Position numbers and translations under genes: made by a program
Shown here: piece by piece, positions 1-41,122 of the stretch
Position numbering within the stretch: the first letter of the stretch is position 1
Layout: every line of letters begins with the position of its first letter
IMG/VR virus record: IMGVR_UViG_3300035698_017758
Location: 1 to 41,122 of that record
Reading direction: 5' to 3' (one strand)
DNA from: a virus
Length of the DNA: 41,122 nt
Notes under the pieces: generated by a model
What the model was told of the DNA's origin: nothing
The model's input: the letters and a program-made list of their open reading frames with translations, nothing else
Databases searched by the model: none

Positions 1-693
1 GATGTTAATAACATAAGACTAGTCGGTGCAGAGACTCAAAGAGATATAAACAGTACAGCAGGATGCTTGTGGCTTGCCACTGGTGGAGACAGTTACCTTA
101 ATATAACAAGGCAAGATTCTGGAACATTCCTGACACCAGTAAGTGCGTCCGCGGTAGCTAGTAATACTCAAGGTGTTACTTGTATTGCCGAAGTTCCTAT
201 CCAAGACTGGGATTTAGAGAACTCAATCACGGTAGTTAGTCCATTAATTAGAACAGCTCATCTTAAGGATGTTAAGGCGACGGCGGTTGCAGGTGGAACT
301 TCTGTTGGAGCAACGTGGACAACCAGGACGCTAAATACCCTAACGGGAGACTCCTCTATTGTTACACTTAATAGTGACCAGTTCACGCTAGGTGCAGGCA
401 TGTATAAGATACATGCGTCTGCTCCATTTAGAGGGGCCGACTGGGCGTCTATCAAACTAAGGGACATAACTAATAGTGCTGACATAGAATTTAGTAGCAC
501 TGTCTCGGTTGGCGCAGCCCTTAATACCATTCCTTGTTTGCTTTCAACAACCGTTACTATTTCTTCTAGCACTATTTACGAGTTACAATATTACGTAAAC
601 GGCGCTGGAGGGGGAGCCAATGCACTAGGAACACCTCATCTCAACGGAACAAATAACATATACGCTCAAGTGGATATTACAAAAATAAAATAG
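1..693 (+). CDS. Tail fibre distal part, 5'-truncated by window edge
   Basis: The frame is open from base 1 to the TAG at 691-693, so the gene starts outside the window. The visible C-terminal part (about 230 residues) is rich in Gly, Thr, Ser and Ala, with alternating beta-strand patterns typical of a trimeric jelly-roll fibre tip. No catalytic motif is seen. A tail assembly chaperone gene follows directly, the usual order for a receptor-binding fibre and its folding helper. Base composition is clearly more GC-rich than the following genes, with GCG, ACG and CCC codons, which suggests recent acquisition by recombination. Fibre identity is inferred from context and composition, not from a recognised family motif. 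Confidence 0.6.
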   Translation, partial: DVNNIRLVGAETQRDINSTAGCLWLATGGDSYLNITRQDSGTFLTPVSASAVASNTQGVTCIAEVPIQDWDLENSITVVSPLIRTAHLKDVKATAVAGGTSVGATWTTRTLNTLTGDSSIVTLNSDQFTLGAGMYKIHASAPFRGADWASIKLRDITNSADIEFSSTVSVGAALNTIPCLLSTTVTISSSTIYELQYYVNGAGGGANALGTPHLNGTNNIYAQVDITKIK

Positions 694-776
694 GTGACCA
701 TATGACATTAGAAGATTATAATTAAAAAAAACATAATATAATAAAATAGGAAAACAAATGACTTTACAAGAAATTG
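684..776 (+). repeat. Duplicated fibre-end/chaperone-start junction
   Basis: Two imperfect copies of the same junction lie 56 bases apart. Each has ATAAAATAGG, then seven bases, then ATG with an ACWTTASAAGA-type continuation (first copy ATG at 702, second at 758). The first copy is cut after seven codons by TAA; the second is the working start of the chaperone gene. The first looks like a remnant of another chaperone allele left by a fibre-tip exchange. Confidence 0.6.
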
Positions 777-1396
777 AAAATTTAAAGCTAGACGACTACA
801 GCAAACAAATGAAATATCGAGTTTCTTTTAAAAAAGAAATAGAATTAGAAGAAGTAACTCTTGACGATATATCTAAAGAATTTGATCTGTATAAAATAGA
901 ACTAACTCAAGCTGAAGAACAAAGATTGAATGAATTAGAAAGAAGGAATATACTACAGTCTAGAATTGATTCACTAGGTACTGACATAGGTAAACTTGTA
1001 ACCGAGTATCTTAAAGATAAAGACTATGACTCTAACGGTTATAACTCTTCAGCTTTTAGTATTAAACATATTAGTAATTCTGAATGTAAATTCTGGAGAT
1101 TTAAAAACGTAGCTAAACCTACTCTAGAACAGCTAGAAGAAATATCTACTAGACTAGAAAACATTGAAACACAAAAAGATAATCAAAAAGCTTGGAATAT
1201 ATTAAGAGGAAAACGTGACAAATTCTTACTAGAAACAGATCACAGCCAACTAGCAGATGCTCCCTATGTATCAGAAGAAAAGGCAAGGTATAGACAATAC
1301 CGTACATATTTAAGAAACTTACCTTCTGCTCATACTCAAGAGTCGATTGATAGTGCTATAGTTAAGACATTTGAGGAGTTTAAAGCTGATCTATAA
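758..1396 (+). CDS. Tail fibre assembly chaperone-like protein
   Basis: A 212-residue protein. Residues about 155-192 carry the pattern R-x2-FLLETD-x-SQLAD, then EEK, YRQYRTYL and NLP, which matches the C-terminal signature of phage tail (fibre) assembly chaperones (R-LL-TDW-L-D...YRQALRDLP). Such proteins help trimerise the adjacent fibre and usually are not in the virion. The N-terminal two thirds are charged and partly coiled coil. It follows a fibre tip, as expected. Its stop overlaps the next start as TAATG. An AGG seven bases before the ATG is the likely ribosome site. Confidence 0.75.
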   Translation: MTLQEIENLKLDDYSKQMKYRVSFKKEIELEEVTLDDISKEFDLYKIELTQAEEQRLNELERRNILQSRIDSLGTDIGKLVTEYLKDKDYDSNGYNSSAFSIKHISNSECKFWRFKNVAKPTLEQLEEISTRLENIETQKDNQKAWNILRGKRDKFLLETDHSQLADAPYVSEEKARYRQYRTYLRNLPSAHTQESIDSAIVKTFEEFKADL

Positions 1397-1647
1397 TGGA
1401 TATAATTACTAATCAAATTGAATTTTTAATAATAACATATCCAGTAATTAGGTATTTATTTACATGGTTTATTATACTAAGAGTACTAAATAAAATATTA
1501 TTTGCAACAATAGAAAAGTATGTAGAAATTACTCCAGAAGTAAAAGATAATAAAATTTTTAAAAAAGTAACACAGAATAAATATTATAAACTAGTATCAT
1601 TTATACTAGATTTAAGTTTATCAGTAAAGTTACCTAAAGGAAAATAG
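1396..1647 (+). CDS. Small membrane protein
   Basis: An 83-residue protein with hydrophobic segments at about residues 5-36 and a weaker one near 66-78, with a Lys-rich middle and end. It starts on the stop of the chaperone gene (TAATG). Small membrane proteins in fibre cassettes can be holins or immunity proteins, but no family is recognised here. Confidence 0.55.
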   Translation: MDIITNQIEFLIITYPVIRYLFTWFIILRVLNKILFATIEKYVEITPEVKDNKIFKKVTQNKYYKLVSFILDLSLSVKLPKGK

Positions 1648-1649
1648 CT

Positions 1650-2012
1650 ATGGGCTTTAAGCTTGACTCACTTAAGCGGAGAATATTTACTCAAAATGAA
1701 TCTGTAAACACAGACTATACTTCTCCATTTTTTGATGTATCAGATAGTGAACAAGGTTTAACTATTTCTTTTATCTTTAGTGGAGGAGATGGATCAGTAG
1801 ATGCGATAATAAAAGTAGAAGGCTCTCAGATAGATGAAGAAGTTGGGTTTGCTCCTATAGAAAATGTTGAACAACAGTTTACTGATGATGACGGCACTAT
1901 TATCTTTGATATTATAAATATAAATACAGTATTTATTAGAGTAACTATAGAAGTTTCTGCAGGATCTTTTGACATAGATTTATTATCTTTATCATCTAAA
2001 TCTAGACATTAA
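1650..2012 (+). CDS. Hypothetical virion-associated beta-rich protein
   Basis: A 120-residue acidic protein with short alternating hydrophobic strands and Gly/Asp turns, suggesting a small beta-sandwich. The N-terminus is basic (SLKRRIF). It lies two bases after the membrane-protein gene and before the large fibre gene, so a minor structural or fibre-connecting role is possible. No family is recognised. Confidence 0.55.
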   Translation: MGFKLDSLKRRIFTQNESVNTDYTSPFFDVSDSEQGLTISFIFSGGDGSVDAIIKVEGSQIDEEVGFAPIENVEQQFTDDDGTIIFDIININTVFIRVTIEVSAGSFDIDLLSLSSKSRH

Positions 2013-2021
2013 GGAAAGTTA

Positions 2022-2060
2022 ATGAATCTAGTAAATGTATTTAATATAGGGAACATATAA
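2022..2060 (+). CDS. Possible 12-residue leader peptide
   Basis: An ATG at 2022 with AAGGAAAG just upstream opens a 12-codon frame whose TAA abuts the ATG of the fibre gene at 2061. It could couple fibre translation to a leader. The fibre gene also has its own AGGGAA eight bases before its ATG, so the leader may be fortuitous. Confidence 0.25.
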   Translation: MNLVNVFNIGNI

Positions 2061-4190
2061 ATGACCATTAAAATATATAAATTTATTAATGCTGAAAGCG
2101 GCAATGATGACAAAAGACTTAAAGTATCTGCTGATGATACTGCTGCTGGATTTTTAGAAGAAAAATTAGTAGTTGCTGAGACTACTAATGCAACTGAAAT
2201 ACTTGCACTTACCACTTTAAATGGTGGATCTAATGAGCAGAGACAAATTGGTATTGATGAAACTAAAATAGACCACGACGTACTAACAAACTTTGTAGAT
2301 AATGAGCACATAAACCACGCAACTGTAGATATAGCAACAGGTGCTGATTCAGGCCTTGCTGGTGGTGGTGATATAACTACTACTAGAAATATTGAAGTAG
2401 ATATTGCTGGAACAACTCAAGAAACCTCAATAGAAGATATTGATGAATTACTTATTGAAGATGTATCAGCTACAGCTAAAAGAAAAGTAACTAGAGAAGA
2501 TTTTCTTGATGGCTATGTAAGAAGTACTACTCGTCCAGTAACCACTAGATCAGTACCAGTGTATGATGGCACTACAGGTGATTTTATAGACGAAACTGGT
2601 GTAACAATTGACGCATCAGATAATGTTGTAATTCCAGGTAATCTTCAAGTTGACGGAACTCAAACTATATTTAATACAGAAATTGTAGATATAGAAGATG
2701 CCAATATAACTGTTAATAAGAACGGCAATCAGTCTGTAGCTAACTCTAATACTGCAGGTTTAACTATAGAAATGTCAGATGCATCTGATGTAGTATTTGG
2801 TTATGATTCTTCTACTACTTCTAGAATGAAAGTTGGTGATGATGGTGATGAAAGAGAAATTGCAACAATATCCCACACACAAACTCTAACAAATAAAACA
2901 ATAGACGGAACATCTGCTACAGGAACTAATACAGTAACTACTGATGCAAATGATGTAACTTATAACAATTCTACTTCAGGTTTAACTGCCACAGATTCTC
3001 AAGCCGCTATAGATGAAGTTGAAGACAGGCTCGACACTGCAGAAGCAACTTTATCAGACCATTTAGACGGCGGTACAAGTAAGCACGACGCCACTGAAAT
3101 AGACTATGAAAGAATTGACGGATCTAAAAAGAATATACAAGCTACTAGTGACGAAGTAGAATCGGCTCTCACAGACCTTGACGACGCCATAGGAGCACTT
3201 GAAGCTACACCTACTAATTACCTACCTACAGATGCTACAATTGTCTCAGATCATCTTTCAGGCATTGATACGGAGCTAGGAAACCTACAGGACGCAATAG
3301 ATCTAAAACAAGACGATGTAATCACCACAGAAGGTGATTTAGTACTTGGTGATGATACAGGTGAAGAGGCTAGACTTGCTATAGGAGCTTCTGGAACAGT
3401 ACTATCATCAGATGGCACTACCGCATCATGGGCAGTTAACCCTGATGAAAGAATTAAAGTTTCAGCTAATGATACTACAGAGAAGTATTTAGAAGAAGCA
3501 ATAGTTGTATCCTCAGGTTCAAACTCAACTGAAATATTAGAACTCAGTACATTAAATGATGCTGGTGATGAAGATCTACAAATTCAAATAGATGAAACTA
3601 AAATAGATCATGATGCTTTAACTAACTTTGTGTCTGATGAGCATATCGACCACAGTGCTGTAGAAATCACTACAATAGCGGATTCTGGATTAACTGGTGG
3701 TGGAGATATAACCACAACTAGAAATCTTAGTGTAGATATAACTAATACTACAGAAGAAACTAGTGTAGAGACTAACGATGAAATACTAATATACGACACA
3801 AGTGCTTCAGTATTAAAAAAAGCTAGTGTTGCTAATATTTTAGATGCAGGTAGATCTGAAGGTGATATAATTGAAACATCTTTTTCTCTTGCAAATGATA
3901 CTTCAGTTTCTGCTGATATAACAGGGCTTGCTTTTGCTAATGCAACAGTTAGATCTTTTAAAGCTTTATTATCTGTAGAAATAGACGCAACTGCAGATCT
4001 GTTTGAAGTATTTGAAATAACAGGAATACAAAGAGGATCTGATTGGTCTATATCAACTTCAAGTAATGGCGATTCTAGCAATGTAGGATTTACTATAACT
4101 TCTGCAGGTCAAGTTCAATATACTAGCGCAGATAATCCTGGGTTTGTTTCTGGATTAATAAAGTTTAGAGCAATTACAACATCGGTTTAA
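2061..4190 (+). CDS. Large tail fibre protein with duplicated module
   Basis: A 709-residue fibre-like protein rich in Asp, Thr, Ser and Gly with many TxxT strands. Residues about 19-151 and 464-597 are two copies of one module: both start R-x-KVSA-x-DT and contain IDETKIDHD, GGGDITTTRN and ETS. The part between (about 185-450) has strand repeats such as TLTNKTIDGTSATGTNTVT and a predicted coiled coil with AIDEVEDRLDTAEATLSDHL. The last 110 residues form a Ser/Thr-rich beta domain. This is the layout of a long trimeric fibre shaft with repeated globular domains. Host-surface contact is inferred. Confidence 0.7.
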   Translation: MTIKIYKFINAESGNDDKRLKVSADDTAAGFLEEKLVVAETTNATEILALTTLNGGSNEQRQIGIDETKIDHDVLTNFVDNEHINHATVDIATGADSGLAGGGDITTTRNIEVDIAGTTQETSIEDIDELLIEDVSATAKRKVTREDFLDGYVRSTTRPVTTRSVPVYDGTTGDFIDETGVTIDASDNVVIPGNLQVDGTQTIFNTEIVDIEDANITVNKNGNQSVANSNTAGLTIEMSDASDVVFGYDSSTTSRMKVGDDGDEREIATISHTQTLTNKTIDGTSATGTNTVTTDANDVTYNNSTSGLTATDSQAAIDEVEDRLDTAEATLSDHLDGGTSKHDATEIDYERIDGSKKNIQATSDEVESALTDLDDAIGALEATPTNYLPTDATIVSDHLSGIDTELGNLQDAIDLKQDDVITTEGDLVLGDDTGEEARLAIGASGTVLSSDGTTASWAVNPDERIKVSANDTTEKYLEEAIVVSSGSNSTEILELSTLNDAGDEDLQIQIDETKIDHDALTNFVSDEHIDHSAVEITTIADSGLTGGGDITTTRNLSVDITNTTEETSVETNDEILIYDTSASVLKKASVANILDAGRSEGDIIETSFSLANDTSVSADITGLAFANATVRSFKALLSVEIDATADLFEVFEITGIQRGSDWSISTSSNGDSSNVGFTITSAGQVQYTSADNPGFVSGLIKFRAITTSV
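2115..3851 (+). repeat. Internal duplication in the fibre gene (2115-2513 and 3450-3851)
   Basis: The two segments encode the same about 133-residue module in one gene. Their DNA is only moderately alike while several peptide blocks are identical, so the duplication is old and under selection for protein sequence. Confidence 0.75.
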
Positions 4191-4193
4191 TTT

Positions 4194-5741
4194 ATGTCAA
4201 GTAATGAAACTAAAAAGCAACTTTCTCAATATGACGGAATGGAAACATTACGAAGTGCTCACCAGGATGAAAATCAAGCATTTAGGGTTACTAGCGGTAA
4301 CACTTCAATACCACCTAACTATTCTAGAGTAGATTTAACATATGGAACAAATGGATCAGTTGAAAATGCTAAATTCTATAAAGGAATTCTTACAGAAAAC
4401 AGAACAATTGTTACAACTTCTGATATATCGGGTTCATTAAATAATACATATTTTGATATATATGATACAAATGATTCAGCACATTATATTGTGTGGTTTA
4501 ATGTAAATGGTGCAGGTACTGCACCAGTTATAACTGATGTAACATTACTTGAAGTTCCAATAATGACTAATGAATCTGCAGAGATAGTTGCTTTAGGAAT
4601 TGAACTAACTCTAAGAAATATAAGTTCTTTAAAAGTTAGAAGAAGTGTAAATAATTTAAATATTGATAATATAAAATCTGGGACAGTAACTAATACAACT
4701 GATACTGGTACAGGGTTTAATATAACTACAACCCAAGAAGGTACTGAAGAATTAATTAAGAGTATTGATTTAGATAATGAAAATATATATTACACTTTTA
4801 ATGCTGAAGAAAAGAAATTTGTTAGCTCACCAAAAACTGTAACAACTACTGATTTCATCTTTCCAACATGTAGAGTTAAACGGGTAAATTCATTATTAAG
4901 TTATTATGGAAAAAGTAAACAAACCAATGCAGATACTTCTGAAGCAATTTGGAGTATCTATAGAATATATACTGTTGGAAACGAAACAGTAACCGATTAT
5001 CTAGATGATGGTAAGTTCACTCAAGTATGGGATGATTTAGAAACTTTATTTCCAACTCCACCATTTTCCAATACTCACTCACTTAATCTTAATGGTTCAA
5101 CCCAAGATGCTAACGGTGGTGACATACATAAGTATGATGTAGCTCAGGCTTTCACATTAAGTGGATGGTTTAAACCTAACAATATTGCAGCAACTAGAAC
5201 ATTGTTTGCTAAGGCAGGCGCGACGCCAAATGTTCGTGGATATATAATGAGGCATGAAGCTACTACAGGTGAATTATTCGCATGGCTTAGAAGCTCAGGG
5301 GCTAACAGAGGTTTCACTTATAATAAGGCTTTAACCGCAGGGGTTTATCAGCACGTAGTGTTTACATATAGTGGAAGCTCTGATATTTCAGGCTTACTTG
5401 CTTATGTTAACGCATCAGTGGCCGGAACGCCTACATCGGGTGCCGTATCAGGTACGTGGCTTGAAGGTCAAGACTTTACACTAGGTTCACGTAACTCAAG
5501 TTTTTATTTTTCGGGATTAATGGATCAAGTGACGGTATGGAACAAAGCTTTAACACCTGCTGAAGTTGCTGAGCTTTATAATGCAGGTTCACCATCAGAT
5601 CCAACGACGCATACAGCATCGACTAACTTGGTAAGTTATTATCCTGTCTTTGACGACGGTGGTGGGTCACCTAACATGGTAGATACAAAGGGTGGCTTTA
5701 ATTTAACAACTAATGGAACACTTTCAACGGATGTACCATGA
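4194..5741 (+). CDS. Tail fibre/receptor-binding protein with C-terminal LamG-like domain
   Basis: A 515-residue protein. Residues 1-285 are Thr/Asn-rich strands from AT-rich DNA. Residues about 290-515 match a concanavalin/laminin-G-like sandwich: SLNLNGSTQ, then FTLSGWFKP, the KALTAGVYQHVVFTYSG block, FSGLMDQVTVWNKALTPAEV, LYNAGSP and LVSYYPVFDDG. These are classic LamG_3 landmarks, a fold that commonly binds sugars. The DNA of this half is clearly more GC-rich with CGT, ACG and GCG codons, so the tip is probably a module gained by recombination. The stop overlaps the next gene as ATGA. Confidence 0.75.
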   Translation: MSSNETKKQLSQYDGMETLRSAHQDENQAFRVTSGNTSIPPNYSRVDLTYGTNGSVENAKFYKGILTENRTIVTTSDISGSLNNTYFDIYDTNDSAHYIVWFNVNGAGTAPVITDVTLLEVPIMTNESAEIVALGIELTLRNISSLKVRRSVNNLNIDNIKSGTVTNTTDTGTGFNITTTQEGTEELIKSIDLDNENIYYTFNAEEKKFVSSPKTVTTTDFIFPTCRVKRVNSLLSYYGKSKQTNADTSEAIWSIYRIYTVGNETVTDYLDDGKFTQVWDDLETLFPTPPFSNTHSLNLNGSTQDANGGDIHKYDVAQAFTLSGWFKPNNIAATRTLFAKAGATPNVRGYIMRHEATTGELFAWLRSSGANRGFTYNKALTAGVYQHVVFTYSGSSDISGLLAYVNASVAGTPTSGAVSGTWLEGQDFTLGSRNSSFYFSGLMDQVTVWNKALTPAEVAELYNAGSPSDPTTHTASTNLVSYYPVFDDGGGSPNMVDTKGGFNLTTNGTLSTDVP

Positions 5742-6409
5742 GAATAGTAGTCGTTAAAAAAACTCAATATGATTCCTTACCTGTAGCGGTTAAAAATGAA
5801 TTTAGTTCTTTAAGTGATATTAATAAATCAATACCTTTACATAATATCGGTGGGGTTGATTATCATGTGATTGGTATTTGTGGCACTATACAAAACAGTA
5901 CATACGTTAAGTTGTTTCATTCATACTCAGAATCTGAGATGAGTGCCATACTTGAAGCTGATTCAATAATTTACACTGACGTAGATATATATTATGAACC
6001 ACAACAATTAGCATTCACCAAGAAAACTTTACCTAATGGGAAAAAATTATATAAACGAGTTCATGGTAGTTTATGGGAAACTATTCAACCTGGGACAACT
6101 GCAAGTCTTCAGATTGAGATAGGTTATTCACATGTTAAAATGCAGGGTATAGAGATTATCGGGTGTAAAGAAAAAGGAATGGTTAACTTTTATATATTTG
6201 ATGATGATTTTGGTTCTTACTCAGGTATACCTAATTACAAGTTGAATCAATTTGGCGTAGATGTTAATACTCCAAACGACTACTATAAAAAGAACTCATC
6301 TTATGACGCAGACTTATACTATGGAATGGTTATAAGCATTGAGTACACAAACAACAGTTTAGTTCCACATGAGGTATGCTTTAACGCAGAACTAAATGAG
6401 GTTAAATAA
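5738..6409 (+). CDS. Fibre-associated beta-sandwich protein
   Basis: A 223-residue protein starting within the stop of the LamG fibre gene (ATGA) and ending on the next start (TAATG). The C-terminal half has NYKLNQFGVDVN, YDADLYYGMVISIEY and a final NELNEVK-like end, a jelly-roll-like pattern seen in other phage virion proteins next to fibres. The N-terminal half (IVVVKKTQYDSLP) is of unknown fold. It likely joins or caps the fibre. No enzymatic motif is visible. Confidence 0.5.
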   Translation: MRIVVVKKTQYDSLPVAVKNEFSSLSDINKSIPLHNIGGVDYHVIGICGTIQNSTYVKLFHSYSESEMSAILEADSIIYTDVDIYYEPQQLAFTKKTLPNGKKLYKRVHGSLWETIQPGTTASLQIEIGYSHVKMQGIEIIGCKEKGMVNFYIFDDDFGSYSGIPNYKLNQFGVDVNTPNDYYKKNSSYDADLYYGMVISIEYTNNSLVPHEVCFNAELNEVK

Positions 6410-6921
6410 TGAAGTATTTAGAAATAGTATTTACAAAATCTAAAAAGAAGTTTCCTATCATTGGTTGGGGAATTCAATTATGGACAAATAAACCATACTC
6501 ACATTCTGCAGTAAAATTTAATACATCTAACTATTTTGGAATGAATACATTTTTTCAAGCTTCAGATGGAATGGTTAATTATATGTCAGAAACTCAGTTT
6601 AATAAAAAGCATACTGTTACTAGTACTAAAAAAGTTTATGTAGATAGCGATGTATACAGAGAAATAAGAAATTCTTGTCATTATGAGGCAGGGGCTAAAT
6701 ACGGTATTATGCAAAATATTGGCATAGTATTAGTTGATATATTGTCCATATTTGGAACAAAAATAGACAATCCTTTCAAATATGGAAGAAACTGCTCAGA
6801 ACTAATATATATTAAAATAATAGTTCCTATGTGGGGAGAACAAGGCTACAATCCAGATACTATAAAACCACACCACATAGAGCGTATATTAAATGAAAAA
6901 CTTAATGAAAGTGTATTATAG
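6409..6921 (+). CDS. Permuted NlpC/P60-like (LRAT/YiiX-type) putative hydrolase
   Basis: A 170-residue protein. NKPYSHSAVKF holds a candidate catalytic His32, and FKYGRNCSELI holds a candidate nucleophile Cys129 late in the chain. The His-before-Cys order is that of circularly permuted NlpC/P60 domains (YiiX, LRAT). FQASDGMVNYM, the EAGAKYG segment and the end DTIKPHHIERIL also fit. Such enzymes cut amide or ester bonds in peptidoglycan, lipids or proteins. It lies with fibre genes, so it could be a virion enzyme acting on the envelope at entry, or a late enzyme. No signal peptide is seen. The substrate is unknown. Confidence 0.6.
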   Translation: MKYLEIVFTKSKKKFPIIGWGIQLWTNKPYSHSAVKFNTSNYFGMNTFFQASDGMVNYMSETQFNKKHTVTSTKKVYVDSDVYREIRNSCHYEAGAKYGIMQNIGIVLVDILSIFGTKIDNPFKYGRNCSELIYIKIIVPMWGEQGYNPDTIKPHHIERILNEKLNESVL

Positions 6922-6923
6922 TT

Positions 6924-6939
6924 ATTAACAACTATATAT
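6924..6939 (+). promoter_or_regulatory. Repeated intergenic 16-mer, copy 1
   Basis: ATTAACAACTATATAT occurs here just after a stop codon, and again at 12811-12826 in the same position relative to the next gene. Two exact copies in two of the few + strand intergenic gaps suggest a shared signal, perhaps a late promoter element. No standard -35/-10 pair surrounds it. Confidence 0.3.
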
Positions 6940-6959
6940 AGTCTAATACTTAATAATTA

Positions 6960-6981
6960 TGGGGAAATTTCTCCATTTTTT
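6960..6981 (+). terminator. Rho-independent-type terminator
   Basis: TGGGGA pairs with TTCTCCA-type bases (one G-U pair) around a short AT loop, followed by six T. It separates the fibre/hydrolase genes from the adaptor and tail genes. The stem is short, so it may be leaky. Confidence 0.5.
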
Positions 6982-6999
6982 AATGAAAGGGGTAAGTAA

Positions 7000-7383
7000 A
7001 TGAAAGACATGAAGAAGAAAGCTAAAATGATGCTTCTTAAAGATTTATCAAAAGAAATGAGAGGCATGATGGGCGACGGATATGCAGAAGGCATGAAGAA
7101 AGTCACAGTTGCTTCTGACAGCGATGAAGGACTTGAAGAAGGTCTAAAAAAAGCTGGAGAAATTGTAGAAGATTCAGATGAAATGATAGACGAAGATTCA
7201 GATGAAATGATAGACGAAGATTCAGATGAAATGATAGACGAAGATTCAATCGAAGCTTTTTCTGATGATGATTCTAGTGAAGAATATATGGATGAAGAAG
7301 AATACGAAGAAGAACCAGAAATGGATAAAAATTCTATTTTAAAAAAAATAAGAATGCTTCAAGAACAATTAGAAAATATGTAA
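7000..7383 (+). CDS. Acidic repeat protein, possible scaffold-like virion protein
   Basis: A 127-residue protein. Residues 1-30 are basic and Met-rich (KKKAKMMLLKDL), residues about 45-112 are extremely acidic with three exact DSDEMIDE repeats, and the last 15 form a short coiled coil (RMLQEQLENM). A Shine-Dalgarno GAAAGGGG precedes the ATG. It sits just before the head-tail adaptor. Acidic low-complexity proteins in this place can be scaffolding or capsid-binding proteins, but there is no direct sign of that. Confidence 0.55.
   Translation: MKDMKKKAKMMLLKDLSKEMRGMMGDGYAEGMKKVTVASDSDEGLEEGLKKAGEIVEDSDEMIDEDSDEMIDEDSDEMIDEDSIEAFSDDDSSEEYMDEEEYEEEPEMDKNSILKKIRMLQEQLENM
7168..7248 (+). repeat. 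24-bp perfect tandem repeat (3.4 units)
   Basis: The unit starting GAAGATTCAGATGAAATG is repeated at 7168, 7192 and 7216 without any change, with a partial fourth copy at 7240-7248. It keeps frame and encodes the acidic octapeptide repeat. Perfect identity implies recent slippage. Confidence 0.9.
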
Positions 7384-7400
7384 TATAAAGGGGAAATATA

Positions 7401-8351
7401 ATGTCCCGAATACTTAATAGTACTAAACTCATTGCATCTGTTCGTAAAAGAGCAATGTTGCCTAATGATACAAGCACTTATACAGATCAAGACATTTTAG
7501 ATATACTTAATGAAGAACTCGACATTGGGATGCTACCCAAGCTACTTTCATTAAACGAAGAGCATCTTGTTAATCATGAAGAAATACCAACAGATGGTAG
7601 TAAAGTAAGGTTCCCTATCCCTTACAGATCTATCGGTAATAAACTAAGAGATGTTGCTTTAGTTGATACTAGTGGTGGAGTTCATGAACTAAGTAGAATT
7701 TCTTTAGAAGAAATATCTGACTATAGTTATTACTATGACGGTCTAGCAGATACCTCACTTTTCTATATAGAAAATAATGAAGTAGTACTTGTAAGTAGTA
7801 CTGTTGGTTCTTATGAATCGGTTAGAATGTATTTTTATTTAAGACCTAATGTTATCGTATTAGAAAAAGAAACGGCAATAATTGATTTAATTGATAGAAC
7901 TACTGGAACTGTTGTACTTAGAACATTTCCTAAAACATTTTCATCTACTCCTGAAATGGATTTTATAGGAGCAAGAACTCCTAATAAAACCTTTGCTTAT
8001 GATAAAGCTCCAATGTCAGTTAATGTTAATGCTAAAACTGTAGTTTTTAATCCAAGTGACATTCCTGCAAGTTTAAGTGTTGGAGATTATCTTTGTTTAA
8101 GAGAGACAACTCCTGTTCCTCAAATACCAACTGAAATGCATCCAGTACTTGCACAAAGAGCTGCAATACATATGTTAGAAGGACTTGGTGATACAGAAGG
8201 TTTAAGAAACGCAATGAATAGATTAGACCGAATGGATATGGACACTATGTCACTTGTGGATGATAGATGTGAGGGAAGTCCTCAGAAAATAAACCAACGC
8301 CATTCTCCTTTAAAACAAACTTTTGGCTTTAGAAACAGAATAAAGGGGTAA
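7401..8351 (+). CDS. Head-to-tail adaptor-like protein
   Basis: A 316-residue protein resembling podovirus head-tail adaptors (T7 gp11/P22 gp4-like). The N-terminus has helices with YTDQDILDILNEELD, the usual opening of this group. The middle is a beta insertion. The C-terminus has PQIPTEMHPVLAQRAAIHML and LGDTEGLRNAMNRLDRMD, the helical belt that docks on the portal. A basic tail ends the chain. Order before the large tail protein agrees with T7-like layouts. A GGGGAAATATA precedes the ATG. Confidence 0.7.
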   Translation: MSRILNSTKLIASVRKRAMLPNDTSTYTDQDILDILNEELDIGMLPKLLSLNEEHLVNHEEIPTDGSKVRFPIPYRSIGNKLRDVALVDTSGGVHELSRISLEEISDYSYYYDGLADTSLFYIENNEVVLVSSTVGSYESVRMYFYLRPNVIVLEKETAIIDLIDRTTGTVVLRTFPKTFSSTPEMDFIGARTPNKTFAYDKAPMSVNVNAKTVVFNPSDIPASLSVGDYLCLRETTPVPQIPTEMHPVLAQRAAIHMLEGLGDTEGLRNAMNRLDRMDMDTMSLVDDRCEGSPQKINQRHSPLKQTFGFRNRIKG

Positions 8352-8353
8352 TT

Positions 8354-8587
8354 GTGTTTACAATATATAAAGCTACATTTCCTAGTGGAAAAATATATAT
8401 TGAATTTACTTCTAAAAAATTAAGTAAAAAAAAAATCACAAGTAAAATGGGGTTTTGTTTAAATAATACTAAAACTTATAAAAAAGCAGAAGATGTTTTA
8501 ATTAAATTTAATTTAATTAGAAGAGCTACAAGAGGCGAAAGATCTCATCATAAAAATTATAAATTTATATTTAAGGATGAGAATTAA
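8354..8587 (+). CDS. Small basic protein, degenerate GIY-YIG-like
   Basis: A 77-residue protein with a GTG start, set by AAGGGG six bases upstream. IYKATFPSGKIYIEFTSKKL looks like the start of a GIY-YIG nuclease (normally Y-K-I-x-P-x-GKIYIGxT) but the key Gly is Glu. The rest is Lys/Arg-rich with ATRGERSHHKNYKF. It sits between two core tail genes, where homing endonucleases often insert. It overlaps the next start as TAATG. It could be an inactive nuclease remnant or an unrelated small DNA-binding protein. Confidence 0.45.
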   Translation: MFTIYKATFPSGKIYIEFTSKKLSKKKITSKMGFCLNNTKTYKKAEDVLIKFNLIRRATRGERSHHKNYKFIFKDEN

Positions 8588-11500
8588 TGGCTAATCTTAT
8601 AAGATGTGCAGGCTTAGTGACTTTTGGTTCGGAGTTAACCCGACCTGAAGGATCTTTATCTAAAGCTTTAAATATAAATGTTGATGAAAATGGTGTTATT
8701 ACTCCTAGAAGGGGAAATAATGATTACGGAGGATCTTTTTCAAATGAAGACGAAAGACTAAAACAAATACTCGAATATAAAAATCTATTAATCAGACATT
8801 TTGGTTCAACTCTTCAGTTCGATAATGGATCTGGAGATTTTACTAATTTTACTGGAAGCTTTTCTGAAATTGAAGAAGGCTTTAGAATTAAATATCAAGA
8901 AGCTAATCGTAACTTGTATTTTACAACAGATGCTGGAATTAAAAAAATATCAGCAAGAAATACTTCACAAATAGATGCAAATTCTGCAATCAATGCAGGC
9001 GGGTTAAAAGCTGTAGACTTGAGTGCTAATATAAAATATTCAGTTGCCGGATTTCTTCCTCCACAAAGTAAAGTTGCATATAGAATATTATGGGGAACAA
9101 AAGATAATAATAATAATTTAATAAATGGTTCACCAAGTTCTAGATTTGTTTTATCAAATAACAGTGAAGATACTTTTTTATTTGAAACAAGTACTGTAGC
9201 TTTTAATGGTGCTCCTACAGGTGGTAATTATTTACTAATTAATAGTGAAAATACTGTATATACATTGTGGTATCAAGTTTCTGGTTCTGAGACACAAACT
9301 TTAGAAACAGATACATTGGGCACTACTTATATTGAAGTTGATTTTCAAGGCACAACTACAAACGATCAAAGAGCTGTTGCCTTTGCTAACGCAATTTCTG
9401 CTAACTCCGATTTTACTGTAGATGTAATTTCCAATGTTGTTGAAATAACCAGCACAGATACTGGAGAAATTGCTGACATTTCAGAAGGTGCCAATGGTGC
9501 TGATGCAAATATAGATGTTACAGTAACTCAACAAGGCCAAATTGTACAAGGGCTTTCAGCAAATAGTTTAGTTAAGTTTAGTGTTCCAAATGGAGCAACT
9601 ACTGATTATTTTTATCAAATATATAGAACTGCAAATGTCACAGTAACACAAGGTTTAACATTAAATGATGTTGACCCAGGTGATGAAATGAAACTGGTAT
9701 TTGAAGAAGCTCTAACTGAATCTGATATAACCAATGGTAGCATTACAGTAGAAGACATAGTTAGTGAAGACTTTAGAAGTACTAACGTAAATTTATATAC
9801 AAATCCTATTAGTGGACAAGGAATACTTCAAGCAAATGAAAAGCCTCCTATAGCTAAGGATATTGAACTTTTTAGAAACTCTACATTTTATGCTAATACT
9901 AAAACTTCACACAGACTTCAAATAAACTTTCTTTCTGTTGTAGATTTTGTTTCAGGTGTTTCCCAATTTATTATTGGAAACTCTACAACAGCTAGAAGAT
10001 ATACATTTGTTGGACAAAAAGAAATAACTTCAATAACTCCCGACACTAGAACAAATACAACAGCAAGTTCATGGATTATATTAAATTCTGCTAGTAATGA
10101 ACGCTCTTATTTTTTATGGTTTGACACAACTGGGTCTGACACATTTCCTTCTAATAGTAGTCTAGATGGCTTGCTTGGAATACGTGTAGATCTTAGTAGC
10201 TATCCTGATACAATTGCTGGATCGAGAGATGCGATAATTGAAGCATTGTTTGATAGTATAGATTTTGAAGCTGTAGCTGATGGTAATGATGTTCAGATTA
10301 CTAATACAAATAATGGAAATTGTACTGATGCTGTCTTTGGAAATACCACTCCTGGAGGATCTTGGGCAATAACAATAGATCAACAAGGTGATGGAGAAGA
10401 TTCTAGTAATAATGAAGTTCTTCTTTCTGGACTAGACTCTGCTGCTCAGGCAATTGACGAAACATCTAGATCTTTAGTATCAATTATAAATCAAGATCCT
10501 ACTTCAGAAGTAAACGCCTTTTATCTTTCTACTGCAGATAGCCTTCCTGGTATTATTCAATTAGAAGCTAAAGAATTAATAGACAATCCCTTTTATTTAG
10601 CGGTTAACGATTTAAGTATACAAAATAAATTTAGTCCAACAATTCCTGTAATTGAAACAAGCATTGGGATAACTTTTTCTTCTGGATCAAATAGTCCAGC
10701 TAATATTGAAGCTGCAGGACATGGGTTAGTTACTGGAGATTTGTTATATATATTTTCCCCAGATACTGTTCCTCAAATATTTGGACAATACCCAGTTACT
10801 GTAGTAGATACTAATAACTTTACAGTACCAGTTAATATAACAATTGAAGATCCTACAGCAACAGATGTGTTTTATTTCTTTTCTGATGTAGCTTCTGATA
10901 ATTTAGAAAAACCAAATAGAGTATATTATTCAAAGATTGGACAACCTGAGGCAGTACCTCTTTTAAACTTTATTGATGTTGGCCCAGAAGATCAACCAAT
11001 TGAGAGAATACTTACATTAAGAGATAATTTATTTGTACTTAAAACTGATGGAATATATCTTATAAACGGATTTTCTGCTCCTAATTTTAATCAAAGGTTA
11101 TTAGATAACTCTACTAATATTATTGCACCAGATTCTGCAGTAATATTAAACAATCAAATATACTGCTTAACTACTCAAGGTGTTGCAACGGTTACTGAAA
11201 CTGGAGTTAGTATAATATCTAGAAATATTGAAAACAGAATATTAAATATTATTAATAAAACAGATTTTAGATTAAAAACCTTTAGTATTGCTTATGAAAC
11301 AGACAAAGCTTTTATAATGTTTGTTCCTGAGTTCCAAAATGATCAAGTTGCAACTCAAGCCTATAGATATAATTATTATGAAGGAACTTGGAGTAGATGG
11401 GACGTTTCTGCTAATTGTGGTATTGTTAAAATAAATAACGATAGAATGTATATTGGAGATGGTAATCGGAACTTTTTATTAGAAGAAAGAAAGAATTTAG

Positions 11501-12408
11501 ATAGAACTGACATTTCTGATAGGAATTTTACTTTATCAATTCCAGGTGCAGGAGTTGAAGATAAATCAATAACAGTCTCAAGTGCTCAAAATATTAATAT
11601 TGGTGATGTTATTCTTCAAAATCAATATATAACTATTGCAATATATAATAGACTTTTAAGAAAACTAGATATAGATACTGGACTAACAGATACTGATTAT
11701 GAGGCAACTCTTTTGATGGTTCCTGGAGAAGATATTTCTGTAAAAATGAATCAACTAAATAATAAATTAGTTTTAGATGATGATAGTGGCACAATTACTG
11801 CAGAGACTTTTTCAGTAAACAGTCAAGAACTTCAAGATGAATTTAATGTTCTTATTGGGAGACTTAATGATGAAAACTGCGACACGTCGTTTAAAGACTA
11901 TAAAACAAATAACAAAGTTTTTATCTATGAAGCTATTATTGATTCTATTAATTTACCTGTTAATAAAATAACTACAATATTTGCTATACCTTTCTTTTCT
12001 GCTGATGTTGAAATATACAAAAAATATAATCAAGAAATAGTATGGGCACCGCAGCATTTTGGAGATCCTTCAATGCTAAAACAGATACGAGAAGCAACTA
12101 CAGTATTTGATCAAGATAATTTCTATTCTGCAACTGTTGCTTATAGTTCAGACTTATCTCAATCATTTATTGAAATACCATTTTTTGGTAGTGGAACTGG
12201 ATATTGGGGTTACGGACTTTGGGGAGATCCCAGATCTTATTGGGGTGGTAATGGAAATGATGCACCTTTTAGATCTTTAGTACCAGCTCAAAAGCAAAGA
12301 TGTAGATATCTTAATTGTAAATTTAAACATTCTAATGCTAGAGATACTTATAGAATTTTAGGCATAACTGCTCATGTAAGAGCACTTAGTACTAGGGCGT
12401 ATAGGTAA
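8587..12408 (+). CDS. Tail nozzle / tail tubular protein B-like protein
   Basis: A 1273-residue protein, the largest here. The opening LIRCAGLVTFGSELTRPEGSLSKALNINVDEN-type pattern (key part PEGSLSKALN), the RVYYSK, LFVLKTDGIYLINGFSA, IYCLTTQGVATVTETGVSII and YYEGTWSRWDVSANC blocks are propeller blades as in T7 gp12-like nozzle proteins. The aromatic/Gly end GYWGYGLWGDPRSYWG and CKFKHSNARDTYRILGI is also typical of this group. Residues about 200-310 and 440-620 look like inserted Ig-like or GXT repeat domains, which would account for the larger size than T7 gp12 (about 794). It forms the lower tail tube. Confidence 0.75.
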   Translation: MANLIRCAGLVTFGSELTRPEGSLSKALNINVDENGVITPRRGNNDYGGSFSNEDERLKQILEYKNLLIRHFGSTLQFDNGSGDFTNFTGSFSEIEEGFRIKYQEANRNLYFTTDAGIKKISARNTSQIDANSAINAGGLKAVDLSANIKYSVAGFLPPQSKVAYRILWGTKDNNNNLINGSPSSRFVLSNNSEDTFLFETSTVAFNGAPTGGNYLLINSENTVYTLWYQVSGSETQTLETDTLGTTYIEVDFQGTTTNDQRAVAFANAISANSDFTVDVISNVVEITSTDTGEIADISEGANGADANIDVTVTQQGQIVQGLSANSLVKFSVPNGATTDYFYQIYRTANVTVTQGLTLNDVDPGDEMKLVFEEALTESDITNGSITVEDIVSEDFRSTNVNLYTNPISGQGILQANEKPPIAKDIELFRNSTFYANTKTSHRLQINFLSVVDFVSGVSQFIIGNSTTARRYTFVGQKEITSITPDTRTNTTASSWIILNSASNERSYFLWFDTTGSDTFPSNSSLDGLLGIRVDLSSYPDTIAGSRDAIIEALFDSIDFEAVADGNDVQITNTNNGNCTDAVFGNTTPGGSWAITIDQQGDGEDSSNNEVLLSGLDSAAQAIDETSRSLVSIINQDPTSEVNAFYLSTADSLPGIIQLEAKELIDNPFYLAVNDLSIQNKFSPTIPVIETSIGITFSSGSNSPANIEAAGHGLVTGDLLYIFSPDTVPQIFGQYPVTVVDTNNFTVPVNITIEDPTATDVFYFFSDVASDNLEKPNRVYYSKIGQPEAVPLLNFIDVGPEDQPIERILTLRDNLFVLKTDGIYLINGFSAPNFNQRLLDNSTNIIAPDSAVILNNQIYCLTTQGVATVTETGVSIISRNIENRILNIINKTDFRLKTFSIAYETDKAFIMFVPEFQNDQVATQAYRYNYYEGTWSRWDVSANCGIVKINNDRMYIGDGNRNFLLEERKNLDRTDISDRNFTLSIPGAGVEDKSITVSSAQNINIGDVILQNQYITIAIYNRLLRKLDIDTGLTDTDYEATLLMVPGEDISVKMNQLNNKLVLDDDSGTITAETFSVNSQELQDEFNVLIGRLNDENCDTSFKDYKTNNKVFIYEAIIDSINLPVNKITTIFAIPFFSADVEIYKKYNQEIVWAPQHFGDPSMLKQIREATTVFDQDNFYSATVAYSSDLSQSFIEIPFFGSGTGYWGYGLWGDPRSYWGGNGNDAPFRSLVPAQKQRCRYLNCKFKHSNARDTYRILGITAHVRALSTRAYR

Positions 12409-12815
12409 TGGCAAGACTATCCAATGTTAGAAGAATTATTGTAGAAGATTTTCCAAAAGAAAACCAGGAAATGATATCTAAAATAGGTAATGTATTAAAC
12501 TTTTTTATGGAAGAAGTAATTAACATGTCTAATGGAAATGTAGATTATGAAAATTTAAACAAGAATTTAATAACGGTTGAGCTTTCAGTTAATGCTAATG
12601 GAGTTCCAGTTAATTCACCTGAAATCCAAACTGGTATTACAAATCCTATAGCTTTAAAAGTAATTAGATCTAGAAATCTAACAAGTCCTACAACTTTTAC
12701 AAATTCAGAGCCTGTTATACACTATACCGAAAATGGAACTAGTGTTGTTGGAATTAACAAAATAACAGGACTTATACCAAATAATACATATAGCTTAGTT
12801 ATAGAGGTATATTAA
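12408..12815 (+). CDS. Hypothetical virion protein after tail nozzle gene
   Basis: A 135-residue protein. The N-terminal helix region has ENQEMISKIGNVLNFFMEEV and NGNVDYENL, a pattern common at the N-terminus of podoviral virion or fibre-adaptor proteins, followed by beta strands ending in TYSLVIEVY. Coupled to the nozzle gene by TAATG, so a tail-attached role is likely. No named family is recognised. Confidence 0.55.
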   Translation: MARLSNVRRIIVEDFPKENQEMISKIGNVLNFFMEEVINMSNGNVDYENLNKNLITVELSVNANGVPVNSPEIQTGITNPIALKVIRSRNLTSPTTFTNSEPVIHYTENGTSVVGINKITGLIPNNTYSLVIEVY

Positions 12816-12826
12816 CAACTATATAT
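12811..12826 (+). promoter_or_regulatory. Repeated intergenic 16-mer, copy 2
   Basis: This is the exact second copy of ATTAACAACTATATAT, overlapping the stop of the preceding gene, followed by GGGG and the ATG at 12841. It precedes the ejection protein block, consistent with a start signal for that unit. Confidence 0.3.
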
Positions 12827-12840
12827 GGGGTTATATATAA

Positions 12841-14643
12841 ATGGCATACATAAATCAAGAAGAAGAAGAACAAAATGTTCCTAGCGTAAATGTACTAGGT
12901 AATGTGAATCAAACTGGTTCTCAAACGCCTCAGAATACCCCAAATACAGCCCCTACACCTGCTCCTGTGCCTACCCCTGCCCCAATGCAACAAACACCTC
13001 CTGCGCCTTCTGCGCCCCCTGTAGGAACAAATACAGCCCCAGCCCCATCTCCAACGCCTCTAGCAACACCTGCTTCACAACCCCGAGCGACTCAACCTAG
13101 AGCGTCTTCTGGTATGTTTACTAATATAAGAAAGTATATTGATGCTAATAGACCTCAAGCTGGTAGAATGGCAGATGCTGCTGCTCAGACTTTTGGAAGA
13201 ACATCTCAGAATTTACAAAAAGATGTTCAAAATAAGGAAAATATATATCAAACTCAAGCTCAACAAAAACAAGGTTTAATTGAAAACGAAAGACAATTTG
13301 CAACAGACATAACTGAAAGAATAGTTGGAACACAAACACCTCAGGCTCCTGCAGAAGGTGAAACAGAACAGCCATTATATCAAGAAGATGAATACGGAAG
13401 AGTTAGAGATGTACTAACTGGTAATAAAACTTTTAGTAATTTACAGGCTTTAAACTTAAATAAAGAACAAAATAAATTACAAGAATTAATAAATAAAGCA
13501 GATGCTTCTGAAAACTTTCAAGGAAGAACTGCACTACTTAGTGACACATTTGGTAATCAGGGCAGGGCATATACTAGAGGCCAACAAGGACTTGATTCAT
13601 TAATACTTCAAGGTGATGAAGCTGCAACTAATAGACTTATAAGTGGTGTTCAAGATCAATCGGGTCAAGCCAAGGGTTTAATTGGCGATGCAAGAAGAGA
13701 TGCATTAAGAACTATGTCACAATATGATACTAGCCGTGGTAATATAAAAGGTGATATATCTAATATAATTAAAGACCAAGGTATTTCCACAGTTAGTAGT
13801 CAAGTTGATCAAACTGTTGAAGAACAAATGGCACAGAGACAAGTACTTGCAGATCAACTTGGTGTTAGTGCTCAAGAACTAGATCAGTACTTAACTGAAA
13901 CTGGACAAGGATTTGATCCTGCTAGCAGAACTAAAAACTACTATGATCAGAAATATATGAGAGGTGGCTATAGTGAAGGTATCTTAGGAGCAGAAGTTGA
14001 TACATCAGATATTGATCAATTGGCGTTTGATGCTGCTGCTTTTAATAGAGGCTCTTTATTACAAGATACTTGGCTAAACAGTGAAAGAATGAGATCGAGT
14101 TTTTATCTTCCTTCATTAAAAGATGCTGCTGCTCAAAAAGGAGAAGGCTTTAAAGATCTATTAACTCAAGGTCGAAATCAAGAAGAAATTGATCAACTTT
14201 TAGGAAATGTTTATAATACATATAGTGGAGATGTTTCTGACCAGTACACAGGAAGAGCAGATAGAACTAGAGAAGATTTAGGAACTGCTAATTATTCTCG
14301 TGAAAGAGGGTTTGATAATAAAGGCAGGTCAACTAATAGAGTAAAAGGTGTGACAGGGTATAGCGGAGGAAAAGCTGTTACTTCTGGAATTACAGGTGGC
14401 GACGAAGCTTTAGATAAACTTACATCATTAAGGCAAGGTGAAGACGTTAGTAGACAAACTGCAGCAACAACTCAAGACATTGCTAGATATAACGCATTAC
14501 AAAACTTAGTACAAGGTGAAAATCTTGGAGAAAGAGAATTTAAACAGCACATAAATCAAGCTGGTTCTGCACAAAGAGAAACTGAAGATTTACGATCTTT
14601 TTATGAAAACTTATTAAGTAGATTAAATACAGCTAGAGGATAA
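12841..14643 (+). CDS. Ejection (internal virion) protein, Pro-rich N-terminus
   Basis: A 600-residue protein. Residues about 20-90 are a Pro/Thr/Ala/Gln-rich disordered linker. The rest is polar, Gln/Gly/Ala/Asp-rich and mostly helical, with many Q-rich runs and no hydrophobic core pattern of an enzyme. Such composition, between nozzle and S74 genes, is typical of podoviral internal core or ejection proteins that enter the host with the DNA. The linker DNA uses CCC codons rarely seen elsewhere here. The function is inferred from context. Confidence 0.6.
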   Translation: MAYINQEEEEQNVPSVNVLGNVNQTGSQTPQNTPNTAPTPAPVPTPAPMQQTPPAPSAPPVGTNTAPAPSPTPLATPASQPRATQPRASSGMFTNIRKYIDANRPQAGRMADAAAQTFGRTSQNLQKDVQNKENIYQTQAQQKQGLIENERQFATDITERIVGTQTPQAPAEGETEQPLYQEDEYGRVRDVLTGNKTFSNLQALNLNKEQNKLQELINKADASENFQGRTALLSDTFGNQGRAYTRGQQGLDSLILQGDEAATNRLISGVQDQSGQAKGLIGDARRDALRTMSQYDTSRGNIKGDISNIIKDQGISTVSSQVDQTVEEQMAQRQVLADQLGVSAQELDQYLTETGQGFDPASRTKNYYDQKYMRGGYSEGILGAEVDTSDIDQLAFDAAAFNRGSLLQDTWLNSERMRSSFYLPSLKDAAAQKGEGFKDLLTQGRNQEEIDQLLGNVYNTYSGDVSDQYTGRADRTREDLGTANYSRERGFDNKGRSTNRVKGVTGYSGGKAVTSGITGGDEALDKLTSLRQGEDVSRQTAATTQDIARYNALQNLVQGENLGEREFKQHINQAGSAQRETEDLRSFYENLLSRLNTARG

Positions 14644-14654
14644 TAATAATACAA

Positions 14655-14975
14655 ATGTTTGAAGACTATTTAAAATCTTTAAAAAAAACTAATAGAAAAA
14701 TACTACACAATGAGTATGGATTTATTACATATGCAATATTTAGTAATGAGTGTAGAATAGAAGATTGCTTTATAGTAGATAAACATAGAAATGATGGGAA
14801 GTTTAAAGAAATGTATAATGAAATAGAAAACTATTGTAAAAAATATAACATAAAATATCTTACAACACATTCTACCCTTGACAATAAAAAGTCAATTGAA
14901 GTTTCTTGTAGTTTAGGATTTAAAATAAAAGAATATAAAAATAATTACGTATATCTTATTAAGGAGTTATTGTAA
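14655..14975 (+). CDS. GNAT-like acetyltransferase-fold protein
   Basis: A 106-residue small protein. YGFITYAIFSNECRIEDCFI, then HRNDGKFKEMYNEIENYCKK, then KYLTTHS and SLGFKIKEYKNNYVYLIKEL follow the GNAT order beta-beta-beta, motif A helix, beta, and the final LGF strand. The motif A R-x-x-G-x-G/A loop is only partly kept (HRNDGKF). GNAT-like small genes occur next to ejection genes in several T7-like phages (T7 gp13 is annotated this way), so it may be a virion assembly factor instead of an active enzyme. It overlaps the next start as TAATG. Confidence 0.6.
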   Translation: MFEDYLKSLKKTNRKILHNEYGFITYAIFSNECRIEDCFIVDKHRNDGKFKEMYNEIENYCKKYNIKYLTTHSTLDNKKSIEVSCSLGFKIKEYKNNYVYLIKELL

Positions 14976-16141
14976 TGGGTAAACTTATGCAAAGTATTGG
15001 ATTAGCCGCAGATCCAGATGCTGGTGCAGAAGCTGCTGCAGCTTCTTCTTCCGAAATTCAAAAAGCTGTAGATGAAATAGAAAATTTACAAATACCTGAT
15101 ATAGAAAAACAAAAATTAACATTAAAGCTAATGTCAGAAGCTGGATTTCTTGGTGCAGAACAAATAAGCAAAAGTGAATTTGATGACATTCAAGTTGATC
15201 CTGCTTTAAAAGATGCACAAATGCTTGCTTTAGAAGACCTTCGTGAAAGAGGTGAAGTTGGATTAAGTCCTGAAGAAAAAGCACAGTTAAATGAAATGAG
15301 AAGAGGGGCTGCTGCAGATGCTCAGTCTCAAAGACAAGATATAATGCAAGGTATGTCAGAAAGAGGTAATTTGGATAGCGGTAATCAATTAGCTATGCAA
15401 CTTGCTGCACAACAGGGTTCATTTGATAACGCAGCTCAAGCTACTGATAGACTTGCTGCCAGTAACTTTGCTGCAAGAAGAGATGCTTTAGAAAAAGCTT
15501 CTAATGTCGCTTCTGGAATAAGAGGACAGGATTATCAACAAGAATCTGATGCTGCAAGAGCAAAGGATATAATAAATCAATTTAATGTACAAAACAGACA
15601 AAACGTAGCTGGCACTAACTTAGGTGTCAAACAACAAGATGTTGCAACAAAAAATCAACAACAAACATATAACAAAGGTTTACAACAACAAGAATTTCAA
15701 AATAAAATGTCCAAAGGCCAAATGCTTACTAATGCGAGAATGGGAAAAGCTTCTAATTTGCAACAACAAGCTCAAGCTGAGGCCCAAGCTTCTCAAGCAA
15801 GTGCTGCTGGTATGAGAACTATGGCAGTAGGCGCCCTTGCTATGTCTGATAAAAATCTTAAAGAAGACATTAAGCCTATAAGAAATATGCTTGATAAATT
15901 GACTCCTTACGAGTATGATTATAAAGAAGATAGTGGATTTGATGATGAGAAATCTCACACTGGAGTTATGGCTCAAGATTTAGAAAAAAGTGAACTTGGA
16001 AAAGAGTTTGTAGAAAAGAATGAAAATGGAGATAGAATGGTTGATTATGGACAAATGGCATCAACTCTATTAGCTTCAAATGTTGATCTACATAAAAGAA
16101 TAAAAGAACTTGAAACCCTATTAAAAAAAGGAAGAAAGTAA
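14975..16141 (+). CDS. Ejection protein with C-terminal peptidase S74 chaperone domain
   Basis: A 388-residue protein. Residues 1-280 are Ala/Gln/Asp-rich helices typical of internal virion proteins (LAMQLAAQQGSFDNAAQA, then Q-rich coiled coil). Residues about 288-388 are an intramolecular chaperone auto-processing (S74) domain: MSDKNLKEDIKPI with the cleavage Ser291, LTPYEYDYK, HTGVMAQDLEKSELG, VDYGQMASTLLASN and LHKRIKELE. The known family self-cleaves after trimerisation. Here it sits on an ejection-like protein, not on a fibre. The upstream and downstream genes overlap by one base. Confidence 0.8.
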   Translation: MGKLMQSIGLAADPDAGAEAAAASSSEIQKAVDEIENLQIPDIEKQKLTLKLMSEAGFLGAEQISKSEFDDIQVDPALKDAQMLALEDLRERGEVGLSPEEKAQLNEMRRGAAADAQSQRQDIMQGMSERGNLDSGNQLAMQLAAQQGSFDNAAQATDRLAASNFAARRDALEKASNVASGIRGQDYQQESDAARAKDIINQFNVQNRQNVAGTNLGVKQQDVATKNQQQTYNKGLQQQEFQNKMSKGQMLTNARMGKASNLQQQAQAEAQASQASAAGMRTMAVGALAMSDKNLKEDIKPIRNMLDKLTPYEYDYKEDSGFDDEKSHTGVMAQDLEKSELGKEFVEKNENGDRMVDYGQMASTLLASNVDLHKRIKELETLLKKGRK

Positions 16142-16509
16142 TGTATAATAATTTAAAAAATTCTATGAAAAACCTGGATTTTATGAATAAAGATAAAATG
16201 AAATCTGATGCAGAAAAACTTGGTAGATTTGAAAGACCAGAAGATATGGCAATTCTTGGAGCAACTACAGACAAAACCTCAGCAGATATTCAAACTAATG
16301 AAGACGCTCAGGCAGTACTTCCTAAAAAGGAAAGTTCTTTTGATTGGGCAAAATTAGCTCAAGTTGCTTCTGATAGTGCAGATGCTTCTGATAAAATAAT
16401 GTCTAGACCTATTGAAGCTGTACAATACGGAGATGTTGGTAGAGGTGTTGAAATACCTGATGCTATGGCAGCAAAAAGAGCAGCATTAGAAAAGTTTTTA
16501 AGGAGATAA
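16141..16509 (+). CDS. Hypothetical virion protein in ejection block
   Basis: A 122-residue helical, charged protein with EDMAILGATT, FDWAKLAQVASDSADASDK and a basic end. It is coupled by TAATG to the S74 gene and lies four bases before the next gene. Likely a minor internal virion protein by position only. Confidence 0.5.
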   Translation: MYNNLKNSMKNLDFMNKDKMKSDAEKLGRFERPEDMAILGATTDKTSADIQTNEDAQAVLPKKESSFDWAKLAQVASDSADASDKIMSRPIEAVQYGDVGRGVEIPDAMAAKRAALEKFLRR

Positions 16510-16513
16510 TATA

Positions 16514-17824
16514 ATGGCAATAGGTGATGAATTCTACAGAAAGCTTAAAGAAGGTAATCCTTTTGAAGAGATAATTGATGAGCAAGACATACCTTTAGCT
16601 CCAGGAGTATCTTATGAAGATATTGAAGCCCCATTAAGTGAAGATGCTTCAGCGCAAATTGAAGCTCAAAATATGGCAGATGCTGTTGCTAATGATATAG
16701 TTGCTACAGAAAATGTTCCAGTTCAAGAAAGAGAGCAAAGAGAAGATTTACAAGAAGCAGTCATGAAGCCTGGAGTTGTAGAATCAGGAGAAGTAAATCA
16801 AGAAGAATTTGATAGAATTAAAGGCAATGCGACACCTCAAGAAGCTTTAATGCAAGAAATTAGATTAGCAAGAGAAACTAGAGACAAAAAATTAGAAGAG
16901 GGTCAAACTAGAGACAGATATACAAATTTACTGAATGCTTTAAATGAAGGGTTTTCTAAGATGGATGCTGGTACTGCAATGAAAGCTAGTCGTACTCCAA
17001 ACATGAAAGCTTTAGAGTCTATGAAATTAGCTCCCGATAATCAAGAACGTGAATTAAAAATTGGAGAATCTAGAATAGATAATTTACTAAAAGAATATAA
17101 TCTTTTAAATAGAGGCGAACTTTCTGAAAGAGATAGAGCGTATTTAAATATACAAAAGCAAGGTATGGAAAAAGCTGATGAAAGATCTAGATTAAATAGA
17201 GAATTAAGAATAGAAGCTCAAAAAGAAAGAGAAGATAAAGAAATTTCAATGCAAAGAAGTAGAGTTTTAAATCAAGCAAGAGGATTATTAAAAGATGATC
17301 CTAGATATAAAAAATCTTTAGAGCAAGCCATGGAGTTTGAAGGTGTAGAAGCTTTAATACCAGAAGTTAGGAAAGGCAATCAAGCTGCTTTAGCTGCTCT
17401 TGGTACTAAGCTCGCAAGAGCAATGGGAGAAGTCGGAGTCTTAACTGATACTGATGTTGTCCGTTATTTAGGCCAAAAAAGTTGGGGAAGAAAATTAAAG
17501 TCTTGGTATGAAGGTGGAGCTAAGGGTAAGCTTCCTGAAGAATCTTTGCAAGAATTGCAAAATAACTTAGGTGAGTTTTCTAAAATACTAGATAGAAACG
17601 TAAGTTCAGTTTATAGTAACGCTGGGTCTAGACTTAAAACTGCATTTCCTAAATTAGGAAATAAAGAAGTTCAAGGATTACTTGGTAGAATTCAACCTAC
17701 AATATCACAAACCGTTACAGATAAAGTGGAAGTAGTTTTACCTAATGGACAAAAAGGTAAAATTGATAAAAATAAAATAGAAGCTTTTAAAAAGAAATAT
17801 CCTGATGCTCAGGTTATGGAGTAA
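16514..17824 (+). CDS. Ejection-type coiled-coil protein
   Basis: A 436-residue protein with an acidic N-terminus (residues 15-60), a long charged helical region (about 115-240, with REQREDLQEAV, ERSRLNRELRIEAQKERED), then a compact helical domain with ALGTKLARAMGEVGVLTDTD and VRYLGQKSWGRKLKSWYEG. The segment resembles helical parts of large podoviral internal proteins. There is no lysozyme motif. It is in an operon with the preceding and following genes. Confidence 0.5.
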   Translation: MAIGDEFYRKLKEGNPFEEIIDEQDIPLAPGVSYEDIEAPLSEDASAQIEAQNMADAVANDIVATENVPVQEREQREDLQEAVMKPGVVESGEVNQEEFDRIKGNATPQEALMQEIRLARETRDKKLEEGQTRDRYTNLLNALNEGFSKMDAGTAMKASRTPNMKALESMKLAPDNQERELKIGESRIDNLLKEYNLLNRGELSERDRAYLNIQKQGMEKADERSRLNRELRIEAQKEREDKEISMQRSRVLNQARGLLKDDPRYKKSLEQAMEFEGVEALIPEVRKGNQAALAALGTKLARAMGEVGVLTDTDVVRYLGQKSWGRKLKSWYEGGAKGKLPEESLQELQNNLGEFSKILDRNVSSVYSNAGSRLKTAFPKLGNKEVQGLLGRIQPTISQTVTDKVEVVLPNGQKGKIDKNKIEAFKKKYPDAQVME

Positions 17825-17826
17825 TA

Positions 17827-19926
17827 ATGACAAATGATTTAGATGAATTTGGATTTGAACCTATAGAAGATGAAGCTGATCTTTCTGAGTTTGGATTTGA
17901 ACTTATAGAGGAAGATCTACCTGAATCTGTAACAGGTGTTCCAAATGTTACCGACATTGAGGCAGAACTTACTTCAGGTAAAGCTAAAGAGTCTACTATA
18001 CCTATTGATAGAGAAGCGGCATTACTTGGCTTTGGACAAGGTGCATCTTTTGGACTATCACCATTAATATCTGGTGCTGTGGGTGCAGGAACTCAAGCAA
18101 TAAAAGAAACAGGATTATTAGACACAGATCAAGAAAAAGAAGCTCAAGCTAAAATGGAAGAACTTGGAATTAAAGATACTTCTGAAGCTGGAGTGCTTGA
18201 AAATATATTAAAGTCTTATTATGAATCTAGAGATGCTCAGAAAAAAGCAGAATCTGGAGCTTTTGAAGAATCACCAGGATCTTTTATGTTTGGTAACGTA
18301 GCTGGTGGAGTAACTACAATGAAGCCTACTAGTGCGTTAGCTGGTAAATTGGCTGGAAATGGAAGCACTGCAGGTAAAATTGCAAGTAAATTACTTCCAA
18401 CAATTGATGACACTTCAGATTTAAAACTTGCTGCTAAAGTTGGTTCTGGAATAAAAGAAGGAGCTAAAGCAGGAGGACTTGTTGGTTTAGGACAAGGTGA
18501 AGGTAGAATTGTTGGAGAACCTGGACAAGTTTTAGAGGAAACTTTAGGTGGAGCAGCAACTGGAGCTGCATTTGGTTTAGCAGCATCAACTTTAGCAAAC
18601 GCACCTGGAGCAATTGCCTCAAAATTACCTGGAGCTAAATCAATAAAAGCTGGGTATGAATTAGGTAAAAAGGGAATTGATCTAGAAGAAAATTCAGTTA
18701 AAGGTGAAATAAAAACATTTTCAGAAGATCTATATAACCAAATTAGAGATACCTTTAGAAAAGGTGGACTTAGTAAAGCAGATGCTTTAGATTTTGCTGA
18801 TGAAGTTGGTATTAAAGTTAATGCTGGAGAAACTATAGATGATGCTATATCCCAAGTTACTAAGCAAAAATCTCTTACTACAGATTCTGCTAGAGAAAAG
18901 CAAAAACTACTTGATGTGTTTAATGAATTAAAAGGTAAAACAATTGGTGATAAAAACATAGAATCTAAATTAACCAATAGAATAATTAAAGATAGAATGG
19001 AAGGCAATTTAATGCCAAAAACTCCTGAGCTTCAAAAGGGTGATGTTGCAGGTAAATCTTATTCTCAATATGCAGATAGTGAAATAGAAAAGATATATAC
19101 AGATATTTCTGATAAATTACCAATAGATCAATTAGATTTAGAAAATGCGTCACTTAGAGATGTAGAAACATTACTTGATGAAATAAATAGATATACAGGA
19201 GATTTACAACAAGCTCCAAAATCTACACAGGAAAGATCTGCAAGGCAATTAGCTCAACAACTTAGAGATTTATCCAATAATGCAATTGAAGATTCTTCGG
19301 TACTAGGTGATTCCAATAAAGGCGTTGCCTCTATATTTGAAGGATTAAGACGAGGTAAGGTAAAAGGCAATGTACTAACAAATAGCCCTAATCAACAGAT
19401 TAGACAGGTTGATCAATTAAGGAGCTTAGTACAGGGTTCTGGAGATTCTACTGAAATTAATAGAGAAAGATTTTTTGAATACTTACAAAAAGCTGATCCT
19501 GCATTTAAAGAAACCGCTAAGTATTCCGAAATGCTTAATCAAGCTTTAAACATGGCTAAAGCTTCTGATTTAGATAAGTCTACATCTGTTAGATCATTGT
19601 TTGGTACTATCCAAGGTGTTACTGGAAAAGTTGGTAATATAGCAGGTACTGGAGTTAGATCTGCAAAAGGTGGGGTCGATAAAGGTGTAAAAAGTTTACT
19701 TTTAGGTTATGATAAAATGAAATCAATGACTCCTGAGCAAGCTCAGAATTTAATGACAAAAATAGAACAAAGTGGAAAAGAAGGATATAAGAATTTTCTT
19801 AGACCTTTACAAAAGGCATATACAGGTAAAGATTCTACAAAAAGTGCAATACTTTATGGTCTTTACCAACAACCAGCTTTTAGAAAAATGTTAGATGATA
19901 TTTCGGACACATTTAGTGATGATTAA
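17827..19926 (+). CDS. Large ejection protein with Gly-rich amphipathic centre
   Basis: A 699-residue protein. The N-terminus has two copies of a short acidic motif (LDEFGFEPIED and LSEFGFELIEED), which recurs in internal virion proteins of other podoviruses. Residues about 60-110, 155-180 and 210-265 are Gly/Ala-rich with GxxxG patterns (LGFGQGASFGLSPLISGA, GAATGAAFGLAASTLA), which could form the membrane-spanning ejection channel. The C-terminus is helical and charged. The motif spacing and position as the last large late gene fit a T7 gp16/gp15-like role, but no transglycosylase motif is seen. Confidence 0.55.
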   Translation: MTNDLDEFGFEPIEDEADLSEFGFELIEEDLPESVTGVPNVTDIEAELTSGKAKESTIPIDREAALLGFGQGASFGLSPLISGAVGAGTQAIKETGLLDTDQEKEAQAKMEELGIKDTSEAGVLENILKSYYESRDAQKKAESGAFEESPGSFMFGNVAGGVTTMKPTSALAGKLAGNGSTAGKIASKLLPTIDDTSDLKLAAKVGSGIKEGAKAGGLVGLGQGEGRIVGEPGQVLEETLGGAATGAAFGLAASTLANAPGAIASKLPGAKSIKAGYELGKKGIDLEENSVKGEIKTFSEDLYNQIRDTFRKGGLSKADALDFADEVGIKVNAGETIDDAISQVTKQKSLTTDSAREKQKLLDVFNELKGKTIGDKNIESKLTNRIIKDRMEGNLMPKTPELQKGDVAGKSYSQYADSEIEKIYTDISDKLPIDQLDLENASLRDVETLLDEINRYTGDLQQAPKSTQERSARQLAQQLRDLSNNAIEDSSVLGDSNKGVASIFEGLRRGKVKGNVLTNSPNQQIRQVDQLRSLVQGSGDSTEINRERFFEYLQKADPAFKETAKYSEMLNQALNMAKASDLDKSTSVRSLFGTIQGVTGKVGNIAGTGVRSAKGGVDKGVKSLLLGYDKMKSMTPEQAQNLMTKIEQSGKEGYKNFLRPLQKAYTGKDSTKSAILYGLYQQPAFRKMLDDISDTFSDD

Positions 19927-19946
19927 GGAAACAAGTTGAGGTTAAA

Positions 19947-20306
19947 ATGGCAGACAATCAAAGACTAACTAGAGTTGAAAACAAAGTAGATACAATTAAA
20001 GAAGATGTATCTGAACTTAAAACAGAAGTAAGAGTAAGCTTTAGTAAGATAGAAAATAGAATGGACACATTTGGTGCACATGTTGCTCAAGATCAAAAGA
20101 TAATAAATAAAATAGGCCCACTACTAGATAAACTTCCTGAAATACATCAAATTACAGAAATGTACAGATTTGATCAAATGACTAAAGCAATAAAAAAAGA
20201 AAAGTTAAAGTCTTTTTCTAAAAAATTAGGATTAATTTCATTAGGGTTTGGTTTTATAATCACTATATTTAAAATTGCAACATGGTTTCCTAATTTTTCC
20301 AATTAA
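19947..20306 (+). CDS. Holin-like protein with coiled coil and one C-terminal TM segment
   Basis: A 119-residue protein. Residues 1-55 form a heptad coiled coil (RLTRVENKVDTIKEDVSELK, similar in style to XhlA-type haemolysin/holin proteins). One TM segment lies at about 93-113 (LGLISLGFGFIITIFKIATW). It is the last + strand gene, GAGG lies seven bases before the ATG, and its 3' end overlaps the convergent - strand gene by 66 bases. Topology fits a class III-like holin or a membrane anchor; the lysis role is inferred. Confidence 0.5.
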   Translation: MADNQRLTRVENKVDTIKEDVSELKTEVRVSFSKIENRMDTFGAHVAQDQKIINKIGPLLDKLPEIHQITEMYRFDQMTKAIKKEKLKSFSKKLGLISLGFGFIITIFKIATWFPNFSN

Positions 20307-20681
20307 TTTACGACAAAAAGATTCACCTAATATTTCACTTAACCTCATAAAATGTGGATCTAAAGCAAAGCATTCATCTTTTGTAATTTTAATATTATAA
20401 TTATTTGGATCAAATATCAAATGATCTGTAAATAAATCTTGAGCATACTCTAAGTACTCCCATTTTTCTATTTGAATTAAATTATTAATAGTTGACATTG
20501 AAAATTTGATATAACTTTTATTTTTAAATTTTAGAATTTTATTAAGTTTTTCATAATCGGACTCTTTAAAGCAGAAATAACTATTAACTTCTACTAAATA
20601 AGATGCCTCACTTTCTTGAATTTCAACATCATTTAAATGAATAAATACATTGTTTTGTGTTTTGTAATATCCAGGTTTTAT
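20241..20681 (-). CDS. Hypothetical protein, apparent AUA start
   Basis: The frame is open for 146 residues with no ATG, GTG or TTG before codon 62. An ATG-only model gives 85 residues and leaves 183 bases unexplained. The first codon after the in-frame stop region that has a well-spaced Shine-Dalgarno (GAGGA, six bases) is ATA at 20681, overlapping the upstream TAA exactly where neighbours have TAATG. The extension looks coding (KPGYYKTQNNVFIHLNDVEI). The product is unknown: aromatic-rich with Cys at two sites near its end. It overlaps the holin-like gene tail to tail. An AUU start or a base error is possible. Confidence 0.5.
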   Translation of the reverse strand: MKPGYYKTQNNVFIHLNDVEIQESEASYLVEVNSYFCFKESDYEKLNKILKFKNKSYIKFSMSTINNLIQIEKWEYLEYAQDLFTDHLIFDPNNYNIKITKDECFALDPHFMRLSEILGESFCRKLIGKIRKPCCNFKYSDYKTKP

Positions 20682-21118
20682 TAATTATCCTCTTCTTTAT
20701 TATCGTTATCATTTACAATTACATGTTCTAGATCGTATCCTTGTAATCTCTTTAGTGTTTTCTTATCGTACTCTTTTGGGTCGACCTTAACTAGCTTTCC
20801 TGTCTTTTTTGTTTGATTGTATAAACATCTATTTCTAGCATTGTTTTCACCATATATTTTTTTCTTTTCTTCTTTAGTTTTATAGAACTCGGGATTCCTT
20901 AAATCTGCATTAACAGTTTCTTTATAGAATTGATCTAGCCAATCTTTTTCTTCATTAGTAAGTGCTCTCATTACTTGATTACCTTTAGAGTCTTTTACTC
21001 CATTTATATAATCAGGTTCAATATAATCCCTTCTTGCTTTTAGATTATAGTCTTTTCTAAGATTAGGCCACTTAACTTTACTTCTTTTTGACTTTTTTGT
21101 TTTGGTAGGTTTTTTCAT
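20681..21118 (-). CDS. Hypothetical basic conserved-looking phage protein
   Basis: A 145-residue protein. The ATG at 21118 is chosen over an upstream alternative at 21157 because it has GGAAGAAG upstream and gives less overlap with the preceding gene. The N-terminus is very basic (KKPTKTKKSKRSKVK). The middle has DYINGVKDSKGNQVMRAL, EEKDWLDQFYKETVN and NNARNRCLYNQTKKTGKL, a pattern that looks like a conserved phage family of unknown function. A nucleic-acid-binding role is possible from the charge only. Confidence 0.6.
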   Translation of the reverse strand: MKKPTKTKKSKRSKVKWPNLRKDYNLKARRDYIEPDYINGVKDSKGNQVMRALTNEEKDWLDQFYKETVNADLRNPEFYKTKEEKKKIYGENNARNRCLYNQTKKTGKLVKVDPKEYDKKTLKRLQGYDLEHVIVNDNDNKEEDN

Positions 21119-21482
21119 AATAATTAGCTTCTTCCATTCCCTTTCTACTTGTATCAAAAGTATCTGAGTCTAATAAATAATATCTTTGTTTTCCAGTTCT
21201 TTTTTGTTTAAACATTTTATTAAATTCTCTAAAAAATACAATCTTGTTTGTTTTATGGGGAGGCTGCATTCCTTCCCACTTTACTCTGTAATAGTAAAAT
21301 ATCATATAATTAGGGATAAGTTCTATCCCTGGTTTTATATGCATTTGATTTATGAATTTTTGAACACTAGGAACTTTTATATCTGAGATTTCCTCTTCTT
21401 TAGAAAGCTCTGATTTTTCTTTTTCCTTTTTTGCATTATTTGCAAGTTCAATTAATTCCTGTAAACTAGGTTCTTTAATCAT
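21078..21482 (-). CDS. Hypothetical protein downstream of exported ClpP-like gene
   Basis: A 134-residue protein with a charged N-terminal helix and a compact domain (FINQMHIKPGIELIPNYM, IFYYYRVKWEGM, IVFFREFNKMFKQKRTGKQR, YYLLDSD). Aromatic and basic residues dominate the second half. Its ATG overlaps the stop of the ClpP-like gene (ATGA), so they are co-translated. No family is recognised. Confidence 0.55.
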   Translation of the reverse strand: MIKEPSLQELIELANNAKKEKEKSELSKEEEISDIKVPSVQKFINQMHIKPGIELIPNYMIFYYYRVKWEGMQPPHKTNKIVFFREFNKMFKQKRTGKQRYYLLDSDTFDTSRKGMEEANYYEKTYQNKKVKKK

Positions 21483-22261
21483 AATGTAAAAGTTATATCT
21501 TGTTTTTCTTTTTTATAAAGATCAAGAATCCTAGACATTGGTATAGTTTTTGTTTTATTTTTAACAGAAATTGGATATCTGATTAACGGACAATTAGAAA
21601 ACTCTAGGTTTAAGTTTCCAAATGTTGTTCTCATTTGTTGTACTCTAGTACCTTTTAGGGAAGATCCACATGTAACATCCGCAACTTCATCAGCATGGCC
21701 TTTATCTACAGATTCTTGTCCTACTAACCAAAGTTCATCTCTAATTGAGTTTTTGTATTTACTTAGGGTTTTACCTACTCTTTTTGCTGCATTTTTATCT
21801 AGTAAATTTACAATCTTTTTTACATAGTTTAACCTAACTTCAACTTCACCTTCAATTTGTCCTGATAGTCCACCAATAGAAGCTCTGTGACTCATTAGTT
21901 CTCCAGAGTTGGTAATATATCTTGTGTTTAAACTTTGTACTACATGGTATCCCATACTTGCTGCAAATAGAGTTATAGTGTGTACTTCTCTGTCTAATGC
22001 TTTAATAAAGTCAATTAAAGAGTTGCCTGCAGTAACGCTACCACCTGGAGTGTTTAGCACTAAATACAAAGGTAGTCCTTTTTCTAAGTTTGAGTTTTTT
22101 TCTAGAATTTCTGACTGTATTTTAGAAATATAACTCATGCTAAATTTTTGATTAAAACTTATAGTATTACTTGCTTCTAGAATAATCTTAGTTCTAGATT
22201 TTGCAAATAAGGAAGTTGATGATAATATCAATAACATTAAAACTAATACATACTTTTTCAT
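21479..22261 (-). CDS. Exported ClpP-like serine peptidase
   Basis: A 260-residue protein with a Sec signal peptide (residues 1-20, basic KK, Leu-rich core, cut after LFA). The mature part is ClpP/crotonase fold: LYLVLNTPGGSVTAGN, then TLFAASMGYHVVQSL with nucleophile Ser102, LMSHRASIGGLSGQ with His125, and IRDEL with Asp175 followed by VDKGHADEVADV. The H-to-D gap (50) equals that of ClpP (about 49), so the triad looks intact. Its place would be the periplasm, without Clp ATPases, nearer to SppA or NfeD-type peptidases. An own promoter lies upstream (22294-22322). Confidence 0.8.
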   Translation of the reverse strand: MKKYVLVLMLLILSSTSLFAKSRTKIILEASNTISFNQKFSMSYISKIQSEILEKNSNLEKGLPLYLVLNTPGGSVTAGNSLIDFIKALDREVHTITLFAASMGYHVVQSLNTRYITNSGELMSHRASIGGLSGQIEGEVEVRLNYVKKIVNLLDKNAAKRVGKTLSKYKNSIRDELWLVGQESVDKGHADEVADVTCGSSLKGTRVQQMRTTFGNLNLEFSNCPLIRYPISVKNKTKTIPMSRILDLYKKEKQDITFTL

Positions 22262-22284
22262 TTTTTCTCCGTATATTTTATATT

Positions 22285-22301
22285 GTTAGTACTATACTAA
22301 C
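22285..22301 (-). promoter_or_regulatory. Operator-like palindrome over the -10 box
   Basis: GTTAGTA, three bases, TACTAAC is a perfect 7-bp inverted repeat. It covers the -10 element of the promoter for the exported ClpP-like gene, the place where a repressor dimer would block RNA polymerase. Confidence 0.45.
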
Positions 22302-22322
22302 ATAATCTTATTTGGTCGTCAA
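22294..22322 (-). promoter_or_regulatory. Sigma70-type promoter for the exported ClpP-like operon
   Basis: On the - strand TTGACG (22322-22317) is followed by a 17-base spacer and TAGTAT (22299-22294), preceded by TGT as an extended -10. It lies in the gap upstream of the gene at 22261 and should be read by host RNA polymerase. Confidence 0.6.
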
Positions 22323-22346
22323 TACCTTTATTAAACCTGTCTAAAA

Positions 22347-22625
22347 TTAATTCTTAACCTTTACTTTAATATAAACTCCTATCCAAACAAAATGACCTAA
22401 ATCGTCAACATAGGAATTTAAGTTTAAAGCATCAACAACTTCTGCTGCCCAAGTTCCACTACCTTGACTCCATATTGCAACATTTATTTCCTCTAATTTG
22501 CACTTTTTTAAATAGCTAATAACTTTTTTTTAGCAAATGTCTACCACCACATCTATTTTACTAATAGGATGTCATTCAACTAATACATCATCTACATCAA
22601 AATATACTGTAGGTTTATCATTTAC
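22347..22625 (-). pseudogene. Decayed HAD-family phosphatase
   Basis: Translating this apparently empty stretch gives KPTVYFDVDDVLVE, then a TGA, HPISKID, a stop in the A8 run, KKVISYLKK, and VAIWSQGSGTWAAEVVDALNL. FDVDDV is the HAD nucleophile motif and WSQGS-x-WA-x-VV-x-AL is the following core of small phage HAD phosphatases. It has no usable start (the ATG overlapping the HNH stop is out of frame), a TGA where Trp is expected, and a TAA that an A8-to-A7 change plus one upstream base would remove. The last part (YVDDLGHFVWIGVYIKV) seems shortened. The gene is broken but recent enough to recognise. Confidence 0.75.
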
Positions 22626-23010
22626 GACGAAGGGTATTTCTTTTTTCATTTTCTATATCCGTTTTTTCTTTGTGACAGAAATTACACAAGATTTGATACC
22701 CATTTTTTGGCACAAAGAGTCTTTTAATATAATCATCCCAATTCCAAACCCAATCTTTTTCAATCGGTACAATCGTGGTTATATGGTCGGCCTGAGGTTT
22801 TTCTTTCTTTACTGTTATATCTGGGTATTTATGTATATACTTTTTATAGTTAGATTCACTCTTGCCTTCGTACAAATAACAGCAACATATCTCACATTGA
22901 TATAAAGCCTTATCCACTTTAGCTTCATTTAATGCATCAGCTTTAGGTTTCCATTCTCGACTTAACCTTCTTAACGCACTAATTATTTTTCCTCTAAATT
23001 TAGGTTCCAT
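22618..23010 (-). CDS. HNH endonuclease-like protein
   Basis: A 130-residue protein. YQCEIC gives Cys39 and Cys42, QADHITTIVP gives the Asp75-His76 metal/catalytic pair, and YQILCNFCHKEKTDIE gives Cys109, Cys112 and His113-Lys. This is the zinc-stabilised HNH fold. Roles of phage HNH proteins include packaging nicking and homing; being free-standing among small genes, either is possible. Its start overlaps the zinc-ribbon gene by 11 bases, and its TGA abuts the dead HAD gene. Confidence 0.75.
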   Translation of the reverse strand: MEPKFRGKIISALRRLSREWKPKADALNEAKVDKALYQCEICCCYLYEGKSESNYKKYIHKYPDITVKKEKPQADHITTIVPIEKDWVWNWDDYIKRLFVPKNGYQILCNFCHKEKTDIENEKRNTLRRK

Positions 23011-23323
23011 TTTTAATAACTTCTCTATGATCGCAATACTTACAAAGTACTATTTCACCAAAGGGTACTCCCCTTCTGTATGATCCTTTCTTTTTACAAT
23101 AAGGACATATATCTTTATTAGCTACAATTTCTTCAACACTTCTGTCATCAACTGTTTCACTTAAATAATTAATAGTTTCTTCAAATGCTACCTCTAATGT
23201 TCGTATTTCACTTATTAGTTTTCTGTTTTGTTTTTCTAGCTTTTTAAGCTGATTTTTTAATTTTGTTATATTTTCAATTTTCTCATTACTAATATTATCT
23301 TCTGCCTTTTTTTTTCTAGACAT
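23000..23323 (-). CDS. Coiled-coil zinc-ribbon protein
   Basis: A 107-residue protein. Residues 12-62 form a Lys/Glu coiled coil (ITKLKNQLKKLEKQNRKL). The C-terminus has CPYC (about 74-77) and CKYC (about 94-97) flanking RRGVPFGEIVL, a four-Cys zinc ribbon. Such proteins can bind nucleic acids or the polymerase; the function is unknown. Overlaps the HNH gene. Confidence 0.6.
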   Translation of the reverse strand: MSRKKKAEDNISNEKIENITKLKNQLKKLEKQNRKLISEIRTLEVAFEETINYLSETVDDRSVEEIVANKDICPYCKKKGSYRRGVPFGEIVLCKYCDHREVIKNGT

Positions 23324-23344
23324 AAAACCCTTTGTGCGAATTGT

Positions 23345-23731
23345 TTAGTAGGACTTTCCTCCATCTTTTTTTCTATTCTCTATTTTATGATCTGCTCTAT
23401 TTTTATTGTATTCAAGCTTTTCTTCAATTGCTCCTCCTAAATCTAAATTATGTTTTCCTGCAATGTCAAATATTCTAATAAAAACATCAGCAAGTTCAAC
23501 TTCAAACATACTTCTGTTAGGTAGCTTATCATCCATTAAACTTTTTCTGTGACCTTCCATAGCTTCACTAATTTCACTATGTACTAAGCAAAGAAGTTCT
23601 CCTACATTCCGATCTAAAGGTTCTCCTGTTTCTAAATCAGTCCACCATCCAGCTTTTACATTATTTTGGTAAATGTGTTTAGCAAGATCATTCATGTAAA
23701 TACCTGCTACAGAGATTGCATGTTTATTCAT
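23345..23731 (-). CDS. MazG-like nucleotide pyrophosphohydrolase
   Basis: A 128-residue all-helical protein. HSEISEAMEGHRK has the E-x-x-E metal site (Glu53, Glu56) and FEVELADVFIRIFD has the E-x-x-D site (Glu79, Asp82), the four ligands of the MazG/dUTPase-like superfamily. The end KLEYNKNRADHKIENRKKDGGK is typical of phage MazG. It hydrolyses NTPs or dNTPs to monophosphates, and in phages it may limit (p)ppGpp or dUTP. It overlaps the upstream gene by eight bases. Confidence 0.8.
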   Translation of the reverse strand: MNKHAISVAGIYMNDLAKHIYQNNVKAGWWTDLETGEPLDRNVGELLCLVHSEISEAMEGHRKSLMDDKLPNRSMFEVELADVFIRIFDIAGKHNLDLGGAIEEKLEYNKNRADHKIENRKKDGGKSY

Positions 23732-24020
23732 CTTCTTTTACCTCAATTCCAAACATTTCTAATATTCTTTTGTTTTTCTTTTTAACTAAATCCAAAACTT
23801 CATTGACTGAAACTTTCTTCACAAGATACTTAGCCATCTTAGGTATATCTTCTTCTTTTGCTAAAGAATTTTCATCAGCTCTAATCTCTTGTTCACATTT
23901 AGTCAACTGTTCTTGATAATATGTATCTCTAACATTATATAAATCTTTTCTATACTCAGGATGTACCGCTATGTTTTTAGTTAAGCTTTTTGTTTCTTTA
24001 CCGCTAATTAGACATTTCAT
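23724..24020 (-). CDS. Hypothetical small protein
   Basis: A 98-residue protein. MKCLISGKETKSLTKNIAV resembles a one-Cys remnant of an N-terminal zinc knuckle seen in small phage proteins. The rest is charged helices (EIRADENSLAKEEDIPKMAK, LDLVKKKNKRILEMFGIE). No family is recognised. It sits between the DUF3310 and MazG-like genes. Confidence 0.55.
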   Translation of the reverse strand: MKCLISGKETKSLTKNIAVHPEYRKDLYNVRDTYYQEQLTKCEQEIRADENSLAKEEDIPKMAKYLVKKVSVNEVLDLVKKKNKRILEMFGIEVKEDE

Positions 24021-24578
24021 TTAATACTCCGTTTCTATAATTTTATTAATGAATGAAATTGCTTTTAATAAATCTTCTTTTCCATTCTTATTTTTATACC
24101 TAGTTACATATTTAATCGCCGATCCCTGTAGGAAGCTCATATCATGAGAGATAATATAATCCCAACATTCAATACCTTGGGTATAATGTTTAGGATTATT
24201 AATAATCTCCATATCAATTTCAGACTCTTCTACTTCTACTTCTACTTCTACTTCAGCTTCTGGAACTCCAATGTGATCTAGAAAGCTTTCATCAATAGCA
24301 CTAAAAAACTCAGGAGATGGTTGATCTACAATATCGAGCCTTTTTCCTTTTTTCTTCTCTTTAATGTTCTTTATATGCTCATACTTAACTGTTTGTATAG
24401 TACTACCAAAGTCTACTAAATACAGATCATTCAAATCGTCATATTTAACTACAAGTCCCTCAAGGCCCATAGGTAGTCCGTATTTTTTTAGCTCAGGAAC
24501 CGAAACATAGACTTTATCTTCTTTAATCTTAAATTTCGATTTTTTCTTTCTTGTCTTTTTCTTCTTATTTTGTGTCAT
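24021..24578 (-). CDS. DUF3310 protein with N-terminal KOW-like segment
   Basis: A 185-residue protein. Residues about 126-183 match DUF3310 (SaV-like): NNPKHYTQGIECWDYI, then FLQGSAIKYVTRYKNKNG and EDLLKAISFINKII. This domain is widespread in phages next to nucleotide metabolism genes; it is proposed as a nucleotide kinase-like fold, with no firm function. The N-terminus is very basic and then has LEGLVVKYDDLNDLYLVDFG, a KOW/SH3-like barrel. A Glu/Val run joins them. It starts inside the end of the ClpP-like gene. Confidence 0.75.
   Translation of the reverse strand: MTQNKKKKTRKKKSKFKIKEDKVYVSVPELKKYGLPMGLEGLVVKYDDLNDLYLVDFGSTIQTVKYEHIKNIKEKKKGKRLDIVDQPSPEFFSAIDESFLDHIGVPEAEVEVEVEVEESEIDMEIINNPKHYTQGIECWDYIISHDMSFLQGSAIKYVTRYKNKNGKEDLLKAISFINKIIETEY
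24227..24262 (-). repeat. Hexanucleotide microsatellite
   Basis: CTTCTA is repeated four times perfectly, then CTTCAG and CTTCTG, encoding the alternating Val-Glu linker of the DUF3310 protein. Length changes would be in frame (six bases), so the linker can vary without loss of the gene. Confidence 0.8.
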
Positions 24579-25149
24579 AAAAAAACCGTTCTTCTATTTT
24601 GTCTGCTAAACCTAAATCTATACAATCCTGTGGATATAATATCGTATCATGCTCTAATATCTTTGTCAACTGACTTTTAGTGTATTTAGGTTGTTTTTCT
24701 CTAATCTTTTCCAGGTAGGTATCGTACATCCATTTACCTACTTTTCCACTATGCTTATCCCATCGAGCTTTAGCAGTAGGGTGCAGCTCTGCAGATCCGT
24801 CAGTACCTTTGTGTACCATCATATAAGAGTTAGGTGACATTAAACGCTCGTCACAAGCCTGTAGAAGCAAACTAGCACTACTATGTACTGAACCATATAC
24901 CAATGCTCTAACGTGGTTCCTACAGCCTCTCACAAGGTCAAAAATGGCCATTAATGTTTCTACTTCACCACCTTCTGAATTAATGAAAATATTGATGTTT
25001 CCTGTACTAGAATCTAGAGCATGTAGGTTTTTTAAGCATTTCTCGTAAAGCTCAATATTAAACTCACCAGTAACGTCAATGCTTCTGGTAGGAAGATATA
25101 TTCCATTATCATGAAAAGAACCTAAATGCTCTTGTAACTTTTTTGACAT
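24565..25149 (-). CDS. Cytoplasmic ClpP-like peptidase
   Basis: A 194-residue protein without signal peptide, about the length of ClpP. INIFINSEGGEVETLMAIFD matches the oxyanion strand, VYGSVHSSASLLLQACDERL gives nucleophile Ser90, YMMVHKG gives His113, and LEHDTILYPQDCIDLGLADKI gives Asp168. This is the ClpP fold with the full triad. Known phage ClpP-like genes often sit by capsid genes as prohead proteases; here it is in the replication block, apart from virion genes. It could work with a host Clp ATPase or alone. It overlaps the following gene by 14 bases. Confidence 0.8.
   Translation of the reverse strand: MSKKLQEHLGSFHDNGIYLPTRSIDVTGEFNIELYEKCLKNLHALDSSTGNINIFINSEGGEVETLMAIFDLVRGCRNHVRALVYGSVHSSASLLLQACDERLMSPNSYMMVHKGTDGSAELHPTAKARWDKHSGKVGKWMYDTYLEKIREKQPKYTKSQLTKILEHDTILYPQDCIDLGLADKIEERFFYDTK
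24641..24669 (-). promoter_or_regulatory. Possible internal sigma70 promoter in ClpP-like gene
   Basis: TTGACA, 17-base spacer, TACGAT with a TGA extension. It lies inside coding sequence and would drive DUF3310, MazG-like and HNH genes. Coding AT-rich DNA makes such matches by chance, so this is weak. Confidence 0.3.
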
Positions 25150-25150
25150 A

Positions 25151-26398
25151 TTAGAATTTACCCTTAAATGGTTTAATTAATTTATCTAATTTTGAGTCAT
25201 TATCTGCAGTGTTTAATCGTACAAACCTAACGTCTCCTACTGGATGTTCCTGAGTCACTTCTAGTAGTTGCTGAGTTGGTTGAGATTTAATTATACCAAT
25301 GCTTTGAGCAAATCCGTCAACCCCAGACATACAACCATTAACTAACATATGAGTTCCGTTATTGAGAGTCTGGAATGTAGCAACATGAACATGTCCTAGC
25401 ATCACAACATCAATGGGGCCAATGCCATCTTTTAGATCATTTATCTTATTTTTAATATTCTCACTTGAAATTGTTTTTCCTACAATACCTGGGTTAATTA
25501 CTGTATCACCATGAGCAATAAAGAACTTGTGTCCTAATATTGTAATATAAGCATATGGAGTCACTGGTATTTCAAATTGTACATTCTTATGTTCTTTAAG
25601 TGCATGTTTTAAAGCAACGTGAATTATTGTATGAAATCCGTCCCATTTCTGAGAACTTTGTCTACCTTTATTATCTTTGTGCATAAATCTTAAATGATTA
25701 CCAGTGGTCATTACTACTCTAACGGATTTAAACTCTGCAGAAAGTAGTGATATTGCCTGAGTCATTAAATGAAGTATTGCAGCAAATTGTGTAGTCATTG
25801 GTACAGTACTTTCTGGGTTATGGATAATTCCTTGTCCTAAGTCGCCATTACATACTAGCACTAGTTCTGTATTTTTTCTATGCTCTTTTTTGTACTCTAT
25901 AGTTTCTTTAACAAAGAATGCAAGCCTTCTAGCTTCTTCAACTGAAGTGTATTGATTTGCTCCACCAAGTTCTTCGCTATCAATCATTGCTTGAAAGTGT
26001 GTGTCAGATAGATGCATAACAACTGCTCTATTTGTTTTTGATTTAGGTTTATTTTTGTATTTTGACTTATAAACTTTTAATGGATTTTGTTTTAATACTA
26101 ATTTAAAAGAACTTAAAAAATCATCTCTTTCATCTAAATAGTCTAGAATTGCCCTATTTTCTTTTGCTGTAAGATTTTTGCTTTTTCTTGCAGAATGTGA
26201 TTTTCTAATATTTGAAATTAAAACTTCTGGTGCTCCATCAAAATCATTTGCATATTTTCTATAAGCATGTTCTAATGCATTTACAGTTTTCTTTTGTTCA
26301 AACTTATCGTTAAATTCTTCTCTAATTTCCTCCCAAGTTAATTTACCATCTTGTTTAGATTTATAAAGGAATTCAATCTGTTTGTCTGTGTATGCCAT
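25151..26398 (-). CDS. Calcineurin-like metallophosphoesterase with N-terminal HTH
   Basis: A 415-residue protein. Residues 1-50 look like a SANT/Myb-style helix-turn-helix (KQIEFLYKSKQDGKLTWEEI). Residues 125-345 carry all metallophosphoesterase motifs: HLSDTH (Asp132, His134), NGDLGQG (Asp186), TTGNH (Asn234, His235), AHGD (His296) and LGHVH (His336, His338). SbcD/Mre11 nucleases share this core, but no capping domain is seen. As it sits in a replication cluster, a DNA repair or nucleotide phosphodiesterase role is likely. One base separates it from the ClpP-like gene. Confidence 0.8.
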   Translation of the reverse strand: MAYTDKQIEFLYKSKQDGKLTWEEIREEFNDKFEQKKTVNALEHAYRKYANDFDGAPEVLISNIRKSHSARKSKNLTAKENRAILDYLDERDDFLSSFKLVLKQNPLKVYKSKYKNKPKSKTNRAVVMHLSDTHFQAMIDSEELGGANQYTSVEEARRLAFFVKETIEYKKEHRKNTELVLVCNGDLGQGIIHNPESTVPMTTQFAAILHLMTQAISLLSAEFKSVRVVMTTGNHLRFMHKDNKGRQSSQKWDGFHTIIHVALKHALKEHKNVQFEIPVTPYAYITILGHKFFIAHGDTVINPGIVGKTISSENIKNKINDLKDGIGPIDVVMLGHVHVATFQTLNNGTHMLVNGCMSGVDGFAQSIGIIKSQPTQQLLEVTQEHPVGDVRFVRLNTADNDSKLDKLIKPFKGKF

Positions 26399-26399
26399 T

Positions 26400-26615
26400 C
26401 TATTTCTCCTGCAAAGTTAGAGTAATCCCTAACCCTAGTATTTTTATTTGTAAATAAAATATATTACTATTTCCGTACCATAGCTGAAATTTAGTGTCTG
26501 CTTCTGCAGAAAATATATTACATTTAGTTAAAGGTGAATATGTCTTGTATATCCAAGGAAAATGTATGTAATATCCTAAAAAGTAATTTTTTCCTGTCTT
26601 CTCATAAAGTTTCAT
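26400..26615 (-). CDS. Hypothetical small protein
   Basis: A 71-residue protein from the ATG at 26615, chosen because AAAGAGA lies just upstream; a GTG at 26648 would add 11 residues. It is aromatic-rich (YFLGYYIHFPWIYKTYSPL, FQLWYGNSNIFYLQ) with a hydrophobic C-terminus. It may be a small membrane-associated or beta protein. The function is unknown. Confidence 0.4.
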   Translation of the reverse strand: MKLYEKTGKNYFLGYYIHFPWIYKTYSPLTKCNIFSAEADTKFQLWYGNSNIFYLQIKILGLGITLTLQEK

Positions 26616-26744
26616 AATTCTCTTTAGTTTAAAACGACTAGCAGTCACCTAACCACTAGAGTGTCTATAGTCAGAGTAGTATCAGACATAGACTTTGTAT
26701 CAACAATTACTACCTAGTTGTTCTGGCAGGTTACGCCTTTTAAT
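26616..26744 (-). other. Structured non-coding gap
   Basis: No gene is seen. On the - strand the 100 bases can form several hairpins in a row: AACAA...TTGTT, a nine-pair stem GTCTATGTC/GAC-ATAGAC (26662-26692, one bulge), and CTAG...CTAG. It is less AT-rich than its flanks. It may be a processing site, small RNA or leader of the downstream genes. No tRNA features and no U-run are found. Confidence 0.35.
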
Positions 26745-27107
26745 TTATTTAGTTGCCTGTATTGCAGCATATGCCGCTAAAGAAGTTGCTAGAACTCCTA
26801 ATACAAAAAATCCAGTATTACTCCAGGCTCTTTTACTTCTTTCTTTTTTTACAAGATTTCTATAGTTTTCAGTTTCTTCTTTATAGAAATTAATGCGATT
26901 TTGATTCACTTCGTTTAAATCTTCTAGAGTAATCTTTTGAGTTTCTAATGATTTTTTTTGTTCATTAATAAGTCTAAATTCTTTCATTTGAGATGGATTA
27001 ACTAAAGCTCCAGAAAAAGGGGCTAAATCACCTTTTGATAACTCTACAATATTTTGACAAAAAGCTGAGTTAATCATTAATGTTAAAAGTAATACAAATT
27101 TAATCAT
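26745..27107 (-). CDS. Exported coiled-coil protein with C-terminal TM (spanin-like topology)
   Basis: A 120-residue protein. A signal peptide covers residues 1-17 (FVLLLTLMINSAFC), followed by GDLAPFSGALVNPSQM, a coiled coil (about 45-90, INEQKKSLETQKITLEDLNE) and a TM segment at about 98-116 (FFVLGVLATSLAAYAAI). A Cys at 17 sits where a lipoprotein Cys would be, but the preceding Phe breaks the lipobox. Signal, periplasmic coil and C-terminal TM resemble a unimolecular spanin. It overlaps the previous gene by eight bases. Confidence 0.5.
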   Translation of the reverse strand: MIKFVLLLTLMINSAFCQNIVELSKGDLAPFSGALVNPSQMKEFRLINEQKKSLETQKITLEDLNEVNQNRINFYKEETENYRNLVKKERSKRAWSNTGFFVLGVLATSLAAYAAIQATK

Positions 27108-27291
27108 TTTTATTCCAATAATCTATTTCATCTTTTATATTCTTATCTTCTACTTGATCTGGAAACTTATCTTCTAGCTGCTTTAATTCTGTCTCTAGTT
27201 TTTCTGCTTCTTTATTGTATCTAAACAATGCTTCTTTGTCAACCTTATTCTGACTAAATAGTGAAAATATCCATTTAAAAAATGCTATCAT
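27100..27291 (-). CDS. Small protein with N-terminal hydrophobic helix
   Basis: A 63-residue protein, with MIAFFKWIFSLFS as a short membrane helix followed by a charged coiled coil (NKEAEKLETELKQLEDKF). It starts on the stop of the ATPase gene (TAATG) and overlaps the exported coiled-coil gene, so the two may act together at the membrane. Confidence 0.45.
   Translation of the reverse strand: MIAFFKWIFSLFSQNKVDKEALFRYNKEAEKLETELKQLEDKFPDQVEDKNIKDEIDYWNKND
27214..27242 (-). promoter_or_regulatory. Internal sigma70 promoter, near consensus
   Basis: On the - strand TTGACA (27242-27237), 17-base spacer, TACAAT (27219-27214): 11 of 12 bases match consensus with optimal spacing. It lies within the small coiled-coil gene and would drive the exported protein at 27107 and the metallophosphoesterase. 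Confidence 0.45.
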
Positions 27292-28274
27292 TATAACCCC
27301 AATGACCCTGAATTAGAATCAAATGATTTATTAAATTTCTTTGAGTGTTCTTTAATTTCTTTAACAACTTCGGCAATGCTTTTGTTATTTAATTGAGATC
27401 TAATAATTATCTCTTTTAAATGGGCAATACTAAAATCATTACAACTTTTAGACTTAGTACATAGCTCTTCTTCTTCAGTTAAATTTCTTTTAGAAATAAA
27501 CTTAAGAAGTCCCACTCTTTCTTCTGCAGAAGGATAGCCAATTTCAATCATTTTATCAAATCTTCCTGGTCTGTTTGCAAGGTTTTTTGGTAAGTTTGCA
27601 GCGTAGTTAGTTGTTGCAATAATAAAAGTTGGAACATTAAAGTTAATACCAATACCATCTAGTAGGTTTAGTAATGAGCGATCTACTGATCTAGGGCCAT
27701 AATGGGACTCTCGCTCTGATCCAATGTCTTCAATAATTAGTATTAGTCTTGTGCATTTTTTTGTAAATATCGAACCAGAGCTTAGAAAGTCTAAAACGTC
27801 AGAAGACTCCACTACAGCAGAGTTCCAATTTATTACAACAGTACCATTGTCTTCTTTAAGAAACTTTTTACATACTTTAGTAATTCCTGAGCTTTTTCCT
27901 GTGCCAGGTTCCCCATATAAAAGTAATGCTCTTTTTTTCTCAATTTCTAATTTTTCATATACATCTAATTTAGAAAAGAACAAACCTGCTTCATTTAAAA
28001 TGGAGCTAGTATTATCAATACTCTCTAGCAGATCTTGATTTTTTAAAGTAAAATCATCAAGTACTAATCCCATCTGAGTTGGGACAAAATTAAAACATCC
28101 TGGTTTAATCTGAGTTTTCTTTCTTTTTTTATCTTTGTCTTCTTTTAATTCAAATTGAATTAAATGTGTATCAGTTTGAATGCATAAATCTGAAACAGAA
28201 AGTTTCTTAACAGTATTATCTTCTAGATCTTCTAGTTTTATAATGTCTTTTGTTGAAAAATATTCTTTTTTCAT
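27291..28274 (-). CDS. AAA+ ATPase
   Basis: A 327-residue protein. Walker A GEPGTGKS at 121-128, Walker B LILIIED at 177-183, sensor-1 TTN at 221-223 and the NRPGRFD second-region Arg at about 235-240 form a complete classic AAA domain of the Bcs1/FtsH/proteasomal kind. The first 110 residues have no known fold. No ClpX-type zinc finger and no IGF/L loop for ClpP docking is seen, so a link to the ClpP-like genes is not supported. It lies after polymerase genes, so a replication remodelling role is likely. Confidence 0.8.
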   Translation of the reverse strand: MKKEYFSTKDIIKLEDLEDNTVKKLSVSDLCIQTDTHLIQFELKEDKDKKRKKTQIKPGCFNFVPTQMGLVLDDFTLKNQDLLESIDNTSSILNEAGLFFSKLDVYEKLEIEKKRALLLYGEPGTGKSSGITKVCKKFLKEDNGTVVINWNSAVVESSDVLDFLSSGSIFTKKCTRLILIIEDIGSERESHYGPRSVDRSLLNLLDGIGINFNVPTFIIATTNYAANLPKNLANRPGRFDKMIEIGYPSAEERVGLLKFISKRNLTEEEELCTKSKSCNDFSIAHLKEIIIRSQLNNKSIAEVVKEIKEHSKKFNKSFDSNSGSLGL

Positions 28275-28283
28275 TTTAATCCT

Positions 28284-28487
28284 TTAGTCTAAAAGTATAT
28301 TATGTTCATTGTTTTTATAAAATTTATAAGATTTTTTGTTTATGTCATTATCAAAATGCAGTAAACAATATTCTTTATTTTGGTTACAATTATATTCATC
28401 ATGAATTTTGAAAATTTGTTTTTGTAAAGATCTATTATCGTATTTAGATAAGTTTTCTAGATTTAATAATTTATTTTTGTAACTCAT
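28284..28487 (-). CDS. Hypothetical small protein
   Basis: A 67-residue Asn/Lys/Tyr-rich protein (SYKNKLLNLENLSKYDNRSL, CNQNKEYCLLHFDND). It overlaps the polymerase C-terminal gene by four bases (ATGA), so it is co-translated with it. No family is recognised. Confidence 0.45.
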   Translation of the reverse strand: MSYKNKLLNLENLSKYDNRSLQKQIFKIHDEYNCNQNKEYCLLHFDNDINKKSYKFYKNNEHNILLD

Positions 28488-29227
28488 AATTTTAAGGCCT
28501 TGGCATGGTTCCCTTTATTATGATACTTAATAAATTGGTCTAAGTCAAGGACTTTCTTAAATATTTCTACAGTATTATAGCATCTTTTAACATAATGCCA
28601 CTCATCTTCACTATTTTCCCAATTCTCGACTAATTTAAGTATTTTATTATCTACCATCTTAGTAGTGCCGTCTTTATAATACTGAACTTCACCTTTAGAT
28701 ATCTTTGGTATTTGACCATCAATTGAATAAAACATAAACTTTTTGTCACCCTCTTGGTATTCTTCATCCTCTAGTGCGTCTAGTACTTTCTGCTCATTTA
28801 CTCGGCTAGGGTTTAGCACAGATTTTGTTATATTCTTTTTAACCGCCCATCTTCTTATATCAGTTATATTTAATGCTTCTTTTACATATAATTCAAATAT
28901 TTCAATTTGATTAGTCTCTTTGTTTAGTAAACTTTGTATAAGCTTATCAATCATTTCTTGTAATGCTGGTTCTTTTTTTGAATCAGTAATGGCGCTGCCT
29001 TTTTTAGATATCTTATCACCTTCTACTAGTACATAGTTTTTGGCTTTAAGTACTAAGAATTTATCAAAAATCCCATCATCTTCATATTCAATCATGTCAG
29101 GTAAAAGTGAATTTATTTCATATATTAAAGATTGTTGTTCTTCTTTAGTAAATATAGAGCCATCTGGTTTTTTAAATGAAACAGCATCTGTGTCACTATT
29201 AGTAATATAAAAATTATGATTATTCAT
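28484..29227 (-). CDS. DNA polymerase family B, C-terminal part (split gene)
   Basis: A 247-residue protein. FYITNSDTDAVSFKK holds palm motif C, with DTD at residues 12-14, and LKAKNYVL (about 60-67) is the K-x-Y motif that contacts the primer-template. The rest is thumb-like helical. It joins directly to the upstream gene, which ends shortly before motif C. The ATG is inside the end of that gene (8-base overlap) in the +1 frame. Both catalytic Asp sites are therefore on two chains, as would be required to meet for activity. Confidence 0.75.
   Translation of the reverse strand: MNNHNFYITNSDTDAVSFKKPDGSIFTKEEQQSLIYEINSLLPDMIEYEDDGIFDKFLVLKAKNYVLVEGDKISKKGSAITDSKKEPALQEMIDKLIQSLLNKETNQIEIFELYVKEALNITDIRRWAVKKNITKSVLNPSRVNEQKVLDALEDEEYQEGDKKFMFYSIDGQIPKISKGEVQYYKDGTTKMVDNKILKLVENWENSEDEWHYVKRCYNTVEIFKKVLDLDQFIKYHNKGNHAKALKL
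28520..28548 (-). promoter_or_regulatory. Possible internal sigma70 promoter
   Basis: TTGACT, 17-base spacer, TATCAT on the - strand, 10 of 12 bases in consensus. It is inside the polymerase C-terminal gene and would serve the 67-residue protein and the AAA+ ATPase. Confidence 0.35.
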
Positions 29228-30935
29228 CTATTATTCCTTCATATATAAAATCTTTTTCATCATTATACTCTTGCCACCAATATTTAATATTTTTACCTGA
29301 TGCCCATTTTATTGTTTTTTTAATAATTTGTCTACCTATTCCAGTAATTTTATCTGCAATAGAAAAATCATTAAAATTTAGTCCAGGAGTTCCACATAGA
29401 CCATAGAGGCTGTTAATTAGAATTTTTTGTGAAGCTTGCATATCATCGTAATATTTATCGTTTGTTTCTTTATATTTATCTTTATTATAAAATCTTTGTT
29501 CAGTAAAATAATTTGCCATTTCTAAATAATATTTTTTAGGATCTTTTTTATTTGAATAAAGTTTGTATGCCCTTATGATAGAAGGATACATAGATTTAAT
29601 ATCAATTTTAAAAACATTTTCATGCAGCCCTGGTACACCAAAAGATATACCCCCACTAACCTTACTAAGTTCTTCTGTTTTAGGAATACTATGATCTTGC
29701 TGTAAGTACCCTCTAACTAAGATTGCATTAAGCCAAGAGCCAGAAGCAGAACATATAATAGTTTGAAAAGATTTAGGAATACTTTGAGTCATATAAAAAA
29801 ATGAAGGAGCTTGTTTATCAAATAATGCCAAAGAATCATCTGCATCATGCATACCGTATTTAATAATTAACTCACGTTTTTTAAGATCTTTCCAATCTTC
29901 TCTAATTTTAGAAGCATCATAAAACTGCCTATCTTTTTTTATTAGACCTTCGTACTCAATGATTTCTTTTAGTTTCCAAGAAGGGTAGTTTCTTCCTATA
30001 TCATATTTTACTGAAGAGAACATAGTATCAAAAACAATTCTACCATGTATAAAACATTTTTTATATTTCCAAGATTGACTTCCATCAACCCTATAGTTTG
30101 ATTCATAGTCATTAAACATTATTTCACTACCATCTCTACCTAAGTGTAAAGATATGCCTTCATTTTGTGCAACATGATTCATAAAATCAAAATCATATCC
30201 AAAAATGTTATGACCTAATATAATATCTGGATCAATCTCTCTAACGTATTTACACCAATCTAATAACATTTTTCCCATAGATTTATAATGATCTTCTCTA
30301 AATTGTCTTCTCTCTATTTTACCATTTATTCTAGAAGTGTTTGTTATAAGATAAACTTTGGAGTTATTATCTCTTGCCAATCCTGAAGCTTCAATATCAA
30401 AAGATAATAAAGAAAGTTGATCAATTGTCATACCTTTAAATAAAGTAATTCCATAGTAAATCATTGCAGATTCTACTTCATCGTATACTCGGTATATATC
30501 GCATCTTTTTTTATTTATATAATAAAACTTATCATAGCTTTCTTTAGATTTAAATGTTGTAATAAATTTGTAATGTAAATCACCTTTTAGATTTTTAGAT
30601 CCTTTATAAACTTTCCTATTTGTTAAAACCCAATATACAAAAGGTCGTTCCTCAATAGTTCCGTCTTTAAAAAATAATATAACTTTTTGATCAAACATTT
30701 CTACAGCAACTACATTTTCAGTTTTATCCTTACCAAATATTAAATCATTTGAATATTTACTTTTAGATTTATTAAAATCATTTATATATTTTTGAAAAGG
30801 AGTGTCTAATTCAAATTCAAATTCTTTAGTTTTTATTTTATTGCCATCAATATTATATTCAATACTATCTTCTAGTATATAAGATTTCATCTCATTAAAT
30901 GAAACTTGATCTTTAATAAAATACTGCTCTACCAT
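29220..30935 (-). CDS. DNA polymerase family B, exonuclease and N-terminal palm/fingers (split gene)
   Basis: A 571-residue protein. Proofreading motifs: Exo I LLSFDIEASGLA (Asp180, Glu182), Exo II GHNIFGYDFD (242-250), Exo III YGMHDADDSLALF (Tyr360, Asp364). Polymerase motif A is DIKSMYPSI (445-453) and motif B is KILINSLYG (504-512). The chain stops at residue 571, just before motif C, which opens the following gene. Together the two chains give 818 residues, the usual size of phage family B enzymes. The gene starts directly after the previous stop. Confidence 0.85.
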   Translation of the reverse strand: MVEQYFIKDQVSFNEMKSYILEDSIEYNIDGNKIKTKEFEFELDTPFQKYINDFNKSKSKYSNDLIFGKDKTENVVAVEMFDQKVILFFKDGTIEERPFVYWVLTNRKVYKGSKNLKGDLHYKFITTFKSKESYDKFYYINKKRCDIYRVYDEVESAMIYYGITLFKGMTIDQLSLLSFDIEASGLARDNNSKVYLITNTSRINGKIERRQFREDHYKSMGKMLLDWCKYVREIDPDIILGHNIFGYDFDFMNHVAQNEGISLHLGRDGSEIMFNDYESNYRVDGSQSWKYKKCFIHGRIVFDTMFSSVKYDIGRNYPSWKLKEIIEYEGLIKKDRQFYDASKIREDWKDLKKRELIIKYGMHDADDSLALFDKQAPSFFYMTQSIPKSFQTIICSASGSWLNAILVRGYLQQDHSIPKTEELSKVSGGISFGVPGLHENVFKIDIKSMYPSIIRAYKLYSNKKDPKKYYLEMANYFTEQRFYNKDKYKETNDKYYDDMQASQKILINSLYGLCGTPGLNFNDFSIADKITGIGRQIIKKTIKWASGKNIKYWWQEYNDEKDFIYEGIIDE

Positions 30936-31181
30936 TTAAGCTTCCCATCCTGATTCAATGTAATATAATGTATATAATGTTTCTAATGGTTCTTGCCATC
31001 TAGGATCTATTTCCCCACTTAATGCAAACTCTAATGAAATAGAGTTTAAGTCTTCATTATATTCACCACAAAAGTATAAACACTCTTCTAAAAGTATTTC
31101 TAGATTCATTGATTTTATTTCTAATTTTAAGCTATCTAATTCAAATTCAATATCTGAATAACTAAATATTTGATTATTCAT
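30936..31181 (-). CDS. Hypothetical acidic protein upstream of polymerase
   Basis: An 81-residue acidic helical protein (SLKLEIKSMNLEILLEECL, GEIDPRWQEPLETLYTLYYI). The ATG at 31181 is chosen, since AAGGA lies four bases upstream; a GTG just before is the alternative. Its stop abuts the polymerase start. A polymerase accessory role is only suggested by position. Confidence 0.5.
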   Translation of the reverse strand: MNNQIFSYSDIEFELDSLKLEIKSMNLEILLEECLYFCGEYNEDLNSISLEFALSGEIDPRWQEPLETLYTLYYIESGWEA

Positions 31182-31662
31182 CACATCCTTTTTTTATTTC
31201 ATCTAAATAATATTCAAAATTATAAGTTAAACAACCAACATTAAGTAAAGATTTATTAAGCAAACTTTTATGACATCCATTAGGCATTATTTCATTAAGA
31301 TGACCCTTGTTACAAACACAGTGTGCCATTTCATGATATACTAAAGCAACTCTTTCTTTAAAACCCATTAAATCCCATTCACTTTTCTTTAAATCTATTT
31401 CTTTTCCAAATATTGTAAAAAAAGGCTGATTGCATTGTCCAACTACTAAAGGATTTTTAAAATAAGTGTCGCTAACAAATCCTATTGTAATAGAGTTTTC
31501 TAATCTAAAGTGTTTTGGAGAGTTTAAATATATATAATCTAAAACTATTTGTATTTCCTTGTCTGTAACTTGGCCGTGGTTTCTAGTATATTTTATATCA
31601 GAACATGCAAAAATGCAAGCTAAAATTAATATAATTACAAACACTCGAATTTTTAGTTTCAT
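31174..31662 (-). CDS. Lipoprotein-type putative zinc metallopeptidase
   Basis: A 162-residue protein with the start at 31662 (GGAGG five bases upstream). Residues 1-20 are a signal with a lipoprotein-like Cys (IFAC, Cys20; also LAC at 15). VYHEMAHCVCNKGH (about 109-121) is an HExxH zinc motif with a further His seven residues on (His110, Glu111, His114, His121), followed by NGCHKSLLN. HExxHC...H...S-L/M-N proteins are known in Gram-negative bacteria as putative metallopeptidases. If exported, it would be anchored to the envelope, where it could act on host surface proteins or peptidoglycan. Confidence 0.65.
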   Translation of the reverse strand: MKLKIRVFVIILILACIFACSDIKYTRNHGQVTDKEIQIVLDYIYLNSPKHFRLENSITIGFVSDTYFKNPLVVGQCNQPFFTIFGKEIDLKKSEWDLMGFKERVALVYHEMAHCVCNKGHLNEIMPNGCHKSLLNKSLLNVGCLTYNFEYYLDEIKKGCDE

Positions 31663-31730
31663 GACTTCCTCCAAATGTAAAGTATTTTCCTTTATATTTT
31701 TTCTCTAGTTCCATACATTGTTATCCTCTT

Positions 31731-32267
31731 TTATAATTTATTAATAACTGCTTTTAACTCTACCTCAGCCTCAGAAGAATCTGCTTTACTAAGATTAAGC
31801 TTAAGAGTATTATTGACTGTAACCAAATCATCCGATTGGTAACCTAAATCACAATTAACTAGCTCATAAGTTTTCGATCTTTTAATTTGACTTTGATTAC
31901 CTGATTGACAAGGCTTATTTAATGAAGAACCAGGATTATACCTACAAACAATGCTACTATCTATAATCAATTGAGCAGCTTTATCTGTACTACCATCGTT
32001 ACTACCGCATCCTTTAGTTACATACAGTTTTTTTGGAATAAAAATAGATCCCACAAAATTAACTTTTTGAGGTAAAAATTCACTAGGGTTATGTTTTTTA
32101 ACAGCAGTAAGAGTTACTACAGCATCCACCCCATCACTACCGATAGAACCATTACTACCCCTGTCTCCTTTAAATTCACCACATGTTATAACAACCAATG
32201 CTAACAAAATTACTAATACTTTTTTATTCTTTGATAATATATTGCCATCAATCCCATTAAAAATCGT
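31731..32267 (-). CDS. Lipoprotein-like protein with collagen-like stretch
   Basis: A 178-residue protein from the ATG at 32267; another ATG at 32285 would add six residues. VLVILLALVVITC ends in a Cys (Cys29) with an unusual Thr before it, so lipid attachment is probable but not sure. Five Gly-X-Y triplets (GDRGSNGSIGSDGVD) follow directly. The rest has strands and five Cys. Export and surface location are inferred. It is of unknown function and begins inside the end of the primase-helicase gene. Confidence 0.55.
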   Translation of the reverse strand, partial: TIFNGIDGNILSKNKKVLVILLALVVITCGEFKGDRGSNGSIGSDGVDAVVTLTAVKKHNPSEFLPQKVNFVGSIFIPKKLYVTKGCGSNDGSTDKAAQLIIDSSIVCRYNPGSSLNKPCQSGNQSQIKRSKTYELVNCDLGYQSDDLVTVNNTLKLNLSKADSSEAEVELKAVINKL

Positions 32268-34254
32268 CATAACTACTTTCTTCATCTTTTTTGTTTTTTC
32301 TTAAATTTCTTAATTCTTGCCTTTCTATATCTTCTAATGTTCCAATTTTACCAGTTAATCCATTCCAAGAGCAATCAATTTGAGAAAGTTTACCCATTCT
32401 ATTTTTAATTACTGCAAAACTTAAATAATTATCATTTTCAGTATCTTTAGGGTTAAAACCATCTCTCCATAATGATATTACAATAGAGCAAGCTTGAGCA
32501 ACTGTTGCTGCACCTTTAATTGCAGTGTATGTTGTAATCTCTTTACTGGGGTCTCCGACTCTTTTAGGAGGTTGAAGTAGTAATAGTACACAAATATCTA
32601 AATCTGTTGCCAGGTCTTTTAATTGTTGAGAGATCATTGATATTTTAGCATTGGGATCAGATATACTAGCATTGATACATTCAAGGTAATCAATTACTGC
32701 AATCTTTATCTTCTCGCCACTTCTCTCTTGTTCTCTTTCAATGTTTCTTTTAATATCTTCTACAGTTAATGCAGTTTTAAAACAAAAGTGAACATTCTTA
32801 TACTGTTCATTTATTTTATCTGCAATTTTAGAACTCTGTTTTTCATCTTTATTTTTAAATATTTCAAAGAGATCATCACTATCAAATCCAGTTACTTTTT
32901 GAGCAAGCCGTTGAAGTACTAAAGGTGAACCCATGTCCATTGAAAAGAATGCAACTTTTTGATTAGATTTTGAAGCATTTTTCATTACTTCAAATGCCAC
33001 ACTCGATTTCCCAGAACTTGGTGCTCCCAGTAACCCCACTAACATACTAGTAGTAAGTCTTAATGACTTTTCGTTATCAAGTGGTACAATTCCAGTTTTT
33101 ATAGTATTCTGGTCGATGTTTTCTGCAAATTTTTTAAAAGAGGTAAATACATCATTTGAGTTTTTAAAACTATCTTCAGTATTAGATTCTTCCTGTCTTG
33201 GTATTCCTAGTCCTAGTAAATACGATTTAATATCATCTGGAAAATTATCCTCAGCATATGTTCCACCTTCCCAAAGCTCTGAATACACTTGATCTAGTAC
33301 ATTCCTTTTTAGCTCAGATTCATTATATTCTTTATCATTAAACCTTGCTATTTGAAGCTCTATAGCACCTTTAAGCATTCCTTTAGTAACTTCTAATGGC
33401 ATTCCTTGTGATTTAAATGTAGAAGCTAGTATCATTAATGCATGACTTCTACTCTTTGGTGGAAAATAGCCGTTTAAAAGTGCATATTTCCAATATGAGA
33501 GACCTTTTGGTCTGTTAGTAAGGTTTAGGTCAAGCTTAGCATTAAGTAGCTTAGAATCGATTTTAGGGCTATCTACAGGGCTATTATCTTCAGGCTTAAT
33601 ATTCTTTAAGGTTTTAGGAAGTTTTGCTATATTTTTATTAATCTCAGGTATATAGTATTCAGATGCTATTTCTGCAATTTGATCTACATTTAAATCTGTT
33701 AATTCATGATATTGTATTGGAGTTTTATATAGTCCAGTTTTGTTGTGCTTAGTGTGAGGTAGTCTGAAAATTCTAGCAGCATTATAAACTTTAGTGTCAA
33801 ATGTTTTCAAATCTCCAGCAATATATTTAGCTATAGTTTTGACTTTTTCTGGAGTCATTTCAGTATCTGTGTTCATCTCTATTGAAAATCCTTTACATCC
33901 AGAAAATGTAATGGTCATATCTTCAATATTAATTCCGTGCTTTTGAAGTCTTTTTACTGTCTTTATGGTATCAGTTTGTGCTAAGGGTATATTATCTTCA
34001 CTATCAAAATCAAATACTAATTTTTTAGTTATAACATCAGTGATTCCACCTATGCCTCGTTTTCTTGAATAAGTATTACCGTTTTTAGAAGTTACTTCGA
34101 TGTCTTCGTAAAATTGATTTTTTTGTTCTTCATTATACAAATAAATTGATGAATAGTAGTCTTTATTATTATCTTTTATATGATCGTAAATATCTTCATT
34201 TTCAGGAATTAATTTCCCAACAGCATTAAGCGTTTCACATATCCTCATGTACAT
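32257..34254 (-). CDS. Primase-helicase (AEP-like primase fused to DnaB-type helicase)
   Basis: A 665-residue protein from the ATG at 34254, chosen for GGAG five bases upstream. The N-terminal third looks like an archaeo-eukaryotic-type primase/PrimPol: LVFDFDSEDN (acidic pair 82-84), TFSGCKGFSIEM (118-127) and RIFRLPHTKHNKTG (161-174). Residues about 385-640 are a RecA-like DnaB helicase: Walker A LLGAPSSGKSSVA (410-417), FFSMDMG, Walker B IAVIDY (518-523) and GAATVAQACSIVISLWRDG. It makes primers and unwinds the fork, like T7 gp4 in role but with a different primase. Confidence 0.75.
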   Translation of the reverse strand: MYMRICETLNAVGKLIPENEDIYDHIKDNNKDYYSSIYLYNEEQKNQFYEDIEVTSKNGNTYSRKRGIGGITDVITKKLVFDFDSEDNIPLAQTDTIKTVKRLQKHGINIEDMTITFSGCKGFSIEMNTDTEMTPEKVKTIAKYIAGDLKTFDTKVYNAARIFRLPHTKHNKTGLYKTPIQYHELTDLNVDQIAEIASEYYIPEINKNIAKLPKTLKNIKPEDNSPVDSPKIDSKLLNAKLDLNLTNRPKGLSYWKYALLNGYFPPKSRSHALMILASTFKSQGMPLEVTKGMLKGAIELQIARFNDKEYNESELKRNVLDQVYSELWEGGTYAEDNFPDDIKSYLLGLGIPRQEESNTEDSFKNSNDVFTSFKKFAENIDQNTIKTGIVPLDNEKSLRLTTSMLVGLLGAPSSGKSSVAFEVMKNASKSNQKVAFFSMDMGSPLVLQRLAQKVTGFDSDDLFEIFKNKDEKQSSKIADKINEQYKNVHFCFKTALTVEDIKRNIEREQERSGEKIKIAVIDYLECINASISDPNAKISMISQQLKDLATDLDICVLLLLQPPKRVGDPSKEITTYTAIKGAATVAQACSIVISLWRDGFNPKDTENDNYLSFAVIKNRMGKLSQIDCSWNGLTGKIGTLEDIERQELRNLRKNKKDEESSYDDF

Positions 34255-34255
34255 T

Positions 34256-34399
34256 TTATTCTCCTTCACTAGTTTCCTCTTCAATTTGTTCAATTAAAGT
34301 TACCACACCTCTACCGTACTTATCTAAAACACTCTGAAAATCTTTGTGTTTTTCTATTATCTCTTTGTCTTCATTTAATATTATTCTATATAGATTCAT
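34256..34399 (-). CDS. Small hypothetical protein (47 aa)
   Basis: A complete frame of 47 residues starting ATG at 34399 (MNLYRIILNEDKEIIEKHKD) and ending with TAA next to the primase-helicase start. It overlaps the preceding gene by 14 bases, and its last codons (GAAGGAGAA) supply the Shine-Dalgarno of the next gene. It is a charged helix. Without it the 100 bases between the neighbours would be empty, unusual in this compact operon. Confidence 0.55.
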   Translation of the reverse strand: MNLYRIILNEDKEIIEKHKDFQSVLDKYGRGVVTLIEQIEEETSEGE

Positions 34400-34619
34400 A
34401 CCCAACTACCTTATCATATCCATAGAATTTTTTCAATTCTTTTATCTTATCTTTTAATTCTTTTTTTTCTCCAAACTCTTCCATACAATAATGTAGTGCT
34501 GCAATTAAAGGACAAGATAGAAGAACGCAAAATAAACTAAGACCGTCTAATCCTTCTTTTTCGTAAGCTTTTATAGCAGGGTCTTTACATATTCTATATT
34601 CATTTATATTTACATTCAT
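34386..34619 (-). CDS. Hypothetical small protein
   Basis: A 77-residue protein with KAYEKEGLDGLSLFCVLLSC and ALHYCMEEFGEKKELKDKIK; three Cys in the middle and a charged end. It is the first gene after the strong terminator at 34639-34675. No family is recognised. Confidence 0.5.
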   Translation of the reverse strand: MNVNINEYRICKDPAIKAYEKEGLDGLSLFCVLLSCPLIAALHYCMEEFGEKKELKDKIKELKKFYGYDKVVGYESI

Positions 34620-34638
34620 TGTTTTTGTTTATCCCATT

Positions 34639-34675
34639 AAAAAAAATGGGAGGCCCCCAGAACGGAGGCCCCCAT
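34639..34675 (-). terminator. Strong GC-rich intrinsic terminator
   Basis: On the - strand GGGGGCCUCC, loop GUUCU, GGGGGCCUCC fold into a 10-pair stem with two G-U pairs, since the direct repeat is self-complementary with wobble. Eight U follow. It stands out in AT-rich DNA. CCCATT (34633-34638 on +) can pair with AATGGG (34645-34650), overlapping the stem end, so an alternative fold exists. Confidence 0.75.
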
Positions 34676-34707
34676 AAAAACGAGGAGGAGGTGTAGTTTG
34701 CCCTAGA

Positions 34708-34971
34708 CTACTTATCAGGAGCAATCGTTAACTCATATTTAACAAAATCAGGAATAGCTTCTACTTTTGAATTAAATTCTGCTTCATCAATAACGCCTTT
34801 TTCTAACATTCTTTCAAATTTAGTAACAGGGCTGCTAACATTAATGTAGCGATTTTTTACGGCATTCCCATTAACATTTAGTACTTCTACTTGATCATTT
34901 AGTTTAATGTAAAATCCACCATCTTTCTTTTTAATAATTGCTCCAAAATTAATCCAATTTTTGTTTGACAT
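34708..34971 (-). CDS. Hypothetical small conserved-looking protein near recombination genes
   Basis: An 87-residue protein with WINFGAIIKKKDGGFYIKL, SSPVTKFERMLEKGVIDEAE and IPDFVKYELTIAPDK. The pattern looks like a small beta-fold protein recurring beside single-strand annealing genes in phages. A role in single-strand binding is possible but not shown. It overlaps the previous gene by 23 bases, and is the last gene before the terminator. Confidence 0.55.
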   Translation of the reverse strand: MSNKNWINFGAIIKKKDGGFYIKLNDQVEVLNVNGNAVKNRYINVSSPVTKFERMLEKGVIDEAEFNSKVEAIPDFVKYELTIAPDK

Positions 34972-35248
34972 CTTGTTTTTCCTTTTGTTCTTGGTTTAAA
35001 TATTCAACAGTCATACCGACCATATCTTGTTTTATTTTAGCTCCTAGTTTAAATACTGAAAGCTCTTCTTCATTTGCCAGCTTAACATTTTGTTCTACTG
35101 GGTATTCAGTTAAAGCTAGTAGCACTCTAGATAGCTGTTTCTTTTTTAAAGACTTAACTTCTTTTCTAAAAACTTGTAAATCTTCTGAAACACTTTTTGA
35201 AAGTGACTCAAATCTTACAGTAGGAGTTGTTTGTTTATTAGAACTCAT
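34949..35248 (-). CDS. Hypothetical protein downstream of ERF gene
   Basis: A 99-residue protein from the ATG at 35248 (AGGAAACAAACG upstream); a frame that opens further left in the ERF gene is not used. It is helical and charged (SVSEDLQVFRKEVKSLKKKQ, NEEELSVFKLGAKIKQDMVG). The start overlaps the ERF stop by 11 bases. Possible partner of the annealing protein. Confidence 0.5.
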   Translation of the reverse strand: MSSNKQTTPTVRFESLSKSVSEDLQVFRKEVKSLKKKQLSRVLLALTEYPVEQNVKLANEEELSVFKLGAKIKQDMVGMTVEYLNQEQKEKQDVKQKLD

Positions 35249-35873
35249 CGTTTGTTTCCTTTTTCTTTCTTCTAAAGTTTGTTTTCTTTTGTGGTGTAGA
35301 TTCTGACTGAGCAGATTCTTCAGATTTTGTATCAACTGTTTTTCTTTTGTATTCAGTTGATATTTCTTTTTTACTCGCATTAGAACCTTGACTACTAGCA
35401 TCTGTATCTTCTGAAGACATCCCTAAAATTGCTTGATATGTATAGCGTCTTAAATATGAAATAGCAGCTCCAGATTTTTGGGCTAAATTAACACTTTTCA
35501 TTTCAGGTAAAGGAAGCGTTGCTACTGATTTAAAAAATTCACCACTTGCATGTGATAAAATAGTAGTAACTTCTACTTGCTCTGAATTTGTATTTCCGAT
35601 CAACTGAGTTACTGCTAGTTCATTTTTGAAAAGAACAGGTTTTGCTGTATTAATTACTGAAGCTAAGTCTGAATAATTATATCCATACCCATTAGTATCT
35701 TTTTTTGCACTTTCTAGCTCACCTTGAGCTTTAGATAGTGCTTGAGAAATTTTCCCAATTGTATTTGACATTTGTGAATTTGTGTTTAATGGTGCTCCTA
35801 ATCTAACATCGGATAATGCATGTCCATTTCCGTTTTTATATCCATTTGACGCTTCACCTATTGATAAACTCAC
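35238..35873 (-). CDS. ERF-family single-strand annealing protein
   Basis: A 211-residue protein. ALSKAQGELESAKKDTNGYG, then NYSDLASVINTAKPVLFKNE, LAVTQLIG, TTILSHASGEFF and SGAAISYLRRYTYQAILGM with SSEDTDA are the sequential ERF signatures (KAQ...K, Y-SDL, kP-L, LxH-SGE, GSAITYxRRY). ERF anneals complementary single strands in phage recombination and repair. The last 60 residues are a disordered basic tail. It likely works with the RecB-like nuclease at 36756-37733. It abuts the preceding gene. Confidence 0.85.
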   Translation of the reverse strand: MSLSIGEASNGYKNGNGHALSDVRLGAPLNTNSQMSNTIGKISQALSKAQGELESAKKDTNGYGYNYSDLASVINTAKPVLFKNELAVTQLIGNTNSEQVEVTTILSHASGEFFKSVATLPLPEMKSVNLAQKSGAAISYLRRYTYQAILGMSSEDTDASSQGSNASKKEISTEYKRKTVDTKSEESAQSESTPQKKTNFRRKKKETNDEF

Positions 35874-36268
35874 TATTCTTCTCCTTCGTTTTCTAGTTTT
35901 AGTTCTTCCTCACTAATATCATACCTCTTAATCAAAACTTTTTCAAGTCTTTTCCTTAGTTTTATTAAACTATTTTTTTCTGGATCTTTTGCACCCATTT
36001 GATTTAGCTTACTAAGAAGTCCTTTACTTTGATTAAAAGCACTTAGCTCTGTTTCAATCATAGGAACTCTTTCTTTTACTTCAGTAATAAATTCTGGTAA
36101 ATCTAGTTTAGCATCAATCTCTAGTTTTTTTGCTAACTTTCTTTGAAATTGACCTCTAAAAGAATCTAAACTTTTATATTCTTCACTGTCTAGTTTTCCT
36201 AGAACCATTAATAGATTTAGTTTTGTAAGTAAATCTTGATGTTTTGCATTTAATAATTCTGGACTCAT
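35873..36268 (-). CDS. Hypothetical helical protein in recombination cluster
   Basis: A 131-residue protein of charged helices (LLTKLNLLMVLGKLDSEEYK, RKRLEKVLIKRYDISEEEL). It is coupled by one-base overlap to the ERF gene. No family is recognised; a partner in recombination is possible from position. Confidence 0.5.
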   Translation of the reverse strand: MSPELLNAKHQDLLTKLNLLMVLGKLDSEEYKSLDSFRGQFQRKLAKKLEIDAKLDLPEFITEVKERVPMIETELSAFNQSKGLLSKLNQMGAKDPEKNSLIKLRKRLEKVLIKRYDISEEELKLENEGEE

Positions 36269-36279
36269 TTTTTGTACTC

Positions 36280-36588
36280 CTAGGTTAATACTTTGTTTGT
36301 AATATAATTTAATGCTTCTTTTTTAAATTGGTATGCTACCATATGAGGTACATTTGGTTCTACCTTAATTGTGTCATGTACTACAGCAGCTCCAGATTCT
36401 ATGTTATATTTTATAATAACTAATCTAAAATCATTTGCACCCATTTTGGTTACAGAAAATGCCAATTCTTCCATATCTTTTGAAGCTTCTGTATTATCTT
36501 TTTTATTCTTTTTGTAAGTACTGAGTTCTTTTTTTAGCTCATCAACTTGATCCATTAGTTGTTTTTTTGTTTTACTACTATCTGCCAT
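36280..36588 (-). CDS. Hypothetical protein, coiled-coil N-terminus
   Basis: A 102-residue protein with an N-terminal coiled coil (KKQLMDQVDELKKELSTYKK) and a compact C-terminus (FRLVIIKYNIESGAAVVHDT, VPHMVAYQFKKEALNYI). It overlaps the membrane-protein gene by 11 bases. The function is unknown. Confidence 0.5.
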   Translation of the reverse strand: MADSSKTKKQLMDQVDELKKELSTYKKNKKDNTEASKDMEELAFSVTKMGANDFRLVIIKYNIESGAAVVHDTIKVEPNVPHMVAYQFKKEALNYITNKVLT

Positions 36589-36775
36589 CTTGTTTCTCCT
36601 CTATCTTCATTTTATTTATACAATCCATTCCTGATATTATAATACCAATAAAAACTGGTAGTGTCAACAATAAATACGAGGTTTCGCTATTTTTTATAAA
36701 ATCTTTTGCACAAATTAGTAACATTAGCATATTTATACAAAGTAATCTAAATCTTTTATTTTTTAGATTTTTCAT
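36578..36775 (-). CDS. Small two-TM membrane protein
   Basis: A 65-residue protein with a Lys/Arg N-terminus and two hydrophobic helices at about 11-27 and 34-50 (YLLLTLPVFIGIIISGM). It overlaps the nuclease gene by 20 bases and the next gene by 11. It could be a small inner-membrane protein or holin-like, with no family recognised. Confidence 0.45.
   Translation of the reverse strand: MKNLKNKRFRLLCINMLMLLICAKDFIKNSETSYLLLTLPVFIGIIISGMDCINKMKIEEKQDGR
36639..36667 (-). promoter_or_regulatory. Internal sigma70 promoter, extended -10
   Basis: On the - strand TTGACA (36667-36662), 17-base spacer, TATTAT (36644-36639) preceded by TGG. 11 of 12 bases match consensus. It lies inside the two-TM gene and would drive the ERF cluster. 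Confidence 0.45.
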
Positions 36776-37733
36776 TTAAATTCACCAATCCTTTCATATC
36801 ATCACTCCCCCTACATAAATCAAAATAGGGACATCTTTGTCCATACTGGAAACAACCACTATCAAAGTTTTTTTCAAACTCATTATTATTAATACCCTTT
36901 AGTACTGAGTCTATTTCATAAAATACTGAATCAAATACTTCTTCTTTAATTTTATCTCTGATAATACTAATTCTAACTCTAGGCTCTCTTTTTCTAATAT
37001 TCTTTTCTGCTACAATATAAGCAGCATCTTCTATTTCTAAATATTCACAATAACTTGCTAGTTGCTCACTAGTACTAACAGAGTCTTCTTTATAAGATTT
37101 AGATGATGTCTTGTTATCTAAAACAACTTTAACATTGGGCGCATCTTTAAATGATACCACCGCATCAATAAATCCAATATAAGTATCTCCAGTTTCATTT
37201 GGAAGCTTAACAGGAACTTGCACTCCATAAACTTTGTGAATTTCTGGAAGAACAAGTTCTCTGTAAGCTTGTACTAGCATTATACCTTTCCTCTTTAGAG
37301 AAAGCCAGCACATATAGTTAAATAGTAACAGATCTTCGCCTTTAAGTAAACCTTTTCTTTTTAAATCTTTTGCTTCTTCAAAAAATGCAAAAACATCTTC
37401 TACTTCATATTTTTTGTTTAATTTTTTTAAATCTTCATCTAATAGTATATCTTTATCAAAATCAGTATTACTATAAGTAACAAGTGGACTTGATTTTAAT
37501 TCTAAATCTTGTTTATTATACCTAAATGTTTTAAAATTATCTAAAAATACCTTTTCACCTTCATCTTTATTACCTTCTACAGAAAGAAGTAAGTTATTAA
37601 AAGCCTCATCACAAGCATTACCAAAAAACAAGGGAGAACCTACAAATGTTGATCTAATCTTTTCCTGGTAATGTAATTTCCATTGTTCAGAACAAAATAG
37701 ATATTTTTGTGTTTGTGTATAACTTAACTTCAT
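36756..37733 (-). CDS. RecB/Cas4-like PD-(D/E)XK nuclease with Fe-S cysteines
   Basis: A 325-residue protein. LSYTQTQKYLFCSEQWKLHY gives Cys14, GFIDAVVSF gives Asp190, KVVLDNKTSSK gives Asp206 and Lys208, and SEQLASY gives Gln224. The end GCFQYGQRCPYFDLC gives Cys294, Cys301 and Cys307. One early and three late Cys around the PD-(D/E)XK core are the 4Fe-4S pattern of Cas4/AddB-type nucleases. It should resect DNA ends to give single strands for ERF. Its ATG overlaps the upstream small gene (ATGA). Confidence 0.8.
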   Translation of the reverse strand: MKLSYTQTQKYLFCSEQWKLHYQEKIRSTFVGSPLFFGNACDEAFNNLLLSVEGNKDEGEKVFLDNFKTFRYNKQDLELKSSPLVTYSNTDFDKDILLDEDLKKLNKKYEVEDVFAFFEEAKDLKRKGLLKGEDLLLFNYMCWLSLKRKGIMLVQAYRELVLPEIHKVYGVQVPVKLPNETGDTYIGFIDAVVSFKDAPNVKVVLDNKTSSKSYKEDSVSTSEQLASYCEYLEIEDAAYIVAEKNIRKREPRVRISIIRDKIKEEVFDSVFYEIDSVLKGINNNEFEKNFDSGCFQYGQRCPYFDLCRGSDDMKGLVNLNEKSKK

Positions 37734-37882
37734 TTTGTTTCCCTTTTAATTTCTTCTATAATCTTTTTAATCAATTCATCATTAGGAATTGTTTGCTCTT
37801 TTTTTTTATCTATAAGAATTATATTACTCATAATGTTTGATAAAAGTTTTTTTATTTCACCTTGAGTTAACATTTTATTCAT
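37730..37882 (-). CDS. Small hypothetical protein (50 aa)
   Basis: A complete 50-residue frame from ATG at 37882, with AAGGATAAA upstream, to a TGA that overlaps the nuclease start as ATGA. It is a Lys/Ile-rich helix (MLTQGEIKKLLSNIMSN, then DELIKKIIEEIKRETK). It fills the only gap in this part of the operon and keeps the coupled-start pattern. Confidence 0.55.
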   Translation of the reverse strand: MNKMLTQGEIKKLLSNIMSNIILIDKKKEQTIPNDELIKKIIEEIKRETK

Positions 37883-37883
37883 T

Positions 37884-38207
37884 TTATCCTTGATTCCATG
37901 GTTTATTTGGACTTCCTGGTACTATACTTAATAAAGAGTTTTCAGGGTTTATACTTTTAGGTTCATATTCATAAATTGAATCCTTTTGTTTATTTAAAAA
38001 TGCATACATATCATCATCTAGATGTTTTAGTGTTCTATAGTGTACATGAAATCCACAATGAATGCAACAATTATTTTCATCTTCTTCTACTATTCTATAT
38101 TTTGAACTACAAGCTAAAGTTGCAGCACCTTTATTTGTGTTTTTCTGGTTCTTTCTGTTTCTACCTTTAGGTTTACAGTTACACATTGAATAGTATTTTC
38201 TTCCCAT
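37884..38207 (-). CDS. Hypothetical Cys/His-rich small protein
   Basis: A 107-residue protein. The basic N-terminus has CNCKPKGRNRKNQKNTNKG, and CCIHCGFHVHYRTLKHLDDD gives C-x-x-C with His residues, a possible zinc knuckle. The C-terminus is Pro/Ser-rich (IVPGSPNKPWNQG). No family is recognised; nucleic-acid binding is possible. Confidence 0.5.
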   Translation of the reverse strand: MGRKYYSMCNCKPKGRNRKNQKNTNKGAATLACSSKYRIVEEDENNCCIHCGFHVHYRTLKHLDDDMYAFLNKQKDSIYEYEPKSINPENSLLSIVPGSPNKPWNQG

Positions 38208-38243
38208 TATTTATTTTACCACTTTTGTTTTAGTTTATCAACT

Positions 38244-38606
38244 TTAAACTTTGTTTCCATTTTTATCAGTTTCTTTTTTACAAGTTTTACATACCCAAAA
38301 TTCAAGGCCACCTGCTTTATTTTTTATTATTTCTTGTTTTTTACAACATTTTTCTTTTATTTTATAAGCAGTACCATCTGGTAGATGTATTGGAGGATGT
38401 TCACCTTCTATATTTGTATCGACATAATCATCAAAGAATGTGCCAAAATCATATTCTTCATCATTATAGTCACATATTTCATTAAAAGAAATGCCTTTAT
38501 AAATAGCATTTAACATTTTTTCATCTGTTAAAGCATGTCCTAAGTTTCTATAATTAAATTCAATTTCATCTATTTCTTTTTGAGTTAAATTATCAGAATC
38601 CCTCAT
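38244..38606 (-). CDS. Hypothetical acidic protein with C-terminal zinc ribbon
   Basis: A 120-residue protein. Residues 1-75 are acidic (NDEEYDFGTFFDDYVDTNIE). The C-terminus EKCCKKQEI then WVCKTCKKETDKNG gives two Cys pairs as a zinc ribbon. It begins inside the end of the amidase gene, so both are co-translated. The function is unknown. Confidence 0.5.
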   Translation of the reverse strand: MRDSDNLTQKEIDEIEFNYRNLGHALTDEKMLNAIYKGISFNEICDYNDEEYDFGTFFDDYVDTNIEGEHPPIHLPDGTAYKIKEKCCKKQEIIKNKAGGLEFWVCKTCKKETDKNGNKV

Positions 38607-39084
38607 TTTTTATTTCCTTTTTTAATAATTCAACATCCATATTAGGACAGCTTTTATTTTGAATTTTTGCACTTTCAAAATGATTGTGAGGATATACATC
38701 TTCTACAGTTAGATTGTGTTTGTTTAAAAGACGCTTAATTAGCCTTTTTAAAGCATCGTACTGAGTTTTTGTCATATCTTCCCTACCTACCCAAACAATG
38801 CCTAAACTTTTCTCATTAGCGCCTCTAACATGTGCTCCCATTAAAGATTCATCTCTACATATTTCTATTTGACCAGTTCTTCTTATTACGTAGTGATAAC
38901 CACACCCATTTTCCCAGTTATTAAAGTATCTATGTAGTACATCTATTTCATGAGCACCAATATCATGTTTATCATCGGTGTCAGTAACATGTATTACTAA
39001 TTTATTTATTTTACCATTATCTATTGAAAATGTTCCGTAAGATATAATCATTAGCAATATTAGTAATACTATGTTCTTTATCAT
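38593..39084 (-). CDS. Secreted N-acetylmuramoyl-L-alanine amidase (T7 lysozyme-like endolysin)
   Basis: A 163-residue protein with a signal peptide (1-20, LLILLMIISYGTFS). The mature part is Amidase_2: LVIHVTDT (Zn His32), CGYHYVIRRTGQIE (Tyr63), GAHVRGANEKSLGIVWVG, and YPHNHFES...KSCPNMD (Zn His135, Lys144, Cys146). These equal His17, Tyr46, His122, Lys128 and Cys130 of T7 lysozyme. It cuts the bond between muramic acid and the stem peptide. The signal peptide differs from cytoplasmic T7 lysozyme and would need no holin pore. Confidence 0.85.
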   Translation of the reverse strand: MIKNIVLLILLMIISYGTFSIDNGKINKLVIHVTDTDDKHDIGAHEIDVLHRYFNNWENGCGYHYVIRRTGQIEICRDESLMGAHVRGANEKSLGIVWVGREDMTKTQYDALKRLIKRLLNKHNLTVEDVYPHNHFESAKIQNKSCPNMDVELLKKEIKNEGF

Positions 39085-39263
39085 TTTTTATACCTATTAT
39101 TTATAATTGTTTTAACATTTTTTACATACTTTTTTTTATTTTCATAAATTTGAGTTTGTAAATTTGAAATAGTTTTTTCATATTTTTTTAACTCTCTTTT
39201 ATGTGTTTCTTTATAAAACTGAAATAAACAATAGGTCATAATTATTACTATTATAAAATTCAT
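39081..39263 (-). CDS. Inner-membrane spanin (Rz)-like protein
   Basis: A 60-residue protein with an N-terminal TM (IIVIIMTYCLFQFY) followed by a long coiled coil (KRELKKYEKTISNLQTQIYE) facing the periplasm. This is the topology of an i-spanin, and it lies next to the amidase, starting four bases before the end of that gene. The lipoproteins at 39592 or 40594 could be the outer partner. No family-level match is claimed. Confidence 0.5.
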   Translation of the reverse strand: MNFIIVIIMTYCLFQFYKETHKRELKKYEKTISNLQTQIYENKKKYVKNVKTIINNRYKK

Positions 39264-39589
39264 TCTGCTTTATCTCCTGGTGGTAGTTCTAATTCTTTCT
39301 TTTGATTGTGACCCTTTTCACACAATCCAAAAGTTCTATCTCTAGTTTCTAAATTAAACTCAACACCTAAACCTTTCAGTTCTTTTTTAATTGTACGTTT
39401 TAGTACGTTCATGTTGTTTATAGTGTCACCACCTTCTTTAACTATTCTTTCACTTTTAACATTTTTAATTTTAAATGTTCTTTCTTTTTCATTAATAATA
39501 ATTTGATAAAGAGCATTGGTTTTTTCTGAGACTAAATTTTGTTTAGAAAACAATAGTCCCTCTTTTTTATAATATCGTATTCTTTTCAT
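39260..39589 (-). CDS. Hypothetical basic protein
   Basis: A 109-residue protein with RIRYYKKEGLLFSKQNLVSE, LKRTIKKELKGLGVEFNLET and FGLCEKGHNQKKELELPPG. The end has a Cys/His pair. It overlaps the spanin-like gene by four bases. The function is unknown. Confidence 0.45.
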   Translation of the reverse strand: MKRIRYYKKEGLLFSKQNLVSEKTNALYQIIINEKERTFKIKNVKSERIVKEGGDTINNMNVLKRTIKKELKGLGVEFNLETRDRTFGLCEKGHNQKKELELPPGDKAE

Positions 39590-39591
39590 AA

Positions 39592-40101
39592 TTATCTCTC
39601 CTCTTTAATTACTCTATGTGCAATTACATAATTTGCGTTATTGTTTATTTTATCTGAATATATTTTTATTTCAAGTACTAATAACCCATTAGCATCCTTG
39701 TATATTTCTATATCAGTTCTCTTTTTTCCTCTAATATCACCACCTGTATCACCTTCTACATCATTACCATCTTTGTAATTTAAATCTTTTACTAAAAGCA
39801 GTTTGTCATTTACAATTTTAGTTTGAGATAGGCTAATAATAGGATGTAAAGCTAATGTTTGGTTATCAGGATTAATGCTGTTAATTCTATAACTCCCCAA
39901 TAAAAGAACTTCTTCACTTTCGTTTTGTACAATTTCAATATACCCATTGTTTTCTAAAAAATATTCTCCCTCAAAAGCCTGAATCTGTTCTTTAGTTAAA
40001 ACTATAGTTTCTGTTCTTGTTCCACATGCCATAGTAACAAATGCAATTGCTAATACTAAAAATAGGTTTAAAATACTTTGTCTAAGTTTGTTTTCGTACA
40101 T
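39592..40101 (-). CDS. Lipoprotein-like protein
   Basis: A 169-residue protein with a signal (LRQSILNLFLVLAIAFVTMAC) ending in Cys26; the -3 residue Thr is not ideal but the core and Cys fit a lipobox. The rest is beta-rich (YIEIVQNESEEVLLLGSYRI, DIEIYKDANGLLVLEIKIYS). An outer-membrane anchored protein of unknown role, possibly linked to the nearby lysis genes. Its stop and the previous start overlap by one base. Confidence 0.55.
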   Translation of the reverse strand: MYENKLRQSILNLFLVLAIAFVTMACGTRTETIVLTKEQIQAFEGEYFLENNGYIEIVQNESEEVLLLGSYRINSINPDNQTLALHPIISLSQTKIVNDKLLLVKDLNYKDGNDVEGDTGGDIRGKKRTDIEIYKDANGLLVLEIKIYSDKINNNANYVIAHRVIKEER

Positions 40102-40295
40102 TACTGTAACTCCTGGTTAATTGTTTTTTCTGTAACTAATCTTATTTCATTTGGATTAAACTCATTTAATAGCTTTTCTATTTCTATTTCAGCTTCTAAT
40201 GCTGCATTTTCATTTCCCATAGATAATGCTAAATCATAATCTTTTAATAAATGATTAATTTTATTTTCAATTTCTATTGCTTTTGTTAATTTCAT
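40101..40295 (-). CDS. Hypothetical small helical protein
   Basis: A 64-residue helical protein (AIEIENKINHLLKDYDLALS, NAALEAEIEIEKLLNEFN). It starts ATGAAATTA after AAGGAGTTATAAA, the same leader and first codons as the lipoprotein at 40812. It follows an ankyrin gene by one base. Confidence 0.45.
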   Translation of the reverse strand: MKLTKAIEIENKINHLLKDYDLALSMGNENAALEAEIEIEKLLNEFNPNEIRLVTEKTINQELQ

Positions 40296-40296
40296 T

Positions 40297-40575
40297 TTAT
40301 AACTCCTTTGCTATATTCGCTTTTAAAACATTCACTACTTCAGTATAACCCCTCCTACTAGCCCATCTTAAAGCATCATTATTACTAGCATGAACATCAG
40401 TACCATGTTCTAGTAATACCTTCACTATTTCTGTACGACCTTCTTCACTAGCCCATTTTAAAGCACTATTATTATTTGCACTAACATCTGCTCCATGTTC
40501 TAGTAATACCTTTACTATTTCTGTATAACCCTTCATACTAGCCCATTGTAAACATTTGTCTTTATTTTGTAACAT
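40297..40575 (-). CDS. Ankyrin-repeat protein
   Basis: A 92-residue protein with three about 31-residue ankyrin repeats: LQWASMKGYTEIVKVLLEHG, then LKWASEEGRTEIVKVLLEHG, then LRWASRRGYTEVVNVLKANI. Repeats are two residues shorter than the usual 33. Ankyrin repeats bind other proteins; the target is unknown. No signal peptide is seen. Its last repeat is nearly identical to that of the gene at 40814. Confidence 0.75.
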   Translation of the reverse strand: MLQNKDKCLQWASMKGYTEIVKVLLEHGADVSANNNSALKWASEEGRTEIVKVLLEHGTDVHASNNDALRWASRRGYTEVVNVLKANIAKEL

Positions 40576-40593
40576 TATTAATCCTTACTCCAA

Positions 40594-40812
40594 TTATCTT
40601 TCATTGTTTTTATAAATTCTTTCGTCACATTCTTTTGCAGCATCATTAAACTTAACCCCATACTTTAGAAACCTTTCAATGCATTCTTGCATATCTTTAG
40701 GTCTAGCAGCAACAGGGTCGATAATTATTGGTTCAACTACAGATGGGTTTCTATACAAAGGCTTTAAACCTGCACACCCTACAAATAAAAACATTAATAA
40801 TACTAATTTCAT
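40594..40812 (-). CDS. Small lipoprotein (possible outer spanin)
   Basis: A 72-residue protein. MKLVLLMFLFVGC is a short lipoprotein signal with Cys13, followed by a Pro-containing segment (VVEPIIIDPVAARPKDM) and a helix with two Cys (CIERFLKYGVKFNDAAKECD). Short size, lipid anchor and proximity to the amidase fit an o-spanin, although two ankyrin genes flank it. This is inference. Confidence 0.55.
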   Translation of the reverse strand: MKLVLLMFLFVGCAGLKPLYRNPSVVEPIIIDPVAARPKDMQECIERFLKYGVKFNDAAKECDERIYKNNER

Positions 40813-40813
40813 T

Positions 40814-41122
40814 TTATAACTCCTTTGCTATATGCGCTTTTAAAACATTCACTACTTCAACATAATCCTTCCTACTAGCCCATCTTAAAGCATAGTCATC
40901 ATTAGCATAAACATCTGCTCCATGTTCTAGTAGAACCTTTACTACTTTAGCATGACCTTCCTCACTAGCCCAGTTTAAAGCATCATTATTACTAGTATGA
41001 ACATCTGCTCCATGTTCTAGTAATACCTTTACTACTTCAGTATAACCCCTCCAACTAGCCAAACTTAAAGCAGCATTATCCTGAACACTAACATCTGCTC
41101 CATGTTCTAGTAATACCTTTAC
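40814..41122 (-). CDS. Ankyrin-repeat protein, 5'-truncated by window edge
   Basis: The frame stays open to the right edge, so the gene begins outside. The visible 102 residues hold a partial first repeat (VKVLLEHGADVSVQDNAALS) and three more, ending LRWASRKDYVEVVNVLKAHI. The repeats are very alike at the DNA level, implying recent expansion. The C-terminal 12 residues equal those of the other ankyrin gene apart from one or two changes. Confidence 0.75.
   Translation of the reverse strand, partial: VKVLLEHGADVSVQDNAALSLASWRGYTEVVKVLLEHGADVHTSNNDALNWASEEGHAKVVKVLLEHGADVYANDDYALRWASRKDYVEVVNVLKAHIAKEL

Follow-up and report, generated by a model that had tools for sequence, protein, structure and literature searches.

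Genes at the polymerase locus

The window, by which we mean the whole stretch of DNA analyzed here, is IMG/VR record IMGVR_UViG_3300035698_017758, 41,122 bases long with ~31% G+C and no direct terminal overlap. On its minus strand, two adjacent open-reading frames carry between them the exonuclease and palm domains and the motifs A, B, and C of a family B DNA polymerase, as identified by Pfam and alignments. The upstream frame, chain 1 (29220..30935, minus strand, 571 aa), contains the 3′–5′ exonuclease domain and palm motifs A and B, with Pfam matches to DNA_pol_B_exo1 (1.4e-12) and DNA_pol_B (5e-10). Alignment placed exonuclease motif I, DIE, at residues 180-182 (30390..30398, minus strand), palm motif A at D445 within DIKSMYPSI (29577..29603, minus strand), and motif B, KILINSLYG, at K504-G512 (29400..29426, minus strand); exo III reads YGMHD at residues 360-364, and the chain ends in IIDE directly before its stop. 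The downstream frame, chain 2 (28484..29227, minus strand, 247 aa), supplies motif C, the remaining palm, and the thumb, as judged from an alignment of 14 relatives and a profile match. Its N-terminus is MNNHNFYITNSDTDAVSF, with motif C, DTD, aligned at residues 12-14 (29186..29194, minus strand), and the thumb motif KNY, invariant in the 14 relatives, follows at residues 63-65 (29033..29041, minus strand). Chain 2 alone produced no Pfam match, and its family profile corresponded to residues 533-649 of archaeal PolB in solved structures. The original prediction had described a single family B polymerase divided between motifs B and C, with exonuclease motifs and motifs A and B upstream and motif C downstream; the frame coordinates and motifs agree with this description, and Pfam and the alignments confirmed the assignment of the two chains.

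Third-position G+C was 14.3% at 29220-30935 and 21.8% at 28484-29227, a gap between the chains that could reflect chance or a separate history of the second part. Two protease genes also lie near each other on the minus strand (21479-22261 and 24565-25149), one resembling head maturation proteases and the other ClpP-like.

The junction and the predicted fold

The two frames overlap by 8 nt, ATGAATAA (29220..29227, minus strand), comprising the start of chain 2 and the stop of chain 1, exactly the eight-base overlap first described. Immediately upstream of the chain 2 ATG are two stops in its own frame, TAA TAG (29228..29233, minus strand), and a Shine-Dalgarno-like AAGGA stands 7 nt upstream of the ATG (29235..29239, minus strand), so that chain 2 begins with start signals of its own, 11 residues upstream of motif C. 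The next gene (28284-28487) shares 4 nt with chain 2, indicating that short overlaps are ordinary gene borders in the window. A ribosome would end chain 1 here and start, or restart, at the overlapping ATG, aided by the AAGGA sequence. When the chain 1 stop is read with a +1 shift, TAAT being taken as one step, a joined chain of 816 residues results, and the frames do fuse without loss of residues, as had been predicted.

The joined chain, read in the same way, was modeled with AlphaFold2 together with 48 sequences of the clade described below. The model had a mean pLDDT of 92.7 and a pTM of 0.82, and as a model of a single joined chain it is silent on the assembly of the two chains. Its top PDB matches were the archaeal KOD and 9N polymerases (E about 4e-32), consistent with a PolB fold. 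The cut follows helices whose ends are near 553-561 and precedes the motif C strand at 576-581; it lies in the loop that would join the palm helix after motif B to that strand. From about residue 546, the C-terminal tail of chain 1 (29223..29300, minus strand) lies within an enlarged form of this loop, as judged from loop comparison and the model, and the confidence minimum at 561-570, among the least confident stretches of the model, coincides with the cut. The fold and the conserved motifs suggest that the two chains would fold together, with one active site built from the aspartate of motif A, on chain 1, and those of motif C, on chain 2.

Recurrence of the split among relatives

The nearest named phage relatives are the fused polymerases of Salinibacter phages, at ~28% identity. 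Single-protein scans with either chain returned no viral relatives, and chain 2 alone gave only noise against phage records; scans of IMG/VR based on alignments recovered a clade at ~35-54% identity. Contigs holding both polymerase parts were collected by profile search on open frames, giving 86 members including the window. Comparison with related phages had been proposed as a check on the split, and in this set 54 contigs are fused, 30 are split at the junction seen in the window, and 2 (L017 and L164, excluded since their frames break at another place) are broken upstream of motif B. With 30 of 86 contigs broken in this one loop and only 2 anywhere else, the split is not a matter of chance. 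After near-copies more than 95% alike were merged, 74 non-redundant members remained, of which 25 are split.

The main rival to a real split is a one-base sequencing or assembly error in a long-loop fused gene like L007 or L165. A single base would join the frames, the closest relatives of the window are fused, and frames do break at other places in 2 of the 86 contigs. Such breaks elsewhere are rare, however, and the target is only ~8 nt with no long single-base run; the error would also need a chance ATG at the start position used by other splits, along with a Shine-Dalgarno match, in a clade where about a third of the members are split here and many have genes in the gap. For these reasons, we consider a base error unlikely. 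No near-identical phage against which to check the bases of the window turned up in exact DNA scans, and near copies may be absent from the collections. A fused relative with identical flanks, which would have pointed to an error, was likewise not found, the nearest fused relatives being only ~50% identical. About a third of the surveyed relatives share this cut, and an endonuclease gene often occupies their gap; the break thus appears to be genuine and recurring, not an artifact. At the level of gene sequence, these comparisons establish the motif B–C loop as a recurrent fission site in this phage clade.

Motifs B, C, and KNY are retained in all 25 non-redundant splits, and the motif A aspartate is present in the variants inspected. 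The exo III motif did not match a simple pattern in four splits, and proofreading may therefore vary among them. A decaying pseudogene, with the genome copied by another polymerase, could be imagined given that the record may be a fragment and a second polymerase is thus possible, but catalytic motifs kept on both chains across the splits, intact open frames, and the persistence of splits in many lineages make this a poor account of the locus, one to which we give little weight.

Anatomy of the loop

Loop length was measured from the NS of motif B through the end of the DTD of motif C. The compact fused form has exactly 51 residues in 34 of 34 non-redundant members. Since the outgroups nearly all have 50-53 residues (16 of 17 scored viral and 74 of 74 scored bacterial sequences), the ancestral gene was probably compact and fused. 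A further 14 fused members have long loops of 74-141 residues, and the window loop, taking both sides of the cut together, is ~27 residues longer than the compact form. The longest loop, that of L211 (141 residues NS to DTD), holds a 90-residue insert with no Pfam domain of its own.

The chain 2 start codon lies 8-12 residues upstream of motif C in 24 of 25 non-redundant splits, and 15 of the 25 have a Shine-Dalgarno match of at least 4 nt. No compact fused gene has an ATG at −8 to −12. An internal Met at exactly −11, the start used by many split genes, is present in 4 of the 14 long-loop fused genes (L160, L163, L169, and L211), which hints at re-fusion. A lysine at +8 after motif C is also shared by split and long-loop forms (33 of 39, vs 4 of 34 compact forms). 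On independent pairs, this signature, which was noticed before it was tested, stood at about 6 to 0 with a median p of 0.03; as a flanking signature it supports co-conversion without proving it. The tails of split chain 1 proteins are often short and acidic across distant lineages (for example, GGDDEEDDAA and ENEEVETED), as in L020, L158, L173, L214, L224, L229, L236, L239, L266, and L267.

Contents of the gap

Among the 25 non-redundant splits, the gap between the halves holds an endonuclease gene in 9, another small ORF in 7, and nothing in 9, the window being one of these last. GIY-YIG genes are found in L218, L238, L242, and L257, all four with a Pfam GIY-YIG match, and HNH-type genes in L158, L173, L224, L246, and L266, assigned by PHROGs with weak or absent Pfam support. 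Eight of these endonuclease genes were measured, and each runs into both halves: 4-59 nt are shared with the end of chain 1 and 4-19 nt with the start of chain 2. Distant polymerase lineages carry related endonucleases, those of L158 and L224, for example, being 58% alike.

The spacing between the halves in relatives ranges from an overlap of 14 nt (−14) to about +1000 nt, and it bears directly on the +1 frameshift first suggested for the window. Programmed +1 frameshifting would make one polymerase from both chains, and at the chain 1 stop it costs no residues. Overlap lengths and frames vary among relatives, however, and many gaps are 120-1000 nt, which argues against such a mechanism; with a start and ribosome site belonging to chain 2, it is also unnecessary. 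We regard it as very improbable.

Rejoining of the chains by a split intein, or of the message by an intron, is hardly credible here. Polymerase genes divided with split inteins do exist (PMC6892783, PMC10189870), and the original prediction had named motif C as a hot spot for inteins and mobile introns. Against this, Pfam found no intein domain on either chain of the window, the ~27 residues above the compact form are far too few for an intein, and the start of chain 2 lies just 11 residues ahead of motif C. The overlapping frames leave no room for an intron, and Rfam at gathering score detected no intron or ribozyme in 13 gap-bearing relatives. What the relatives do have at this position are free-standing endonuclease genes. 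Between the halves of the window, which overlap by 8 nt, there is neither an endonuclease gene nor a remnant of one.

Evolutionary history of the split

A tree was built by quick searches without the junction columns, and on it the split or fused character changes 16 times, at least 11 of them on starred (well-supported) branches, where each change may be a gain or a loss. Removal of a wider tract left the count unchanged, and a single split clade was rejected (p-AU 8e-118, two-tree test, LG+G4).

The clearest trace of sequence exchange comes from L236 and L238, a near-identical pair. Their DNA agrees at 93.5% identity as far as a point 367 nt short of the end of L236 chain 1; stretches of 835 and 1138 nt that cannot be aligned follow, and beyond them identity is 96-97%. 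The unalignable tract is centered on the split, where L238 holds a GIY-YIG gene and L236 a small ORF, and the nearest neighbors at the junction differ (L194 for L236, L009 for L238). Similar dips in identity were observed between L215 and its fused sisters L221 and L222 and between L158 and L214, and compact fused pairs have no dip around motif B. Average identity by region over split and fused pairs is weak evidence, the L236/L238 pair being far stronger. Tract replacement in L236/L238, L215, and L158 is the pattern that homing with co-conversion would be expected to leave. Such exchange of flanking sequence around the site was found in these relatives and not in the window.

Other rearrangements were also observed in the clade. 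L267 (L267:2994-8669) combines the motif B–C split with a LAGLIDADG intein in chain 1; its chain 2 is itself broken, and the last piece carries DUF4326 and uracil-DNA glycosylase domains. In L253 (L253:4986-7757), a fused polymerase has a C-terminal uracil-DNA glycosylase domain in a single open frame.

Origin of the split in the window

The reading that we favor, with good confidence, is that the locus encodes a predicted two-chain family B polymerase, the outcome of fission that has recurred in this clade at a loop frequented by homing endonucleases. Free-standing GIY-YIG or HNH endonuclease genes would insert into the loop, split the polymerase gene, and bring flanking sequence along; later loss or replacement of the endonuclease would leave a bare split, and some long-loop fused genes may have re-fused. 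Counted against this reading are the lack of an endonuclease gene or remnant in the window and the fused state of its nearest relatives, L007, L165, and L211. By path, the closest relative varies with the columns used: L007 or L211, both fused with long loops, or the split L158. From NS to DTD, the window measures 229 nt vs 240 for L007 and 243 for L165, so that this split could equally have come from a minor frame-breaking change, the loop being enlarged already, or from the loss of an endonuclease.

A more far-reaching version is one that we put forward only tentatively. The site may be a mobile one, at which homing endonucleases repeatedly cut and replace a tract of ~170 codons in the palm core, so that phages would swap active-site cores and cycle among compact fused, split with endonuclease, bare split, and re-fused forms.

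Relation to known split enzymes

Two-gene family B polymerases are already known. A split PolB of Methanobacteriales was reportedly described by Kelman et al. in 1999. The Methanobacteriales PolB is probably also cut before motif C. This archaeal enzyme resembles ours in being a family B polymerase made from two polypeptides (PMC7776575, PMC4104785), and its proposed origin is erratic intein excision (PMC4104785). In the T4-like Aeromonas phages 25 and 44RR, gene 43 is split as 43A/43B, with the seg43 endonuclease in phage 25, and the 43A and 43B products co-purify with polymerase activity (PMC2988022). Like the locus in the window, this is a phage enzyme of family B encoded by two neighboring genes, and one of these phages also has a free-standing endonuclease. 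The T4-like precedent nevertheless concerns a different cut. In Aeromonas phage 44RR2.8t, 43A stops after motif A, leaving motifs B and C to 43B, whereas the cut in the window is between B and C and recurs across one clade. The PolB of Pseudomonas phage MIJ3 is in two parts with an HNH endonuclease between them, and MIJ3 PolB and PolB16 OarG have split inteins able to rejoin the chains (PMC6892783, PMC10189870), unlike the window junction, which has no split intein. Free-standing endonucleases also split nrdA of phage Aeh1 (mobE) and the T4 topoisomerase gene (mobA) (PMC2988022); these are single cases in other essential enzymes, whereas here one site is split repeatedly. Text searches with partial coverage of the literature found no description of the recurrent B–C split in this clade.

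Few cases of phage gene fission by homing endonucleases are known. In this clade, a single enzyme is cut at one catalytic loop in many parts of the tree, and genes at every stage coexist: compact and fused, with an endonuclease, split but bare, and fused with a long loop. How selfish genes split essential enzymes, why this loop tolerates it, and whether splits heal are thus testable here. The clade also offers many natural two-part polymerases, in which the active site would be built from two chains.
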